From assembly GCF_937770335.1 (NCBI RefSeq), contig NZ_CALJHY010000002.1:62001-126000 (forward strand): a stretch of DNA of 64,000 bases, in the 5' to 3' direction. The stretch is from an uncultured Glaciecola sp. (GTDB lineage Bacteria > Pseudomonadota > Gammaproteobacteria > Enterobacterales > Alteromonadaceae). The notes beneath the pieces are model-generated. The model made no database searches, was not told the origin of the DNA, and saw only the letters and a program-made list of their open reading frames with translations. Shown here piece after piece: positions 1 to 64,000 of the stretch (position 1 is the stretch's first letter; each line of letters opens with the position of its first letter). The position numbers were made by a program, and so were the translations under genes.

Positions 1-1884
1 GTGGCACTCTCATCGACATCGGCTTTTGCTAGCAGTCCCTGGATGTGGGATAAAGATGCCAACCAAATTGACGATCGCATTGAAGCTGTTAATAACATCG
101 GGCTCGACACTGCATTCGAAAATAGTGGTCGCCTGCGTTTTGCCGTATTTCCTGGTGACATCACTGAGTTCGGTGTTTATGTTGGGTTTGAGAACATACC
201 CACTGAAACTGAGCTTGCGCAATTACGCCAATCAGGGGTAAACGTTGAGGGTATGAAAGCCTATCAGAGCATTCCTTATGTCAGAATGACCCTGAATTTT
301 CAAGATATTCAAACTGTTTCTAATTTACCGGGCGTGACTCGAGTTGAGTCAATTCCAATGATGTATGCAAAAAATGATAACGCGAATAAAGCATCGGGCG
401 CTGTTGCAAGCGGTTTCGAACGATTTCCAACAGTTCATGCAAATTTAAATATAACTGGACGTGATGTCGTCGTTGGGATTTTAGACACTGGTGTCAATGA
501 TGAATTCGATCTTGTTACACTTTTCCCCGGACATGAATCTTTTGTTGGGAAATTTATTGCTGGCGGCGAATTTTTTGCTGGGCAAGCATTTCTTAATACC
601 GCAACCGATTCTAGTGAAAATCCAATTGATCGCGGCGAAAGAGCTTCATCAAACCACGGGTCTCACGTTGCGGGCACTGCTATTGGTAGTGGCGGCGATT
701 CAGGTGTTTTCGGTGGTGTTGCACCGGGCGCTAAGCTAGTTGATGCTAAAGTATTATCAGATGCTGGAATTGGCTTTGGTTCTGCTGATGGCGTTGATTG
801 GGCAATCGTAAATAAAGAGATATATGACATTCGGGTTTTAAATTTAAGCCTAGGCGGAGTAGATAACTCTGATGGCAGTGATGCTGGTTCACAAGCAATT
901 AACGCGGCCTTTGACGCGGGAATTATTTCCGTAATCGCTGCAGGGAATGACGGCGAAACTAATTATATATCTTCTCCAGCAGCGGCAGATAAAGCAATCA
1001 CTGTTGGTGCAATCGCTGACATAAACACGATTGATCGTGCAGATGACACAATTGCGAGCTTCTCGAATGAAGGTCCTCGAATAGACGACGGCGATGCCGA
1101 CAATATCGACGAAATGAAACCAGAAATTAGCGCGCCTGGATTTAGCTTAATTTCCGCTGATGGCAGTTTAATCACTGATGGTACTCGATACAAATCATTA
1201 AGTGGAACCTCCATGGCAACGCCGCACGTGGCTGGTATTATTGCGTTGATGCTGGAAGCTTATCCTGATATGACACCGTCAGAAATTGATGCTACGTTGC
1301 GTCATACCGCAGAGCATCGCTTTGATTGGGGTAAAACCGACGCTTCTGAGCGACCATTTAGTAGTATTGATCGCAACTATCATCCGTCTGGCGGATGGGG
1401 ACAGGTTGACGCTTATGCGGCAGTGAAGGAAGCTCTTTTTATGGCCGGTGATCTTCAATCACAAACTCAAGTTGTACATATATCTGCAACGCCAGATGAA
1501 GCTAATAATAGCATTACGCTTTTCTGGAAAAGTCAGCGTGAAACTAACCTCATCGGTTACGACGTGTATCGCGCTACCGACGTTGATGGTGCTCCCGGCG
1601 TGTTTGAGCAGATCAACAACAGCACGATCGTTGGTACAGGCGCAGCAGTAATTGAGAAGGTAAATAATCGTAACCAATATTCGATTGTTGATACTGAATT
1701 AACTATCGGCGAAACGTACTGGTATCGGATAGATCATACCTCAATCAATAGTGAAGTAGGTGTCGTTGAAGAACCGGCATATCCAGTTGCACTGGGTACA
1801 CCCAAAGCTACAGTTGCGCTGACTGAACAAGGTAATTCAGCACCGGAGTCTAACGCTAACGTTACGACTTTAGGATTGCTCTAA
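1..1884 (+). CDS. Secreted S8 (subtilisin-like) serine protease, 5' end cut by window
   Basis: Extracellular peptidase of the S8 family. The three catalytic residues are all visible: Asp162 in GILDTGVND, His219 in NHGSHVAGT and Ser404 in LSGTSMATPHVAG, with the oxyanion Asn in AAGNDG. Residues 45-125 look like an inhibitor-type propeptide and residues 485-600 read like a fibronectin-type III C-terminal module (FWKSQRETNLIGYDVYRA). The frame is open at base 1, where ALSSTSAFA followed by SSP looks like the last part of a signal peptide, so the real start lies upstream and the GTG at base 1 is not trusted. A rho-independent terminator follows 30 bases after the stop. Secretion and general proteolysis are inferred from the family. 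Confidence 0.93.
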   Translation: MALSSTSAFASSPWMWDKDANQIDDRIEAVNNIGLDTAFENSGRLRFAVFPGDITEFGVYVGFENIPTETELAQLRQSGVNVEGMKAYQSIPYVRMTLNFQDIQTVSNLPGVTRVESIPMMYAKNDNANKASGAVASGFERFPTVHANLNITGRDVVVGILDTGVNDEFDLVTLFPGHESFVGKFIAGGEFFAGQAFLNTATDSSENPIDRGERASSNHGSHVAGTAIGSGGDSGVFGGVAPGAKLVDAKVLSDAGIGFGSADGVDWAIVNKEIYDIRVLNLSLGGVDNSDGSDAGSQAINAAFDAGIISVIAAGNDGETNYISSPAAADKAITVGAIADINTIDRADDTIASFSNEGPRIDDGDADNIDEMKPEISAPGFSLISADGSLITDGTRYKSLSGTSMATPHVAGIIALMLEAYPDMTPSEIDATLRHTAEHRFDWGKTDASERPFSSIDRNYHPSGGWGQVDAYAAVKEALFMAGDLQSQTQVVHISATPDEANNSITLFWKSQRETNLIGYDVYRATDVDGAPGVFEQINNSTIVGTGAAVIEKVNNRNQYSIVDTELTIGETYWYRIDHTSINSEVGVVEEPAYPVALGTPKATVALTEQGNSAPESNANVTTLGLL

Positions 1885-1915
1885 CTCAACTAATTAATTA
1901 ACTGATGTAGTTTCT

Positions 1916-1946
1916 AAAAAGCCGGATGTAAGTCCGGCTTTTTTAT
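1916..1946 (+). terminator. Rho-independent terminator of the S8 protease gene
   Basis: Perfect 6-bp stem GCCGGA / TCCGGC (1921-1926 with 1933-1938), loop TGTAAG, flanked by an A-run on the left and a T-run on the right. The rest of the gap, 1947 to 2198, shows nothing I can name. Confidence 0.85.
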
Positions 1947-2198
1947 ATCTTCAATATGCTACGCAACTTCCCAAAGCATATAATAAACTTATCATCTTCT
2001 TAAATGCAGTGTGATATGTTCCTAGCTAAAACAACAGCTGCCGAATGCAGTCAAACGATACTGTAAGACAAGAAGCAAACTTCCTCAGAGCTAAAATATA
2101 AAACTCATTATCTTACACGACCTTGTATTTCATGTGAGTTGTCGCCATTAATTATCCAGACGAAAAACGACATTATTAGATGTCCAAAGGAGAATCAA

Positions 2199-2780
2199 AT
2201 GAGTAAAGTAGTTCAAGAAGTAATAGCAGCAAATGCTGCCTATGCAGCAGGTTTTGGAGATAAAGCCGACTTACCGATGCCTCCGGCCAGACAGTTTGCC
2301 ATCCTGACATGCATGGACGCACGATTAGATCCGGCGAAATACGCTGGTCTTGCCGAAGGTGATGCGCATGTGATCCGCAATGCAGGTGGCAGAGCAAGCG
2401 ATGATGCTATCCGTTCATTAGTAATATCTTATAAATTGTTAGGCACAAAAGAGTGGTTTGTTATCCATCATACAGATTGTGGAATGGAAACATTCAATAC
2501 TGAAATAATGGGTGATTTACTTTCTGGTAGCTTAAAAACCTCAAGTGTCGATGCTTCTGGTTGGCATGACAGCAATTCGGGTGGTGGCACAACTGATGGT
2601 AAGTACATCAATTGGCTAACTATAAGCGATCAGGCAAAAAGTGTGTTGGAAGATGTACAGCGCATCAGAAGTAACTCAATGGTGCCAAGTGAAATTCCAA
2701 TTTATGGGTATATTTATGACTGCAAAACAGGAAGTCTTAACGAGGTTCCAGAAGCAACAGAAGCCGGAAAAGTAAGCTAA
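2199..2780 (+). CDS. Beta-class carbonic anhydrase
   Basis: Zinc enzyme interconverting CO2 and bicarbonate in the cytoplasm. The beta-class metal and active-site residues are visible: Cys38, Asp40 and Arg42 in CMDARLD, and His91 with Cys94 in HHTDCG. At 193 residues it belongs to the short, single-domain branch of the family. The start at 2199 is chosen because AAAGGAG lies 6-8 bases upstream; an in-frame ATG at 2139 would add 20 residues that match nothing and has no ribosome binding site. It stands alone between two hairpins, so it is probably monocistronic. An inducible or housekeeping role cannot be told from sequence. Confidence 0.92.
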
Positions 2781-2862
2781 CAGGTAAATGCAAAATGTCT
2801 GCTCCACAATATTGATGTGATTAGAGAAAAAATTTACTAAAAGCGGAGAATAAAGGAAACAC

Positions 2863-2905
2863 AGAGTCAGCTAGTGATAAAAATACTCAGCTGACTCTAT
2901 TTTTT
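2863..2905 (+). terminator. Rho-independent terminator after carbonic anhydrase
   Basis: Perfect 10-bp inverted repeat AGAGTCAGCT (2863-2872) and AGCTGACTCT (2889-2898) with a 16-base loop, followed by ATTTTTT. The strand with the T-run serves the upstream plus-strand gene; the stem may also stop transcription from the converging metY. Confidence 0.8.
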
Positions 2906-2923
2906 ACTGTTTTATGCAGATGC

Positions 2924-4213
2924 TTAAGCTTGACTTGCAACCAAGGCTTGCTCAATATCGGCAATGATATCGTCGATATGCTCAATACCCACAGATATGC
3001 GCACCATTTCTTCTGATACACCAACGGTCGCTAATTCTTCAGGATTGAGCTGACGATGCGTGGTACTGGCGGGGTGACAAGCCAACGATTTAGCGTCTCC
3101 GATATTGACTAATCTTAGGATTAACTGAAGTGCATCAATGAACTTTGAACCGGCTTCAATACTGTCACCGTTAGGCGATTTAAGACCAAAACTCACGATC
3201 CCAGCAGCTTTACCACCGCAGATGCGTTGGCATATTTCGTAGTATTTACTGGTTGGTAAGGCCGCGTAGTTTACCCAACTTACCGCTTCGTGAGCTTCCA
3301 AGTAAGCAGCTACTTTTTCAGCGTTTTCGCAATGTCTTTCCATTCTGAGTGACAAGGTTTCAAGGCCCTGCATGATTTGAAATGCACTTTGCGCTGATAA
3401 TGATGCCCCTGTATTGCGCAATGGCACGACTCGGCAACGGCCAATATAGGCAGCGGGGCCAAAAGCGTCTGTATAAACGACTCCGTGGTATGAGGGATCT
3501 GGTGTGTTCATTACTTTGAATCTTTCGCCGTTAGCTACCCAATCAAACTTGCCAGAATCGACAATGATGCCACCAATAGTGGTGCCGTGTCCGCCAATAT
3601 ATTTGGTCAGTGAGTGGATTACGATATCGGCGCCGAAATCAAAGGCGCGGCAGAGTATGGGCGTAGCTACTGTATTGTCGACTATTAATGGTATGCCGGC
3701 TGCATGCGCAATATCAGCCCAGCGCTGAATATCCACAACATTGCCGGCTGGATTACCAATGGATTCGCAAAATAAGGCCTTGGTATTCTCATCAATTAAT
3801 GAGGCTAGTTTTTCAAAATCATCGCCTGCTGCAAAACGTGCTTCTATGCCTTGGCGCGGAAACGTATGTGCGAACAAATTGTAAGTACCGCCATATAACT
3901 GGCTAGAGCTCACAATATTGGATCCGACCTCAGCAATTGCTTCTATCGCATAACGGATAGCAGCCATGCCTGAAGCCACGGCTAAAGCACCGATGCCGCC
4001 CTCTAATTCAGCTACGCGTTGTTCTAATACCGCATTCGTGGGGTTCATAATACGGCTGTAAATGTTACCCGGAACGGCTAAATTGAATAAGTCAGCGCCG
4101 TGTTTGGTGTCATCAAAGGTGAACGATGTAGTTTGGTAAATCGGTACAGCAGCTGCTTTAGTCGTCGGTTCACTTGTGTAGCCTGCGTGTAACGCAATAG
4201 TTTCGGGTTTCAT
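2924..4213 (-). CDS. metY: O-acetylhomoserine aminocarboxypropyltransferase / cysteine synthase
   Basis: PLP enzyme of the Cys/Met metabolism family that makes homocysteine from O-acetylhomoserine and sulfide. The family start MKPETIALHAG, the Asp179 of LIVDNT that contacts the pyridine nitrogen, and the PLP lysine Lys204 in HSLTKYIGGHG are all visible; 429 residues is the usual length. The start at 4213 has GGAG six bases upstream. The frame stays open for another 31 codons (to 4306), but that extension has no binding site and is not part of the family. I saw no MetJ box or SAM riboswitch upstream. Physiologically it would provide direct sulfhydrylation of sulfide into methionine synthesis. 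Confidence 0.93.
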   Translation of the reverse strand: MKPETIALHAGYTSEPTTKAAAVPIYQTTSFTFDDTKHGADLFNLAVPGNIYSRIMNPTNAVLEQRVAELEGGIGALAVASGMAAIRYAIEAIAEVGSNIVSSSQLYGGTYNLFAHTFPRQGIEARFAAGDDFEKLASLIDENTKALFCESIGNPAGNVVDIQRWADIAHAAGIPLIVDNTVATPILCRAFDFGADIVIHSLTKYIGGHGTTIGGIIVDSGKFDWVANGERFKVMNTPDPSYHGVVYTDAFGPAAYIGRCRVVPLRNTGASLSAQSAFQIMQGLETLSLRMERHCENAEKVAAYLEAHEAVSWVNYAALPTSKYYEICQRICGGKAAGIVSFGLKSPNGDSIEAGSKFIDALQLILRLVNIGDAKSLACHPASTTHRQLNPEELATVGVSEEMVRISVGIEHIDDIIADIEQALVASQA

Positions 4214-4529
4214 TTGTTGCTCCAATGCGGTGTTTGCGAACCAAGAAAGCTGTTTGGTTGTGTTGTTAAGGGCTTCATGTAATTGCATATAAAAACGTCG
4301 ATCCACACTTTACTCAAATTTATGGTGCGTTGGCTATATTTACCGCATTATTATGCTTATTAAAATGATATATCTAAAACTATTTTATATATTTTAGTTA
4401 GAGAAAATATATTGGGCAGCGCAACACTATATCTTTGGGCCGATCTTTTTCTACTATTAAGTCAACTGTCAACAGTATTGGTTTACTTATGTTCCTGCTG
4501 CATACAAGGAAAAAATCAATACTTACTGG
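4214..4529. other. Non-coding gap upstream of metY
   Basis: 316 bases between the start of metY and the end of the adaptor gene. It is A+T-rich and should hold the metY promoter. In the metY frame, 31 codons are open upstream of the chosen start (4214-4306), which leaves a longer protein or a leader peptide possible. No riboswitch-like structure was recognised. Confidence 0.4.
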
Positions 4530-5774
4530 TTACAACTCCGATTCGGTTTTTAACTGGAGAACTTTCACTCCTTCTTTGATTTGATCATTGGGGTGGACAA
4601 CATAGGTATCGCCTTTATTTAGTCCAGATAAAATCTCTACCATCAAGTTGTTTCTGCGTCCTACTTGCACGAGTCTCCTTTCTACTTTGCCATCTTTTAC
4701 CCCAAAGATAGCCCATTGCCGTTGCACTCTAAATAATGCAGTTACTGGCACAGTTAAGCTATCAGTGCCTTGCCAAAGCATAATCTGTACATCCAGTTGA
4801 TATCCATGTCCTAAACGTAACCAGCGTGAGGCATCACTTTCAAATGAGACAATAACGTTGACTCTTTGTTCTTCAATACCTAATGCAGATACTTTCTTGA
4901 AGCCTATTGGTTCTATCTGACTGACCCGCCCTAGAAGGTCTTCTTCGCCCCCCCAATTGGTAATGATCACTTTTTGTCCGGGTTGAACTTTTACTGCATC
5001 AAAAGAAAGCAGTTCAACGATAATCTCAAGATTTCTTGGGTCGCCAATCTCGACTAAAGGTGCGCCCGCAATAACAACACCTTCGCTTTTGTTTAAGACT
5101 TTTAGTACGCGTCCAGAAATAGGTGCCAAAATACTTACACAAGCACATAGACCATGCTCCACAACACTGTTTGCTGGTGACATTAGATTAGCTTGAGCAC
5201 GTTGAATTTCAAATATACTCATTTGCAACGCAGCTTGAGCGGTCGCTAGTCCGGCGCGTCGAGTTTTATAAATGCGTTCGGCATTATCCAACTCTCGTTC
5301 AGAAACCGTATCAGTGGACCGTAGTTCTCGCATTCGAGTAAATTCAGACAAGGCAAATTCCAATTCTGCTTCAGCTTGCTCTAATGTTGCTTCAGCTTGC
5401 TCTAATGTTGCTTCAGCAAAAGCTTTTGATGATCTCGCTGTCTCAATATCTGCTTTGGCTTGAGCCTCGGTGCGGGGGTCTAAAAATGCGGCCTCATTAG
5501 GTTCTATTTTAGCAACAATAGTATTCGACATTTCAACTACATCGCCGACCTCTGCGTGGATGCGTGTTAAATGGCCTGTTACTGGCGCTGATAGAACATA
5601 TATATCGTGAACACGCGTTCGGCCTTCTTCTGCAATGGATACGTTTAGTTCTCCGCTTTGCAAGATAGCAAGATTAGTTTGTACCGCTTTTGGCCATAAG
5701 GAGTAAGCTACTCCAGTACAAACTAGTAAAACAATGCATGACCATAACACAGCGCGAGATTGATTCGCTTTCAT
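4530..5774 (-). CDS. HlyD-family periplasmic adaptor of ABC exporter
   Basis: Membrane-fusion protein that would link the inner-membrane ABC exporter encoded just upstream to the periplasm or outer membrane. One N-terminal membrane anchor (about residues 9-27), a first half lipoyl motif (APVTGHLTRIHAEVGDVV), a coiled-coil hairpin rich in EATLEQAEA-type heptads (about 95-200), then the second lipoyl half (APISGRVLKVLNKSEG) and a beta-barrel region. Length of 414 residues fits the family. It is the last gene of a minus-strand operon, three bases after the permease. The hairpin contains an exact 21-bp tandem duplication (see finding). The cargo is unknown. Confidence 0.88.
   Translation of the reverse strand: MKANQSRAVLWSCIVLLVCTGVAYSLWPKAVQTNLAILQSGELNVSIAEEGRTRVHDIYVLSAPVTGHLTRIHAEVGDVVEMSNTIVAKIEPNEAAFLDPRTEAQAKADIETARSSKAFAEATLEQAEATLEQAEAELEFALSEFTRMRELRSTDTVSERELDNAERIYKTRRAGLATAQAALQMSIFEIQRAQANLMSPANSVVEHGLCACVSILAPISGRVLKVLNKSEGVVIAGAPLVEIGDPRNLEIIVELLSFDAVKVQPGQKVIITNWGGEEDLLGRVSQIEPIGFKKVSALGIEEQRVNVIVSFESDASRWLRLGHGYQLDVQIMLWQGTDSLTVPVTALFRVQRQWAIFGVKDGKVERRLVQVGRRNNLMVEILSGLNKGDTYVVHPNDQIKEGVKVLQLKTESEL
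5370..5411 (-). repeat. 21-bp perfect tandem duplication in the adaptor coiled coil
   Basis: Two identical 21-base units abut each other (5370-5390 and 5391-5411) inside the adaptor gene. They encode one seven-residue coiled-coil heptad (EATLEQA) twice, so the reading frame and the heptad register are both preserved. Confidence 0.9.
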
Positions 5775-5777
5775 AAT

Positions 5778-6725
5778 TTATTCTCTTGTTTTAAGCACTT
5801 TAATTAAGTCGAGCTTATCGACTCTGCGTCTCACTATGGCTGCTGAAACGACGGCTGAAAGTATAACTAACATCGTTGCATAGCCATAAGTTGAGGTCTC
5901 AATGACCAAAGGAACGCGAAACATTTCGGTATCAAAAGCAGTTGCCATTGAGAGCACTAGCAACCAGCCAACTAAAAAGCCTAGAGGTATTCCAAGTAAA
6001 ACTAAAAACATGACCTCTCCTAGTAAAACATATGAAATTTCACCTTTTGAAAATCCTAATACACGCAATGTAGCGAGCTCTCGGGCTCTCTCGGATAACG
6101 CGATCCGAGTACTATTATAAGTAACCCCAAAGGCTAAAATAAACGCAAGGCCGATGAACATCGATATAAAAACCATCAGATGTTCAATGATGGTGTTGTT
6201 AAATGAATCCATAGCTGATTGCCGCAGCATAACAGCGCCTACTCTAGGTGTATTTTTTAGCGTATCGAATATACTGTGCTGCTGGTTAGAATCGACTAAT
6301 AAATTGGCGAATTGAAAGCGCGGTGACTGTTTAACTAGTCGGTTGAGTGTATTGAGATCCATAAAAGCGGGCATACCAATAAACGCTTCAAAGGTATCGA
6401 CTACCTCTACAGACACATTGGCTCGTCTGCCTTCCAGAACATTCAATAGAATCGAGCCACCTATGCCAATATTGAGTTTTTCAGCCAAGCGAGTCGATAG
6501 CACTATGCCGTACTTTGGCACATTGATACGTTGGTGTTTTGCATCATCATAAATTGGTTGTAGTTGGTTTTCTGGCAAAACACCACGAATTGCACCGCGA
6601 TGAACGCCAGAGTTTGATTTGAATTCAACACTGATAATGTTCATCGGCTCTGCCCTTAATACGCCAGAAATGTTTTCAAAGTCGTGAATAGCGCGCAAGC
6701 GTTCGGGATTGTCTAAGCCCACCAT
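5778..6725 (-). pseudogene. ABC exporter permease, 3' part after frameshift
   Basis: C-terminal half of a MacB/FtsX-type permease with two FtsX domains. It has a periplasmic domain, then transmembrane segments in the last 150 residues (LMVFISMFIGLAFILAFGVT, VMFLVLLGIPLGFLVGWLL, YATMLVILSAVVSAAIV). The frame can be read upstream of the ATG at 6725 as FESQQQDI, which joins naturally to the end of the 5' part if one base is added in the T-run near 6748. The ATG at 6725 is therefore probably internal and not a true start. Either a decayed gene or a one-base sequencing error. Confidence 0.82.
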
Positions 6726-8145
6726 AATATCTTGCTGTTGGGATTCGAAAAGTAGACTCTTGATAAATGGGTTAATGAATCATTCCATTGCAAATTCATG
6801 ATAATCAGCCCTGTTGACATGGCAATGCCTAAACCTGTTAAAAATGAACGCAATGGCCAGCGACTAATTTGGCGTATTGCTATTCGAGTTGGTTGGTCGA
6901 GCCAATGGGTCAATCGAGATGCAGAAGCGACTGCGTTCTTGTATATTGCGGGTGAGGGCGGTGTCATTGCTTCTGCGGGAGGCAGTTTAACTGCTTTTTT
7001 AACTGCACCAAGTGCGCCCATTACCGCGGCAGCCATACTAACCGTTCCGCTAATGACAAATGCCTGAGGCCCGGGTTGATAAATCAATAAGGGGAACCGA
7101 AATAAATCGGCATACATTTGAGTATTAAGTCGGCCAAAAAAGGCCCCTAATATTGAGCCCAAAATGATCCCAATGATGCAGATCAGTACGACCATTTTAG
7201 CGTAATGTAATCCTATTTCGATGCTTGAATAGCCAAAAGCTTTAAGCAAGCCTATTTCGGTTCGTTCGGTGGAGATCAAGCGTGATAACACCATGTTGGT
7301 CAAAAACATGGATACTAATAAAAAGATAGCTGGCAATATTTTTGCCATCGTCTTTTGCTGGGCGATTTCGTTCATTACAAACCAGTTTGAAATCTGGTCT
7401 TCACGAGTAATCGATCTTATCCCGCCATAAGGTTCTAGAATAGCGTCCAATTCCCTTAACACTGGTGCGCTTGGTGTATTATGGAGGAGCTTTATAGCCA
7501 CATCATTGAATGATACTTTGAGGTCATATGCAGCTTCTAATATTTCACGGCTGACCCACATGACACCAAATCTCTTATCATCGGGAAGTAAGGAGCCTGG
7601 TCCAATGCTATAAATGAATTCTGGACTCAAGGCTAAACCGACGATGTTAAACTCTCTCTTATGACCATTCAAAATCGCAGTTATGCTGTCACCTAAATCC
7701 AAATTATGCGCTTGAGCAAAAGGTTCACTAAGAATAATTTCATTTTCTCGTTCAGGCAAAACCCAACGCCCTTTTCTAAGCACCAATTGATTTAGCAAAG
7801 GCTGTCCATTCTCTGGGATAGATAAAATCTGACCAACCACAGGTTCCTCAAATGAGCCTATATCTAAAGTCGCTAGATGCATAATTCGAGTTTGCAAAGA
7901 TTGAACACCAGGTATCTCGGCTATTTTTTGAGAAATCCGCTGTGGTACTCGGGTGGCACTGGCGAATACATCGGCAAATCGATATCGTTGATAATAAGTG
8001 TCAGTGGTCGCTTGCAGCGCCTCAATAGTAGACAGTGACATCACTAGCGTCGCAACGCCTGAGCCGATGACAAAAGCTACCGCTAATACCTGTCCACGCA
8101 TCCTCCACAGATCACGCGTCAGCTTCATGTTTAATGCACTGAGCC

Positions 8146-8152
<7 letters not shown>
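6713..8152 (-). pseudogene. ABC exporter permease, 5' part before frameshift
   Basis: N-terminal 479 codons of an FtsX/MacB-type ABC permease. There is one membrane segment near residues 15-40, a periplasmic domain, a three-helix FtsX domain (about 270-385), then the first helix of the second half (SFLTGLGIAMSTGLIIMNL). The frame ends abruptly in SNPNSKILWWA where the family should continue; a single missing T (four instead of five, plus-strand AAAA at 6748-6751) puts the remainder into another frame. It overlaps the ATPase gene by seven bases, which indicates translational coupling. Together with the 3' part the protein would be about 790 residues, normal for a two-FtsX permease. Confidence 0.85.
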
Positions 8153-8904
<752 letters not shown>

Positions 8905-8943
8905 AGTTGTGATTTAATTATTCAACGTCTCGAGAAGGTTGAG

Positions 8944-8957
8944 TTGATATATATCAA
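8944..8957. promoter_or_regulatory. Perfect FNR/ANR-type palindrome
   Basis: TTGATATATATCAA matches the FNR consensus TTGAT-N4-ATCAA in every defined position. It lies 40 bases before the ABC exporter ATPase start (minus strand) and about 140 bases before the periplasmic binding protein start (plus strand), so the exporter is the likelier target. Binding is inferred. Confidence 0.6.
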
Positions 8958-9097
8958 AAATTGGGCGTTAAAATTAGCGAAAGCGCAAAACCTAATAGTT
9001 TATTGATACACTTTAGAATGACACTGGTTTTATGGTATAAATCAGATGACGTTAAAACCAATGTATCTAAAAATGCATTATGTTGCCGGAGAAAGAC

Positions 9098-9835
9098 TTG
9101 GGAAACAGAATCTTACTGATATTACTGTCGCTATACTTTATCAATCCCCTTTGCGCCAAAGAAGCGGTAACAATAAACTTTGGTGTGGCCGTATTCAAGC
9201 CATATAGCAGTATTGACGAAAGCACGGGGCGATGCGTTGGTATTGGTTTTGATGCAACTAAACAGCTACTAAAAACATACAATATTGAAATAAACACGTC
9301 TTGTGCATCGCCAGCTCGAATATACCGTTCACTGTCAAATGGCAAAGTTGATCTATCACTGAATATCAAGTCCACGTTGGCAGTTCAAGACAACGTTACG
9401 TTTACAACTATTCCGTTTGACGCTCTGATTTTAAATTTTTATACCAATCCTGATACCAACAATATTAATAATAAAATCGCTGCGATTAGAGGATATGATT
9501 ACCATGGATTCAGAGATAGTATGATTCAAAAAGGATTTGAATTTGTAGACGTATCAAATGTAGAGGATGCTATTCGTATCTTTGCCAACAAAAGAACTAA
9601 ATATCTATTGTCATATGAAGGACCTCTTAATGCTTATATCGAAACTAAAGATGAAAATAATAATAAAACTGAGTTATTAACTTTGAATAATGCAAAAAGT
9701 GAATTATTGGTCGCTATTCCAACACATTATGCCATCAGTAAAACGTCTCCTCATCATGACATCCTTGTGAAAGTATTTAACGAACTAGATAAAAAGACAG
9801 TGGGTCAGACATATCACATCGATGCATTTAAGTGA
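9098..9835 (+). CDS. Periplasmic solute-binding protein, SBP_bac_3-like
   Basis: Small periplasmic binding-fold protein related to amino-acid ABC receptors and to the sensory relatives common in marine gammaproteobacteria. It has a signal peptide (ILLILLSLYFINPLCA, then KEA) and the opening strand VTINFGVAVFKPYS typical of the fold. I place the start at TTG 9098 because GGAGA sits six bases upstream and gives a compact signal peptide; the ATG at 9080 has no binding site and adds six charged residues. At 245 residues it is complete. There is no permease beside it, so a sensing or scavenging role is as possible as transport. Confidence 0.72.
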   Translation: MGNRILLILLSLYFINPLCAKEAVTINFGVAVFKPYSSIDESTGRCVGIGFDATKQLLKTYNIEINTSCASPARIYRSLSNGKVDLSLNIKSTLAVQDNVTFTTIPFDALILNFYTNPDTNNINNKIAAIRGYDYHGFRDSMIQKGFEFVDVSNVEDAIRIFANKRTKYLLSYEGPLNAYIETKDENNNKTELLTLNNAKSELLVAIPTHYAISKTSPHHDILVKVFNELDKKTVGQTYHIDAFK

Positions 9836-10071
9836 TTTAATATCCAAAGATAGGTTTTTTCCATTTTAACACCCTATAAATTCAATTTCCTGAACCGCTG
9901 CCAATCTTGACGTAGATCATATTTCCAACACCCCCCTATGTAATCATACAAACTGCTCGAGAAAGCAATAGTTATCATTTCGTCCAGCGTTAGAGTCAAC
10001 AACTTCTAGCCTCTTAATATGGCTTTATATTGGCTACGTTGTATGCTTTTACCAACATAATAGGAACTGGT

Positions 10072-10515
10072 ATGAACAAGAGAATAATATTAGTCATGAT
10101 TGCACTTGTGTCATTACTGTCCGGTTGTGCATCAGTACCAATGGCTTCTTTGGATGCTGACAACCGCGCAAAACAATTTAATGTTGATTCTAATAAGGCA
10201 AATATTTATTTATATAGAGATGAATCTATGGGAGGAGCAATTGCTATGCCTGTAGCTCTTGACGGACATATTGCGGGTAAAACAGGGTCAAAAACATATT
10301 TTTATTGGTCGGTTGAACCTGGAGAACATGAGATTACGTCATTAACGGAAAATACTGCCCGAATAAAAGTAATTGCCAAGGCAGGGCAGAATCATTTTAT
10401 ATGGCAGGAAGTTAAAATGGGATTGTGGACTGCTCGGTCGCAATTACATGAGGTAAGCGATGAGAAAGGAAAAAAAGCAGTCTCTGATTGCAAGCTTATC
10501 GAGTCAGAAATATGA
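10072..10515 (+). CDS. DUF2846-type outer-membrane lipoprotein
   Basis: Predicted lipoprotein of the DUF2846 family, function unknown. The signal peptide ends in a lipobox (SLLSGC), followed by a linker and the family core ANIYLYRDESMGG, then YFYWSVEPGEHEI and the GQNHFIWQEV strand. The start at ATG 10072 has TAGGAAC 5-9 bases upstream; the ATG at 10030 adds 14 residues before the signal peptide and is rejected. 147 residues is normal for the family. It appears to be monocistronic, with no promoter element that I can name. Confidence 0.8.
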   Translation: MNKRIILVMIALVSLLSGCASVPMASLDADNRAKQFNVDSNKANIYLYRDESMGGAIAMPVALDGHIAGKTGSKTYFYWSVEPGEHEITSLTENTARIKVIAKAGQNHFIWQEVKMGLWTARSQLHEVSDEKGKKAVSDCKLIESEI

Positions 10516-10765
10516 AAGCATAAATCTTCGAACTTTACTTCGTTCATTAAGTATTGGCTTAACGGTTCCTTATCTTTCAGTTCGTGTTCCAACAGGAACA
10601 ACGAGCACAGGTAACGGTGGTGAAACGTATTATTCATTGCACAGTAATATTTATAAACATGACGATGGTCATTATTTAACCGACACACGGGGTTACAAAA
10701 TTAAAGCAGAGCCGGAGCATCCTACAAATACTATTATTAATTTGTCAATGACTCGGATATTCTAG
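10460..10765 (+). CDS. Hypothetical 101-residue protein, doubtful
   Basis: An open frame overlapping the end of the DUF2846 lipoprotein gene by 56 bases and running on alone to 10765. GAGG lies six bases before the ATG, but it is also part of the upstream coding sequence. The unique part reads like ordinary protein (SVRVPTGTTSTGNGGETYYS) without any motif I recognise. It might be a small gene with a later start, or chance. Apart from this frame, 10516 to 10815 holds nothing I can name. Confidence 0.25.
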   Translation: MRKEKKQSLIASLSSQKYESINLRTLLRSLSIGLTVPYLSVRVPTGTTSTGNGGETYYSLHSNIYKHDDGHYLTDTRGYKIKAEPEHPTNTIINLSMTRIF

Positions 10766-10815
10766 AAATTGGTTATATACCTGCTATGTAAGCACTGTAA
10801 AGTGCCTACTGAAGT

Positions 10816-11907
10816 CTAAATAACTCGCTTGTAGTCTTGATAAAGAAGCTGGTGGAACAAGTGTTCACCCGCTTCTTTTTTAACCGAAAGGCGTCCTGTT
10901 TCGTAACCTTTAGAGGCGAGTCCACGTTGCACCGAATAGCAAATAGCGACGTCTTCATCTTGGATTTTGTCTGCTACAGCGACGCTATCAGCTTTGAAGT
11001 CCTCGGTAATCAAAGGGTGGCTATTATCAAAATAATATTCGAATATCACTCGACATTTATCCACCGCCAATGCCTCTACTATTGTGATACCCATAATACC
11101 CTCATATAAATTAAGCATTAGATTGGGATACTGCCAGTAGTAGCGAGCCAGGCCTTTTCTGACTTGAGAAAAATCGTTGTCAGCGGACTTCGTGGGGCAG
11201 GACTGCAGACAATATTTGCTGTTTACTTCTATTTTATAATAACGATTGTCTAGAGCACTGGTAAGGCCTTTATGTAAAAAAGGCACGTGATAGCCTCCAT
11301 CCAGATAATTGTCTGTATAGACCTTCCAGTTGCAATCTAATTCATACTCGACGCGCTTATAGAAACTCATTCCTTTGAGATTTAAGGGGGTCATTTGGTG
11401 ATAAAGATCTCCTAAAAACGTTTCCAAGGAAGGCGCATTGTCATCTAGGCAAATAAATACCCAGTTTTCCCATATTTCGCTACGGATTTTTTTGAGTCCT
11501 TGCTCCTGCGTTACGAAATTGTCGACACCGTCAAAAAGAGGTGCTGCGATTAAACTGCCGTCTAAGCGATAGCTCCAGCCATGATAAGGACAGGTCATCG
11601 CCTTGGCGCAGCCTTGTCCGTTTTCAACTACCTGAGCCGCGTGATGGCGGCATACATTATAGTAGGCTTGAATACCCGTTTCACTATTAACGACTACGAT
11701 GGGCTGCTCAGCAATTTCTGTGGCTATATAATCTCCAACAATTTGGAGTTGGTCTAATCGGGCCGCTATAAGCCAACTTGAAGTAAAAACCGTGTCTTTT
11801 TCTAAACGATGGAATCGCTGATCTGTATACCAGGCGCTTGGCGGAGTATATGCCTGGCTCAGGCGCAGTTTAGGGTTATAAGCATCAACGATATTGGCTA
11901 AAGACAT
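10816..11907 (-). CDS. Rieske-type ring-hydroxylating / choline-monooxygenase-like oxygenase, alpha subunit
   Basis: Iron-sulfur oxygenase of the Rieske non-heme iron family. The [2Fe-2S] ligands are Cys86 and His88 (CRHH) with Cys106 and His109 (CPYHGW). The mononuclear iron ligands are His207 and His212 in DNYLDGGYHVPFLH with Asp319 near the C-terminus. The stretch NYLDGGYHVP resembles choline or carnitine monooxygenases and GbcA-like demethylases more than classic aromatic dioxygenases, so an N-methyl or quaternary-amine substrate is plausible. No reductase gene lies next to it, so electrons must come from elsewhere. At 363 residues it is slightly short but complete. Confidence 0.85.
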   Translation of the reverse strand: MSLANIVDAYNPKLRLSQAYTPPSAWYTDQRFHRLEKDTVFTSSWLIAARLDQLQIVGDYIATEIAEQPIVVVNSETGIQAYYNVCRHHAAQVVENGQGCAKAMTCPYHGWSYRLDGSLIAAPLFDGVDNFVTQEQGLKKIRSEIWENWVFICLDDNAPSLETFLGDLYHQMTPLNLKGMSFYKRVEYELDCNWKVYTDNYLDGGYHVPFLHKGLTSALDNRYYKIEVNSKYCLQSCPTKSADNDFSQVRKGLARYYWQYPNLMLNLYEGIMGITIVEALAVDKCRVIFEYYFDNSHPLITEDFKADSVAVADKIQDEDVAICYSVQRGLASKGYETGRLSVKKEAGEHLFHQLLYQDYKRVI

Positions 11908-12184
11908 GGCAAAACCTGACTGTGTAAGTGGGTTAATCCCATTCTATGCCAGCGCGCAAAAATTATGCAAGGCATATAGAAAGATCTTTCGCCGCTTCCC
12001 AAAAATAAAAATAGGCAATTTATCTGCTGTGCTATTAGGCTATTCAGTAATAGATATCAATAGCTAATTTTGATTGATGATTACAGCTCAAATACGTTAT
12101 GTTGTGTCCATTGCTTAGAGCGGAGATAACACTTATTCTTCGTTTATTCTTATTAAATTAGCTTAAAAAAAGTGGGTGTAATGA

Positions 12185-13219
12185 ATGAGTAAAATTACTG
12201 ACGATCCAAGAATAGACCCGCGTATCAAAGCTATTTTTGGCCAAGTAACCATGGCTGGTGGGCGTAATGTAGAAAGTAGAGAAGCCGCACTTGAAGCAGC
12301 TAATAGTGACAAGGCGATTGCTGTTAGGCAGAAGGTAGGTGCATTTCTTGAACTCTGCGATACTGAAGAGATCGCGCCTTCTGAAGGTTTAGTTATTACC
12401 AACAAGACGTTTACCTCCGAACCCGATGGTAACACGATAAATATTCAATTTATTCGTCCAGATAATAGTGATATTTTGCCCTGTGTTTATTATATTCATG
12501 GTGGTGGTATGACTACAATGTCTTGCTATGATGGCAACTATAAAGCGTGGGGCCGAATAATGGCAGCGCAAGGCGTTGCTGTCGCTATGGTAGATTTTCG
12601 AAACGCCTTAGTACCCTCATCCGTACCTGAAGTTGCGCCTTACCCCGCTGGACTGAATGATTGCGTATCAGGTTTGAAGTGGATTAGCGCCAACAGCGAT
12701 CTTCTTTCTATCGATAGCTCAAAAATCATCGTCTCTGGTGATAGTGGTGGCGGCAATTTAGCGCTCGCAACGGGTTTACGCTTGAAACAAGATGGTGACT
12801 CCGGCCTTATCGCAGGCATTTATGCGCTTTGCCCCTATATTGCAGGACAATGGCCGACAGCTGAAAACCCGTCTTCGACCGAGAATAATGGTATTTTGCT
12901 TGACCTGCATAACAACCAAGGGGTAATGATTTATGGCATACAAGAGTTTACCAAGCGCAATCCATTGGCGTGGCCGGGGTTTGCGACTGAAGATGATGTG
13001 CGCGGTCTAGTTCCAACGGTTATCAGCGTTAATGAGTGCGATCCGCTCCGTGACGAAGGGATCAATTTTTATAGGCTGCTGATGCAGGCAGGCGTTAATG
13101 CAAGGTGTCGGCAAGTAATGGGTACAATACATGCAATTGAGGTTTTTCCAATCGCTTGCCCTGATATTAGCCGCGAGACAGCCTCTAGTATCGCGCATTT
13201 TTGCTTCAGTATGCAGTGA
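12185..13219 (+). CDS. Alpha/beta hydrolase, hormone-sensitive-lipase (family IV) esterase
   Basis: Carboxylesterase fold enzyme. The oxyanion motif HGGG is at 105-108, the nucleophile Ser187 lies in GDSGGGN, and the triad is completed by Asp286 (NECDPLRD) and His316 (GTIHAIEV). The N-terminal 60 residues form the cap typical of the HSL family. The length of 344 is normal. The substrate is unknown; short-chain acyl esters are usual for the family. The start at 12185 overlaps a short upstream ATG that stops at once; only a weak purine stretch precedes it. No signal peptide is seen, so the enzyme is cytoplasmic. Confidence 0.88.
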   Translation: MSKITDDPRIDPRIKAIFGQVTMAGGRNVESREAALEAANSDKAIAVRQKVGAFLELCDTEEIAPSEGLVITNKTFTSEPDGNTINIQFIRPDNSDILPCVYYIHGGGMTTMSCYDGNYKAWGRIMAAQGVAVAMVDFRNALVPSSVPEVAPYPAGLNDCVSGLKWISANSDLLSIDSSKIIVSGDSGGGNLALATGLRLKQDGDSGLIAGIYALCPYIAGQWPTAENPSSTENNGILLDLHNNQGVMIYGIQEFTKRNPLAWPGFATEDDVRGLVPTVISVNECDPLRDEGINFYRLLMQAGVNARCRQVMGTIHAIEVFPIACPDISRETASSIAHFCFSMQ

Positions 13220-13349
13220 TGATAAACGTTTAAAGTAGGTAAAACTGGGGTTTGACTTGCCCGAGTTTATTGAAATGATTTAAATAACCTAAAATGCTCA
13301 ATTGACTACTAAACTAAACAAAATCAACCAACAGAATAAAGGAATAAAT

Positions 13350-13721
13350 ATGCTCAGCTATGTAACCATCGGTGTAACAGATTTAGAAAAATCAGAAGCA
13401 TTTTATAATAAATTATTAGCACCAATTGGCGCTAAAACGCTAATAAAAATGGACCGAATCATATTTATTGGTAAAAGCCCGGCAGAACCAATGTTCGCAA
13501 TTTGTACTCCATATAATGGAGAAGTACAAAACTGTGGTAATGGCAATATGCTAGGCATTGCTCCTGGTTCCAAAGAAAAGTGTGATGAAATGTACCATAG
13601 TGCAATAGCCTTGGGCGCAACCTGCGATGGCGAGCCAGGACAACGTATTCCTGATGTTTTTTATGGTGCTTATTTCCGTGATTTGGATGGTAATAAAATA
13701 GTTTTTAATCACTTTGGTTAA
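13350..13721 (+). CDS. VOC-superfamily (glyoxalase/bleomycin-resistance fold) protein
   Basis: Small metal-binding-fold protein with paired beta-alpha-beta-beta-beta units. It begins MLSYVTIGVTDLEKSEAFYN and ends YFRDLDGNKIVFNHFG, both hallmarks of the glyoxalase/VOC superfamily. The start at 13350 has AAAGGA seven bases upstream; sixteen further in-frame codons before it are not family-like. 123 residues is typical. The reaction cannot be deduced; relatives are annotated as lactoylglutathione-lyase-like proteins. Confidence 0.85.
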   Translation: MLSYVTIGVTDLEKSEAFYNKLLAPIGAKTLIKMDRIIFIGKSPAEPMFAICTPYNGEVQNCGNGNMLGIAPGSKEKCDEMYHSAIALGATCDGEPGQRIPDVFYGAYFRDLDGNKIVFNHFG

Positions 13722-13746
13722 CCCCTAAAATTTAGTTTATTATTTT

Positions 13747-14220
13747 ATGAGAAAAATAATAATTTTTGGAAACTCAAGCTCTGGCAAGTCTACGCTAGCT
13801 GCAGAACTTCGAGACGAGGGATTAGCTCACCTCGATCTTGACGTTGTGGCTTGGCTACCTTCTTATCCCCCAAAACGCAGGCCGATAAATGAAGCGGATG
13901 AGAAAATCCAGAATTTTATTAGAGAACATGACGAATGGATCGTGGAAGGCTGTTATGCCGACTTGTTAGAGTTAGTAGAGCCAGTCGCAACCGAAGCTAT
14001 ATTTTTGAACTTGCCGGTTCATCTGTGTCAGAAAAATGCGATGAACAGATCTTGGGAACGACATAAATACGTGTCAAAAAAAGCTCAAGATGACAATCTA
14101 GTCATGCTTCTCGATTGGATTGCGGAGTATATGATCAGAAAAGATAGTCTTTCTTACACAGCGCATCGTCAACTGTTTACGCACTTTCAAGGAAAAAAAA
14201 CAGAGATACTTTGCAATTAA
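13747..14220 (+). CDS. P-loop nucleotide kinase-like protein (AAA family ATPase)
   Basis: A small nucleotide-binding protein with Walker A GNSSSGKST at 8-16 and the layout of adenylate/shikimate-kinase-like P-loop proteins: HLDLDVVAW after the first helix and DEWIVEGCY before the Walker B-like strand EAIFLNLP. At 157 residues it is shorter than most kinases and no substrate lid is clear. It follows the VOC gene by 25 bases and may be cotranscribed with it. The substrate is unknown. Confidence 0.75.
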   Translation: MRKIIIFGNSSSGKSTLAAELRDEGLAHLDLDVVAWLPSYPPKRRPINEADEKIQNFIREHDEWIVEGCYADLLELVEPVATEAIFLNLPVHLCQKNAMNRSWERHKYVSKKAQDDNLVMLLDWIAEYMIRKDSLSYTAHRQLFTHFQGKKTEILCN

Positions 14221-14249
14221 AAAATTAAAAAATTAAAAAATTAAAAAAT
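14217..14249. repeat. 8-bp A+T tandem repeat
   Basis: Four near-perfect copies of AAAAAATT directly after, and partly forming, the stop codon of the P-loop gene. It is a simple-sequence tract of the slippage type. The remaining gap to 14515 holds nothing I can name apart from a likely promoter for the receiver gene. Confidence 0.8.
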
Positions 14250-14515
14250 CTGTTTTCCATAATATCCAATTGGCTTATTTCACCTCCGAAAATTACACTA
14301 CTAAGCTATGTTCTAGTTTTTTGCAGCTTAACTATTTGTTTGCATGCCAGGTTTATAGAGATATAATTTTCAGGCTGGTAATTAGTTAATTCTCATACAT
14401 TGGTGTTGTAAATAATACTTTTACCTTGGTTTTATATGGTTAATATTTGAATAGAGAAGCTGCTCTGTATAAACTCGAAAATGAAATTTTTTCTTTTTAT
14501 CAAAAGGAAATTACT

Positions 14516-14584
14516 ATGAAAAAAGTTAAAAGTAGAGCGACAGAATTAGTAGACGCTAACGGAATTCCCCTTGCAATTATTTAA
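14516..14584 (+). CDS. 22-codon leader ORF in frame with the receiver gene
   Basis: A 22-residue frame (MKKVKSRATELVDANGIPLA and two Ile) with a strong binding site, AAAAGGA, seven bases before its ATG. It ends in TAA at 14582, and the same frame continues without interruption into the CheY-like protein from 14585 on. It is therefore either the true N-terminus of that protein cut off by a nonsense mutation, or a leader peptide that feeds ribosomes to the weakly initiated receiver. I favour the first. Confidence 0.45.
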   Translation: MKKVKSRATELVDANGIPLAII

Positions 14585-14611
14585 ATACAAAAATCTGAAA
14601 GTCCTGTCGAA

Positions 14612-15013
14612 ATGGACATGACAGATAATAGTGTTATGCACCAAGATTTGTCAAAATTTAAAGTTTTGGTGGTTGACGATGATTCAATTAGTCGTGAAAT
14701 TATAGCCTGTATGCTCGAGCCAACAAACTGTATTGTTAAGATTGCAGAAGACGGTTTCGAAGCGATTAATGACTTCTTCGAATTTCAGCCTGATATCGTG
14801 TTAATGGATATCAATATGCCAGATGTAAATGGCGTTTCTACACTTAAGATAATTCGTAATCAGGGCTGTGTTGCGCCTATATTTGCGGTGACGAGCAGTG
14901 TTACTAAAAGTGACGTTAAAGCATATTTGGCCGCTGGTTTTAACGATATTATTGCCAAACCTATTTTAAGAGAAATATTGATTAATAAAATATCAACGGC
15001 GTTAACGGTTTAA
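14612..15013 (+). CDS. Stand-alone CheY-like receiver domain protein
   Basis: Single-domain response regulator. The acidic pocket Asp22-24, phosphoacceptor Asp66 in LMDINMPD, Thr94 in FAVTSS and Lys116 in AKP are all present, so it should be phosphorylated by a histidine kinase or phosphotransfer protein. No output domain exists; such proteins act through protein contacts or as phosphate shuttles. Its own ATGs at 14612 and 14618 have no ribosome binding site, whereas a well-placed site serves an in-frame ATG 96 bases upstream, with one TAA in between. The domain itself shows no damage. Confidence 0.8.
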   Translation: MDMTDNSVMHQDLSKFKVLVVDDDSISREIIACMLEPTNCIVKIAEDGFEAINDFFEFQPDIVLMDINMPDVNGVSTLKIIRNQGCVAPIFAVTSSVTKSDVKAYLAAGFNDIIAKPILREILINKISTALTV

Positions 15014-15418
15014 TATTGCGCCTCGATGTAGTCAGCTGAACTGACGTGAGTCAAACTCCAGCCCAACCCACCTTACTGCGTAACTAGCTTGCTTGTTCAA
15101 TAAACCTCCAAATATCTATAATATTGCCTTAACCAACATGGTTCTAATGCCTTTAATTATGCGCTAGTTATCAGTCAATATAGGCCAAATAGGCACTATT
15201 TACAGTGAGTCAAAATTAGATTTAAATATCACTTCTTATTTTCTGTATCCTATTATTTAACGGCGGTCGGTAACTAATTTTACTTGATATTATTTTGAAT
15301 AATGCAAACGATCGTTGACTTCAAAAAGGATCAACCGCAAGATATGAGACAGCGTTTAAAGCGAGGTTCTAAGGTCGCGTTAGTGAGCGTTATGTTCATT
15401 CTACAATTTGAGGGAAAT
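15014..15418. other. Non-coding gap before the CDGSH gene
   Basis: About 400 A+T-rich bases. The frame of the CDGSH protein stays open back to an ATG at 15302, but those 39 codons have no family resemblance and no binding site. I see no hairpin, repeat or RNA gene here. Confidence 0.4.
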
Positions 15419-15661
15419 ATGATGACGAAGGCAATCCGAGCATCCGATACACCATACGCCGTAGAGGTAGAATCTGGTAAAAATTACTTTTGGTGTTCCT
15501 GTGGTAAAAGTGGGAAACAACCTTTTTGTGACGGTTCTCATGGTGGCACAGGCTTGACACCGGTGAAGTACACAGCAACAGAATCCAAGACAATGTTTTT
15601 TTGTGGTTGTAAGTCGACAGCATCTCAACCTATGTGTGATGGTAGTCATAAGCAGCCATAA
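15419..15661 (+). CDS. CDGSH-type iron-sulfur protein with two CDGSH motifs
   Basis: Small [2Fe-2S] protein of the mitoNEET-related family. Two complete ligand sets are visible: CSCGKSGKQPFCDGSH and CGCKSTASQPMCDGSH, each with three cysteines and one histidine. This double-motif, roughly 80-residue form is the bacterial type. Two adjacent ATGs (15419 and 15422) follow GAGGGA at a good distance. The role in bacteria is poorly defined; redox sensing or iron-sulfur transfer is inferred from eukaryotic relatives. Confidence 0.88.
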   Translation: MMTKAIRASDTPYAVEVESGKNYFWCSCGKSGKQPFCDGSHGGTGLTPVKYTATESKTMFFCGCKSTASQPMCDGSHKQP

Positions 15662-15786
15662 CACATCAATTAAAAACGAAGCTTAGTGGCAGGATGAATT
15701 CTTGCGAGCGTCGACTTTAGATTTATAGCAAAATGGGTCCAGTGCTAGAATACGAGCCTGGATCCATTCATAGGACAAGTAATAAT

Positions 15787-16257
15787 ATGAAATATGTTGT
15801 TTTAGCAATAGTCATTGCATTAGTTATATTCTACTTTACGAGAAACTCAATTAATAAAAAAGCAGCTGGCGAAAATATCGCGATAGGAAAAGAGTTCCTA
15901 GCAAAAAATAAAGCGAACGAAGGTATACTCGAAACAGCTTCTGGTTTGCAATATCAAGTATTACAAAAAGGCGACGGAAATAGCTACCCATCCGCCAGTT
16001 CAACCGTCAAAGTTCATTATCACGGCTCATTGTTAGACGGCACCGTATTTGACAGCTCAGTCGATCGCGGGCAACCCATTAGCTTCCCTTTAAACCGAGT
16101 TATAGCGGGTTGGACTGAAGGGGTTCAATTGATGGTTGTTGGAGATAAATTTAAGTTTTTTATCCCATCTGAATTAGGATATGGGAATAGCGGTACTGGA
16201 CAAATTACACCTGGTGCTTTACTCATTTTTGAAGTTGAACTACTGGATATCCAATAG
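15787..16257 (+). CDS. Membrane-anchored FKBP-type peptidyl-prolyl isomerase
   Basis: Prolyl isomerase that helps fold proteins in the periplasm. An uncleaved-looking N-terminal membrane segment (VVLAIVIALVIFYF) is followed by the linker and an FKBP domain: VKVHYHGSLLDGTVFDSS, the RVIAGWTEGVQLM segment with the active-site Trp, and the closing GALLIFEVELLDI. The start at 15787 (MKYVV) is preferred over an in-frame ATG at 15733 because it opens directly with the anchor; AGGAC is somewhat far upstream. At 156 residues it lacks the FkpA dimerisation domain. Confidence 0.9.
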   Translation: MKYVVLAIVIALVIFYFTRNSINKKAAGENIAIGKEFLAKNKANEGILETASGLQYQVLQKGDGNSYPSASSTVKVHYHGSLLDGTVFDSSVDRGQPISFPLNRVIAGWTEGVQLMVVGDKFKFFIPSELGYGNSGTGQITPGALLIFEVELLDIQ

Positions 16258-16263
16258 TTGAAT

Positions 16264-16293
16264 AGCCATTAGCCGATGCGCTGGCTTTTTTTA
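16264..16293 (+). terminator. Probable terminator after the FKBP gene
   Basis: AGCCA at 16264-16268 or AGCC at 16271-16274 can pair with GGCT ending at 16286, followed by seven T. The stem is short, so moderate confidence. It would separate the isomerase gene from the ABC-2 operon that follows 50 bases later. Confidence 0.5.
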
Positions 16294-16310
16294 ATTGGGA
16301 TCAAAGTGTA

Positions 16311-17126
16311 ATGCAATTGAATACTAAACGATTGGTGAATATCGCGTTATTTGAGCTAGTAAGATTGTTTTTAACTAAAACAGGCTTACTTGCTGTTGCT
16401 GTCTTTTCAATTTGTTGGTTGCTAGTGCTGCGCTATGGCATTGCCGAAGCAGTAAACCTATTAAGCTCTCCTGATTTTTCGCAATTTATTGATTACATAT
16501 TTGGTGCTGCTGGTTTAAGTAAATTATTGACTTGGCCCGAGGCTGAGTTAGCTATTTATTGGCTAATTGCAGTGTATAGTTTTCCTATCTTTTGTTTATT
16601 TCTTTGCACAGACCAAACTGTTGGTGATAGGCAACGCGGCACTCTTCGATTTTTATCGTTACGTGCAACCCGGATGGAGATCATTTTAGGGCGATTTATT
16701 GGGCAAGTCTTCATTTTAATTACCCTGCTATTAATTACCTTACTGGCAACTCTTGCCATGCTAGCCTACCGCGAGCCATCTTTGTTTCTTCCCGGTTTAT
16801 TGCGCAGTTTTTTATTCCTTGGGTATTTAATTATTGCAGTGATGCCCTTTATTGCTCTCATGAGCTTTATAAATACTTTTGCACGCTCTGCACGCTTAGC
16901 CTTTGTAGTGGCTATTTTGTTTTTTGCTGGGGGCAATATTATCATTGGGTTGTTGACATGGCAGCTGCCAGCACTCGCTATTTTAAACTATATTTTTCCT
17001 GGTTATCAATTAGCTGATTTGGCAGCTCAAAATGCTGGCTTGATGCTAAGTATAGGCGTACCCCTGATACAAACAATGGTATTACTGATTTTTGCTGAGC
17101 GAGTGTTTGCAAGGAGTTCATTATGA
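16311..17126 (+). CDS. ABC-2 type transporter permease
   Basis: Polytopic membrane protein with about six hydrophobic segments (for example LLAVAVFSICWLLVLRYGI, WLIAVYSFPIFCLFLC, VFILITLLLITLLATLAML and a C-terminal IGVPLIQTMVLLIFA). The layout and the DRQRGTLRFLSLRATRMEIILGR-like cytoplasmic loop, where a TLRFL segment precedes the third helix, are those of ABC-2 permeases such as NosY and related exporters. The stop codon overlaps the ATPase start (ATGA), so the two are translationally coupled. The transported substrate is unknown. Confidence 0.85.
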   Translation: MQLNTKRLVNIALFELVRLFLTKTGLLAVAVFSICWLLVLRYGIAEAVNLLSSPDFSQFIDYIFGAAGLSKLLTWPEAELAIYWLIAVYSFPIFCLFLCTDQTVGDRQRGTLRFLSLRATRMEIILGRFIGQVFILITLLLITLLATLAMLAYREPSLFLPGLLRSFLFLGYLIIAVMPFIALMSFINTFARSARLAFVVAILFFAGGNIIIGLLTWQLPALAILNYIFPGYQLADLAAQNAGLMLSIGVPLIQTMVLLIFAERVFARSSL

Positions 17127-18028
17127 GCTCGTTGATAAAAGCGTCTGGAGTGACTAAGCAGTTTGGTTCTAAACTTGCGCTTGATAGTGTGACTTTCGAG
17201 ATAAATAAAGGTCCCCCCGTTGCACTTGTCGGGCCAAACGGTGCAGGAAAAACCACGTTATTTAGTCTAATGTGCGGATACATTTTTCCGAGTTCCGGTG
17301 ACTTGACGCTCATGGGTAAACGACCAGGTAATGCGCATTTATTTGGTAAACTAACGGCTTTACCACAAGATGCTCAACTAGATCCTCGCTTTAGTATAAT
17401 TCATCAACTGACGTTTTATGGTCAGTTGCAAGGACTCAGCAAGGTACAAGCAAAAAAAGAGAGTGCTAGAGTGCTTGAACTGGTCGGCATGGGGGATGCG
17501 GCAAATCAGCGACCGAAGGATTTATCTCACGGTATGCGCAAACGTGTGACTATTTCTCAAGCGTTGATTGGTCAGCCTCAAATTGTGATGCTTGATGAGG
17601 CTACTGCCGGGCTTGACCCTGTGCATGCTCGTGAAGTGAGAGAGTTGATTAGTGCACTGAGTAATGAAACTACATTTATTTTGAGTTCTCACGATTTGAG
17701 CGAACTTGAACGTTTGTGTGGCCAAGTGCTTCATCTTGATAACGGCAAGTTGACGGAACATAGCGCATTAAGCCAAAGCACAAATAACCAGGGCTTCGTC
17801 ACTTTACGATTGTCTCAACAATACGATGATGCTGAAAAAGTGTTTTCTAGTTTACCATCAGTGCGTCATGTTCATAAAAGTCAGGCAAAAGAGTATGTAA
17901 TTGAATATGAAAAGTCAGACGAGGCTTTCGACATTCAATTGCTTCAATGCTGCCATTTACAAGGTTGGCATTATCAACAATTGATTAATGGCCACACACT
18001 AGAAAACCAGATTTTTCATAAAGGATAA
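17123..18028 (+). CDS. ABC-2 type transporter ATPase
   Basis: Nucleotide-binding partner of the upstream permease. Walker A GPNGAGKTT at 37-45, an unusual but acceptable signature LSHGM at 134-138, Walker B VMLDEA ending at residue 160 and the switch His in SSHDLSE are intact. About 80 residues after the core form a C-terminal extension common in CcmA/NosF-like subunits. It overlaps the permease by four bases and lies 56-62 bases before the PRMT-like methyltransferase on the same strand, so the three may be one transcript. Confidence 0.9.
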   Translation: MSSLIKASGVTKQFGSKLALDSVTFEINKGPPVALVGPNGAGKTTLFSLMCGYIFPSSGDLTLMGKRPGNAHLFGKLTALPQDAQLDPRFSIIHQLTFYGQLQGLSKVQAKKESARVLELVGMGDAANQRPKDLSHGMRKRVTISQALIGQPQIVMLDEATAGLDPVHAREVRELISALSNETTFILSSHDLSELERLCGQVLHLDNGKLTEHSALSQSTNNQGFVTLRLSQQYDDAEKVFSSLPSVRHVHKSQAKEYVIEYEKSDEAFDIQLLQCCHLQGWHYQQLINGHTLENQIFHKG

Positions 18029-18083
18029 TAAGTACCTGGTTAATCAGCAGCCTGTTAGAATATGGCATAAATAAATACATGAG

Positions 18084-19124
18084 ATGGTTATGAGTAAGAC
18101 TAATGACGGCAACAACAGCGTTGACATAAGCGCAAATGAAACGGACGGTAGTGCAGGGCGTCACCGTATGTCTTATCGCGATGTAGCCATGCACAAGGTC
18201 ATGCTTCAGGATCTTGTTCGTACCGAGGCGTACGAAAAAGCCATAAATGCAGTAGTCAAACCAGAACATAGCGTCCTCGATTTTGGATGCGGTAGCGGTG
18301 TATTGTCCATGTTTGCTGCGCGCGCTAAAGCAGGTAAAGTGATTGCAGTCGATCGTTCGCCTTTTATCAAGAACGCACAAGAAATTGCTCTCGTTAACGG
18401 CTTTGAGAATATTGATTTTTATCATGATGATCATGAGTCGCTTCAGTTAGACGAAAAAGTGGATGTTATTGTGTCGGAGTGGATGGGGCACTGCCTGTTT
18501 TACGAGGCTATGTTGGAGCCGCTGTTGACAGTCAGGGATCGCTATCTGGCTAAGGGAGGAACAATGATCCCCGCTCAACTGAGCCTGCACGTGGGACTGG
18601 TTGTTGATGAAGATGTATTGGAGGATTTGTGTTTTTTACAAGAGCTTCCTTACGGTCTTGATTTTTCTCCCATAGCGCACGTACCATTTCAGCAATCTGA
18701 TTTGGTCGCACTTAGCCCTGATAGTTTGTTGGATAGTGTCGCTGATTTAGGTGAGCTAGACATGCTTACTATTACTAAAACAGAGACACCAAGAGTATTT
18801 ACGGCAAAGCTAATACCCAGCGAAAAAACCGACATATTTGCTCTGTGTGGCTGGTTCAGTGCGCAGCTTAGCCCCGGTGTCCAATTTGGCACTGGCCCAA
18901 ACGATATACCTACGCATTGGGATCAAATCTTGTTCCCTTTACCTCAACCCTTCAGTGTTGATCCCGCTCGTGAGTTGACCATTACCTTATCACCTCAGAC
19001 AGAACAAGTAGGGAAAGAACAATTCTGGTGTTGGTCTATTTCAGACAGCGAGAACAGTCTAACGGTTAACGAACAGCAACTGCAGCAACAAGCCATTGTT
19101 GATGTGGCACAGGGTAAATTGTAG
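18084..19124 (+). CDS. Protein arginine methyltransferase (PRMT) homologue
   Basis: SAM-dependent methyltransferase with the full set of PRMT-specific motifs, not just the general fold. These are the N-terminal helix YRDVAMHKVMLQDLVRT (31-47), SAM loop VLDFGCGSGVLS (64-75), the acidic end AVD at 88-90, the double-E loop SEWMGHCLFYEAML with Glu132 and Glu141, and the THW loop at 277-279. In eukaryotic PRMTs the two glutamates hold the substrate guanidinium. The C-terminal beta-barrel is present, giving 346 residues as in PRMT1. Start 18084 or 18090. It is most likely an arginine methyltransferase, but the substrate protein is unknown. Confidence 0.85.
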   Translation: MVMSKTNDGNNSVDISANETDGSAGRHRMSYRDVAMHKVMLQDLVRTEAYEKAINAVVKPEHSVLDFGCGSGVLSMFAARAKAGKVIAVDRSPFIKNAQEIALVNGFENIDFYHDDHESLQLDEKVDVIVSEWMGHCLFYEAMLEPLLTVRDRYLAKGGTMIPAQLSLHVGLVVDEDVLEDLCFLQELPYGLDFSPIAHVPFQQSDLVALSPDSLLDSVADLGELDMLTITKTETPRVFTAKLIPSEKTDIFALCGWFSAQLSPGVQFGTGPNDIPTHWDQILFPLPQPFSVDPARELTITLSPQTEQVGKEQFWCWSISDSENSLTVNEQQLQQQAIVDVAQGKL

Positions 19125-19139
19125 ATTAGCACCCGACAT

Positions 19140-19310
19140 TGATGGTGCCGCGCAATTGCAATCGGAATGATGGGCGACATCTTGCCTATCGTCCCCTTAA
19201 TTAATAAATTGGATATTCCTACCGTTATTGTCCCGCTGGTGGTAGAGATGGATCACAATCAACACAGCCCAAGTGAAAATATTAGAGTTTTCAATTTAAA
19301 GCGGAGATAA
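19140..19310 (+). pseudogene. Peptidase M20-family C-terminal remnant
   Basis: Between the PRMT gene and the threonine aldolase gene one frame reads GDILPIVPLINKLDIPTVIV, then a stretch containing DHNQHSPSENIRVFNL, ending in TAA at 19308. This is the C-terminal catalytic segment of M20 zinc peptidases, where the (N/D)NQH(S/A)xxEN motif supplies the last metal ligand. The frame is closed by TGA at about 19138, so everything upstream of the last 57 codons is gone. It is a fragment left by deletion and cannot be functional. Confidence 0.65.
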
Positions 19311-19400
19311 GCATTTCATTGTCTATTTTACATTCCCATTTTTAAGACCATAAATATTTTTTCTACTTTGTTTGTAGCGCACTTAAGGCAGTAAAAATCG

Positions 19401-20432
19401 CTACCTAAGCAGTAAAGTAAAATATTCGACTATTTCTTCATCACTTATTGCCTGATGATCTGCACCAACCTGTATTTCAATCATGTGTTTATGTGTAGTA
19501 GGAAATGTTGAAAATTGACTAAAAAGTTGCAGATCCATTTTTTGATTCAGGTGCTTGGCTTTCTTAGCAAGTTCGCCAAGATCACCTTCGAGGAAAACAA
19601 GAAAGCCATTTGTTTGCGGGGCGTTAACCTCTAATTGAGGAAAGCGGGTGAGCAGCCTGGCAACTTGTGTTGCGCGAGTCAGAAATTCAGGTATCTGTTT
19701 GAGGCGGTTATCTAAACCGTCTAAAGCGCCGATGACCATAGGAAATGACGTAAAAGCATTACCACCTAATCGACTCCGCCACACTTTACATGCGTCTATA
19801 AAGTCAGTCTCACCGGCTAAAATAGCCCCGCCCATCGCGCCAAGTCCTTTGTACATAGACACATACACTGAATCAAATAATTCACTAATATCTGCTACCG
19901 ATTTTTGATAAGCACAAGCTGATTCCCATAAGCGAGCGCCATCCATGTGAAAATGAACTTGCTCAGACTTACACCAATAACTCATTGTTTCTAATTGCTT
20001 CCATGGAGTTAGTTTAAAACCCGCACGACGAATTGGTAGCTCAATAGAAACAGTCGCAAATTTTTCTTCTATTGCTTGAATATCGTTGATATCAAAAGGA
20101 CTATCGCAAGCCCCGATAGGAATACCATTTAATCCCATGAGAGTTTGATAAGCGTCATATTCATCTACAACCATGTGCGACATAGAATGCAGCACAACAT
20201 TGGTATCGTTGCGCTGCTCGGCGGATACTTTCAGAGCGCACAGTTGAGCAATTGTGCCTTTTGGGAAAAACAAACTTGCTGGTTTGTTTAGAAGTGTAGC
20301 AACTCGCTTTTCAAGCTCGACGACTCTGCCTTGCTGGTTGTAAATATCGATCGGGCCATCAATATAATTAGATGTTTGTAATCGAGTCAACCACTCTTTT
20401 TGTGAGTAGATTGGCATACCAAGTCTTCTCAT
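19401..20432 (-). CDS. Low-specificity threonine aldolase / beta-eliminating lyase-like PLP enzyme
   Basis: PLP enzyme of the threonine aldolase family (glycine and acetaldehyde from threonine, in the standard reaction). Visible marks are PASLFFPKGT near the start, HMDGARLWE with the PLP aspartate, and the Schiff-base lysine in VSMYKGLGAMGG. The start is ATG 20432, preceded by AGGAG at five bases; an upstream TTG (20477) is open but has no site. At 343 residues it is full length. It stands alone on the minus strand. Confidence 0.82.
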   Translation of the reverse strand: MRRLGMPIYSQKEWLTRLQTSNYIDGPIDIYNQQGRVVELEKRVATLLNKPASLFFPKGTIAQLCALKVSAEQRNDTNVVLHSMSHMVVDEYDAYQTLMGLNGIPIGACDSPFDINDIQAIEEKFATVSIELPIRRAGFKLTPWKQLETMSYWCKSEQVHFHMDGARLWESACAYQKSVADISELFDSVYVSMYKGLGAMGGAILAGETDFIDACKVWRSRLGGNAFTSFPMVIGALDGLDNRLKQIPEFLTRATQVARLLTRFPQLEVNAPQTNGFLVFLEGDLGELAKKAKHLNQKMDLQLFSQFSTFPTTHKHMIEIQVGADHQAISDEEIVEYFTLLLR

Positions 20433-20700
20433 TTCTTCTCCTAATGAGCATATAATTAACAGCAGTCTTTTGTTCAAAAATAATGTGAATGCCTTTGGTA
20501 TTCACATCACATTATCTCTCTTTACGAATATAAAGTCGTCGCCGTTTTAGTAGGCTAAAATGATCATGCCACTACAAACAAACCCTGCTTGAAATAGTTA
20601 AGTATAAAAATGTATCAGAAAAGCGCATACATAAGATAATAGTTTCAGGCTATAATTGAAAACAGAGCAATATCAGCATTGATAGATTGAGAACGTATAT

Positions 20701-20868
20701 ATGAACCGTCGTAAAAAAAGTAATCAGATTTTAAAAGCACGTGCTAAAAAGGCAAATCTTAAATTGGCTGGCAACAGTAAGTCCAAGTACATTAGCAAAG
20801 TCGATAGAGAAATATTAGTCATTGAATCCACTGAAGACACAAATTCCGTGTCTGAGACATTATCCTAA
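20701..20868 (+). CDS. DUF2986 small basic protein
   Basis: A 55-residue protein starting MNRRKKSNQILKARAKKANL and containing SKSKYISKVDREIL, the pattern of the DUF2986 family found in Vibrio, Shewanella and Alteromonas relatives. The N-terminal half is strongly basic and the last 15 residues are acidic. The function is unknown; ribosome or nucleic-acid association can only be guessed from the charge. Confidence 0.8.
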   Translation: MNRRKKSNQILKARAKKANLKLAGNSKSKYISKVDREILVIESTEDTNSVSETLS

Positions 20869-21055
20869 GACCTAATTTCTATAGCGCTCCGGCTATAGAT
20901 TAGTATATTTTATCGTCAAATTATAATGACTTGTGTCGTAACTGCTTAACCTCTTTTTTATTTAATTTTGACCTGTGTCAAACACCCAACACAAGTTTCA
21001 GTAGAATATCGCCTAACTTCTATGGTTTAACTGTTTATTAATTAGAGTAAACAAC

Positions 21056-21359
21056 ATGTTTAGTTTGCGCATTTGGGTATTGTTATTGCTTCTTTGTGTT
21101 TCTCGCTTTGGCGCAGCAGGCTCAGGCCGAACGGACGCGTCGTGCAAAAGTTATTCATGCGCTAGGAGAAAATGAGGTATCAGAACAATTACTTCTGGCT
21201 GCAAACACCTTAGCAAAACAACCCCAAGCACTGCAATTAAGGTATTTACAAACACTGACCGAAATTGCAGGAGATAAAAGTAACACTGTTATTTTTCCCA
21301 TTCCGATGGATTTCATGCAGGGTCTAAAACAGATACTCGAGAATAAGGTAGTTAAGTAG
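21056..21359 (+). pseudogene. Slipin / SPFH-domain protein remnant with internal deletion
   Basis: The last 80 codons (QQAQAERTRRAKVIHALGEN, then LRYLQTLTEIAGDKSNTVIF) are the C-terminal part of a slipin-type SPFH/band-7 membrane protein. Just upstream, ATG 21056 opens a different frame with MFSLRIWVLLLLLCVSR, which looks like the membrane anchor at the N-terminus of such a protein. The roughly 150 codons of the SPFH domain in between are missing and the two ends are out of frame. This is an internally deleted gene. Confidence 0.65.
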
Positions 21360-21575
21360 GCTACGACTTTAGACTAAAAATTATTGTCATCGCGACAGCT
21401 CGATAGCTTTGAGAGGCCTACTAAAAGGGAGGACAATACATTACACGTCCTTCAGGCTTCGCCCCTCGAACTTGGGAACAAGTTGACAGAGACACTTTAT
21501 TCCCTTAAATTCTTTCACCGACGAGCTAGGGAACGCTCGCCGTCAGCAACATCTCCGCACACTACTCATATATAA

Positions 21576-21628
21576 GCTGTTCTCTGATAATTTCTTTTTA
21601 TAAAAGAAATTAATTATCAGAGAACAGC
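21576..21628. promoter_or_regulatory. 23-bp imperfect hairpin in the TonB receptor leader
   Basis: 15 bp (21576-21590 with 21614-21628) plus 8 bp (21591-21598 with 21602-21609) pair perfectly, with a four-base bulge and a three-base loop. It ends 30 bases before the receptor start codon and is not followed by a T-run, so it is more likely a leader RNA structure than a terminator. The rest of the gap from 21360 holds nothing I can name. Confidence 0.7.
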
Positions 21629-21658
21629 AGAAGAAACACTACTACTAGGAACGAGAAC

Positions 21659-24028
21659 ATGAAAACCCAAAAGACGCTTATAGCTACCGCTATAACATTA
21701 GTATTTTCAGGCATATCGATTGCTGGACATGTTATGGCACAAGAAGCAGCAGAACAAAAAGTTAATGTTGAAAAAATCGCGGTGCTCGGTACACGTGGTG
21801 CACCTAGAACTGTAACTGATTCACCAGTGGCAATTGATGTGTTCTCGGGTGAGGAATTTACCGCAAATGGTAACACTGCAGATATAACTGATAATCTTAA
21901 ATCATTGGTGCCATCCTTCACGGCAACTCCTGCTACAGGTGACGGCAGCGCATTTATCCGTCCTACTTCATTACGTGGTATGGCACCTGACCAAACACTT
22001 GTTTTAGTTAATGGTAAACGTCGTCACCGCTCGTCTTTGGTCCAGTTTTTTGCACCCGCAGCCGGAAATGGTGCGCATGGCGTAGATATTGGAATGATCC
22101 CAAGTATTGCGCTTAAGAGTGTTGAAGTGCTGCGCGATGGTGCTGCTGCGCAATATGGTTCTGATGCTATTGCCGGCGTAATGAATTTCCAGCTTAAAGA
22201 TGCTAGCGAAGGCGGCAGCGTTGTTGGCCAATATGGTGAATTTTTCGAAGGTGAGCAAAGTTGGATAGTAGGAGCTAATGCTGGTTTTGCATTAGGTACT
22301 GAAGGTTTTTTCAATATCAGCTTTGAAACTAATGATAATGACGCGCTTTCTCGCGGTATTCAGCGAGCTGATGGACAACAACTAATTGATGATGGTGTGC
22401 AAGGTGTCGGTTCTGACTCTCCTTTTGGCGATGAACCTTTCGTCCAATCTTGGGGCCGTCCTGAAACTAGTGGTACACGCATGGCTTTCAACTCTGGATA
22501 TGCAGTAGGCGATTTGGGTGAGCTATATATGCACGGCGGTTATGCTGACACTGATGGTCGTTATCGCTTTTTCTACCGTAATCCTGGCCATAGTACGTTA
22601 ACTAACGTGGACACACTTCCTGCGGGCTATACTCCTTTCCTTGATGGCGCACAGAAAGACACAAGTGTTGTTGCAGGCTTGAAAGGTGAGACTAGTTCTG
22701 ATCTGACTTATGACTTAAGTGTTGGTTTTGGTAAAAATGAATTAGCCTACTATTTGAATAATACAGTGAATACTGGTCTTGTAGAGAACGGTCAACCAGG
22801 TCAACGTGATTTTGACATGGGTGGTTATGAGCAAGAAGAATTAAACTTCAATGCAGACTTCTCTATGCCTTTAGCTGACGATGTTTTCCTTGGTTTTGGT
22901 GCCGAATGGCGCGAAGAAACATTCAGTACTGTAGCGGGTGAAGCTGCGGCTTTAGTTGGCGCAGGTCCAAGTGGTATGACTGCTGTGACACCAGCGGATG
23001 CTGGCGAATTTAGTCGCGATAACATTGGCTTATATGTCGATGTAGAATACGACATATCAGACGATTTATTGTTACAGGGTGCTCTTAGATATGAAGACTT
23101 CTCAGATTTTGGCGGTACAGTAAACGGTAAAATAGCAAGTCGCTATAACATTACTGACGATTTTGTCATTCGCGGCGCTGTATCTACAGGTTTTCATGCA
23201 CCAACTCCGGGCCAAGCAAATGTAACGACGATTATTACTACCTTTGATGGTTCAACTGGCGCGCAGGTTGAGGAAGGCTTAGTTAGAACTGATAATCCTC
23301 AAGCTATCGCAAATGGTGCAAAAGAACTGAAAGAAGAAGAATCAGTTAGTCTTAGTTTAGGATTTACATACAGCGGTTTTGAAAACGGTAACCTGGCGGT
23401 TGATTTATATAAAACTGATGTGGATGACCGTATTTATCGTACAGGTGATATATCAGTGTCTTCAGGTGGTACCGTATCATTCTTTACCAATGCACTAGAT
23501 GTAGAACATCAAGGTCTTGATATAGTCTACACAACGTCAATGGATTGGAGTAATGCTGCTCAGAGCAAGTTTACATTCGCCTATAACTACAACAAAATTG
23601 ACGTGGTAGGCCAAGCAGATGTGAATGGCATTCAACCAGTTAGTGATAGTTCAGTAGAAGATATTGAAAATAACTATCCTGAAAATCGTTTCGTTGCAAC
23701 GGCTGTTACCGATTTTGGTGAAAATTATCAGCTTATGTTACGAGCTAATTTTTATGGTGAGCACTATGATGAGCGCGGAACAATCAATGATCCGTCATCT
23801 CCATCAGCGCTAGTCGGTTCGGTTATGTTCTTTGATATGGAGTTTAATTACTTCGCATCAGAAGACGTTACGCTGACAGCAGGTGTATCCAATATCTTTG
23901 ACGAGTACGTTGATGAAATTGGAGAACCGAATGCTAACCGTTTGAGTGTTGGTCTACAATACCCACGCAGAACTCCAGCAAACTACGAAGGTGGTTCTTG
24001 GTATTTGAGAGCTAAATACCAGTTCTAA
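21659..24028 (+). CDS. TonB-dependent outer-membrane receptor
   Basis: Energy-coupled outer-membrane importer. There is a signal peptide (cleavage near HVMAQEA), a plug domain (about 55-185, including TLVLVNGKRRHRSS and DIGMIPSIALKSVEVLRDGA with AAQYGSDAIAG), and a long barrel ending WYLRAKYQF with the C-terminal aromatic residue recognised by the BAM complex. 789 residues is typical. AGGA lies eight bases before the ATG. It is followed by a convergent LysR gene and an aminotransferase, which hints at an amino-acid or peptide-like substrate, but the ligand is not deducible. Confidence 0.93.
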   Translation: MKTQKTLIATAITLVFSGISIAGHVMAQEAAEQKVNVEKIAVLGTRGAPRTVTDSPVAIDVFSGEEFTANGNTADITDNLKSLVPSFTATPATGDGSAFIRPTSLRGMAPDQTLVLVNGKRRHRSSLVQFFAPAAGNGAHGVDIGMIPSIALKSVEVLRDGAAAQYGSDAIAGVMNFQLKDASEGGSVVGQYGEFFEGEQSWIVGANAGFALGTEGFFNISFETNDNDALSRGIQRADGQQLIDDGVQGVGSDSPFGDEPFVQSWGRPETSGTRMAFNSGYAVGDLGELYMHGGYADTDGRYRFFYRNPGHSTLTNVDTLPAGYTPFLDGAQKDTSVVAGLKGETSSDLTYDLSVGFGKNELAYYLNNTVNTGLVENGQPGQRDFDMGGYEQEELNFNADFSMPLADDVFLGFGAEWREETFSTVAGEAAALVGAGPSGMTAVTPADAGEFSRDNIGLYVDVEYDISDDLLLQGALRYEDFSDFGGTVNGKIASRYNITDDFVIRGAVSTGFHAPTPGQANVTTIITTFDGSTGAQVEEGLVRTDNPQAIANGAKELKEEESVSLSLGFTYSGFENGNLAVDLYKTDVDDRIYRTGDISVSSGGTVSFFTNALDVEHQGLDIVYTTSMDWSNAAQSKFTFAYNYNKIDVVGQADVNGIQPVSDSSVEDIENNYPENRFVATAVTDFGENYQLMLRANFYGEHYDERGTINDPSSPSALVGSVMFFDMEFNYFASEDVTLTAGVSNIFDEYVDEIGEPNANRLSVGLQYPRRTPANYEGGSWYLRAKYQF

Positions 24029-24041
24029 TCTTTTAAAGAAT

Positions 24042-24072
24042 AACCTCTGGTCAGGACTCTGGCCAGCAGGTT
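24042..24072. terminator. Hairpin between convergent receptor and LysR genes
   Basis: AACCT-CTGGTCAG and CTGGCCAG-C-AGGTT form a 13-bp stem with one G-T pair and one bulged base, loop GACT. It lies between two converging genes and may end both transcripts, although neither side has a proper T-run. Confidence 0.45.
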
Positions 24073-24977
24073 CAGGTTTCTAGATGTTTCAATTTACCTG
24101 CTCGTTGAAGTTTTTTTGCTACTTTTACAAACGCCTGAGCGGCAGGGGATAAGTGATGTATATTTTGAACCGCTAAACTGATCTCCCTTTTTACGATAGG
24201 GATCAAGGGTTTTACTACGTAAGACCCTACTTTTCCTTGATTTCCAATTGGTATTGAAAGCTCTGCTGTAACTGAAACTCCTACACCAGACGATACCATC
24301 GACAACATGCTCATTATCTGAATATTATTATATTGAATATTTGGAAAAAAACTAGAACGTTTGAATAGTTCTAGCACCATTTTTCCGGTAGTCCCTTCCG
24401 TTAATATGAAGGGAAATTGACATAGGTCTTGTAACTCAACTGCAGACTTTGCCGCTAACGGATGTTCCTCAGATACCACCACAGCCAGCTTATCTGTTGT
24501 CAGATAAATATGATCTAACTCTTGCTCCGGCATAATAATACAGCCTAAATCCACCTTACGATTTGCGATCCACTCTTTTACCAAATGATCTTCGCCTTCT
24601 TCTACATAGACCTTTATATTCGGATGGATTCGTTGATATTCTCGCAAAATAGTAGGCAGTAAGCGCGTAGAAAAAGAAGGGCCAAACGAGCCTATTTTCA
24701 ATATACCTTGCTGCATATTTTTCGTTTCATTGGCGGTTTGTTTGATTGATTCAAACAATCCTAAAACAGAGTGGGCTTTCGCTAATATTTTTTCCCCAAA
24801 TTCAGTGGGTACGATTTCGGCTTTGCCGCGCATAAACAACGAAACACCTAATTCTTTTTCGGCTGATTTTATAGCATGTGATACTGCTGACTGGCTGATG
24901 CCAAGTAATAGCGCCGCGGTTGTGAAACTCTTAGCTTGTGCAACAGTTACAAATGCCTGAAGTTGTGCTGATGTCAT
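24072..24977 (-). CDS. LysR-family transcriptional regulator
   Basis: DNA-binding regulator with the standard N-terminal winged helix (AQLQAFVTVAQAKSFTTAAL, then LGISQSAVSHAIKSAEKELG) and a periplasmic-binding-like effector domain from about residue 90. 301 residues, full length. It is divergent from the aminotransferase gene with 79 bases between the starts, the classic arrangement in which the LysR protein controls its neighbour. A dyad ATAAT-N5-ATTAT at the edge of its own start codon is a candidate binding site. The inducer is unknown. Confidence 0.93.
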   Translation of the reverse strand: MTSAQLQAFVTVAQAKSFTTAALLLGISQSAVSHAIKSAEKELGVSLFMRGKAEIVPTEFGEKILAKAHSVLGLFESIKQTANETKNMQQGILKIGSFGPSFSTRLLPTILREYQRIHPNIKVYVEEGEDHLVKEWIANRKVDLGCIIMPEQELDHIYLTTDKLAVVVSEEHPLAAKSAVELQDLCQFPFILTEGTTGKMVLELFKRSSFFPNIQYNNIQIMSMLSMVSSGVGVSVTAELSIPIGNQGKVGSYVVKPLIPIVKREISLAVQNIHHLSPAAQAFVKVAKKLQRAGKLKHLET

Positions 24978-24979
24978 GA

Positions 24980-24994
24980 ATAATCGCTCATTAT
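24980..24994. promoter_or_regulatory. Candidate LysR-type operator
   Basis: ATAATCGCTCATTAT, a T-N11-A dyad with perfect 5-bp arms, sits in the LysR/aminotransferase intergenic space two bases before the LysR start. It fits the loose LTTR consensus and the expected autoregulatory position. Confidence 0.4.
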
Positions 24995-25056
24995 ACTATG
25001 TCAGTAAAGTTGAATTATAAATAATAAGGTTAAATAAAAACAGGAATATCTTACTT

Positions 25057-26325
25057 ATGTATCGTCAAATCACTCCATCGAGTACTTTATTATTAAATGA
25101 ACAATCGGCAGCTATTGAAAAAAATGGCAAACAGGTATTTCGGTTTGGTTTTGGCCAATCACCATTTCCGATTTCGCCGGTGCTGAAACAGGCTCTAATA
25201 GAGAATGCGGACCGCAAAGAATACACTCAGGTACAGGGTTTGGAAGCCTTGCGAAATCAAGTGGCTGAATATCACTCAGCCTTTGAAAAACGTCCTATTA
25301 GTGCCGATCAAGTTTTCATCGCGCCGGGTTCAAAAGCATTACTGTATACCATTATGTGTGCTTATACGGATGCAGCTGTATTAATTCCTGCACCTGCTTG
25401 GGTATCTTATGAGCCACAGGCCAAATTATTGGGTCATGCTACCTTTATGATGCAAACTAGCTTTGATAAACGTTATAGGATAACGCCTGACATTCTCGAA
25501 AAAACCTTAAGTGAGGCGGCGAAAAATTATAAAAGCTTACTTGTTTTCTTAAACAGTCCAGGCAATCCAGATGGCTTATGTTATTCAGATCATGAACTTA
25601 GAGCATTGACTGCGGTGTTAAGTCGGTTTGGGGCGAAAGTCATATCAGATGAAATTTATGCTCCACTACAACACGATAATCAACACGTTAGTATTGCAAA
25701 ATACTACCCAGAAGGGACCTTTGTGACCTCAGGTTTATCTAAATGGGCGGGGGCAGGTGGATGGCGATTAGGTATTGCCATTTTGCCACAAAATTATGAT
25801 ACCCAATTAAAAGAGGCTATGCTTGGGATCGCATCAGAAACCTATTCTTGTGCGTCATCCCCTATACAATATGCAGCCATAACTGCCTACTCTGACAATG
25901 CAACAATGCATCAATATGTGAAAAACCAAAGAGTCATTCTAAAAGCCATTGGCGCGCATATTCATAAAGCGCTAGTTGTGGCAGGGTTGAATGCACATGC
26001 GCCCGAAGGAGGCTTTTATATGCTGCTTGATTTTACGCAGTATAGAGAGACGCTAAATAATATGGGAATTTACACTGATGCAGAAATTTGTAGTAAGGTT
26101 CTAGCGGATACGGGGGTTGCGCTGTTACCCGGGATAGCCTTTGGCTTAACACCACAGGCATTATGTGCTCGCCTTGCTTATGTCGATTTTGATGGTAAAC
26201 AAGCCCTTGATGACATCAACCAAGATGGCTGGTCAGAGGATTTGACCGCCAAGCATACCCAAAAAATGTCGACTGGCATTCAAAACTTAGGGAACTATCT
26301 TAAACAATTAGTGCATGCTAAATAA
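25057..26325 (+). CDS. Class I/II PLP-dependent aminotransferase
   Basis: Fold-type I aminotransferase. Visible are SRFGAKVISDEIYAPL with the cofactor Asp and Tyr, FLNSPGNPDG with the conserved Asn, and Lys229 in SGLSKWAGAGGWRLG as the Schiff-base lysine. At 422 residues it is slightly longer than aspartate-type enzymes because of a C-terminal tail. It probably answers to the divergent LysR regulator. The substrate amino acid cannot be told; the relatives include aspartate and aromatic aminotransferases. Confidence 0.9.
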   Translation: MYRQITPSSTLLLNEQSAAIEKNGKQVFRFGFGQSPFPISPVLKQALIENADRKEYTQVQGLEALRNQVAEYHSAFEKRPISADQVFIAPGSKALLYTIMCAYTDAAVLIPAPAWVSYEPQAKLLGHATFMMQTSFDKRYRITPDILEKTLSEAAKNYKSLLVFLNSPGNPDGLCYSDHELRALTAVLSRFGAKVISDEIYAPLQHDNQHVSIAKYYPEGTFVTSGLSKWAGAGGWRLGIAILPQNYDTQLKEAMLGIASETYSCASSPIQYAAITAYSDNATMHQYVKNQRVILKAIGAHIHKALVVAGLNAHAPEGGFYMLLDFTQYRETLNNMGIYTDAEICSKVLADTGVALLPGIAFGLTPQALCARLAYVDFDGKQALDDINQDGWSEDLTAKHTQKMSTGIQNLGNYLKQLVHAK

Positions 26326-26390
26326 TAAGCAGTGATAAGCAGTGATAAGCAGTGATAAGCAGTGATAAGCAGCAATTAGCAGTAATTAGG
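26324..26390. repeat. 10-bp tandem repeat, four perfect plus three degenerate copies
   Basis: AGTGATAAGC repeats exactly at 26331-26370, is preceded by a half-matching unit and followed by AGCAATTAGC and AGTAATTAGG. It begins one base upstream of the aminotransferase stop codon's end and stays outside the next gene. No spacers, so not CRISPR; most likely replication slippage. The rest of the gap to 26548 holds only the promoter region of the next gene. Confidence 0.9.
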
Positions 26391-26548
26391 GTAATTACTT
26401 AGTTATGCCCAGAAGCCGCTTTTTTATTCAAATATGTAACGATTTTTTGAATAGTAGAGCGCTTTTTAGTTAGCAGTTGCAATACAATTCATAGGCAATA
26501 CAATATCGCCCCGAGGCGTTGTAATACAAATAAATAAGAGGGAAGTAA

Positions 26549-27439
26549 ATGAGCAATATCACCTTACTTGATGGAGGCATGGGGCAAGAATTATTGCGCA
26601 GGAGTTCACGTGCAGTGACGCCTATGTGGTCCGCTGACATCATGTTAAATGAGCCAACGCTTGTTCGAGACCTACATCGTGAATTCATAGATAGCGGCGC
26701 GCGTGTAATCACGCTTAACACTTATACTGCAACACCTCAGCGCTTAAAACGAGAGAATCAACTTGCTCAATTAGCTCAACTTCATCAGCGAGCCATGAAT
26801 GCAGCCCAAGAGGCGATTGACTTAGCTGACTGTAATGAGGTTAAGATCGCAGGCTGCCTGCCACCTTTAGTGGCTAGTTATCGGCCAGAAGTGTCCTTGT
26901 CGTTTGAAGACTCACTTGCTACCTACCGTCGCCTTGTTGAACTGCAATCGCGAGCTAGTGATCTGTTTATATGTGAAACAATGTCATCTATAACCGAGGC
27001 GCGTGCTGCCTGCACTGCTGCAATTGAAAGTGGCAAACCGGTATGGCTTGCATTCACCGTCAGTGACGATCATCCAGAGCAATTACGTAGTGGCGAATCG
27101 TTAAAAGATGCGTTGCTGGCACTCGAGTCTTTCAATACTCAAGCTACACTATTAAATTGCAGTCAACCGGAGGCAATCAGCGGATGTTGGTCGTTATTGA
27201 GTAAGCAAAAGGGGCCGTTTGGTGCCTATGCAAATGGCTTTGTATCTGTAGAATCATTGTATCCTGGAGACACTGTAGAAACGCTTGAAATGCGTCAAGA
27301 TTTGAGTCCACAGCAGTATGCGGAACATGCCATGAGTTGGGTGAGAAATGGTGCATCGATTATTGGTGGCTGTTGTGAAATTGGACCCCAACATATCAAA
27401 GCGCTGCACAGTAGACTATGTAGCGAAGGATTTATTTAG
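26549..27439 (+). CDS. Homocysteine S-methyltransferase family protein
   Basis: Zinc-dependent methyltransferase that makes methionine from homocysteine using S-methylmethionine or SAM as donor (MmuM-like). It opens with LLDGGMGQELLRR, carries LLNCSQPEAI and closes with the GGCCEIGPQHI motif; the Cys of the first and the Cys pair of the second are the zinc ligands. 296 residues, full length. AGAGGGAAG precedes the ATG. It stands alone, and together with MetY it shows alternative routes into methionine. Confidence 0.9.
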   Translation: MSNITLLDGGMGQELLRRSSRAVTPMWSADIMLNEPTLVRDLHREFIDSGARVITLNTYTATPQRLKRENQLAQLAQLHQRAMNAAQEAIDLADCNEVKIAGCLPPLVASYRPEVSLSFEDSLATYRRLVELQSRASDLFICETMSSITEARAACTAAIESGKPVWLAFTVSDDHPEQLRSGESLKDALLALESFNTQATLLNCSQPEAISGCWSLLSKQKGPFGAYANGFVSVESLYPGDTVETLEMRQDLSPQQYAEHAMSWVRNGASIIGGCCEIGPQHIKALHSRLCSEGFI

Positions 27440-27489
27440 GCCAATAAATTCATTCTGTTAGTGTCAAAAGCCTATTCATTGCTAAATTG

Positions 27490-28791
27490 TTAGCCAACTT
27501 TGTGGTCTGCAATATCTTCGCTACGGCGGTCTTCGGGTATATCCAACACCTCTTCAGATTCGGGATGCATGGGAAGTACATTTTGTGATGTACGCACCAT
27601 CGCCGCATATCGACTTTCATGGTCTTCTGGTATTTCAACGATGCGTGAGCGGATCAATTGCACTATTAGAATGAAACTGAATATTACCAACACAAATAGA
27701 TAGTAGGCGGGTAGGGCGCTTGCGCCCATATATTTTAAAGCAAATCCAGCAATAGCTGGACCAATAAAAGATCCTAAACCATAAATCATTAATAGACTAC
27801 TAGAGCCGGCGACCAGATGGTCCTTATGAATTCGATCGACGAGGTGTACGACGGAAATAGGATAAACAGCTAGTACGAGTCCACAAAAAATAGCCGAAAG
27901 TGCAGTTATTAACTCACGTTGATCTGAAAAATACTTTGCGCAAATTGCCATCGATAATGCCACTAGAGCGCCTAGTATAAAGGTAAACAGAATAACGCGT
28001 CGGCGATCCATGTAATCCGACCAACGACCGACCGGGTATTGAATCAAAGCGCCGCCAAGAATAGAAAGCGATATAAAAGCAGCTAATTCTTGATTGGTGT
28101 AGCCTAACTCGCTCACAAATAATGGTGTTAGCCCCCAAAATGGCCCCATAATTAAGCCCGAAACTAAGCAACCAGTTACGGCTACAGGCGCTGCATCAAA
28201 GACTTTTAGAATACTCATCGATGGCATATCAACGGCCACATTCGGTTGTTGTAAACGTGTCCAAGATATTGGCATAACTGCCGCTGTGATAAGAAAGCTA
28301 GCGATGATAAAAAGCGTATAACTAGTGGCATTGTCGACCAGCAAGAGTTGCTGTGAAGCTGCAACAGCGATTAAATTGATGAGGGTATAGATGGAAAATA
28401 CACGACTACGATAAGTATCTTGTGTTTGACCATGTAGCCAGCTTTCGACCACGGTATAGACAACAAACATACCAAAACCAGTAAAAAATCGAATAAACAA
28501 CCATGCCACTGGTGAGACGAAGAGAACGTAAGCTAAAACGCTACAGCCAAGCAAGGCAGTACAGAACGTAAAACAGCGAATATGACCCATCCGCTTTATC
28601 ATATTGGAAGCGAGCAACGTTGCAACGAATGCGCCTAAAAAATAGACTGACGTAAGAATACCTAAAAACTGCCCTGAGAAACCTTCTGATACGCCGCGCA
28701 AAACCAACAGTGTAGTGAGCAAACTGTTGCCTAGTAACAGCAAAAAAATACCTAGAAATAGCGCTAGGATAGATACGAGGATTGAACGCAT
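27490..28791 (-). CDS. MFS transporter, YcaD-like
   Basis: Twelve-helix inner-membrane carrier of the major facilitator superfamily. The N-terminal half starts SILVSILALFLGIFLLLLGN and has RMGHIRCFTF and FTGFGMFVVYTVVESWLHGQ typical of the YcaD branch; the loop between helices 8 and 9 holds GRWSDYMDRRRVILF. A hydrophilic 45-residue tail rich in Glu and Asp follows the last helix. 433 residues. It converges on the methyltransferase gene. The substrate is unknown. Confidence 0.88.
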   Translation of the reverse strand: MRSILVSILALFLGIFLLLLGNSLLTTLLVLRGVSEGFSGQFLGILTSVYFLGAFVATLLASNMIKRMGHIRCFTFCTALLGCSVLAYVLFVSPVAWLFIRFFTGFGMFVVYTVVESWLHGQTQDTYRSRVFSIYTLINLIAVAASQQLLLVDNATSYTLFIIASFLITAAVMPISWTRLQQPNVAVDMPSMSILKVFDAAPVAVTGCLVSGLIMGPFWGLTPLFVSELGYTNQELAAFISLSILGGALIQYPVGRWSDYMDRRRVILFTFILGALVALSMAICAKYFSDQRELITALSAIFCGLVLAVYPISVVHLVDRIHKDHLVAGSSSLLMIYGLGSFIGPAIAGFALKYMGASALPAYYLFVLVIFSFILIVQLIRSRIVEIPEDHESRYAAMVRTSQNVLPMHPESEEVLDIPEDRRSEDIADHKVG

Positions 28792-28899
28792 AACGGTTCC
28801 GAAAATGCAGATAAGGCAAAAAAGTGAGTATAACCTAAAGTCTACCTAATCAACACCAGTTGAATGTATCAATAACTACTATTCAGAGAGAATAATCTA

Positions 28900-30312
28900 C
28901 TATTCTCTAAAACCAAAAAAATTATGATTTACAATCTCATTGACGGCTTCTTCGGGAAGATAGTTCTCCCAAGAACCTCGCCCTTTGGGGATCTGTTTTA
29001 ATATGCTCCGAGAGAATATTTTGAACAGTGCTTTATCACTGCATTCTATACCTGAAATGAAACCATTTTCGAGTAAATGGCGATATAAAAAACGTAAGTG
29101 CTCGGGCACTTTTACATCCGTGAACTCGCTAATTTCATCTTCTGAATTAAGCTCTGGATACACAAATAAACGAGTATGGTCGGGGAACAGTTTACCAAAG
29201 CCCTCTAAGATGCCACCTTCAACACCACGATAAAAATCCTCATCAAAAATTTGTTTAACGTTTATCATACCCACTACGATGCCAATGTTAAGATTAGTGT
29301 ATTGACGAAAATAGGCGCGCAAAGAAAAGTAGCGGGTATAGTCTGAAACCATTACATGATAACCCAGTGAATTTAAGACTTGCACACGCTGAATAATATC
29401 TTGTTCTGAAAAGTTGGCGTCATTACCTTTCGCATCGTTAAGTGAAATTTCAGCAATGGCAATGGAGTTTTCAGGTGTTACATCTTCAAGTTCATAAAAA
29501 GATTTTTTACCCTGTTCGATCATATCTATATTTAGCTTTGTTACTGGCCGGAAAGAGCCGCGGATCGTCAGCACATTTTTTTTGTAAAGCAATTCTGCGG
29601 GCACAGCCACTGAACCATCTGGTTTCAACATTATGGCGCGTGTTTTCCAACTTCTAATCAAGTGAATGTTTTTCATTCTATTATCAAGGTCTTCAAAATA
29701 GGGACCTTGAAAATCAATTGAATCGACTTCGATACGGTTGGTTTTCATATTATCGGTTAACGAATCAATGATTTTTCTAGGGTTTTCAAAATAGTAGAAA
29801 GCGGCGTATATAAGGTTAACACCGATTACCCCTAATGCTTGTTGCTGGGCTTCTGCGTTATCGTCAGACATTCGAACATGTATGGTTATCTCAGAGGCTT
29901 CAGCGCCGGGGTACATTTGAACTCTTATGCCGCACCAGGCATGACACTCATTATTTCCTTTAAAGCTCTTAGCAGCAACGGTAGCAGCGTATGCAAAATA
30001 GCGTGAGGACTTAGAGCGAATGTCACCAACTCGATCAACCACGAGTTTAAATTCTTGATCCATCATTGCTTGAACTCTAGACTTACTGACGTAACGTCGA
30101 TCTTCTTGAACGCCGTAAATAGCATCAGAAAACTTCATATCATACGCAGACATGGTTTTAGCAATAGTCCCTGCAGCGGCACCGGCGAGAAAAAACTGTC
30201 TCGCCACTTCCTGGCCTGCGCCAATCTCGACGATGGTACCGTATTTTTTTTCGTCTAAATTGATGCGTAATGCTTTTTGGCTCGTGCTGCGCGCGCTGAT
30301 TTGTTTATCCAT
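28900..30312 (-). CDS. Conserved cytoplasmic protein of unknown function (often labelled NMN adenylyltransferase)
   Basis: A 470-residue soluble protein with recognisable blocks KKYGTIVEIGAGQEVARQFF, AKTMSAYDMKFSDAIYG, AAKSFKGNNECHAWCGIR and KGRGSWENYLPEEAVNEIVN. As far as I recall, homologues in marine Bacteroidetes and gammaproteobacteria carry the label nicotinamide or nicotinate mononucleotide adenylyltransferase, but I see none of that family's nucleotidyl-transferase motifs (no HxGH, no SxTxxR), so the label should not be relied on. The start at 30312 has GGGA six bases upstream; 30336 is the alternative. It is divergent from nothing and stands alone. Confidence 0.7.
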   Translation of the reverse strand: MDKQISARSTSQKALRINLDEKKYGTIVEIGAGQEVARQFFLAGAAAGTIAKTMSAYDMKFSDAIYGVQEDRRYVSKSRVQAMMDQEFKLVVDRVGDIRSKSSRYFAYAATVAAKSFKGNNECHAWCGIRVQMYPGAEASEITIHVRMSDDNAEAQQQALGVIGVNLIYAAFYYFENPRKIIDSLTDNMKTNRIEVDSIDFQGPYFEDLDNRMKNIHLIRSWKTRAIMLKPDGSVAVPAELLYKKNVLTIRGSFRPVTKLNIDMIEQGKKSFYELEDVTPENSIAIAEISLNDAKGNDANFSEQDIIQRVQVLNSLGYHVMVSDYTRYFSLRAYFRQYTNLNIGIVVGMINVKQIFDEDFYRGVEGGILEGFGKLFPDHTRLFVYPELNSEDEISEFTDVKVPEHLRFLYRHLLENGFISGIECSDKALFKIFSRSILKQIPKGRGSWENYLPEEAVNEIVNHNFFGFRE

Positions 30313-30600
30313 GATGATCCCAAAGCAATTAAGCATTATTGTTGTGTTGCTTTATCTAGATTATTTAGGCTTATGGCGATACTGTCAACTTATTGAAAAC
30401 AAGCGATGTGATTTATACTTTTAGGAGGGTTAAAAATAACAGCAATAAATGGGGTTGTTTTAATGACCAGGCGAGCTAGATGCTTTCTCGTGGCGCATGT
30501 TAATGTTCATCCTTGAACATGTTATCGCGGGCAATGCGGGCAATGCGGTCAATACAGGTATGCGTATCGACTGGTCTTAAGGTGCGAATAGCTAAGAATG

Positions 30601-31530
30601 CTACCATTTATAGCTAATGCCTACACTTGCAACGTTTTGTTTGTAAGTTAAGCTGTCTTGGTCAGACCCATAGTCTCCGCTTTCTAATTCTGTTTTGATG
30701 GCTAAATTGTCTAATATATCAACCGACCAAGTTGCAGTAATGACTTGCCTATTTTCATCTCTTTGTGTTCCTTCTTGAGACTCAGCCTCAACGTTTTTAA
30801 TGCTCATATAGTCTTTGACCTGGTAGCGCCAATCTAAGCCAATCTGAGAACCTAATCCGAATAATGTAAACTTGTGTGAAACCTTAGTACCAAACCCCAA
30901 CCCTTTAAAAGTAAATGCTTCATTAATTGCCGTTTCTTCTTCGATATTAAAGCCAACCATCAACATCGTATTCGCGTTATTGGCAAAGTGAAATATATCT
31001 GCCGATACAGCCAAAGCCTCTGCGTCTCTATCGGTTAACTCTGCAAATGATTTATTCTTGATTTTGAAGCTGGTACGTATATATGTTTGTGGCTGAATAA
31101 ATAAACCGTAATACATAGTAGCCTGTTGAAAATCTAAGAATGTCTTTGTCGCTAAGCTTGCTGTTGCGGCATCAAGTCTAACCCCGATTTCGCCCGTATT
31201 TAATTGGTAGCTAGTATCTAAATTGACTTGATGAAGTGCCAGGTCAAATTGACTGAATTTATTGTAATTTTGTTGTTGATAAGAATAGCCCGTAACCAGT
31301 TTGAATTTTTCATTTGGTAACCATTGTGCGTTAAGTTTTATGCCTATTTCGTTGCCGCTATCGCTCTCGTCAGACACATTATCAATCTCGTCCACACTCA
31401 ATGCTGAATTGTTAATTAATCCGGCGTTAACTTCACCGCTAATGCTTAAGTCACTGTTTGAATCTGCTATTACGCTTGCACTTGCAGAGACTGCTAACAA
31501 ACCAATAATGTTATAAATAATTAATTTCAT
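30601..31530 (-). CDS. Outer-membrane beta-barrel protein, partner of secreted repeat protein
   Basis: Signal peptide (IIYNIIGLLAVSASASVIA, cut before DSN) followed by about 280 residues of alternating amphipathic strands with aromatic girdles (KLVTGYSYQQQNYNKF, MYYGLFIQPQTYIRTSF) and a C-terminal strand ending VASVGISYKW, as in outer-membrane barrels. It would form roughly 14 strands. No family recognised. The start at 31530 has AAGGA seven bases upstream; an upstream in-frame ATG (31593) would read through a hairpin. It lies 66 bases after the acidic repeat protein gene on the same strand, separated by a strong hairpin, so the two are probably cotranscribed. Confidence 0.7.
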   Translation of the reverse strand: MKLIIYNIIGLLAVSASASVIADSNSDLSISGEVNAGLINNSALSVDEIDNVSDESDSGNEIGIKLNAQWLPNEKFKLVTGYSYQQQNYNKFSQFDLALHQVNLDTSYQLNTGEIGVRLDAATASLATKTFLDFQQATMYYGLFIQPQTYIRTSFKIKNKSFAELTDRDAEALAVSADIFHFANNANTMLMVGFNIEEETAINEAFTFKGLGFGTKVSHKFTLFGLGSQIGLDWRYQVKDYMSIKNVEAESQEGTQRDENRQVITATWSVDILDNLAIKTELESGDYGSDQDSLTYKQNVASVGISYKW

Positions 31531-31556
31531 TTTAGGATCCTTATGAGAATGAAATG

Positions 31557-31579
31557 AACGCCGACCCCAGGTCGGCGTT
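31557..31579 (-). promoter_or_regulatory. Intercistronic hairpin
   Basis: Perfect 9-bp G+C-rich stem AACGCCGAC / GTCGGCGTT with a five-base loop between the repeat-protein gene and the barrel gene. No T-run follows on the minus strand, so it is more likely a partial terminator or an mRNA-processing and stability element setting unequal expression of the two genes. Confidence 0.65.
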
Positions 31580-31596
31580 GTTAGGTAAGTCAATAA

Positions 31597-32685
31597 TTAG
31601 AGACCTATACTTAAGTCATTGCTAATGTTGTTGACTACTTCAGATGCTGTGGCAACGGCGATTTCGTTATTAATCTGTTCAGAAACCAAAGTACTGATTT
31701 GACTATTCACCGATTCAGAAACTGAGCTCTGAGTATTACTAGTGATTGAATCAACTAAATTGGCCTGAATCGCTTGGTCTACAACCGCTGATGCGTCGGT
31801 AACGGAAGTTAATGCGCTGTCTTGTGCTAATGTTGTAGCAAGTTCACTCGTCAAATTAGTTGTGTTTTCAGCTAATATTGAGTTATCTAAACCTGATGAC
31901 ATGTCACTATCTAACTCGTCTTCAGGTACTGCACTGTCAGCTTCGTCACCGGTTGCTGCAATGTCAGCTTCATCTCCTGTAACTGCTCTGTCAGTCTCGT
32001 CTCCTGTTATTGCGCTGTCAGGTTGTTCTTGGGCCAATATCTCGTCACTATCAGCAATGGACTCAGAAGACTCTCCAGGCATACTATTATCAGTGCTTAG
32101 CAGCGATGCTGAATCTAATGTAGTGTTGCTTGCTAATGAAGATACACTTGTTAGCTGGCCTTCGAAGCTATTCGAGGTGCCGGTTACTAGGTTGTTCCCC
32201 ACTTCAGAAAGTGTACCTAGCGTTTTAATAGTTGCTGTTTGCACGGTATCAACTTTTACTAAATTGCTCATATCCACACTATTTGCGCTCGATTGTTCTT
32301 CTGTTTTATCAGTTGAATCATCCGAGTCATCCGAATCATCATTAGCAACAGAATTGTCTGACTCAACAGAGCTATCTGATTCAACAGAGTTATCTGATTC
32401 AATCGAACCATCTGAGCTTTCTTCATTTTCTATAGACTCTTGCGAACCTGACATTGATGTATTATCAGTCTCTGCGTCTACTTTCGTAGAAGACGTTGCT
32501 GAAGTGTCATTGTTCATCTTCATGCTATTTTGACCGGACTCTGTATTGGTCGATTGTGATACGTTAGTTTCATTAGAAGCATTGATGGATTGGCTAATGC
32601 TTGTGTCGGCAGCGAACGCGCTCATTGAAATTTGTGCAACGCCTGCAATTACCATTACTTGTACTATTTTATTTAGCTTAGTCAT
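31597..32685 (-). CDS. Secreted Ser/Asp/Glu-rich repeat protein
   Basis: A 362-residue exported protein with a clear signal peptide (IVQVMVIAGVAQISMSAFA, cut before ADTS) and a very acidic low-complexity body. Two repeat blocks are visible: a hexapeptide of the SVESDN type at 93-116, and a nine-residue unit (SAITGDETD, RAVTGDEAD, IAATGDEAD, SAVPEDELD) at 224-259. The C-terminal 90 residues are free of repeats and look helical (SSVSESVNSQISTLVSEQIN). There are no cysteines, no sortase, lipobox or RTX motif. I do not recognise a family; an extracellular matrix, adhesion or cation-binding role is only inferred from composition. Confidence 0.75.
   Translation of the reverse strand: MTKLNKIVQVMVIAGVAQISMSAFAADTSISQSINASNETNVSQSTNTESGQNSMKMNNDTSATSSTKVDAETDNTSMSGSQESIENEESSDGSIESDNSVESDSSVESDNSVANDDSDDSDDSTDKTEEQSSANSVDMSNLVKVDTVQTATIKTLGTLSEVGNNLVTGTSNSFEGQLTSVSSLASNTTLDSASLLSTDNSMPGESSESIADSDEILAQEQPDSAITGDETDRAVTGDEADIAATGDEADSAVPEDELDSDMSSGLDNSILAENTTNLTSELATTLAQDSALTSVTDASAVVDQAIQANLVDSITSNTQSSVSESVNSQISTLVSEQINNEIAVATASEVVNNISNDLSIGL
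31909..32016 (-). repeat. 27-bp repeat block (four copies) in the repeat protein gene
   Basis: Four consecutive nine-codon units encode xAxTGDExD; the last has diverged (SAVPEDELD). Copies differ by several bases, so the block is old enough to have drifted at the DNA level while its acidic pattern was kept. Confidence 0.75.
32338..32409 (-). repeat. 18-bp repeat block (four copies) in the repeat protein gene
   Basis: Four consecutive six-codon units encode GSIESD, NSVESD, SSVESD and NSVAND. Reminiscent of the Ser-Asp stalks of adhesins, but interrupted by Glu and Val. Confidence 0.75.
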
Positions 32686-33095
32686 TTTAGGTTTCCTCGT
32701 AGTTTGCTTTGAATGACACTTAGATAACGAATCAAAAATTGATTTATTCCCTCTTGTTTTAAAAAAAGTGAATAAATAAACTTTTATATTTAAAAACAGG
32801 CAGCAAGAGCTGCTATATATAGAAGGAATGCTAATGAAGAAAGTTGAGAAAAATAATAAAGGAATAGAATAACTAACGGGAACGTAGGTGCGAGAAGGAA
32901 AATAAGGTAAAAGAGATGATAGAAAAAGGAAAGAACAAAAACAAAATAGAAGACTAGATAAGCGTGACTAGTGAAGCAAAAAATAGTGTGCGAGCATATA
33001 AATGTTTGAAACTAGATATTGATGTTTGCTAAAAGGCACATAGCTTGCCAGCGTCGAGCACATAAATGTTAAGTTCTAGCGGCTTTATGAGCAAA
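32686..33095. other. Purine-rich leader region of the repeat protein gene
   Basis: About 410 bases without a supported gene. From roughly 32820 to 32970 the plus strand is strikingly purine-rich, so a minus-strand transcript would be pyrimidine-rich and unstructured. A 12-codon frame at 32834 with AAGGA in front of it was noted but is too short to trust. Confidence 0.5.
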
Positions 33096-33120
33096 CAAAA
33101 GCAGCCCCCGAAGGGGCTGT
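33096..33120 (-). terminator. Rho-independent terminator of the PEP-CTERM gene
   Basis: CAGCCCC (33102-33108) and GGGGCTG (33113-33119) form a perfect 7-bp stem. Read on the minus strand the loop is TTCG, a very stable tetraloop, and CTTTTGTTT follows. Confidence 0.8.
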
Positions 33121-33181
33121 GATTTGTGCTAAGTACTGGAGCCGCTGGTTACGATGGACACAAGCAGCGCTTGAGGTGAAA

Positions 33182-33850
33182 CTAGGCTTTAGTTTTACGA
33201 CGCACAAAACCGAGACCCATCAATCCTAAGCCTAACAGGGCAAGCGCCCCAGGGCTTGGCACTTCAGTTGTATTTGTGCCTAGTAACTTTGACGACCCCG
33301 CATCTTCGCCAGTCGCCTGACTAAATTCAGTAGCACCGGCAATGCTTTGTACTCGCATGCCTACGCGTTGCCCAATAAATTGCGTTTCGTCAAGTCCTGT
33401 CAACATTACCTGGAAGCTAAGCGTTTGAACGAAACCACCATCAGACCCGTTTTCACCAACTTTAACTGCCAAGTCCCAATTGGTAGCACCCGCGCCATTT
33501 ATATTTACATTATTGTTACCACTTATTGAAGAACCTACTGAATTTTCACCGAAGTCACTACCAAGAACAGGAGTGGTTCCACCGAATATCAATGAGTTGC
33601 CCAGCGAGTTAAAATCACTAAAATCAAACCAGAGGCCGAGAATATCGCCTTGAGTAATTCCGGTATTGAGAGGGCTCGAAATATCGGCTGTAATCGTAAC
33701 CGTGTTGAAACCGCTATTTGTAAAAGTGACTTCACCAAAAAAACCGCCACCGTTGGTCGCGTCTTCAAGAGATGTAATGACGATACTGTTGGCCATTCCT
33801 GTGAATGCAATAAAAACTAAACCTAAGGTAAATTTATTGAATGTCATCAT
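33182..33850 (-). CDS. PEP-CTERM sorting-domain protein
   Basis: Secreted protein of 222 residues with an N-terminal signal peptide (LGLVFIAFTGMANS) and a C-terminal sorting signal: VPSPGALALLGLGLMGLGF followed by VRRKTKA. Such signals are recognised by exosortases, which cleave and pass the protein to the surface or to exopolysaccharide. The motif is VPSP and not the usual VPEP. The middle part is rich in Gly, Asn and Thr and predicted to be beta-structured. No exosortase gene is in this window, so the enzyme must be encoded elsewhere. Confidence 0.88.
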   Translation of the reverse strand: MMTFNKFTLGLVFIAFTGMANSIVITSLEDATNGGGFFGEVTFTNSGFNTVTITADISSPLNTGITQGDILGLWFDFSDFNSLGNSLIFGGTTPVLGSDFGENSVGSSISGNNNVNINGAGATNWDLAVKVGENGSDGGFVQTLSFQVMLTGLDETQFIGQRVGMRVQSIAGATEFSQATGEDAGSSKLLGTNTTEVPSPGALALLGLGLMGLGFVRRKTKA

Positions 33851-34530
33851 TGTATTTAAATCCTTCTATTTTAGGTTGGAATTTATCTATATAGATAATT
33901 TTTTCCGTATTGCTTATTATTTGAACAGCAATAAATATACCAAAATAAAAATCTCATTGATTACAATAAGTTAAAAAAAGGTAGGTGAAAGTTGAGAATA
34001 ATGTGTAAAGTAACTCGACACCTGTTCAATAAATCACACGAAAATGCACCGAAAAAGCACGTGGGTGAGGGGGCCGTTCGATAGCCGTTTCTCATCCGCG
34101 ATGATCGGTATTACTGTCTCGGCGGCTGCAATGTGCTTAGTTAGTCGTTCGCAGTAAAACGGGCTTACCGCTAACACTCGACGCCTTTCATTAATGAGCA
34201 CAAGTACCAACAGCGTTTGGCTGCTTAACTCACTTGATTTGCAATAGTGTATAAAATCCTGACAATCTCCTTCTGGCACTAACCGTAATTCAATAAAGGC
34301 CCTGCCTGTGCGCTCTCGTTCATCTCGGTTAGTTAGCCTATCCGCAAGATCTAAGTTTCAAACCTTAATTCGTCGTATCTTTATAACACTTGAGTTTTTC
34401 CAGTTTCAAACTACACGACATTTCAACAAAGTCTAACTACCATAAATCGAAGGTTTTAAGACGTTTCAGTTCAAAACATGAATACACTCGCACAAATAGA
34501 GTTTTACAAACGGGTAAATCAGACACCTTG
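33851..34530. other. 680-base gap without a convincing gene
   Basis: Contains the promoter region of the PEP-CTERM gene. On the minus strand a frame open from about 34398 to 34034 has no good start codon apart from a GTG and encodes nothing I recognise (ERTGRAFIELRLVPEGD). It may be a decayed gene. No RNA gene or repeat was seen. Confidence 0.35.
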
Positions 34531-35904
34531 CTATTGCTGAATAGCCCCTAAACCAAAAATAGGGTCTTTACCAACAGGTCCTAGGTCAATCGCTTTTGCA
34601 GCAAGCGCGCTAAGTATTGCGCTTCTATTAAATTCCGGGATGTTAGCTAAAGTACATGCCAGCGCAGCGGATACGACAGGAGCAGCCATGGAAGTTCCTG
34701 ACTCGCGCCCTGTGCGGTCTTGAGATTGTGCGGTCAAGACATTAACTCCCAATGCAGCATAGTCAATATGAGATCCCTGATTCGACCATCTATAAGGTTG
34801 CTGATTTTGATCAATTGCGCTCACAGCTATAACGTCTTTATACCCAGCAGGGAATACAGCAGCCGCAGCGGGTCCTTCATTGCCTGCGGCTGCAACTATA
34901 AAAACACCTTTCTCGAGTGCTGCATTGATCACGGCTTTTAATATTGCGTTGTCAGGGCCGGCGAGGCTCATATTAATAACGTTGACATGCTCTTCTATTA
35001 ACCAATTAATCGCTTCGATCATGGCGTTTAACGTTGCGCCTTGAGCATAATCGGATTGACGATAAAAAACTTCGGCAGAGTACAAATGAGCGCCTGTAAG
35101 TAAAGCTGTTTGATTATCAATTTTTCCTAGAAGAACACTAGCTACTGCTGTGCCATGTAATGTAGGAGATTTTACGTTACCAGAGAGAAAGGATTTAGCT
35201 GTTATCTTTACATCATTAAACGCCGGATGGCTCTGCTGTACAGCACTGTCTACCATTCCAATACGCAGGTTGTCAGCACAAAATGGGCCGCCTAATAGTC
35301 TTTGATTTGGTTGCGCTTCGCTTTGTTTCTCAGCATTCGGTTGCGATATGGTTTGCGCAATGTTGAGCGCAGATTGAGCTTGATAAACGTGATTTCGGTC
35401 GAGTGTTTCAACAACAGGTTCGGGTAAATAAAATGCCAATGCTTGTTTTGAATTTAGATTGTCAGGCACGGTGAAACGTAATAACGATAATTTCAACCCC
35501 GCGTATGAGCGGTCCGATTCGATGCTGGCACCTAATGATGTTAGTTTATCTTTGGTACTTTTATCTGCCAATACTATCCATTGATTTTTTATCGCCCGCC
35601 AATTATCTTCAACTTTCACCTCTGTCCAAGCCGGATTTAATATATCACCGCCTATCGGTAAAGTATCTGGAAGTGAATTTAATGGAGATGTAACAAGTGA
35701 TTCAATCGGTGGCATCAAGCTGTCGTTAATTAAGCGCTCTGATAATTTCTTATTCAAGGGGAGGCGTACTGTATTTACAATAGAATCAATTTTATTAATT
35801 GGCGGCACATTTCCAATGCTTTGTTCAACACTTCGGGCAATGGCTGATTGGCTAATTGTTATTAGTGTTACAAACACCAATATGATGGGGGTTATTCGTG
35901 TCAT
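34531..35904 (-). CDS. Exported S8 family serine protease
   Basis: Subtilisin-type peptidase with a signal peptide (IILVFVTLITISQSAIA) and a 200-residue pro-region. The triad is Asp219 in GMVDSAV, His250 in TLHGTAVAS and Ser405 in ESGTSMAAP; the oxyanion Asn lies in AAAGNEGPA. 457 residues. The His motif is HGTAVAS instead of HGTHVAG, a variant seen in several S8 branches. It is divergent from the ECF sigma factor gene with 128 bases between them, and this pairing suggests that it belongs to the same regulatory unit, as substrate or as part of the stress pathway. Confidence 0.9.
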   Translation of the reverse strand: MTRITPIILVFVTLITISQSAIARSVEQSIGNVPPINKIDSIVNTVRLPLNKKLSERLINDSLMPPIESLVTSPLNSLPDTLPIGGDILNPAWTEVKVEDNWRAIKNQWIVLADKSTKDKLTSLGASIESDRSYAGLKLSLLRFTVPDNLNSKQALAFYLPEPVVETLDRNHVYQAQSALNIAQTISQPNAEKQSEAQPNQRLLGGPFCADNLRIGMVDSAVQQSHPAFNDVKITAKSFLSGNVKSPTLHGTAVASVLLGKIDNQTALLTGAHLYSAEVFYRQSDYAQGATLNAMIEAINWLIEEHVNVINMSLAGPDNAILKAVINAALEKGVFIVAAAGNEGPAAAAVFPAGYKDVIAVSAIDQNQQPYRWSNQGSHIDYAALGVNVLTAQSQDRTGRESGTSMAAPVVSAALACTLANIPEFNRSAILSALAAKAIDLGPVGKDPIFGLGAIQQ

Positions 35905-35974
35905 GCAATCCTCTGTATAATGAAGTTTAGATTATGACTAAACGTTTCAGCTAAAAATAAATTTCATTTTCTTG

Positions 35975-36000
35975 GAATAAATTTAATCTTGACGCGTTAT
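35975..36000 (+). promoter_or_regulatory. Possible ECF-type promoter
   Basis: GGAATA at 35975-35980 and CGTTA at 35996-36000 resemble the -35 and -10 elements of ECF sigma promoters, with spacing at the short end of the usual range. It would drive the sigma factor gene itself (start 36033), which is the common autoregulatory arrangement. Confidence 0.25.
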
Positions 36001-36032
36001 CCTAATAACAACCGAGACATAAGAGAAAAAAA

Positions 36033-36539
36033 ATGAGTGAATCTAGCGCAAATGTATCGTATGAAAATATCATACCAATGTTACGTCGTTTTGCCTATTC
36101 CCTAACTGGCAGTGCAGCTGACGCTGACGATCTGGTGCAGGCGACATTCGAAAAGATCTTAAAAAAAGGTATTCCAGAAAATGTTGAAGCTGTGAAATGG
36201 GCATTTAAAGTGTGTCGCAATGTTTGGATTGACGAATATCGTTCGCAAAAAGTAAGACAAAAGGCGACGCAAGCCCCAGAATTACAAGAGCAAACAGTTG
36301 ATCTACAAGCTGCTCCACACGAATCAAAAGAGCGTATGGCAAAAGTCAATACTGCGATGGGAAGTTTACCTGACGATCAACGTTCAATTTTATCATTGGT
36401 TGCTTTAAAAGGCATGTCATATAAAGACGTCGCGATTATCTCTGGTATCCCAGTGGGTACCGTGATGTCGAGGTTATCCAGGGCACGTACTAGCTTGCTA
36501 GATATGCTGGAAAATCAAACAGCAGGACAAAACACATGA
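36033..36539 (+). CDS. ECF-type RNA polymerase sigma factor
   Basis: Alternative sigma factor of 168 residues with only regions 2 and 4. Region 2 contains MLRRFAYSLTGSAADADDLV and the helix WAFKVCRNVWIDEYRSQK; region 4 has SLPDDQRSILSLVALKGMSY and IPVGTVMSRLSRAR, the promoter-binding helix. Its stop overlaps the start of the next gene (ATGA), so the anti-sigma is coupled to it. Target genes probably include itself and perhaps the divergent protease. Confidence 0.92.
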   Translation: MSESSANVSYENIIPMLRRFAYSLTGSAADADDLVQATFEKILKKGIPENVEAVKWAFKVCRNVWIDEYRSQKVRQKATQAPELQEQTVDLQAAPHESKERMAKVNTAMGSLPDDQRSILSLVALKGMSYKDVAIISGIPVGTVMSRLSRARTSLLDMLENQTAGQNT

Positions 36540-37252
36540 ACATAACAGATGAAAAATTGAGTGCGTTTTTAGATGCAGAATTAAGCCCTAATGACATGGA
36601 GATAATTCGCGAAGCACTCGAAGGTGATGATGACTTAGTACTGCGTTTAGCAGAATTAAGCCAAGTCGACCAATGGGTTGTTGAAAATGCTCAACAAATA
36701 GATTTAACTCCGGTACCTATTAAGCTTATAAAGCTAGCACAACAAATCGATAGCGGGCAAAGCCCAAATAATGTAGTACAGCTATCTAATTGGAAATTAG
36801 CAAAAACCAAGATAAACACGCCAATGTCCTTAGCTGCTAGTGTAGTTTTGGCGATAACCGTCGGAGTAGCTACGATGACTTATCAGGGCGAAAAAACTAT
36901 TTCCAATGAGATAGTTAAGATATTAGATTCGTCTATCAGTGGTGAAACAAGATCAACTGCGGATAACACACAAGTTAAAACGCAGCTCAGCTTTGCAAAT
37001 CAAGCTGGTGATCTTTGTCGTCAATACCTATTGATTAACGACCAGGCTAATTCAACTAACATTGCTTGTAAGGAGAATAATAACTGGCATCTACACGCCT
37101 CTATTCAAACAAATGATCTTAATACTCAGAGCTATCAAACAGCCAGTAAGGATCAAAGTTTAGAGCAAGTAATTGACGGCATGATTGCCGGAGCACCATT
37201 AAATAGAGAGCAAGAACAAAATGCCATTTTAAAGCAATGGCAATCAAAATAA
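36536..37252 (+). CDS. Membrane-bound anti-sigma factor
   Basis: A 238-residue protein with an N-terminal cytoplasmic part (LSAFLDAELSPNDMEIIREA) of the anti-sigma (RsgI/RseA-like) type, one membrane segment at about 96-116 (PMSLAASVVLAITVGVATM) and a periplasmic C-terminal domain with two cysteines (DLCRQYLL and NIACKE). Coupled to the sigma gene by a four-base overlap. It would hold the sigma factor until a periplasmic signal releases it. The signal is unknown. Confidence 0.82.
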   Translation: MNITDEKLSAFLDAELSPNDMEIIREALEGDDDLVLRLAELSQVDQWVVENAQQIDLTPVPIKLIKLAQQIDSGQSPNNVVQLSNWKLAKTKINTPMSLAASVVLAITVGVATMTYQGEKTISNEIVKILDSSISGETRSTADNTQVKTQLSFANQAGDLCRQYLLINDQANSTNIACKENNNWHLHASIQTNDLNTQSYQTASKDQSLEQVIDGMIAGAPLNREQEQNAILKQWQSK

Positions 37253-37268
37253 CTAAACGAGGTGAAAT

Positions 37269-37790
37269 ATGAAAACAATCATGATTTTTTTATCTATAAC
37301 TATGCTACTAGCAGGCTGCGCTTCAAAACCAGACTATCGTGCAGCGACTAATGGTTCAGCAGGGCACAGCGAACAAAAAATATCAGATGATAGATACAGA
37401 GTGCAGTTTAAAATATATTCGAACAGTGTCGCTGATGCCACTGACTTTGCTCTCTTGAGATCTGCGCAGTTAACCCAAAGAGAAGGTTATGACTGGTTTC
37501 TAGTGACGAATAAAGAGACTTTTATAGAGTCAACAAAACTGCAGCCAGCGTCTAGTATTGGTGTTACCCAAAGTCGCGAAACAGTAAGGGAATGTGGTTT
37601 GCTTGCTTGTAATACTTATCAGCGACCTTCAACTCGAATGGACGCGTCTATTTCCGTAGGGTCACAGAATGAGCGCAAAGAAGTGCATACAGTTTTAGAT
37701 ATTAGAATGGGTAAAGGCATGAAACCTAATGACAACAGCTACAACGCGCAAGATGTTATTGATAACCTAGAAAACAAGGCATATAGATAA
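37269..37790 (+). CDS. CC0125/CC1285-like lipoprotein
   Basis: Lipoprotein of 173 residues with lipobox MLLAGC and the pattern YRVQFKIYSNSVADATDFAL, LLRSAQLTQREGYDWFLV found in the CC0125/CC1285 family of small outer-membrane lipoproteins. It follows the anti-sigma gene by 16 bases with AGGTG before the ATG, so it is the third gene of the sigma operon and a likely member of its regulon. Function unknown. Confidence 0.78.
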   Translation: MKTIMIFLSITMLLAGCASKPDYRAATNGSAGHSEQKISDDRYRVQFKIYSNSVADATDFALLRSAQLTQREGYDWFLVTNKETFIESTKLQPASSIGVTQSRETVRECGLLACNTYQRPSTRMDASISVGSQNERKEVHTVLDIRMGKGMKPNDNSYNAQDVIDNLENKAYR

Positions 37791-37820
37791 TTAACACTTT
37801 TTGCTATTAATTGCACAAAG

Positions 37821-37852
37821 CGACCGAGTAACAGAACTCGGTCGTTTTTTTT
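37821..37852 (+). terminator. Rho-independent terminator of the sigma operon
   Basis: Perfect 8-bp stem CGACCGAG / CTCGGTCG (37821-37828 with 37837-37844), eight-base loop, eight T. Confidence 0.9.
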
Positions 37853-37888
37853 ACTATAAAGATGATGAAGTGATGTAGGCAAAACGAC

Positions 37889-38683
37889 TTACAACACAGG
37901 GCAGAAGTCCTTCAATGAATTAGGTAAATATGGATTAGTTAGTCGAAAGGTTGAGCGTGTTTTAAGCGCCAATCGATCGACTAGATTCGGATGGTGTATG
38001 TCGAACAACGATTTATGCTTGCCATTGGACATTGCTGTTGTTAAACCAGTTTCAATTATACTAATAAGGTCGGTTCTATCGGGGTGAACGTAGAAGACCA
38101 AGGGGAGAGGGTAATAAATTAACAGACTTTTCTCCATTAACAATCCTGTTTCTGCGCCTCTAAATTCTTCAAAAATCGATTCTATTTCATTGGCACCTAA
38201 AGCAACATAGTCAAATTCTTTATCCAACAAGCGAATAAAGAGGTCATCTAAACAGCCTCTCTCCAACACATTAAAACCATTATACCTAAACAAGTCAGCG
38301 TCAGCCCAAGTAGCCGGTACACCTATGTTCATTTGTTGTAATTGTTGAATACTATCAAGGTTAGCAAAATGCTCAGCGTGTCGTTGCGGTATTACCAGCA
38401 AACGGTGGCCCAAAACACCTCGGCAAACGGGTATCTCAATCATAGCCACTCGCTTACCTAAAAACTTTTGATTGCCGGCTACACTGACTAGCACGTCACA
38501 GCCATTGGAAAAAATATTGCCCTCATCCTCGGCATTCGGGTAGTCAGCTTCGTCAATTACAATGTCTGCGTCCGTTACACCTGATTCTTTTAAACATAAG
38601 GACAACAACTGCTTTTCGTAAGCACGCCTAGTCGGCGATTTATTACCATTCCAAAAATGGACTTTTTTTTCTTTAATCATCAT
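37889..38683 (-). CDS. Binding-protein-fold protein without signal peptide
   Basis: A 264-residue protein with the layout of periplasmic SBP_bac_3-like receptors (DSIQQLQQMNIGVPATWADA, LLDKEFDYVALGANEIESIF) but opening MMIKEKKVHFWNGN with no export signal. Either it is cytoplasmic, or the signal peptide has been lost. It is divergent from a PAS hybrid kinase gene 436 bases away, and proteins of this type are often ligand sensors. There is no ABC permease nearby. The ATGATG start is followed closely by an A8 tract, where slippage could occur. Confidence 0.6.
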   Translation of the reverse strand: MMIKEKKVHFWNGNKSPTRRAYEKQLLSLCLKESGVTDADIVIDEADYPNAEDEGNIFSNGCDVLVSVAGNQKFLGKRVAMIEIPVCRGVLGHRLLVIPQRHAEHFANLDSIQQLQQMNIGVPATWADADLFRYNGFNVLERGCLDDLFIRLLDKEFDYVALGANEIESIFEEFRGAETGLLMEKSLLIYYPLPLVFYVHPDRTDLISIIETGLTTAMSNGKHKSLFDIHHPNLVDRLALKTRSTFRLTNPYLPNSLKDFCPVL

Positions 38684-39119
38684 TATTTTAGCCTATCAAA
38701 AAACGGTTACTGAAAGTAATAGCAGAAAGCTAAGCATGTTCGTCAGCACATTTCTTGAGTTGCTATAGGGCATTATTCTGGCATACAAACAGAGTCAATA
38801 TAATATCAAAGATTATTGAAAGTAGTTAACGTTAGTTTCGGCGCGCCCCCTAGCGCCGAATGTAAATAATATTAGTAGGTTATTTGTGTCTTCCATATTT
38901 AAAAATACAGCAATAACTTTATGAGTTGCCAGTGAAACTGACATTGTCACGTATAATATTGAAGCCTTTTTATGTCTAAAAGGTTTGATATTACTTAGCT
39001 ATATAAACTAGACTAAAGTTGAGGAAATCGAATATTGTAATTTGGTCGCTTCATTTGAAATATATCAATGGTTTAAACGTAGTAATTTCTTCACATTACA
39101 ATAAGAATAAGAGAACGTA
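38684..39119. other. Gap between divergent sensor genes
   Basis: 436 A+T-rich bases. They contain one G+C-rich hairpin, TTCGGCGC / GCGCCGAA at 38837-38860, without a T-run, and an FNR-like dyad at 39055. No coding frame is supported. Confidence 0.5.
39055..39068. promoter_or_regulatory. FNR-like dyad with one mismatch
   Basis: TTGAAATATATCAA differs from TTGAT-N4-ATCAA at one position. It lies 51 bases before the hybrid kinase start, a plausible activator position. Confidence 0.3.
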
Positions 39120-41168
39120 ATGCTTCCAACGTCAGTTTTTTTCGAACATATCGACTATATATTTTTAAGATGTAACTGCAATCATATAATAGATCACTGT
39201 AATCGTTTTGTATCAACGGTAACGACGTCTCATCAAAATGCTTTCCTAGGTAGTAGTTTATTGTCCTTCTTTCATAAAGATGACGAAGAGGACGTAGCTA
39301 ACATATTGACGAAAAAACAGTTACATAACGAACACTATACTCATCGCTTTCGCAAAGAAGATGGCAGTTTTTTCTGGTTTAAGTGGCAATTCAATAAAGA
39401 CGAAAAGGCAGATCATTACTATATCATTGGGGAGGATGTTTCCGAACTCAAACGAATTAACTCAGCATTAACTGCACTGGAAACAGTCACCGATACTGGC
39501 TATTGGGAGATTGATTTAGATACTCGACATCTATACTGGTCTGACTATGTCCACCGTATTCACGAAACAAACCCGATAACGTTTAAACCTAAGCTTGAAG
39601 AAGGTATTAAATTTTATCATCCAGATTCGATTCCAACGTTAGTTAGGGAATTACAAAAATTAGAAAAAACAGGGGAGTCGTATTCAATTGATTTAAATTT
39701 TATTACCAGTAAAGGTAAAAATTTAATAGTAAATGCAACTGGTTTTTCAGAAGTAATTAATGGACGAATAGTGAGGAATTTCGGAACATTTAAAGATCTC
39801 ACGAGGCAAAAAGAGGATGCAATCGCGCGCCAAGGACTTGAACAACGGACAGGACTTGCTCTTAAAGCAGCAAAAATAGGTGTATGGGAGTACGACATAG
39901 TCAGTGATCATCTAATATGGGATGACCGATTATTTGAAATTTACGGACGCAAACGAGATAGGTTTAAAAACACTTTTCAGGATTGGAGTGAATCAATTTA
40001 CCCTGATGATTTTGAGGCTGCTCAACAAGCTTTTACAAAGGCAATAGAAGGCCACGCTTATTTCAAACACGAATTTAGAATAGTAACTAATAACGGTGAA
40101 ATCCGCAGTGTGCTGGGTATGGCGGCCTGTATCTATGATGCGAAAAACAATCCAGTTAAAGTGACTGGCGTTAATATTGATCTCACTGAATCGCACAAAA
40201 TAAAAAATGAGCTAAAAGCGAGCAGCGAGCACGCTCAAAAAAATGCCGAACTGGCTGAAAAAATGGCAAAAAAAGCAAAAGCTGCAGATTTACAAAAGAG
40301 TGCATTTTTAGCAAATATAAGCCATGAGATTCGAACGCCAATTTCTGGTGTGATTGGCCTCGTTGATATGTTGTTGGATGATGCTACTGTCAATCTATTA
40401 AGTGAAGACAAGCGTCAGTATTATTTAGGATTAATTAAAAATAGTTCTCAGCATTTACTTGGTATTATCACTGATATACTTGATTTTTCTAAAATTGAAG
40501 CAGGTAAACTGAGTATCAGCAACCAAACATTCGACTTGGCCAGGGTCATTGAAGAATTAGTAAATGACTTTACACTTCGAGCGGCAGAAAAAAGTCTTAA
40601 ATTTGACTACCAGTCAACCGGAATGGAGTATAGGCTGTTCGTTGGAGATCCTCATCGGTTGAAGCAAATACTCTATAACTTATTGGGCAATGCAATCAAA
40701 TTTACGCCAACCGGAACCATAAGTGTTCATGTGCAACTGAATAAGATAACAGCGCAAAAAGTCAGGTTTATTTGCTCTATAATTGATACAGGAATCGGGA
40801 TCGAACAAAGTAAGTTAAGTGTATTATTTGAAGCATTTGAGCAAGTCGATTCAAGCGCTAAACGCAGGGCACAAGGCACCGGTTTAGGCCTACCTATATC
40901 TAGTAAATTGATTGGTTTAATGGGAGGAAATATTAATGTAGATAGTGAATATGGCGTAGGCTCTAATTTTACTATCAGTGTTCCGTTCGGTATAGATGAA
41001 CAATTAATTATTAATGATAAAGAAACTAACGAGTGTAATCTTAACAATACAACAGGTCATATATTTGAAAATTGCCATGCGCTAGTAGCGGAAGACAATG
41101 ATTATAAATCAGGTTGTTATACAGAACTTACTTGCCCAATTGAATATCTCGTGCACCATTGCGGTTGA
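39120..41168 (+). pseudogene. PAS-containing hybrid histidine kinase, frameshifted in its receiver
   Basis: Soluble sensor kinase with no membrane segment. Three PAS/PAC modules (about 1-110, 112-230 and 240-360, for example FRKEDGSFFWFKWQF), a short coiled coil, a HisKA domain with His402 in ISHEIRTPISG, and an ATPase domain (LLGNAIKFTPTG, DTGIGI, GTGLGLPIS). The frame then enters a receiver domain (CHALVAEDND) and is thrown off by an extra T at 41103, ending in 23 foreign residues. Kinase activity could survive but phosphorelay to its own receiver could not. Confidence 0.87.
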
Positions 41169-41457
41169 TGGCGAAGAAGCCCTAGCTCATCTAGATTCGA
41201 GCAGTGCACAATGCTTCAACTTCATATTAATGGATTGTCAAATGCCCAAGCTCGATGGGTTTGCAGCTACTCGAGTTATTCGTCAACATGACAAATATAA
41301 AAAAGTAAGTAAAATTCCCATAATCGCGTTAACGGCTAATGCAATGGTAAGTGACAAGGAAAAATGTTTTGATGTTGGTATGGACGGATATTTATCGAAG
41401 CCGGTAACAAAAGAAGTGCTTAGCGATAAAATTTTAGAGTTGCTTAAAATACGCTGA
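41098..41457 (+). pseudogene. Receiver domain of the hybrid kinase, out of frame
   Basis: The remainder of the hybrid kinase receiver. The phosphoacceptor Asp lies in FILMDCQMPKLDG, with ALTANAM and LSKPV supplying the conserved Thr and Lys. The real junction is with EDND at 41090-41102: removing one T there gives EDNDINQVVIQNLL, an uninterrupted receiver. The ATG at 41098 is inside that motif and has no binding site of its own, so independent expression is unlikely. Confidence 0.8.
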
Positions 41458-41517
41458 TGAATAATGTAAATTATACTGATATTCATATTATCAAAACAAT
41501 GTCTGAAAAGGTCACTT

Positions 41518-42681
41518 ATGTCGACACAAATTGTACTTCCTCGAATTCTACAAATTGGCGCGCATGCATCAACTAAAATTGTGGAGGTAATGAATAGTTT
41601 GGGTTGTCACAGTCCGATTATATTAACTGATAAAACCATGGTTGAACTGGGTTATGTGCAGACCCTATTAGGGCAGTTTACTAACGCTAAAGAATTGCCT
41701 GTTGTATTTGACAATACCATACCAGAGCCAACGGTCGCCTCTATCATGCGGGCGGTAGAAAAAGTAAAAAGCAAACATTATGATTGCATTATTGCCTTGG
41801 GCGGTGGAAGTCCTATCGATAGTGCAAAAGCAGTGGCCGTTTTAGTTACTTTGGGTGGCGAAATGAAAGATTATAAATTTCCTCACATACAAAGTCAGCC
41901 GGGGTTGCCTGTCATCGCTATCCCGACTACGGCTGGCACCGGTTCCGAAGTCACCAAATTTACTATAATTACAGACCAAGACACAGATGAAAAAATGCTC
42001 TGTGCTGGTCCTGGTTTTATGCCCGCAGCGGCACTTATTGACTACACGCTCACTTTGAGTTTACCGCCACGCACGACAGCAGATACAGGCATCGATGCGC
42101 TAACTCACGCAATTGAAGCTTATGTTAGTAAAAAAGCAACTTTATATAGTGACAGCCAGGCATTAGCTGCAATGAAACTGCTAGCCCCCAACTTAAGAGA
42201 AGCATATCGTAATGGAAAAAATGAAGTCTCTCGAGAAGCAATGATGTTAGGTGCGACATTAGCCGGCTTAGCATTTTCGAATGCATCAGTTGCGTTAGTG
42301 CATGGTATGAGTCGCCCAATTGGGGCCTTTTTTCATGTTCCTCATGGTTTATCCAACGCGATGTTGTTGCCAAGTGTGACTGCCTTTTCGATTGGGGCAG
42401 CGCGCTCACGCTATGCTACTTGCGCACGAACTATGGGTGTTGCTACGTCGACTCATTCTGATGAACAGGCCTGTGAACTGCTTATTAAAGAACTTCACCA
42501 ACTTAATTCCGATCTTCATGTGCCGACTCCGCAGGATTTTGGGATTCAAAAAGAGGCATTTTTTGAGGTTTGCGAAACGATGGCTGCACAAGCACTAGCG
42601 TCAGGCTCGCCGGCAAATAATCCTGTTGTACCAAGTATTGAAGAAATGGTATCGATTTATCATGGGCTATGGGATATGTAA
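41518..42681 (+). CDS. Iron-containing alcohol dehydrogenase
   Basis: NAD-dependent, iron-activated alcohol dehydrogenase of group III. The nucleotide motif GGGSPIDSAKAVA, the TTAGTGSEVT loop and the metal region DTGIDALTHAIEAYVS with GMSRPIGAFFHVPHG, whose Asp and three His bind iron, are present. 387 residues, full length. AAAGG lies seven bases before the ATG. The substrate is not deducible; relatives act on ethanol, butanol or longer alcohols. Confidence 0.93.
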   Translation: MSTQIVLPRILQIGAHASTKIVEVMNSLGCHSPIILTDKTMVELGYVQTLLGQFTNAKELPVVFDNTIPEPTVASIMRAVEKVKSKHYDCIIALGGGSPIDSAKAVAVLVTLGGEMKDYKFPHIQSQPGLPVIAIPTTAGTGSEVTKFTIITDQDTDEKMLCAGPGFMPAAALIDYTLTLSLPPRTTADTGIDALTHAIEAYVSKKATLYSDSQALAAMKLLAPNLREAYRNGKNEVSREAMMLGATLAGLAFSNASVALVHGMSRPIGAFFHVPHGLSNAMLLPSVTAFSIGAARSRYATCARTMGVATSTHSDEQACELLIKELHQLNSDLHVPTPQDFGIQKEAFFEVCETMAAQALASGSPANNPVVPSIEEMVSIYHGLWDM

Positions 42682-42754
42682 ATACGAAAACAATAACGGT
42701 ATAAACTAGACATGAAGAACTAACCGCTACAAAATTGCTAATGGAATCACAAAA

Positions 42755-44071
42755 TTGCAAACTCTTAATTCAACTCAAAGTAGCAACACAAGCATCGTCA
42801 TTGTTGGTGGCGGAGCAGGAGGTTTAGAACTCGCCATAAAATTGGGACGGCACTATAAAAAACAATCGCGCAAAGTTATTTTGGTAGATAAAAACCGAAC
42901 GCATATTTGGAAGCCGTTATTGCATGAAGTTGCGGCAGGCTCCTTGGATCCTGATATTGATGGGGTTGATTACTTGTCTGTAGGTAATAAAAATGGCTTT
43001 ATTTTTCATTTAGGCAGCATGGTTGAACTGAACAGACAAACTCAAAAAATAACATTGGCACCCTTGTTAGATGATGATGGCAATGTAGTACTTGATTCCA
43101 GAGACTTGGAATACGCAAAACTCATATTCGCGCTGGGCTCAGTGACTAACGATTTTGGTACTGTCGGCGCTAAAGAAAATTGTATTTTCTTAGATTCTCC
43201 TGCAAGTGCTAAAAAATTTCATATTAAATTACTCAACGAGTTTCTAAGGCTACAATCTGATGAAAACAATCATATCTTAGAAATTGCTATTGTCGGCGCT
43301 GGAGCAACAGGTGTTGAATTAGCTGCAGAACTTTATAAAACCTCTGAACTGCTCAAGTCATATGGCTATGACCATTTGTCTCAAAATAGACTCAAAGTCA
43401 CTTTAGTAGAGGCTGGCCCTAGACTATTACCAGCGCTGCCAGAAAGAATTGCTGACAGCACCAAGCGTGAATTAGAGAAATTAGGGGTTGAAATATTACT
43501 CAGTACGCCAGTCTCGGAAGTTGAACAAACGAGGCTACATACGAAAAGCGGTGGCTTTATTAATAGCCGAATGTCGGTATGGGCGGCCGGTATAAAAGCG
43601 CCTGACTTTTTGGCTAATATAGGCGGCTTAGAAACTAATAAAATCAACCAAATTATGGTCAATGCGCAGCTAGTCAGTGTCACTGACGAAAACATATATG
43701 CCTTAGGTGATTGTGCACATTGTGTAATGGCAGATGGTTCGAAAGTGCCTCCACGCGCGCAGTCTGCCCATCAAATGGCCAGTCATGTATTTAAGAATAT
43801 TAAACTGCTGGATGAAAACAAACCACAGACTGATTATAAATATGCCGATTACGGATCCTTAGTTTCACTATCAACTTATTCTACGGTTGGTAGCCTTATG
43901 GGAAGTATAACTAGCGGTAGTATGTTTATTGAGGGGCGTTTAGCTCGCATGGTATATGTTAGCCTCTATCGAATGCATCAAGTGGTTATTTATGGCAAAT
44001 TAAAAACGTTGTTGTTTATGTTTGTCAGCCGAATTAACAATAAATTACGACCCAACTTAAAACTACATTAA
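42755..44071 (+). CDS. ndh: Type II NADH dehydrogenase (FAD-dependent)
   Basis: Single-subunit, non-pumping NADH:quinone oxidoreductase. FAD motif VGGGAGGLELA near residue 17, NADH motif IVGAGATGVELAAEL, the YALGDCAH segment and a C-terminal membrane-associating region (LYRMHQVVIYGKLKTLLFMF) are visible. 438 residues. No ATG is in frame ahead of the FAD motif; TTG at 42755 with GGAA eight bases upstream is the best start. It opens 73 bases after the alcohol dehydrogenase and could reoxidise the NADH that enzyme makes. Confidence 0.9.
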   Translation: MQTLNSTQSSNTSIVIVGGGAGGLELAIKLGRHYKKQSRKVILVDKNRTHIWKPLLHEVAAGSLDPDIDGVDYLSVGNKNGFIFHLGSMVELNRQTQKITLAPLLDDDGNVVLDSRDLEYAKLIFALGSVTNDFGTVGAKENCIFLDSPASAKKFHIKLLNEFLRLQSDENNHILEIAIVGAGATGVELAAELYKTSELLKSYGYDHLSQNRLKVTLVEAGPRLLPALPERIADSTKRELEKLGVEILLSTPVSEVEQTRLHTKSGGFINSRMSVWAAGIKAPDFLANIGGLETNKINQIMVNAQLVSVTDENIYALGDCAHCVMADGSKVPPRAQSAHQMASHVFKNIKLLDENKPQTDYKYADYGSLVSLSTYSTVGSLMGSITSGSMFIEGRLARMVYVSLYRMHQVVIYGKLKTLLFMFVSRINNKLRPNLKLH

Positions 44072-44115
44072 TAGTTGCCATCGTTTCCAACATCCAATAA
44101 TAAATTGAGGTTTTT

Positions 44116-44787
44116 ATGAATTTTGCAGAATTCGCTGCGTCGCGAAAAAGTGTTCGAGGTTTTACTAAAAAAGCGGTTTCGAAAGAAACCGTTAACGACA
44201 TTATAAATACCGCAAAATGGGCGCCGTCGTCTTACAACACACAAACTTGGCGAGTGCATGCTGTGACCGGCGAGGTATTAGATAAAATACGCGAGGGTAA
44301 TACTCAAAATACGATTGCTGGAAAGCCTCATGTTCGTGATTTCCCTTACAAGGAAGATTATGAAGGTGTGCATAGACAACGACAGATAGACGTCGCTATT
44401 CAGCTCTTTGAAGTGATGGGTATAAAGCGCGAAGACAAAGAAAAGCGGATGGATTGGATGATGAGAGGCTTTCGTCAGTTTGATGCTCCCGTATCGCTTG
44501 TTCTTACCTACGATAAGTCGTTAGAACCTGCGGGCATCACTCAGTTTAGTTTAGGTTCCTTGGCTTATGGAATTGTACTCGCAGCTTGGGATCTGGGTTT
44601 AGGGTGCGTTATTAACGGCCAAGGCATTATGCAATCAGATGTGGTGCACAAATATGCCCAGATACCAGACACCGAAGCAATTATGATTTGTATTGCGTTA
44701 GGCTATCCAGATAAGGATTTTGCCGCAAATGAAGTCCGTTCAGTGCGCGCAGATAATGAGGACTTTGTTAGTTATCACGGTTTCTAA
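44116..44787 (+). CDS. Nitroreductase family FMN protein
   Basis: FMN-dependent NAD(P)H oxidoreductase. It opens FAEFAASRKSVRGFTKKAVS and WAPSSYNTQTWRV, the FMN phosphate and substrate loops of the family, and has LGLGCVINGQG and MICIALGYPD near the end. 223 residues. GAGG precedes the ATG. It follows ndh by 44 bases and may be in the same transcript. The natural substrate (quinone, nitro compound or other) is unknown. Confidence 0.9.
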   Translation: MNFAEFAASRKSVRGFTKKAVSKETVNDIINTAKWAPSSYNTQTWRVHAVTGEVLDKIREGNTQNTIAGKPHVRDFPYKEDYEGVHRQRQIDVAIQLFEVMGIKREDKEKRMDWMMRGFRQFDAPVSLVLTYDKSLEPAGITQFSLGSLAYGIVLAAWDLGLGCVINGQGIMQSDVVHKYAQIPDTEAIMICIALGYPDKDFAANEVRSVRADNEDFVSYHGF

Positions 44788-44965
44788 ATAGGTAGGTTGC
44801 TGTTAGCAAAAACTAAATCCTAAAATGAAATAGGGGAATCGAGTCGCCATTAACTGCAGCCTTCTTTTCCCCTGCATATTAGCTTGTTAAAAAACTCATT
44901 ATTTACTGCAGACTGCCGATAAATTTGCTAATGAACTAAGTCATTAGTCAACAGCGGTGGAATCT

Positions 44966-46273
44966 ATGTTTCTCTTCGAGAATAAAAAATTAACGCAAGC
45001 CCATGAACAGCTTAATGCATGCCAAGTAAGCGAAAAGGAACTGAGCTTTATAGTCGCCTCAATACAAAGAGCCGCTCCGTTTATAACATTTATGCCAGAC
45101 GGTACAATTTTTGATGCAAATGAACAGTTTCTGCAATTATTTGATTATCGACTAGATGAAATTAAAGGCAAGCATCACAGAGTGTTATGTGATGACACCT
45201 ACGTTCGCTCATCTGAGTACAAAGATTTTTGGCAAAACTTAAATTCAGGCGTCGCTAAGCATGGACACTTTCCCCGAATAACAGCATCTAGCCAAAAAAT
45301 ATGGCTTGAAGCGTCTTACTTTCCTATAATCGACGACAATGGGCATGTAGTAAAAATAATCAAACTTGCGACTGATATTACTGATATTCATAATCAAAAC
45401 GCAGATAAAGAAGCACTGTTGTCGGCACTTGATAGTAATCTGGCTGTTATTAAATTTACGCCTACTGGGAATATTTTAGAGGCTAACCAAAACTTTTTAT
45501 CGGTCATGGGATATAGCAACCAAGATATCTTAAACAAACCTCATAAAATATTCTGCTACGATGATTTTTATATTAAACATCCCAAATTTTGGTCAAAGCT
45601 TAGCTCAGGTGAAAGTTTTTCAGGCCGCTTTGAACGTAAAGATTCTGCAGGTAAAGCGGTTTGGCTTGAAGCCACGTATAGCCCAGTAAAAGATGAATGG
45701 GGTGAAGTGTATAAAGTAGTGAAATTCGCAACCGATATAACAGCGCAAGTTATTCGCTCTCAGGAAGCTAGAGACAGTGCAGCAACCACATCTGAAGAGA
45801 CTTCTCAGATCGCGGCAACGGCTAATCACGCTTTAAGCGAAGCGGTAGGAGTATCGGAACAAGCGGCAAAAGAAATAGCATTGGCTGTACAGTTGAGTCA
45901 ACAGTTAAAAGAACAGGCAAAACTAATATTTAGTATTGTTGAAGCTATTCGTGCAGTCGCGGATCAGACTAATCTATTGGCGTTGAACGCAGCTATTGAA
46001 GCAGCTCGTGCAGGGGATGTTGGTCGAGGTTTCGCTGTCGTCGCAGATGAAGTTCGTAAACTTGCTGGTCAAACGGCAGCATCGTCTTCAGAAATTTCAG
46101 AAGTCGTTAATACGAACAGTCGATTTATAGACCAATTGCTCGAAAAAATGAATATCGTGGATGAATTATCAAGTAGTAGCGTTAAGCGAATTAGTTCTGT
46201 CGCGTCAGGTATAACAGAAGTTGAGCAGGGGGTTTCCGCTTTAGCTGTTATTATGTCGCAGTTAGCAGAGTGA
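44966..46273 (+). CDS. Cytoplasmic PAS-PAS methyl-accepting chemotaxis protein
   Basis: Chemoreceptor without any membrane segment. Two PAS domains (about 35-145 and 155-265, each with [11 protein letters not shown] or [11 protein letters not shown] at the end) feed a short signalling domain whose tip [20 protein letters not shown] is intact. Aer-like PAS receptors sense redox or oxygen through FAD or haem; no cofactor ligand can be named here. The start at 44966 is preferred over GTG 44957 because GGTGGA lies just upstream. 435 residues. Confidence 0.9.
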
Positions 46274-46321
46274 TAAAACATGGGGTTGCTTTATCACTCA
46301 TTACTGAGTCTAACGTAGAAT

Positions 46322-49300
46322 TTATTTAGTTATTTTTTGTACCATGACAAAAAACATAGGTACAAAAAATATGGCTAAGAAAGTCGCAGCAAACATGCCG
46401 CCGATTACCGCAATACCAATCGCATTCTGAGATGCAGCCCCTGCACTATTTGATAAAGCTAAAGGCGTGACTCCTAATATAAAGGCCATAGACGTCATTA
46501 TAATTGGCCGAAAACGTTGCTTGGCTGCAGTTGAAACTGCAGTCATAACATCAACCCCATCTTCAACCTGGTCTTTTGCGAATTCAACAATCAAAATCGC
46601 ATTCTTTGCTGCCAAGCCAACAGTGGTTAAGAATGCAACTTGCAAATAGATATCATTAGGTAGATTGAACATAAAGGCTGCTACAACGGCACCCAATATA
46701 CCTAAGGGCACAACTAGTAATACAGAGATTGGTACCGACCAGCTCTCATACAGTGCAGCCAAACACAAAAAGACGACCAGAATTGAAATAAGATACAGCT
46801 GACCTGATTGTGAACCGGCCGCTTTTTCTTCATAAGATAGACCAGCCCAATCAACCCCGAAACCACCAGATAACTGGGTAACCATATTTTCCATTTCGGT
46901 CATTGCTTCACCTGAAGATATTCCTTGCGCTGGATTACCTTGAATATTCACCGAAGCAATTCCATTAAAGCGTTCTAATTTGGGTGAGCCAAATGTCCAT
47001 TGCGTAGTCGCGAATGCGCTGAATGCGACCATTTCGCCATTATTATTGCGCACATACCACTTTTGAAGATCTTCAGGTACCATTCTGTGTTCGGCATCGG
47101 CTTGCATATATACGCGTTTAATGCGGCCATTATCAATAAAGTCATTCACGTAGCTGGAGCCCCAAGCAATTTGCAATGCGCTATTGATATCACTCAAAGG
47201 AATGCCCAGTGCTGACGCTTTTTCACTATTAATATCAATTTTGAATTGTGCAACATCTGCTAATCCATTTGGGCGAACCCCCGCAAGTTTTGAATTTTTA
47301 GCTGCCATGCCGAGTAATTGATTTCGTGCATTCATAAGTGCTTCGTGACCTGCGCCGGTCCTATCAACGAGCTGCATATTGAAACCGGTGGCATTTCCGA
47401 GTTCTTGTATAGGTGGCGGTAGAATCGGGAACGCAGTAGCATCTTGAATTTTAGAGAAGGCACCATATGCTTGGTTTACAATGGCAAATGCGCTATCGGA
47501 TTCATCTCTTTGGTCCCAATCAATTAAATGTACAAAACCCATTGCTGTATTTTGCGCTTGCCCTGCAAAGCTATAGCCAACCACAGTAAATAAGTCGGAA
47601 GTGATGTCGCCATGAGTGTTTAGAAAAAAGTCTTCAGCTTGCTTTACTGATTCTAGCGTGCGTTGTGCTGTTGCCCCCGGAGGTGTGTTGAGTAGCATTA
47701 AAATACTACCTTGATCTTCGTTAGGTAAAAAGGAAGTAGGTAGGCGTAAAAAGATAATGACCATGACTCCGACGAGCGCACCATAGACAACTAGGTAGCG
47801 TTTAACCCGCTTTGCGATATGCATAGTTGCACGCTCATAACCATCTCTACCTTTATTAAAATTGCGATTAAACCAACCAACAAAACCTTTATTTCTGTCT
47901 TTGTTAGGGTCGTGAGGCTTTAACAATGTAGCGCACAATGACGGCGACAAAATAATCGCAACCAACACTGAAAATCCCATGGCCGAAACGATGGTTATTG
48001 AAAACTGACGATAGATCGCGCCTGCCGAGCCACTGAAGAAAGCCATTGGGATAAATACGGTCGATAACACGGCAGCTATACCTACAAGAGCGCCGGTTAT
48101 TTGCGTCATTGACTTTTTAGTCGCCTCTTTTGGCGACAAGCCTTCTTCGTCCATAATACGTTCAACGTTTTCGACTACTACTATAGCGTCATCGACCAGC
48201 AAGCCAATCGCTAAAACCATAGCAAACATGGTTAATACATTAATGCTAAATCCAAAGGCGTAAAGTACAGAAAAAGTACCGAGTAAAACAACGGGTACAG
48301 CGATGGTAGGAATTAGAGTCGCTCGCCAGTTTTGTAAAAACAGCAGCATAACTAAGAAAACCAACACAACGGCTTCAATTAAGGTTTGTATAACTGACTT
48401 AATTGACAACTTTATAAACGGTGAAGAGTCAAGCGGGTAGACAACGTTAACGCCATCGGGCAGCGTCGATTTCAACTCATCTACCCTGGCTTTCACTCGC
48501 TCTATAGTATCAAGTGCGTTAGCACCCGTTGCCAAACTGACCGCCATCCCCGAAGCTGGTTGGCGCTTATAGCGAACAACAACATCGTATGATTCAGCAC
48601 CCAGTTCAATTCGAGCAACATCGCGCACTCTTACTTGAGAGCCATCAGTGTTAACTCTGAGCACGATACGTTCAAAGTCTTCAACCGTTTTTAGTCGAGA
48701 CTGTGCTTGTATAGTCGCGTTAATTTGTTGTCCTTCTATCGCGGGCATCCCACCTAACTGTCCTGCAGACACATCGGTGTTTTGCACGGTGACCGCATTG
48801 CGCACATCAACAGGGGTTAGATTAAAGCTGTACAATTTGGCTGGATCTAACCAGATACGCATCGAACGCTGCGAACCAAATACGCGTACATTACCTACGC
48901 CATCTATTCTTGAAATAGGATCGCGAAATTGTGAAACCAACATGTCGCTTAAATCAAACTGGCTTATATCTTCATTGTCGGAATAAAAACCAACGACGAG
49001 GGCAAAAGAGGCATTTGATTTAGTTACCGTAACGCCTTGTTGTTGCACCTGCTGCGGTAGCAACGAAATAATACCTTGTACTTTGTTTTGAGTTTGCACT
49101 TGTGCGATATCTGGGTCGGTGCCTGGTGCAAAACTCAACGTGATTGTCATCGAGTTGTTAGCGCTACTTGCTGAGAAGTAACTTAAGTTATCAATACCAG
49201 ACAAACTTTGCTCAATGACTTGAGTCACTGAGTTTTCAACTGTTTCTGCTGACGCACCGGGATAGGCTGCGGAAATAGAAACTGTGGGGGGAGCTACCTT

Positions 49301-49408
49301 TGGATACTGTTCTATAGGCAGAGATGAGATTGCAAGTGCGCCAGTGAGCATGGTGATGATGGCGAGTACCCACGCAAAAACCGGACGTTCAATGAAAAAG
49401 CCAGCCAT
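46322..49408 (-). CDS. RND (HAE1) multidrug efflux permease, AcrB-like
   Basis: Inner-membrane proton-driven drug exporter of 1028 residues with twelve membrane helices and two large periplasmic domains. It opens MAGFFIERPVFAWVLAIITM, has the proton-relay pair in VLAIGLLVDDAIVVVENVER, and the second-half helix TTVGLAAKNAILIVEFAK. Full length, no damage. It is the second gene of an operon with the adaptor (82 bases apart). No TolC-like outer-membrane gene is adjacent, so the pump must use a partner encoded elsewhere. Confidence 0.95.
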   Translation of the reverse strand: MAGFFIERPVFAWVLAIITMLTGALAISSLPIEQYPKVAPPTVSISAAYPGASAETVENSVTQVIEQSLSGIDNLSYFSASSANNSMTITLSFAPGTDPDIAQVQTQNKVQGIISLLPQQVQQQGVTVTKSNASFALVVGFYSDNEDISQFDLSDMLVSQFRDPISRIDGVGNVRVFGSQRSMRIWLDPAKLYSFNLTPVDVRNAVTVQNTDVSAGQLGGMPAIEGQQINATIQAQSRLKTVEDFERIVLRVNTDGSQVRVRDVARIELGAESYDVVVRYKRQPASGMAVSLATGANALDTIERVKARVDELKSTLPDGVNVVYPLDSSPFIKLSIKSVIQTLIEAVVLVFLVMLLFLQNWRATLIPTIAVPVVLLGTFSVLYAFGFSINVLTMFAMVLAIGLLVDDAIVVVENVERIMDEEGLSPKEATKKSMTQITGALVGIAAVLSTVFIPMAFFSGSAGAIYRQFSITIVSAMGFSVLVAIILSPSLCATLLKPHDPNKDRNKGFVGWFNRNFNKGRDGYERATMHIAKRVKRYLVVYGALVGVMVIIFLRLPTSFLPNEDQGSILMLLNTPPGATAQRTLESVKQAEDFFLNTHGDITSDLFTVVGYSFAGQAQNTAMGFVHLIDWDQRDESDSAFAIVNQAYGAFSKIQDATAFPILPPPIQELGNATGFNMQLVDRTGAGHEALMNARNQLLGMAAKNSKLAGVRPNGLADVAQFKIDINSEKASALGIPLSDINSALQIAWGSSYVNDFIDNGRIKRVYMQADAEHRMVPEDLQKWYVRNNNGEMVAFSAFATTQWTFGSPKLERFNGIASVNIQGNPAQGISSGEAMTEMENMVTQLSGGFGVDWAGLSYEEKAAGSQSGQLYLISILVVFLCLAALYESWSVPISVLLVVPLGILGAVVAAFMFNLPNDIYLQVAFLTTVGLAAKNAILIVEFAKDQVEDGVDVMTAVSTAAKQRFRPIIMTSMAFILGVTPLALSNSAGAASQNAIGIAVIGGMFAATFLAIFFVPMFFVMVQKITK

Positions 49409-49490
49409 AAATTGCTTTCCTAATTCGTTTCTAAAAGTAAAATGTGTACCAAGCTAGCTTTACTCTAGCGGGTGTGATTGTGGGTCGTTA

Positions 49491-50615
49491 TTAATTTGTT
49501 ATCCAAGGCACTGCGTTAACGGTAGCGCCTGGTCGAATCTTTTGATATCCGGTTACAATGAGTTTTTCACCTGAATCTAAATTGGTAGTAACGACATAGT
49601 CTGAACCAATAGATTTTATTGGATTTATTTTTTTAGCAACAACCTGATTGTTAATATCGACTAAATAGACAGTTAGGCCGCCATCAGGTTGGCGCATTGT
49701 CGCGCGCTGAGGAACTAAAACGGCATCTTTTGAACCAACGTGTACTCTTGCTTTGACGAATAAACCCGGTAGCAAAATTCCATTTGGATTAGGCATTATT
49801 GCGCGCAAAGTAATCGAACCGGTACTTTGATCAATAGTCACTTCTGAAAATTTAAGTTGACCTTGTTGAGAATAGAGTTCATTGCTGGTTTCATTTACCA
49901 AAACGGATACAGGCAAGGCTTGTTTCTGCTGCATTTCACGGCGTAACTCTAAAATAGCGGCGCCAGATTCTTGCATATCAACATAAATAGGATTTAGCTG
50001 AGTGATAGTAGCGAGTTGCTGCGATTGATTTCCTGTTACCAAAGCACCTTCAGTTACATATGAACGACTAATTTGGCCGTCTATTGGCGCATACACTTTG
50101 GTGTAATCCACATTCACTTTAGCAACAGTTACTTTGGCTTCAGCCACACTAATATTTGCGTTTGCTTGCTCGTTTTGCGCAATAACGTCATCGTATTCTT
50201 GCTTACTAACCGCATTTCTCGACACTAAGTCTTTGTACCTAGCGGCTTTAGCTTGCATGGTTCTTTGGTTTGCTAGCGCACTTTTTACATCGGCGTGGGC
50301 ACTATTTAATTGTGCACTATAGCGAGCGTCATCAATTTGATAAAGCTGTTGACCTTGCTTAACTTGTGCACCCTCTTCAAAGAATCGTTTAATGATAACA
50401 CCATCCACTTGTGGACGAACTTGAGATTGCTTAAAGGGCGTAACACGACCGGGTAAATCCATCGAGATGTTGACGCTTTGCTTCTTCAGTATAATAGTAG
50501 AAACGGTAGGTGTTGGTTGCTGAGTTTGACCTTGTTCACCATTCTGGGCGTCGGAACAGCCATAAATGGTAACCGATAATGCAACCATCATTAAACAAAT
50601 TCTAAATGTATTCAT
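49491..50615 (-). CDS. RND efflux periplasmic adaptor lipoprotein, AcrA-like
   Basis: Membrane-fusion protein for the adjacent RND permease. Signal peptide with lipobox TIYGC (Cys20), first lipoyl half around 60-85 (FKQSQVRPQVDGVIIKRFFE), an alpha hairpin, second lipoyl half (YTKVYAPIDGQISRSYVTEG), barrel and membrane-proximal domain ending in PGATVNAVPW. 374 residues. First gene of the efflux operon; its promoter region contains a perfect dyad that resembles AcrR operators. Confidence 0.94.
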   Translation of the reverse strand: MNTFRICLMMVALSVTIYGCSDAQNGEQGQTQQPTPTVSTIILKKQSVNISMDLPGRVTPFKQSQVRPQVDGVIIKRFFEEGAQVKQGQQLYQIDDARYSAQLNSAHADVKSALANQRTMQAKAARYKDLVSRNAVSKQEYDDVIAQNEQANANISVAEAKVTVAKVNVDYTKVYAPIDGQISRSYVTEGALVTGNQSQQLATITQLNPIYVDMQESGAAILELRREMQQKQALPVSVLVNETSNELYSQQGQLKFSEVTIDQSTGSITLRAIMPNPNGILLPGLFVKARVHVGSKDAVLVPQRATMRQPDGGLTVYLVDINNQVVAKKINPIKSIGSDYVVTTNLDSGEKLIVTGYQKIRPGATVNAVPWITN

Positions 50616-50684
50616 ATATAAACCTTGAGGAGAAAAGAAACATGATTAGGCTAGACAATTACGCCATAATTGACTATCGTAATA

Positions 50685-50704
50685 TACATACATGAATGTA
50701 TGTT
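50685..50704. promoter_or_regulatory. AcrR-like operator dyad
   Basis: TACATACATGAATGTATGT, a perfect 8-bp inverted repeat around GA. Its half-site TACATACAT is, as far as I recall, the same as in the E. coli acrAB operator bound by AcrR, though there the arms are further apart. It lies between the efflux operon and the divergent TetR-family gene. Confidence 0.65.
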
Positions 50705-50795
50705 GTCAATTTATCAAGTATTATGAAGCAAAAAAACGATGCAAACAAAAACAGATAGTTTGTTGTCATCCAGATGTGTGGAGCAGTTAATAGTC

Positions 50796-51410
50796 ATGAG
50801 AAAAACGAAAGAAGACGCGGACATTACAAAGCAATCAATTTTAGATGCCGCGGTCAGATTATTCAGTGAACATGGCGTGGCGAAAACGTCACTACAAAAA
50901 ATTGCACAAGCGGCTAATGTCACAAGAGGCGCGGTTTATTGGCATTTTTCAAGTAAGCAAGAAATTTTCGAAGCTCTACATGACCAACTGCATGCCCCAT
51001 TCATACAAATGATCACTGACGGCCTTGAAGCGGTCAGCCCGAATGCAATAGAGCAGTTGCAAAACGTGTGCACCGAACTACTTATCGATTTAGAACAAAA
51101 TAAAACTAAGAAAAAAATCGCCACCTTATTTTTATTGCGTTGTGATTACTCCGACGAGTTTGCGCAAAGTAAGGACAGATATAATGAAAAGAAGAAACAA
51201 AAACATGTCACCTTATCGAGGTACTTTGATAAAGCAATAAAACAAGGCGTGCTGCCAGAAAATACGGACTCTATGCTGTTAACTATTGGTATTAGTGCTT
51301 ATTTACGTGGCATTGCGGTTGAGTATTTAGAAGATCCTGATGCGTTCTCTATGCAAGCAAATGCAGCAAAACTCGTCGGTATGTATTTTGGCAAGCTACA
51401 AACAATATAG
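50796..51410 (+). CDS. TetR-family (AcrR-like) repressor
   Basis: DNA-binding repressor of 204 residues. N-terminal TetR domain: KQSILDAAVRLFSEHGVAKT, then SLQKIAQAANVTRGAVYWHF and FSSKQEIFEALHD, very close to AcrR/TtgR regulators. The C-terminal part forms the ligand-binding helices. I place the start at 50796; an in-frame ATG at 50739 would add 19 residues without a binding site. It is divergent from the RND operon, which it most likely represses through the dyad at 50685. Confidence 0.9.
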   Translation: MRKTKEDADITKQSILDAAVRLFSEHGVAKTSLQKIAQAANVTRGAVYWHFSSKQEIFEALHDQLHAPFIQMITDGLEAVSPNAIEQLQNVCTELLIDLEQNKTKKKIATLFLLRCDYSDEFAQSKDRYNEKKKQKHVTLSRYFDKAIKQGVLPENTDSMLLTIGISAYLRGIAVEYLEDPDAFSMQANAAKLVGMYFGKLQTI

Positions 51411-51521
51411 GCTTGAGCTTAATTACCCGTATAATTAAACGTAAATAAGACTGTTTGCTATTAGCAGCATAAGTAACTATTGCGACCTATACTGCTTTGA
51501 CAAAGCTAAGCGACTGGGGAC

Positions 51522-51971
51522 TTAAAGCCATGGGGCTTTAGTGCTAGTAAGGACGACAGCAAAAGGGTGAGCCAAAGGTAGCCAAGAATAAAATCTGAAT
51601 AAGCCAATTTTTATACCAAAGCCAACTACCAGCATAATTGCCATAAACTGCAATAGTGTGTTGTTATCGAAACTAGGATTGAAACTCAGGTAATTGATTA
51701 TACAAAAGGCACTAAAGATAGCCACTTCGCCAATAATTACCGATTTAATATACACATTGGCTGCTTTTCGAGAAGGCGCAAGGCCACCTTGAATGATGAG
51801 TACGTAAGAAGCTAAACTCATAAAGGCAAAGAAGGTAATAAAACCAAACATATCGGCACTAAGGACCAAGCCAAAACTACTTCCCATGGCCACAGCAAAT
51901 AAAGTAAAAAAGTGTGACTTATTATCCCCAAGGTTTGGATAAACAAACGATAAGTGCTGGCGAGTAACCAA
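51522..51971 (-). pseudogene. NuoM/MrpD-type proton-translocating subunit, middle part, frameshifted and truncated
   Basis: Continuation of the membrane subunit begun at 52237. It reads SHFFTLFAVAMGSSFGLVLS, then GFGIKIGLFRFYSWLPLAHP, where the family has GFGIKxGLFPLHSWLPxAHP, the conserved ion-path motif. It stops after STKAPWL at about residue 260 of an expected 480-500, so the second half of the protein is missing. Frame joining needs one extra T near 51942. Confidence 0.7.
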
Positions 51972-52237
51972 AGCACACCCGATAGCAACAAAAAGCTTCG
52001 ACTTGTGGTATCAAGGATAAGCTCGCTACCAAAAAACAGATTAGGGTAGGACTGAAATAATATGGATGGCTGAACACCAATATAAATTGCAAAAATGGCA
52101 CATAGAGGCAGCAATAAATATAATTTTTCTACTTTTCTAAAACACCAAATAAGCAACGCGGCTAAAAATGGAAGGAGAATAACAAGTCCCAATAAATTCG
52201 AAACTTGCATAAGCGCAGTATCGAATAAAGCTGACAT
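51818..52237 (-). pseudogene. NuoM/MrpD-type proton-translocating subunit, 5' part
   Basis: N-terminal 100 codons of a complex I- or Mrp-like membrane subunit: hydrophobic helices LLGLVILLPFLAALLIWCF and YLLLPLCAIFAIYIGVQPS, then LLLSGVLWLLASTYRLF. After that the frame runs off into unrelated sequence; the true continuation is in the next frame. Upstream, at about 52250-52349, another minus-strand frame reads LPFISFLAGLFAQHNF and may be the tail of a neighbouring subunit, but that is weak. Confidence 0.65.
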
Positions 52238-52354
52238 TTTTGCGGGTAGCGCCCAATTCGATTTTCTTCGACGATGAGTTTAGACCAACTTAAGGGGCTA
52301 AAATTATGTTGCGCAAATAGCCCTGCTAAAAAAGAAATAAAAGGCAGTTGCTTA

Positions 52355-52855
52355 TTATTTCTTTTTGTTTACGTTATGGACGAGGTATTTTTGTAACAGA
52401 GAGATAAAAAGCAGTTGTTCTTCTGCATCAAAGACGGAAACGATTTTTTCTTGATCTTTTACATGCTCAACAATAACCTCATCAATCAATTTCAATCCTT
52501 TTTTCGTAAGGCCAACATTGACACTGCGTTTGTCGTTCTTTTTAGTTTTTCTTTTGACTAAGCCTTTTTTCTCTAATTTATCAATCCTAGTTGTCATGGT
52601 GCCAGATGTAATGTGCATCTGCTCTAATAATTCACTTGGCGATAGCGAGTGAGGTGGCCCAGTGCGAAGTAACGTTGCTAAAACGTCAAAGCTAGCATTT
52701 GTTAGCTTGTAGTGCTCAAAGCTAGCGCAGAGCTCGCCGTTCATTTCTTTCGTCGTTTGCTGTAATCGCGCAATGAGAGCCATGGGTTTTGTGTTCAAGT
52801 TAGGCAGTTGTTTTGACCATTGTTGAACTTTTTTCTGGACTGGATCCATGTGCAT
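52355..52855 (-). CDS. MarR-family transcriptional regulator
   Basis: Winged-helix regulator of 166 residues. The DNA-binding part includes LTNASFDVLATLLRTGPPHS, LSPSELLEQMHITSGTMTTR and IDKLEKKGLVKRK, with the acidic wing KKNDKRSVNVGLTKKG. A near-perfect 18-bp palindrome lies 43 bases before its start and two more copies lie 360 bases upstream, which strongly suggests autoregulation and control of the neighbouring genes. The ligand is unknown. Confidence 0.9.
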   Translation of the reverse strand: MHMDPVQKKVQQWSKQLPNLNTKPMALIARLQQTTKEMNGELCASFEHYKLTNASFDVLATLLRTGPPHSLSPSELLEQMHITSGTMTTRIDKLEKKGLVKRKTKKNDKRSVNVGLTKKGLKLIDEVIVEHVKDQEKIVSVFDAEEQLLFISLLQKYLVHNVNKKK

Positions 52856-52897
52856 AATATCTTTTTATATTCTTATATATTGAACATACGGGTAGAT

Positions 52898-52915
52898 TAT
52901 CTTTACGTCAAGATA
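52898..52915. promoter_or_regulatory. MarR-type palindrome, copy 1
   Basis: TATCTTTACGTCAAGATA, one mismatch from the perfect palindrome TATCTTGACGTCAAGATA. It lies 43 bases upstream of the MarR gene start. Confidence 0.6.
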
Positions 52916-52964
52916 AAATGCCAATCTGCTGACTTGCAGAGCCTTGGAGGTGAGATTGGTTAAA

Positions 52965-53147
52965 TCAATCATGCTCATTTTTTGTAGATTGTTCGTCGCG
53001 ATCTTTCTTTTGTTTTTCTTCAAGTTTCTTTAGCTTCACAATATCTGCGCCAAGTATTCGCTCAACTGTTTTCCTTCCCAGAATAGCGACGGGAGAATAT
53101 GGATACTTTCGTTTGAAAAATTTTTTAAATGCTTTTGTATTAAACAT
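52965..53147 (-). CDS. Small basic hypothetical protein
   Basis: A 60-residue protein with a basic front (NTKAFKKFFKRKYPYSPVAI) and a charged, helical end (LKKLEEKQKKDRDEQ). No family recognised. It lies between the MarR gene and two MarR-type palindromes and on the same strand as MarR, so it may be part of that regulon. The ribosome binding site is weak, hence limited confidence. Confidence 0.4.
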   Translation of the reverse strand: MFNTKAFKKFFKRKYPYSPVAILGRKTVERILGADIVKLKKLEEKQKKDRDEQSTKNEHD

Positions 53148-53209
53148 AATAATATATGCCTACCTTAATCTAAGTAATAATTAGTGCGTTATTTATTAGA
53201 TAATGCACT

Positions 53210-53227
53210 TAGCTTGACGTCAAGATA
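53210..53227. promoter_or_regulatory. MarR-type palindrome, copy 2
   Basis: TAGCTTGACGTCAAGATA, containing the perfect 12-bp core CTTGACGTCAAG. It lies 62 bases upstream of the 60-residue gene. Confidence 0.6.
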
Positions 53228-53236
53228 GTTTAAATA

Positions 53237-53254
53237 TATCTTTATGTCAAGCTA
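53237..53254. promoter_or_regulatory. MarR-type palindrome, copy 3
   Basis: TATCTTTATGTCAAGCTA, same pattern with three mismatches to the perfect form, 27 bases centre to centre from copy 2. The remaining stretch to 53439 holds no gene. Confidence 0.5.
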
Positions 53255-53439
53255 TTATTTCATGTGAATTTCTAATTAGGTAGTGTTTATACATTGATTG
53301 AAGGGATTAAGTTGTGACACTAATGCCCACAGAGTTGCTATAAACTCGACATATAATTCATGGGCGTCATGAGTATTGCTAGGTGTGCTATTAATTAATG
53401 ACTATATGTCATTCTTTAAGGGTTAATTGGAAACAACAA

Positions 53440-53583
53440 ATGTTAAATACATCTCTGATTTTAGCGTTGATACTTATTACAACTGTCGCTTTCGCTAGCA
53501 ATGGATTTGTGCAACATGACAAAAATACGTCAGTTATTATTTGTGTGGAACAGCGCCTTAATAAGTCATATTTTAGTGTTTAG
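53440..53583 (+). CDS. Possible small exported protein
   Basis: A 47-residue frame that begins with a convincing signal peptide (MLNTSLILALILITTVAFAS) and ends 25 residues later with one cysteine. GGAAA lies nine bases before the ATG. No family. It precedes the MMPL exporter gene by 36 bases and might be its leader gene. The short length keeps confidence low. Confidence 0.3.
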   Translation: MLNTSLILALILITTVAFASNGFVQHDKNTSVIICVEQRLNKSYFSV

Positions 53584-53619
53584 GATTTCTTGGTGCGCAT
53601 TTTGCTATACACTCAATAG

Positions 53620-55707
53620 ATGTTCACAAAAATTGAATATAAAATGAAAAATATCGCTAAAAATTTGGTCCATTTCTGTACGCAAAAACCGAAATTTGTT
53701 TACGCTATATTGGTGATTTTGGCGTTGCTTTTCACTGCGCAAATGCCGCGCATTAAAATTGATACTGATCCAGAAAATATGCTAGATGCAGAGCATCCAG
53801 CACGGTTGTTTCATAACGAAGTAAAAACGCGCTTCGCGATGCATGATTCGATCGTCGTTGGTGTGGTCGATATGAGCACCGAAGACGGGGTGTTTACACC
53901 CGCTTCACTGACTGACATATATGACATAACAAAGTCAATATTGTCAATCGAAGGTGTTGTTTCAGCTGATCTCATGTCTATTTCAACTGTCGACAATATT
54001 ACTCAAACTGAGTCGGGTACTATCCGTTTCGAATGGATGATGGACAAACCTCCTGCAACTCTTGATGAAAGTGCAAAAATTAGAAACTATCTAGCCAGAC
54101 TGCCATTACTGCAAGACACCTTGGTTTCGCAGAATGGCAAAGCGGCTGCTATTTATGTGCCTATCAAAGACAAAAATGAAAGCTTTAAAATTGCAGAGCA
54201 AATTAGAGCGAATATCAGCCAATTAAACGGTAGTGCCGACTGGTATATCACCGGTTTACCTGTCGCTGAAGATCAGTTTGGTGTTGAGATGTTTATTCAA
54301 ATGGGTATTTCTGCGCCACTAGCAGGGCTGACTATCTTTATATTGTTGTTTTTCTTCTTTAGAAACATTCCACTTATCATCGCCCCTATGGTTGTAGCTA
54401 TGGCTACCGTGATGATTACAATGGGCGCATTAATAGGCATGGGATATACCGTGCATATTATGTCTTCGATGATTGCTATTTTCTTAATGCCTATTGCAGT
54501 CGTCGATTCAGTGCACATTCTTTCTGAATTTAGCGACCGTCACAAACCAGGAGCAGATCTTAACGAGACAATTGAAGAGGTTGTTGGGCATTTGTTTACG
54601 CCAATGCTATATACCTCGATTACGTCATCCATTGGTTTTTACTCACTCATGCTAACGCCAATACCGCCGGTACAAATATTTGGGGGTTTTGTTGGAACAG
54701 GTATATTGCTAGCGTTTATAATCACTATCACCTTTATGCCTTCCTACTTATCTAGAATGAACAATGCGTCATTAGAGAAGTTACAACTAGTCATGCATTC
54801 TAAACAAGGTGGCAGTCGAATCGCTAAAATTGCTAAATTTCTGGGTGGTTTTGCACTCAAATTTAAAGCCTCTTTAGTGCTTGGCTTCGCAGTGGTGTTC
54901 GCTATTTCGGTATGGGGAATAACGCAAATTGAAATTAACGATAACCCCGTTCGTTGGTTCAAGAAAGACCATGAAATTCGTGTGGCAGATAAAGTACTAA
55001 ATGAAAATTTTGCTGGAACTTACGACGCTTATGTTGTTCTTAGTTCAAGCAACTCATTGCTGTCGATTGACGATTTGCTTGCTAAGGGCAAACCCGCTAG
55101 CTTAAACAATTGGGCAGCAGAGCAGATAATTCAATTGTCTGGGCAGCCTATTAGTGAACAGTACCAGCAATTATTAATCAACATTGATGATAAACTATTT
55201 TTAGACCTATCTGATACCGAAGCAGCCTATCTAAATGGTGCACTAGAGAGCGCGGAGTCAGCCTTAAGTCAATCTAAAGTCTTTCAGTCTCCGCAGTTAC
55301 TTGCGTATGTCGAATCGCTGCAAAATTACTTAAAAGAGTCCGGATTAGTCGGAAAATCAAATTCACTTGCGGATGTCACTAAAGTCGTTAATCGTGAGTT
55401 AAGATCGGGTGAGCAAAAGGATTATGAGTTGCCTAGTTCCCCTCAGGCTGTTGCGCAAACGCTTCTGCAGTATCAGTCATCACATCGTCCCAATGATCTA
55501 TGGCATTTTGTAACGCCGGACTATCAACAAACGTTAATTTGGCTACAAATGACCTCGGGTGACAATCAGGATATGAGTCAGGTTATTGCTTTGGTTGACG
55601 ACTTTATCCAAAAACAACCGCTACCCCCAAAATATTCAATTAGACTGGGCGGGCAAGGCATATTTGAACGTTGTTTGGCAGGACAATATGGTTGCGGGTA
55701 TGCTTGA
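53620..55707 (+). pseudogene. MMPL/RND-family exporter, 5' part before frameshift
   Basis: First 675 codons of an RND-superfamily exporter of the MMPL type. One N-terminal helix (YAILVILALLFTAQMP), a large periplasmic loop, then the first set of helices with GLTIFILLFFFFRNIPLIIA and AIFLMPIAVVDSVHILSEFS, the proton-relay region. After YSIR the frame goes wrong: an extra base near 55645 leads to 20 foreign residues and a stop. The 3' part follows in another frame. Start 53620 or the in-frame ATG at 53644; neither has a good binding site. Confidence 0.85.
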
Positions 55708-56179
55708 CAGCCTTATCAGTGCGTTTGTTATTGTGTTCATTATGATGGTAATCCTATTTCGCTCGTTAGTCTTTGGCGCATTAGCTATGCTGCCACTAAC
55801 AATCACAATCACGTTTATTTACGGTCTTATTGGTATTATAGGTAAAGATTACGACATGCCAATAGCGGTTTTGTCTGCACTGACGCTGGGTTTGTCGGTC
55901 GATTTTGCCATTCACTTCTTAGAAAGATCACGTGAAATATTTAAACAAACTAATGATATTAAACAAACCTTTGACTTGATGTTCGACGAACCTGCAACCG
56001 CAATTACTCGCAATGCATTGGTTATAGCACTTGGCTTCACGCCACTATTGTTTGCACCGTTAGTTCCTTACATAACAGTTGGGATCTTTTTAGCAAGCAT
56101 TATGGCGATTTCTGCTTTGGTGACATTATTAATTTTGCCAGCGGTAATGACCATGGGCAAGCGTATTGTCTTTAAATAA
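55586..56179 (+). pseudogene. MMPL/RND-family exporter, 3' part after frameshift
   Basis: C-terminal membrane domain of the exporter. The homologous part starts at about 55646 with WAGKAYLNVVWQDNMVAGML; the preceding 20 codons are translated from the wrong frame of the 5' part. It contains the second proton-relay region ALTLGLSVDFAIHFLERSRE and four more helices ending at MTMGKRIVFK. Dropping one base near 55645 restores one 850-residue protein. Confidence 0.82.
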
Positions 56180-56191
56180 ATAAGGAACACG

Positions 56192-57028
56192 ATGATGTTA
56201 AAGAAAAAACTGAACGTCTTTAGATTGAGTTTACGTCTCTTGATATCAGCAATGTCGATGGCTTTAGCGCCATTGAATGCTATGAGTGCAGACTTGAGTT
56301 CGGTTGACGTATCGAGCATTGTAAAGAATGCTGAAAAAGCCGCTTATTATAGTGGTAAAGATGGTCGCTCGGATGCACGAATGATGATTGTTGATGCGCA
56401 AGACAGAAAGCAAATGCGTCAATTCACCATTTTGCGTCGAGATATCCAAGATAATGGCGATCAGCAAATGATGGTGTTTTTTTCAAGGCCTGCTGATGTT
56501 AAAGACACGGTATTTAGAGTCGAAAAGCACGTTGATTTAAATGTTGAAGACGACCGTTGGTTATACTTACCGGCACTTGATTTAGTTAAACGTATTTCTG
56601 CGGGTGACAAACGCACGTCTTTTGTTGGTTCACACTTTTTTTATGAAGACGTTTCAGGCCGCGCTATTTCCGAGGATAACTTTGAGTTACAAGAACAAAC
56701 AGCCACTGCATACTTGTTAAAAGCGACTCCTAAAGCACCTGATACTGTTGAGTTTGCATATTATGTTGTGACTATTGATAAAAAAACAAACCTGCCAGTG
56801 TTGATAGATTTTTTTAAAGCTGACAACACTAACTACCGTCGCGTAGAAGCGATAAAAATTGAGGAGATACAAGGTTTCCCAACGGTAGTTCGCTCAAAAG
56901 TAAGTGACCTTGAAAGTGGTGCATACACCTTAATGGAGTTTCGTAATATTGGTTTTGACCTTGGTTTAGGCGATGATGTGTTTAGTGAGCGTAGTTTACG
57001 AAACCCACCGCGTGAATGGTTAAACTAA
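56192..57028 (+). CDS. LolA-like outer-membrane lipoprotein-sorting family protein
   Basis: Periplasmic protein of 278 residues with a signal peptide (ISAMSMALAPLNAMSA) and the LolA-like fold: DARMMIVDAQDRKQMRQF, FSRPADVKDTVFRVEKH, DRWLYLPALDLVKRISAGDK. Family members are thought to bind acyl chains and are regularly encoded with MMPL/RND exporters. AAGGA precedes the ATG; it begins 12 bases after the exporter and its stop is one base from the next ATG. Lipid transfer between exporter and outer membrane is inferred from the arrangement. Confidence 0.85.
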   Translation: MMLKKKLNVFRLSLRLLISAMSMALAPLNAMSADLSSVDVSSIVKNAEKAAYYSGKDGRSDARMMIVDAQDRKQMRQFTILRRDIQDNGDQQMMVFFSRPADVKDTVFRVEKHVDLNVEDDRWLYLPALDLVKRISAGDKRTSFVGSHFFYEDVSGRAISEDNFELQEQTATAYLLKATPKAPDTVEFAYYVVTIDKKTNLPVLIDFFKADNTNYRRVEAIKIEEIQGFPTVVRSKVSDLESGAYTLMEFRNIGFDLGLGDDVFSERSLRNPPREWLN

Positions 57029-57029
57029 T

Positions 57030-58331
57030 ATGAAAATTGGTCTATCAACGCTGGCGTTTTGTTTAGGAGTCGCGGGCTCTGTGCTAGCGCAAGAAGACCA
57101 GTGGGAGATGGAAGAGTGGGGAGATGAAAAAACAGCCTCTCATCGCTTTTCTGGCTTTGTGGAATTAGCATTAGGCACGCGTCTGTCATCTGATCCTGTC
57201 ATTAATACAGACAAAACATTGGTTGACTTAAGAACTCAATTACAATGGGACAAAGACTTTGACGCTTCTCGAATTAAATTTACAGCCGACGTTTATTACG
57301 ACGGTGTGCTTGACCAAACTAAACTCCAGGTCAGGGAGTTAGCTTGGCAGGGAAGCGTAAACTCGATAGTTGAGCTGGGTAGCTGGGGTAAGAAACTTGA
57401 TATCAAAGTTGGCCAACAGATACTTACTTGGGGTACGGGTGATTACGTATTTTTGAATGACTTATTTCCGAAAGACTTTCAGTCATTTTTTGCCGGAAGA
57501 GATGATGACTATTTAAAGGCGCCCTCTTTATCAGCAAAAGTATCGGGTTTTTTCGATTGGGCTAATCTAGACGTCGTCATCACACCAAAGTTTACCCCAG
57601 ACAATTATATCAATGGTGACTACTTTTCGTTTTTCTCTCCCTTCGCAGAAGCCAATGTAGCACCTGGTTTTGATGTGACATCACCTAACAAACCCAGCTC
57701 GCCGGAATATGCAATGCGTATTTATAAAACGATAGGTTCAACCGAATATGCTGGCTATGCTTATATAGGCGCGCATAAATCGCCTGCTAGTTTTACTGAA
57801 TTTGGTGAACCTTATTTCTCTAAGCTGAGAGTCTACGGTGCTAGCGCGATCACGCCCTTTGCCGACGGATTATTAAATGTCGAAATGGCATACTACGATT
57901 CAAAGGGTGACGAGCAAGGCAGCAATCCTTTAGTGCCTAATAGTCAAAGCCGCTGGTTGATAGGTTATGAGCAGGAGTTAGTGAAAAACCTCACTGGCAG
58001 TGCGCAATTATATTTGGAGCAAATAAGCGATTATGATGCGCTAAAAGCAAATTCACTGACCCCGCAGTACGATCCGAATCGAAGTCGAGTTTTATTTACT
58101 CAACGTCTCATGTACAGGGCAATGCAACAAACTCTGACCTTAAATGCGTTTAACTTTTATTCCACTAGTGATGAAGATGGTTATTTAAAGCTAAGCGCAG
58201 ATTACAGCCCTGTTGATCAGTGGCAGCTATCTGGCGGATTCAATGTGTTTTACGGCGAAGAACGGTTTAGTTTCTTCAATCAATTTGAAGACGCAAGCAA
58301 CGCATTTGTGCGGTTCAAATACTATTATTAA
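57030..58331 (+). CDS. DUF1302-like outer-membrane beta-barrel protein
   Basis: Signal peptide (STLAFCLGVAGSVLA, then QEDQW) followed by about 410 residues of repeated amphipathic strands (FSGFVELALGTRLSS, KVGQQILTWGTGDYVFLNDL) and a C-terminal aromatic strand ending FVRFKYYY. The TWG(x)GDYVF motif is the one seen in DUF1302-type barrels. It is tightly packed between the LolA-like gene and a DUF2892 gene, so it is probably the outer-membrane part of the same export system. Confidence 0.78.
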   Translation: MKIGLSTLAFCLGVAGSVLAQEDQWEMEEWGDEKTASHRFSGFVELALGTRLSSDPVINTDKTLVDLRTQLQWDKDFDASRIKFTADVYYDGVLDQTKLQVRELAWQGSVNSIVELGSWGKKLDIKVGQQILTWGTGDYVFLNDLFPKDFQSFFAGRDDDYLKAPSLSAKVSGFFDWANLDVVITPKFTPDNYINGDYFSFFSPFAEANVAPGFDVTSPNKPSSPEYAMRIYKTIGSTEYAGYAYIGAHKSPASFTEFGEPYFSKLRVYGASAITPFADGLLNVEMAYYDSKGDEQGSNPLVPNSQSRWLIGYEQELVKNLTGSAQLYLEQISDYDALKANSLTPQYDPNRSRVLFTQRLMYRAMQQTLTLNAFNFYSTSDEDGYLKLSADYSPVDQWQLSGGFNVFYGEERFSFFNQFEDASNAFVRFKYYY

Positions 58332-58354
58332 ATAAGCTTTATTTAGGAGGCGTT

Positions 58355-58570
58355 ATGTCAGCAGAAAGAGCGTTAACTGCATTCGCAGGTTTTATGGTGT
58401 TAGTGTCGGTTGCATTGACTGTTTGGGTGCACCCAAATTTTGTCTGGTTTACGGTTTTTGTGGGTGCGAATTTGTTTCAACAAAGCTTTACTGGTTTTTG
58501 TCCGGCCACTCTTGTTTTACGCAAAGTGTTTGGGTTTAAAACTGAAAAAGAATTAGCCATTGGAGAATAG
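58355..58570 (+). CDS. DUF2892 small membrane protein
   Basis: A 71-residue inner-membrane protein with two helices (FAGFMVLVSVALTVWV and FVWFTVFVGANLFQQSF) and the family motif GFCPATLVLRKV. The family is found fused to or beside rhodaneses and in sulfur-oxidation loci. A perfect AGGAGG lies six bases before the ATG. It closes the exporter operon in sequence but sits next to a FisR-like sulfur regulator, so it may belong to that theme. Confidence 0.85.
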   Translation: MSAERALTAFAGFMVLVSVALTVWVHPNFVWFTVFVGANLFQQSFTGFCPATLVLRKVFGFKTEKELAIGE

Positions 58571-58581
58571 TTTTTCGAAGC

Positions 58582-58617
58582 TGCCTAGGTAAACACCTTT
58601 ATCCTAGGCACTTTGTT
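58582..58617 (+). terminator. Terminator-like hairpin after DUF2892
   Basis: Perfect 8-bp stem TGCCTAGG / CCTAGGCA (58582-58589 with 58603-58610), 13-base loop, followed by CTTTGTT. It lies between converging genes. Confidence 0.6.
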
Positions 58618-58644
58618 GGGTAGTTTTGCTTATGGCAAGGTCGT

Positions 58645-59964
58645 TCATTCGTATTTAAGCCCAAATTTTTGGAGTTTTCGGTATAGTGTTCTTGTGCTTA
58701 TTTCAAGCTTAGCGGCTAGTTCGTCTATAGACATTGTTTGTGTTTCACATACTTGAGTCAAGTATCTTTCTTCAACTTCATCAAGGCTAACAATGTCGTC
58801 GTTTAATGCGTGTGTCTTAGCCTGTTTAACAAATGTTTGCTCGGGTAAGTCTTGGATCTCAATAACATCTTCATCTGCCAGCAATGTTGCTTGTTCAACA
58901 ATATTTTTAAGCTGTCTAATGTTCCCTGGGAAGTCGTATTGAGACAACTGCTTCATAGCAGCGTTGCTAAATTTTTTGTGACGCATCTCTGTGTTAGCTA
59001 AGAAATGTAATACTAAGGCTTCAATATCATCTTGTCTTTCAGAAAGTGACGGTAGCGAAATTGGAAAGCCGGCAATTCGATAATATAAATCCTTTCGAAA
59101 TTGTCCTGACTCAACAAGGTCGAGTAAGTTTTGGTGACTAGCGCAAATCAACCTAAAATTCGCTTTACGTTGTTTTAAGCCTCCGACGGTTCGATAACAT
59201 TGAGTTTCCAATAAGCGCAGCAGTTTAACTTGCATACTTAAGGGGACATCAGCAATTTCATCAAAAAATACAGTGCCGCCATTAGCCACTTCAATTAAAC
59301 CGTTTTTTGCATGTGTAGCACCGGTAAAGGCGCCTTTTTCATGACCAAATAATTCAGACTCAAATAGATTTTCATTTAAGCCAGTGCACTCAATGATCAC
59401 AAATGGTTTTTCAGCACGACGACTAGATTCATGCAATGCCTTAGCTACAAGTTCTTTGCCTGAACCTGTTTCACCATGCAATAACACCGCAATTTCAGAC
59501 TTAGCTGCGCGATTAATTTTAGTAAGCATATTTTTGAAAGGTTTAGAGGAGCCGATCATTTTGTCCGCTTGCGAATCGGTTGCAGCAAAGTTAATGCTAT
59601 CGAGTATTTCAAGGAATCCAGTAGTGATGCCATCATCATCTTTGATTGGCTTCATCAAAATGTCGCAGTAGGTCTTTCCTACCTTTGTATTATGAATATG
59701 GACAACACTACTCGCTCGCTCTGTTTTAATACAGGCTTGAATTGGGCATTCTTCGCCATGTTTATCGCAAGGAGATGTATGACCATGAGATATTTCAAAG
59801 CAGCGGCTGTCACCGATAACAACCTCATTATCATAGGTGTTTTTATAAGCCTCATTTACCGCCAATATGGTGTATTTCGTGTCGATGAAAATAGCGGGTT
59901 TTTCGATGGAGTTGATCATATTTTGGATAATTGAGGTGTTCATATTTGTATTAATTATTATCAT
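58645..59964 (-). CDS. FisR-like sigma-54-dependent sulfane-sulfur regulator
   Basis: Bacterial enhancer-binding protein of 439 residues: N-terminal PAS-like sensor, AAA+ domain (Walker A GETGSGKE at 164-171, sigma-54 contact GAFTGA at 211-216) and a C-terminal Fis-type helix-turn-helix (LAAKLEISTRTLYRKL). The sensor carries Cys55, Cys66 and Cys73, with another at 78, in the pattern CFEISHGHTSPC, then GEECPIQAC. As far as I recall, FisR of Cupriavidus senses polysulfide through Cys53, Cys64 and Cys71; the spacing here, 11 and 7, is the same. It is divergent from a persulfide dioxygenase remnant with a sigma-54 promoter, the expected target. Confidence 0.87.
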   Translation of the reverse strand: MIIINTNMNTSIIQNMINSIEKPAIFIDTKYTILAVNEAYKNTYDNEVVIGDSRCFEISHGHTSPCDKHGEECPIQACIKTERASSVVHIHNTKVGKTYCDILMKPIKDDDGITTGFLEILDSINFAATDSQADKMIGSSKPFKNMLTKINRAAKSEIAVLLHGETGSGKELVAKALHESSRRAEKPFVIIECTGLNENLFESELFGHEKGAFTGATHAKNGLIEVANGGTVFFDEIADVPLSMQVKLLRLLETQCYRTVGGLKQRKANFRLICASHQNLLDLVESGQFRKDLYYRIAGFPISLPSLSERQDDIEALVLHFLANTEMRHKKFSNAAMKQLSQYDFPGNIRQLKNIVEQATLLADEDVIEIQDLPEQTFVKQAKTHALNDDIVSLDEVEERYLTQVCETQTMSIDELAAKLEISTRTLYRKLQKFGLKYE

Positions 59965-60079
59965 GACAAATTTGGCTAATTATGTGCCAAAACTGACAGT
60001 AATTCCAAGTTAAAACACGAAAATATTATATTTTATTTAAAAAGACAATAAAAACAAGGATTTGACGTTTGTGAATATG

Positions 60080-60095
60080 TGGCATGAGTTTTGTT
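60080..60095 (+). promoter_or_regulatory. Sigma-54 (-24/-12) promoter
   Basis: TGGCATGAGTTTTGTT fits the consensus TGGCACG-N4-TTGCW with exact spacing and two mismatches. It points toward the persulfide dioxygenase remnant 130 bases downstream and lies 116 bases from the start of the divergent FisR-like activator. This is where that activator would be expected to work. Confidence 0.65.
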
Positions 60096-60225
60096 AATAA
60101 TTAATTTACAAACTAAAAAATAATCTAAATTCATTTTAGAAAACGAGGAATCAATATAGCTAATCTGGTTGGTCTGAGCCGGAACCAATTACTCTCCCAA
60201 AAGCCAACGAATTTATTGTTTTCTT

Positions 60226-60435
60226 ATGAAGAAAAAAAACACGATGAATAAACTTAACATTCAGCCTTTTTTTGATGAAAATACACAAACAGTGACTTAT
60301 GTTGTGACAGATAAAGCGACTTGCTCAACGGCGGTTATTGATCCCGTTTTAGATTTTGATCCAACGTCAGGGAAGCTCTCTTCACTAACGTTTAACAAGG
60401 ATGCAATTATGTCGACTACTTTAGCAGGGCCATAA
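60226..60435 (+). pseudogene. Persulfide dioxygenase (metallo-beta-lactamase fold) N-terminal remnant
   Basis: About 50 codons (NIQPFFDENTQTVTYVVTDK, then STAVIDPVLDFDPTSG) match the N-terminus of Blh/ETHE1-type persulfide dioxygenases, which oxidise glutathione persulfide. After DFDPTSGKLSS the sequence becomes unrelated and stops at TAA 60433; the metal-binding HxHxDH part and the rest, about 230 residues, are missing. The same frame then enters the DUF442 remnant. Internal deletion has removed the catalytic domain. Confidence 0.75.
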
Positions 60436-60756
60436 GCCGTTAAAATTATAAAAATAACTAAACATTTTTCTGTTTCTGGAGAGCTGACAGATAGCGCACT
60501 TAATACGCTAGTGGAGCAAGGGGTCGATACGCTTATTAATGTTTGTCCCGACAATGAACGTCAAAATCAAATGACGGACCAAGAGTGGCGGGGTTTGGCA
60601 AGCAAGCACAAACACCATTACGTGTATATTCCCGTAAAACTTTGCCAGTATACGGAGCAAGATGTTAAGAAATTTAAAGCGGCGTTAGCTCAGTCTTCAA
60701 ATGGTGCGCATGGGTTCTGCCGAACGGGAACTCGCGCCACGCAACATGCGTTTTAG
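60436..60756 (+). pseudogene. DUF442 (Blh phosphatase-like domain) gene remnant
   Basis: Frame reading IKITKHFSVSGELTDSALNT, LVEQGVDTLINVCPDNERQN, HHYVYIPVKLCQYTEQDVKK and HGFCRTGTRATQHAF. This is the DUF442 domain with its phosphatase-like CRTGTR loop, normally encoded in sulfide-oxidation operons next to or fused with persulfide dioxygenase. Its N-terminal end has no start codon (TAA immediately before) and its C-terminus is cut at the junction with the SDR gene. A GTG at 60511 could start a shortened product, but that is unlikely to be real. Confidence 0.72.
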
Positions 60757-61486
60757 TCGCTTGATTACCAAACACGATACGTGCCTTGTTGCGCATTATT
60801 GAGTTTGCAATATTAAGCGCTATTGTTTCCGGTTTAGTCGTTAAAAAACGAGTCTTAAATTTTTGGCTTTGATCTAACCTAGTGATATTGGTATTAATGC
60901 CGCCTGGGTGAACCAAATGCACCTGCACTTGAGGGTGCACAAGCGCGAGTTCAGCACGCAATGACTCAGTGTAGCCGCGAATAGCAAACTTACTAGCACA
61001 GTAGTCAGCTGTATTCGGAGGTGCAACCAATCCAAATATACTAGACACATTCACTAATGCTGCCCAAGGACGCATCGTCAAATAGGGAAGGGCTGTTTTA
61101 CTTCCATATACCATGCCATAAAAATTTACATCCATTACACGTTTTAGGAGTTCGTCATCTGAGGCCCAAACAGGTTGAGCTGAGCCTTCAATTCCAGCAT
61201 TATTAATCACTATATCGATATGCTCGCAATGACCAACCGCACCGTCTAAAAAAGTTTCCCAGTCGGCTTTACACGAAACATCAAGGAGACTTGTAAATAA
61301 TGTCATGTCAGGGTGAGCCGATTTTAAGTTTACAACAACAGTAGATAGTGCGGCCTCGTCGATGTCGCATATGGCAACCTTACATCCTAAATCAGCAAAC
61401 AAGGTAGCAAGTGCTTTACCTATACCGGAACCAGCCCCCGTAACCACGACGGTTTTATTAGCAAAAAAATCATGTAAAACATGCAT
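60674..61486 (-). CDS. Short-chain dehydrogenase/reductase, C-terminus replaced at a junction
   Basis: NAD(P)-dependent oxidoreductase of the classical SDR type. Cofactor motif TGAGSGIG at 16-23, NNAG around 95-98, catalytic Ser149, Tyr162 and Lys166 in DYCASKFA. The core is intact, but the last roughly 25 residues (WREFPFGRTHAHHLKTELTP) are translated from the antisense of the DUF442 remnant, so the natural C-terminus was lost when the two ends were joined. Activity is possible because the catalytic core ends well before. It follows an SRPBCC gene by 14 bases on the same strand. Confidence 0.85.
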   Translation of the reverse strand: MHVLHDFFANKTVVVTGAGSGIGKALATLFADLGCKVAICDIDEAALSTVVVNLKSAHPDMTLFTSLLDVSCKADWETFLDGAVGHCEHIDIVINNAGIEGSAQPVWASDDELLKRVMDVNFYGMVYGSKTALPYLTMRPWAALVNVSSIFGLVAPPNTADYCASKFAIRGYTESLRAELALVHPQVQVHLVHPGGINTNITRLDQSQKFKTRFLTTKPETIALNIANSIMRNKARIVFGNQATKTHVAWREFPFGRTHAHHLKTELTPL

Positions 61487-61500
61487 AAAGCAATGTCCTT

Positions 61501-61962
61501 TTAAACAGATTTAGCCGATATAGTTGGCATATTATCAATAAATTTTAAAATACTACCAAAGGCACGTTGACCGCCTTGTTGTATTTTTTTATCAAAATAC
61601 CAGTTACCCACCAATGGAATATTAATATGACCCTGAGAGCGCCAGTGCACATGCGTTTTTCCATCAACTTCAGTTAACCTGACTTCGCCAAGTTTATGGT
61701 CATAAGGGAGCGGTTTAGAATGAATTATTATGTATCCAAGGAGGTAGGGAGGCTCAAATGCGACAATCTCTTCATGCAAGGTAGCACCTGCGGCTTGAAT
61801 TTCTCTTACTGCACCCAGACCATTAATATCATCCTTGCCATTTTTAATAAGACTAGATTTATCAACGCCCTTAAATTGCGAATAATTAGCATGCTCACTC
61901 AACACCTGAAAAACCTCTGCGATAGGTTTGTCGATTGTGCGTTCAACTGAAATCAAAAACAT
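61501..61962 (-). CDS. SRPBCC (START-like) family protein
   Basis: A 153-residue protein with the helix-grip fold used to bind hydrophobic ligands: it opens FLISVERTIDKPIAEVFQVL and has GLGAVREIQAAGATLHEEIV and VHWRSQGHINIPLVGNWYFD. Function unknown; often beside dehydrogenases of lipid or polyketide-like compounds, as here with the SDR gene 14 bases downstream. The two form a minus-strand pair. Confidence 0.85.
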   Translation of the reverse strand: MFLISVERTIDKPIAEVFQVLSEHANYSQFKGVDKSSLIKNGKDDINGLGAVREIQAAGATLHEEIVAFEPPYLLGYIIIHSKPLPYDHKLGEVRLTEVDGKTHVHWRSQGHINIPLVGNWYFDKKIQQGGQRAFGSILKFIDNMPTISAKSV

Positions 61963-62206
61963 AGTGTTCCTTAATAGTATTTTTTCTTGTTAATTTTAGG
62001 CGCAAAGAAACCATTGATATGACTATAGAGTGCTTGTTTTACCATCAATATTCTCGGTTGTGAATTATATTACTTAATTTGTATCACACTCTACCGCCCT
62101 AATTTAGGCTAGGTACAGATAAAATGTTTTTATAGACTAGACAATGGCGACATTCCTGTTTATTTTTACAGGCTAACTGTAATCATTAAAATGGTAAAAA
62201 AATAGA

Positions 62207-63643
62207 ATGCGACAGAAAATCGGAGTAGCTACGCTTTCACTTGGATTAGTCATGCTTTTAGCGAGTTGTGCAAAGACGCAACCAACTGCGACAGATGCAA
62301 ATGTAAATATCGCTGGCACACAAGCTTTGAAACATGCTTTAAAGGTAAAAGAGAGCAGTCAAAAAAGTGCTTTATCTTACGATATTGTGAAGTCACTTAC
62401 GGTTGAAGTTGGACCAAGAATACCTGGATCAGCAGGCGATAAAAGCGCGGTTGCTTGGGCAGAAGCTAAATTCAATGAATTAGGTTTTGACAAGGTCTAC
62501 AAACAACCTGTTCGTGTTAGAAATTGGGAGCGTGGTTTTGCTGATGCGAGAGTTGTAGCCCCTTTTCCGCAAGAGTTAGTTATTTCGGCGTTGGGCGGTT
62601 CTATTGCAACGCCAGAGGCCGGGCTTGAAGCAAAAGTAGTGATATTTGATTCACTTGATTCACTTGCCGCTGCAAACAGGGCGACGGTTGAAGGGAATAT
62701 CGTTTTTCTAAACACAAAAATGCAGCGCGACAGAGCGGGTAGATTTTATGGTCAAGTTGTTCCAAATAGAGTAAACGGCGCGGTTGAAGCTGCAAAGCAA
62801 GGCGCCCAAGCGGTTATTATTCGTTCTGTCGGCACTGACAACTCTCGCTTCGCTCATACCGGCGTAATGCGTTATGACGATAATATTGAAAAAATTCCAG
62901 CGGGTGCCATCTCAACCGCAGATGCAGACAATTTGGAAGCGATGTTTAGCCTTCAACAAGACATTATTCTGAACATCAATATGCAAGCAAAAGATGCGGG
63001 TTGGCAGACTTCTTATAACGTTATTGGCGAATTTATCGGGTCGGAAAAACCGGATGAAGTTATTTTAATATCAGCTCATTTGGATTCGTGGGACGAGGGC
63101 ACTGGTGCACTTGACGATGGCGCTGGTGTTGGCATTGTAACTGCCGCCGCTAAATTAGTAAAAGAAGCTGTAGGTCAACCTAAGCGAACTATTCGGGTTA
63201 TTCTTTATGCGGCCGAAGAAATTGGATTAGTGGGTGCCAATCAATATGTACGTACTAACAAAGACACATTAGAGAATATTATTTTTGCTGCAGAATCAGA
63301 TTTTGGAGCAGGCCAAATATACCAACTCGATACACGTTTTGCTGAAGCCGTCAGAGATGAGCCTGCTGATTTGTATGCAGCGTTAAAAGCAATGGGAGTT
63401 GAGCTAGGCACCAATACCACAAATGGTGGCCCAGATGTTTCTATGTTGCCAAATTATGGCGTTCCTGTGATTGCGCTGAAACAAGATGGTACGTATTACT
63501 TCGACTATCATCATACTGCAAACGATACATTGGACAAAATTAAGCCTAAGGATATTCAGCAGAATCAAACCGTATGGGCCATGATAACTGCTTACATGGC
63601 GATGTCTGATTTTGATCCACGCCCAGCACCAAAAAATCAGTAA
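62207..63643 (+). CDS. M28-family zinc aminopeptidase lipoprotein
   Basis: Metallopeptidase of 478 residues anchored as a lipoprotein (lipobox LLASC, Cys21). A protease-associated insert lies at about 125-270. The two-zinc site is visible: SAHLDSWDEG with His290, then GALDDGAGV with Asp302, AAEEIGLVGA with the catalytic Glu, AAESDFGAG, and FDYHHTANDT with the last His. All ligands are present. It would trim peptides at the cell surface, in keeping with the secreted proteases elsewhere in the window. It stands alone. Confidence 0.93.
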   Translation: MRQKIGVATLSLGLVMLLASCAKTQPTATDANVNIAGTQALKHALKVKESSQKSALSYDIVKSLTVEVGPRIPGSAGDKSAVAWAEAKFNELGFDKVYKQPVRVRNWERGFADARVVAPFPQELVISALGGSIATPEAGLEAKVVIFDSLDSLAAANRATVEGNIVFLNTKMQRDRAGRFYGQVVPNRVNGAVEAAKQGAQAVIIRSVGTDNSRFAHTGVMRYDDNIEKIPAGAISTADADNLEAMFSLQQDIILNINMQAKDAGWQTSYNVIGEFIGSEKPDEVILISAHLDSWDEGTGALDDGAGVGIVTAAAKLVKEAVGQPKRTIRVILYAAEEIGLVGANQYVRTNKDTLENIIFAAESDFGAGQIYQLDTRFAEAVRDEPADLYAALKAMGVELGTNTTNGGPDVSMLPNYGVPVIALKQDGTYYFDYHHTANDTLDKIKPKDIQQNQTVWAMITAYMAMSDFDPRPAPKNQ

Positions 63644-63657
63644 CGGTCAGCAGAATG

Positions 63658-64000
63658 TTATAGATGATTGAGTGGAATAGCTGTTTGGTTTTTGATTTTT
63701 TCCATCGCAAAGCTCGAAGTTACCTCACGTAATTCGATGCCTGAAATAAAGCGTTTATAAAAATGATCATAGCCCTGCATATCAGAAACGAGGACGGTAA
63801 GCATATAATCATATTCACCGCTGAGTCGATAAAAGGCGACAACTTCTTCAAAAGCTTGAGTGTGGGCGGCAAATTTTTTGAGCCAGCTAGAGTCATGTCT
63901 AGCAACTTTGACATTCACAAAAACGGTCAATCCGAGATTTAGCTTTTCAGGTTGTAAAAGCGTGACCTTTTTTATAATGATCCCTGAGTCCTGCATACGC
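63658..64000 (-). CDS. Lrp/AsnC-family regulator, C-terminal part cut by window
   Basis: The visible 112 codons are the RAM effector domain and a little of the linker: QDSGIIIKKVTLLQPEKLNL, then FYRLSGEYDYMLTVLVSDMQ and the closing RFISGIELREVTSSFAMEKI. The N-terminal helix-turn-helix lies beyond base 64000, so the gene is incomplete here; the ATG at 63996 is internal. Such proteins bind amino acids and regulate amino-acid metabolism. Confidence 0.88.
   Translation of the reverse strand, partial: RMQDSGIIIKKVTLLQPEKLNLGLTVFVNVKVARHDSSWLKKFAAHTQAFEEVVAFYRLSGEYDYMLTVLVSDMQGYDHFYKRFISGIELREVTSSFAMEKIKNQTAIPLNHL

What the first reader, a model, noticed from the sequence alone, without database searches (positions are those of the whole stretch)
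18084..19124. Bacterial protein arginine methyltransferase with all PRMT-specific motifs
Seen: the N-terminal YRDVAMHKVMLQDLVRT helix, the double-E loop SEWMGHCLFYEAML (Glu132, Glu141), and the THW loop at 277-279 together with the C-terminal barrel. Known: these are the marks of type I/II arginine methyltransferases, a mainly eukaryotic family whose two glutamates hold the substrate arginine. Inference: a genuine protein arginine methyltransferase in a marine bacterium, with an unknown target. Most pipelines would label it only as a class I methyltransferase.
Basis: partly seen in the sequence, partly recalled or inferred. Interest (0 to 1): 0.75.

Follow-up and report, generated by a model that had tools for sequence, protein, structure and literature searches.

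The report
Bacterial PRMT-family arginine methyltransferase gene
A bacterium, apparently of the genus Glaciecola, carries an intact and selectively maintained gene of the arginine-methylating PRMT family best known from eukaryotes; it belongs to a bacterial branch of that family, and what it methylates is not known.

Summary
Window 18084-19124 (+) encodes an intact 346-aa protein with full PRMT architecture: N-terminal helix, SAM fold, SEWMG double-E loop (E132, E141), barrel and THW loop. Of the 60 best PDB sequence matches shown (67 found), 59 are named arginine methyltransferases (best 1.7e-42); the AlphaFold model (pLDDT 86.6) matches PRMTs best. Seventeen of 21 inspected active-site positions equal rat PRMT1. 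'All motifs' is overstated: of YFxxY only the last Tyr remains. PrmA is ruled out. The gene is in 5 of 13 genus genomes, under purifying selection, as its own transcription unit. Relatives at 67-73% occur in Halieaceae and other Gammaproteobacteria, more distant ones in Myxococcota. A 70-row tree places it in a bacterial clade and speaks against a eukaryotic origin. Most likely it methylates arginine in a cellular protein. A lead: all five carriers have a second DEAD-box helicase with an RG-containing tail, and in one Haliea contig the PRMT gene directly follows a G/R-rich-tailed helicase gene; shared ancestry could explain the first. Free arginine (as for SznE) remains a serious rival. Bacterial PRMTs are already reported (Rv1988; predicted in Legionella), so this is a new member of a known kind.

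The parts
18084..19124 (+). PRMT-family methyltransferase gene, 346 aa (possible true start at 18090, M3)
18048..18061 (+). Conserved upstream element CAGCCTGTTAGAAT (reads like an extended -10, TGTTAGAAT; my reading), part of a block of about 50-60 bp before the start that is homologous in the five Glaciecola genomes; one occurrence in the own genome
   Evidence: the generic sigma-70 scan did not flag it
18174..18224 (+). N-terminal helix, residues 31-47 (Y31, H37, M40, R46 = Y39, H45, M48, R54 of rat PRMT1); YF of YFxxY replaced by H27 R28 just upstream
   Evidence: helices 34-42 and 44-57 in the model
18273..18299 (+). SAM-binding motif I, VLDFGCGSG (residues 64-72; D66 = D76 of PRMT1)
18474..18515 (+). 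Double-E loop SEWMGHCLFYEAML (residues 131-144; E132 and E141 = E144 and E153 of PRMT1)
18582..19001 (+). PRMT C-terminal barrel / oligomerisation subdomain (Pfam PRMT_C, residues 167-306)
   Evidence: 8.9e-12; 20 of 20 A3 members
18912..18920 (+). THW loop (residues 277-279; H278 = H293 of PRMT1)
19101..19121 (+). C-terminal tail; the protein ends exactly in GKL in 10 of the 12 rows of the gammaproteobacterial clade

Best explanation
The gene encodes a cytosolic SAM-dependent arginine (guanidino-nitrogen) methyltransferase of the PRMT family, type-I-like by its active-site residues. By analogy with PRMT1 (roles recalled), E132 and E141 hold the substrate guanidinium, H278 of the THW loop with Y31, M40 and M143 shapes the pocket, and a methyl group passes from SAM to a terminal guanidino nitrogen, giving mono- and probably asymmetric dimethylarginine. 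The barrel would form the usual dimer. The most likely substrate is arginine in a cellular protein; the best lead is the RG-containing tail of a DEAD-box RNA helicase. Shown: family, predicted fold, active-site residues, purifying selection, own conserved upstream element. Inferred: activity, product type, dimer, protein substrate, helicase lead.
For: PDB sequence search: 59 of the 60 shown (67 found) are named arginine methyltransferases, best 1.7e-42; a profile of 20 members reaches 3.8e-82 (PRMT8) and 2e-80 (yeast HMT1) over most of its length. PRMT_C in 20 of 20 members. Model pLDDT 86.6, pTM 0.81; the 50 Foldseek matches shown (of 1027 at E<=0.001) are PRMTs, best PRMT3, E 2.0e-31, TM 0.78/0.86. 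17 of 21 inspected positions equal rat PRMT1; the four that differ are Y35->H27, F36->R28, E100->D90 (D also in yeast HMT1) and Y148->H136. The two Glu are Glu in 70 of 70 rows. Purifying selection. Helicase lead: in L033 (Haliea) the PRMT ORF starts 160 bp after a DEAD-box helicase gene on the same strand, whose product ends in a G/R-rich tail; L037 (Haliea) has its homologue (83-84%) about 3 kb upstream. At E<=1e-120 a second helicase with an RG/GR-containing tail is in 5 of 5 PRMT carriers; of 8 non-carriers one has a second copy, without RG/GR. Over all 18 helicase copies, RG/GR in the tail: 9 of 10 in carriers, 0 of 8 in non-carriers.
Against: No activity or protein substrate is shown. 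The helicase lead is confounded: the five second copies are one branch and the carriers' first copies also group together, so the count is close to one evolutionary event; the Fisher value of 0.0004 ignores this. RG-rich helicase tails also occur in bacteria without PRMT (recalled). The YF of YFxxY is kept in 1 of 20 rows of the clade. A CGN-coded RGGRGG stretch is absent from the own genome; of 13 genus genomes one has it, and that one lacks the gene. A known bacterial relative acts on free arginine. Presence in 5 of 13 genus genomes shows the function is dispensable at genus level.
Confidence: 0.63

Rival explanations
1. It methylates free L-arginine or another small guanidino compound, like SznE of the streptozotocin pathway, and makes a methylarginine-type metabolite.
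For: SznE/StzE is described as an arginine-guanidino methyltransferase whose product, N-omega-methyl-L-arginine, is the substrate of SznF (PMC11705231, passage); a gene 31% identical to SznE marked the saskemycin cluster (PMC12637814, passages). Three of five cyanobacterial loci placed with the eukaryotes have an L-arginine:glycine amidinotransferase gene directly upstream of the homologue. The altered YFxxY shows a changed pocket entrance.
Against: In the window the seven neighbours scanned include no guanidino-metabolite enzyme, though one lyase has a weak, below-cut-off match to the guanitoxin aldolase family; the neighbours in the other four Glaciecola genomes were not annotated. No amidinotransferase homologue in 13 of 13 genus genomes (no positive control). 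The cyanobacterial rows beside an amidinotransferase branch with eukaryotes, not with this clade. SznE itself could not be compared.
Confidence: 0.27
2. It is PrmA (ribosomal protein L11 methyltransferase) or a generic class I methyltransferase.
For: PrmA is nominally the best Pfam hit (2.4e-13 against 8.9e-12 for PRMT_C).
Against: The PrmA match covers only residues 52-136, the shared SAM fold; NCBIfam prmA scores 38.4 bits against a cut-off of 183. No PrmA among the 60 PDB sequences or 50 folds shown. Barrel, double-E and THW are present.
Confidence: 0.02
3. It was acquired from a eukaryote.
For: 34-35% identity to yeast HMT1, zebrafish PRMT2 and rat PRMT3, as high as or higher than to the seven other PRMT-like proteins found in its class sample (26-34%).
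Against: In the 70-row tree it is nested among 12 gammaproteobacterial rows (100/99) in a 20-row bacterial clade (98/99); the six eukaryotes are one group elsewhere (87/72). Holding the clade with PRMT2, or with all six eukaryotes, is disfavoured (p-AU 0.023 and 0.009; both groupings were named after the tree was seen, and no protist PRMTs were included).
Confidence: 0.04
4. It is a catalytically dead relative with a scaffolding role.
For: YF of YFxxY is lost.
Against: E132, E141, R46, D66 and H278 are invariant in the 20 aligned members.
Confidence: 0.04

Closest known systems
Eukaryotic type I PRMTs (PRMT1/yeast HMT1, PRMT3, PRMT8, PRMT2)
   Same: Near full-length homology, predicted fold, SEWMG double-E loop, THW loop, M48/M155 equivalents, PRMT_C barrel
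   Different: 31-35% identity to the six eukaryotic rows compared; YF of YFxxY is HR, Y148 equivalent is His136; short conserved C-terminal tail; separate bacterial clade
Reported bacterial PRMTs: Rv1988 (M. tuberculosis, secreted, histone H3R42) and two predicted PRMTs of Legionella pneumophila Paris
   Same: Bacterial proteins described as arginine methyltransferases (PMC10117894, passages)
   Different: Rv1988 acts on host chromatin; the Legionella ones are predicted, target unknown. No host role is suggested here. Sequences not compared
SznE/StzE and the SznE-like saskemycin gene
   Same: Bacterial arginine-guanidino methyltransferases (passages); that SznE is a PRMT homologue is recalled
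   Different: They lie in biosynthetic clusters. Sequences not compared
Cyanobacterial PRMT homologues beside arginine:glycine amidinotransferase (L071, L075, L078)
   Same: SEWMG, double-E, Y39 and M48 equivalents
   Different: They keep YF of YFxxY, have NHW instead of THW, and branch elsewhere
Other gammaproteobacterial PRMT-like proteins (the ten extra rows)
   Same: Both Glu of the double-E in 10 of 10
   Different: SEWMG in 0 of 10, Y39 equivalent in 0 of 10; 26-37% identity
PrmA (L11 methyltransferase)
   Same: Class I SAM fold
   Different: No match outside the SAM core; far under the equivalog cut-off

Membership tests
PRMT family (type I-like) | Near full-length sequence homology to PRMTs, better than to other methyltransferases | tested here: met
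   59 of 60 shown PDB sequences named arginine methyltransferases, best 1.7e-42; profile 3.8e-82
PRMT family (type I-like) | Double-E loop with two substrate-holding glutamates | tested here: met
   E132, E141; Glu in 70 of 70 rows
PRMT family (type I-like) | THW loop | tested here: met
   T277 H278 W279
PRMT family (type I-like) | YFxxY motif in the N-terminal helix | tested here: inconclusive
   only the last Tyr (Y31) is kept; Y35/F36 are H27/R28, and 1 of 20 clade rows keeps YF. The full motif is not met; whether its first two residues define the family is doubtful, since many homologous rows vary there. It weakens the claim of a standard type I enzyme
PRMT family (type I-like) | C-terminal barrel and overall PRMT fold | tested here: met
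   PRMT_C 45.7 bits, cut-off 27; the 50 Foldseek matches shown are PRMTs
PRMT family (type I-like) | Type I residues (M48 and M155 of PRMT1) | tested here: met
   M40 and M143; that these mark type I is recalled
PRMT family (type I-like) | Methylation of arginine in proteins (MMA/ADMA) | not testable with these tools
   needs enzyme assay or mass spectrometry
PRMT family (type I-like) | Homodimer | not tested
   only the monomer was modelled
SznE-type free-arginine methyltransferase | Gene in a biosynthetic cluster with guanidino-metabolite genes | tested here: inconclusive
   none among seven window neighbours scanned; no amidinotransferase homologue in 13 of 13 genomes, without positive control; neighbours in the other genomes not annotated
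SznE-type free-arginine methyltransferase | Sequence close to SznE | not tested
   SznE sequence not available here
PrmA (L11 methyltransferase) | Equivalog score over the cut-off | tested here: not met
   38.4 bits against 183.15

The most novel reading that the evidence does not exclude
Glaciecola, Halieaceae and Myxococcota share an old lineage of true protein arginine methyltransferases that puts eukaryote-style (asymmetric) methylation on an endogenous bacterial RNA-binding protein, with the RG-containing tail of a DEAD-box helicase as the target, a bacterial parallel of PRMT1 and its RGG substrates; and eukaryotic type I PRMTs arose from within this bacterial radiation (nearest: cyanobacterial and Aminicenantes-type enzymes).
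Probability: 0.2. Interest if true: 0.75.

Novelty: new member of a known kind. Interest (0 to 1): 0.45.

Why it matters
Arginine methylation by PRMTs is studied mostly in eukaryotes, and the one bacterial enzyme with PRMT activity named in the review passages I saw is aimed at host histones. A conserved PRMT-family enzyme with no sign of a host role, in a bacterium that can be compared with relatives lacking it, makes it testable what arginine methylation does inside a bacterial cell, and bacterial clades of this kind bear on where eukaryotic PRMTs came from. If the substrate is free arginine, it would instead extend the small set of known bacterial methylarginine makers.

Tried and rejected
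PrmA/generic methyltransferase: rejected, since only the SAM core is shared.

Mobile single-gene cassette: DNA homology limited to about 50-60 bp upstream plus the ORF, in four kinds of neighbourhood (G003 and G007 share theirs), first suggested a mobile unit. But the ABC-transporter pair next to the gene in the window also sits elsewhere in the other four carriers, so gene order is simply poorly kept; special mobility is not shown.

Patchy transfer within the genus: on recA the five carriers are not one group (two changes, 0% of 200 bootstrap trees with one; the MAG G011 falls apart from the other four, which group at 97/99). On a DEAD-box helicase tree G011 groups with the other carriers, so a misplaced recA contig in the MAG is likely. 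One descent is favoured, not proven.

Defence system: PADLOC gives mad2 at 3.5e-18 over residues 55-162 only, and mad3 for the ABC ATPase; taken as shared core domains.

Tandem-RGG target: no CGNGGNGGNCGNGGNGGN match in the own genome (AGR codons and single RGG not covered).

Creatine-type pathway: no amidinotransferase homologue in 13 of 13 genomes (the tool warns that an empty answer without a positive control shows nothing).

Viral, phage and plasmid homes: none in viral contigs (one protein as query, so close relatives only) or phages (E<=1e-8); one plasmid record (Rhizobium, 31.6%, E<=1e-15).

Literature: listings (and 20 of 6,967) showed no paper titled on this clade; most listed papers were not opened, and one opened later (passages) does report bacterial PRMTs. 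So I claim no absence from print beyond this: no paper in the library holds both 'Glaciecola' and 'arginine methyltransferase'.

One search showed this was wrong (shared neighbours in pairs of loci, among them the helicase with the G/R-rich tail); followed it up. I moved the protein-substrate odds from 0.60 to 0.63 and the small-molecule odds from 0.30 to 0.27 for that reason.

Full report
What is there. The ORF at 18084-19124 (+) is intact, 346 aa. phmmer against PDB chains returns 67 sequences at E<=0.001; 60 are shown, 59 named arginine methyltransferases and one 'MGC151858 protein'; the best is PRMT2 (5g02/5fub, zebrafish) at 1.7e-42 over residues 30-323 (species). A profile of 20 members (the window protein and 19 of the 55 loci; alignment A3) reaches 3.8e-82 for PRMT8 and 2e-80 for yeast HMT1. 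Pfam PRMT_C is above its cut-off (45.7 against 27 bits) and found in 20 of 20 members. Against the reading: Pfam's nominally best family is PrmA (2.4e-13), but it covers residues 52-136 only, and NCBIfam prmA gives 38.4 bits against 183. None of the 25 NCBIfam families shown (of 49) reaches its cut-off, so such a pipeline would probably give a generic name (inference).

Active site. At 21 positions inspected, 17 equal rat PRMT1, among them Y39, H45, M48, R54, D76, E129, E144, E153, M155 and H293 (here Y31, H37, M40, R46, D66, E118, E132, E141, M143, H278). Four differ: Y35, F36, E100 and Y148 are H27, R28, D90 and H136. The roles of these positions are recalled. One of 20 rows of this clade keeps both Y35 and F36. 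Ten of the 12 gammaproteobacterial rows end exactly in GKL.

Fold. AlphaFold2 with A3: pLDDT 86.6, pTM 0.81, residues 1-27 below 50. Foldseek against the PDB: 1027 matches at E<=0.001; the 50 shown are PRMTs, led by PRMT3 (E 2.0e-31, TM 0.78/0.86). The dimer was not modelled.

Host and distribution. Contig lengths and places of the genus genomes G003, G007 and G011 agree with records titled Glaciecola, so the host is taken to be Glaciecola (GTDB sense). The gene is in 5 of 13 genus genomes, 85-88% identical in the other four; one also has a partial, decayed copy. Wider samples: 8 of 246 family genomes at 1e-10 (4 of the genus, 4 distant at 26-37%), 4 of 295 order genomes at 1e-15 (3 of the genus), 8 of 369 class genomes at 1e-15 (own plus 7 distant at 26-34%). 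dN/dS is 0.03-0.10 in 10 ortholog pairs, with dS above 1 in 9 of them.

Context. DNA similarity between the window and the other four carriers starts 49-59 bp before the ATG and ends at the stop codon. The upstream block holds CAGCCTGTTAGAAT, once in the genome, which I read as part of its own promoter; the generic scan did not flag it. Neighbourhoods are of four kinds in the five genomes, and the ABC pair beside the gene is likewise unlinked elsewhere. Partial exceptions: an alpha/beta-hydrolase-type gene (window 12185-13219; my reading of its sequence) lies about 5 kb upstream here and 1.5-3.7 kb downstream in G007 and G003; L036 and L038 share several genes, and L033 and L037 share a DEAD-box helicase.

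Helicase lead. In L033 (Haliea) the PRMT ORF begins 160 bp after the helicase gene, same strand; the helicase (Pfam DEAD 1.2e-53) ends in a G/R-rich tail; in L037 its homologue lies about 3 kb upstream. In the genus, at E<=1e-120, helicase homologues number two in each of the 5 carriers (10 copies) and 8 copies in 7 of 8 non-carriers. Tails with at least one RG or GR: 9 of 10 copies in carriers, 0 of 8 in non-carriers; the second copies of the carriers have 4-5 each. The five second copies form one branch and the carriers' first copies group together, so this may be one event. It is a lead, not proof.

Origin. The genome-contig scan used patterns from the SEWM and THW stretches and is biased to that type; it gave 55 loci, all with bacterial titles. 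The tree used 70 rows: the window, 53 of the 55 loci (two fragments dropped), ten PRMT-like rows (L027 left out; it resembles L026 closely), and six eukaryotic PRMTs. The window gene groups with Glaciecola (4 rows, 100/100; the G002 orthologue was not included), then Halieaceae and other Gammaproteobacteria (12 rows, 100/99), then Chromatiales, Myxococcota and others (20 rows, 98/99). Eukaryotes form one group (87/72), with cyanobacteria (91/84) and then Aminicenantes-type rows (98/95). Forcing the 20-row clade together with PRMT2, or with all six eukaryotes, is disfavoured (p-AU 0.023 and 0.009), but the groupings were chosen after seeing the tree. Long branches are present and the outgroup is not cleanly separated (2 rows on the wrong side), so the deep order is uncertain.

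Substrate. SznE/StzE is reported to supply N-omega-methyl-L-arginine to SznF (PMC11705231, passage) and a SznE-like gene marks the saskemycin cluster (PMC12637814, passages). In three cyanobacterial loci (L071, L075, L078; of the five that branch beside the eukaryotes) the homologue follows a gene close to L-arginine:glycine amidinotransferase (L071: 1.8e-122; the other two 93% and 87% identical to it). No such homologue was found in 13 of 13 genus genomes, without positive control. A CGN-coded RGGRGG stretch is absent from the own genome. On the other side, a review names Rv1988 as a bacterial arginine methyltransferase acting on host histone H3R42, and two predicted PRMTs in L. pneumophila Paris (PMC10117894, passages), so bacterial enzymes called PRMT are not new. 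I give a protein substrate 0.63 and a small molecule 0.27.

Verdict. A real, maintained bacterial PRMT-family enzyme, type-I-like by residues but without YF of YFxxY, in a bacterial branch of the family; activity and substrate are unproven. New member of a known kind.

Noticed in passing
L071:6776-9062, L075:6645-9053, L078:1317-3689: Cyanobacterial SEWMG-type PRMT homologues directly downstream of an L-arginine:glycine amidinotransferase gene: a candidate two-gene guanidino-metabolite (possibly creatine-like) pathway with a PRMT-fold methyltransferase.
   Followed up: partly
L033:6503-9017; L037:744-6193; L125-L129: DEAD-box helicase with G/R-rich tail beside (L033) or near (L037) the PRMT gene; second helicase copies with RG-containing tails in all five Glaciecola carriers.
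   Followed up: partly
L016:13459-13756 (G007): A partial, decayed second copy of the PRMT gene (58% identity over residues 227-346, two stops) in one Glaciecola genome.
   Followed up: partly
window 12185-13219 (+): Alpha/beta-hydrolase-type protein (my reading of the sequence) whose homologues (83%) lie within 4 kb of the PRMT gene in G003 and G007, but on its other side.
   Followed up: no
window 19401-20477 (-): Beta-eliminating-lyase protein; best NCBIfam hit is the GntG (guanitoxin) family, far below its cut-off (98.7 against 230 bits). At E<=1e-60 a homologue is in 1 other of 13 genus genomes, unlinked to the PRMT gene.
   Followed up: partly
window 16311-18028 (+): ABC-2 permease and ATPase pair just upstream; at E<=1e-60 the ATPase is in 6 of 13 genus genomes, the five PRMT carriers (73-80% in the other four) and G006 (52%), but unlinked to the PRMT gene in the other four carriers.
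   Followed up: partly
L077:1142-2962, L079:7986-9749, L080:7911-9752: Aminicenantes/Acidobacteriota PRMT homologues with long C-terminal extensions (587-613 aa in all); in L079 no Pfam family was found beyond the methyltransferase and PRMT_C parts.
   Followed up: no
NZ_CP104042.1:464039-464887: Rhizobium plasmid record in which the PRMT-like match (31.6%) lies in a gene annotated as tetratricopeptide repeat protein.
   Followed up: no
window 15302-15661 (+): Small protein with two CDGSH stretches (Pfam zf-CDGSH 2.4e-17) upstream of an FKBP-type isomerase gene.
   Followed up: no
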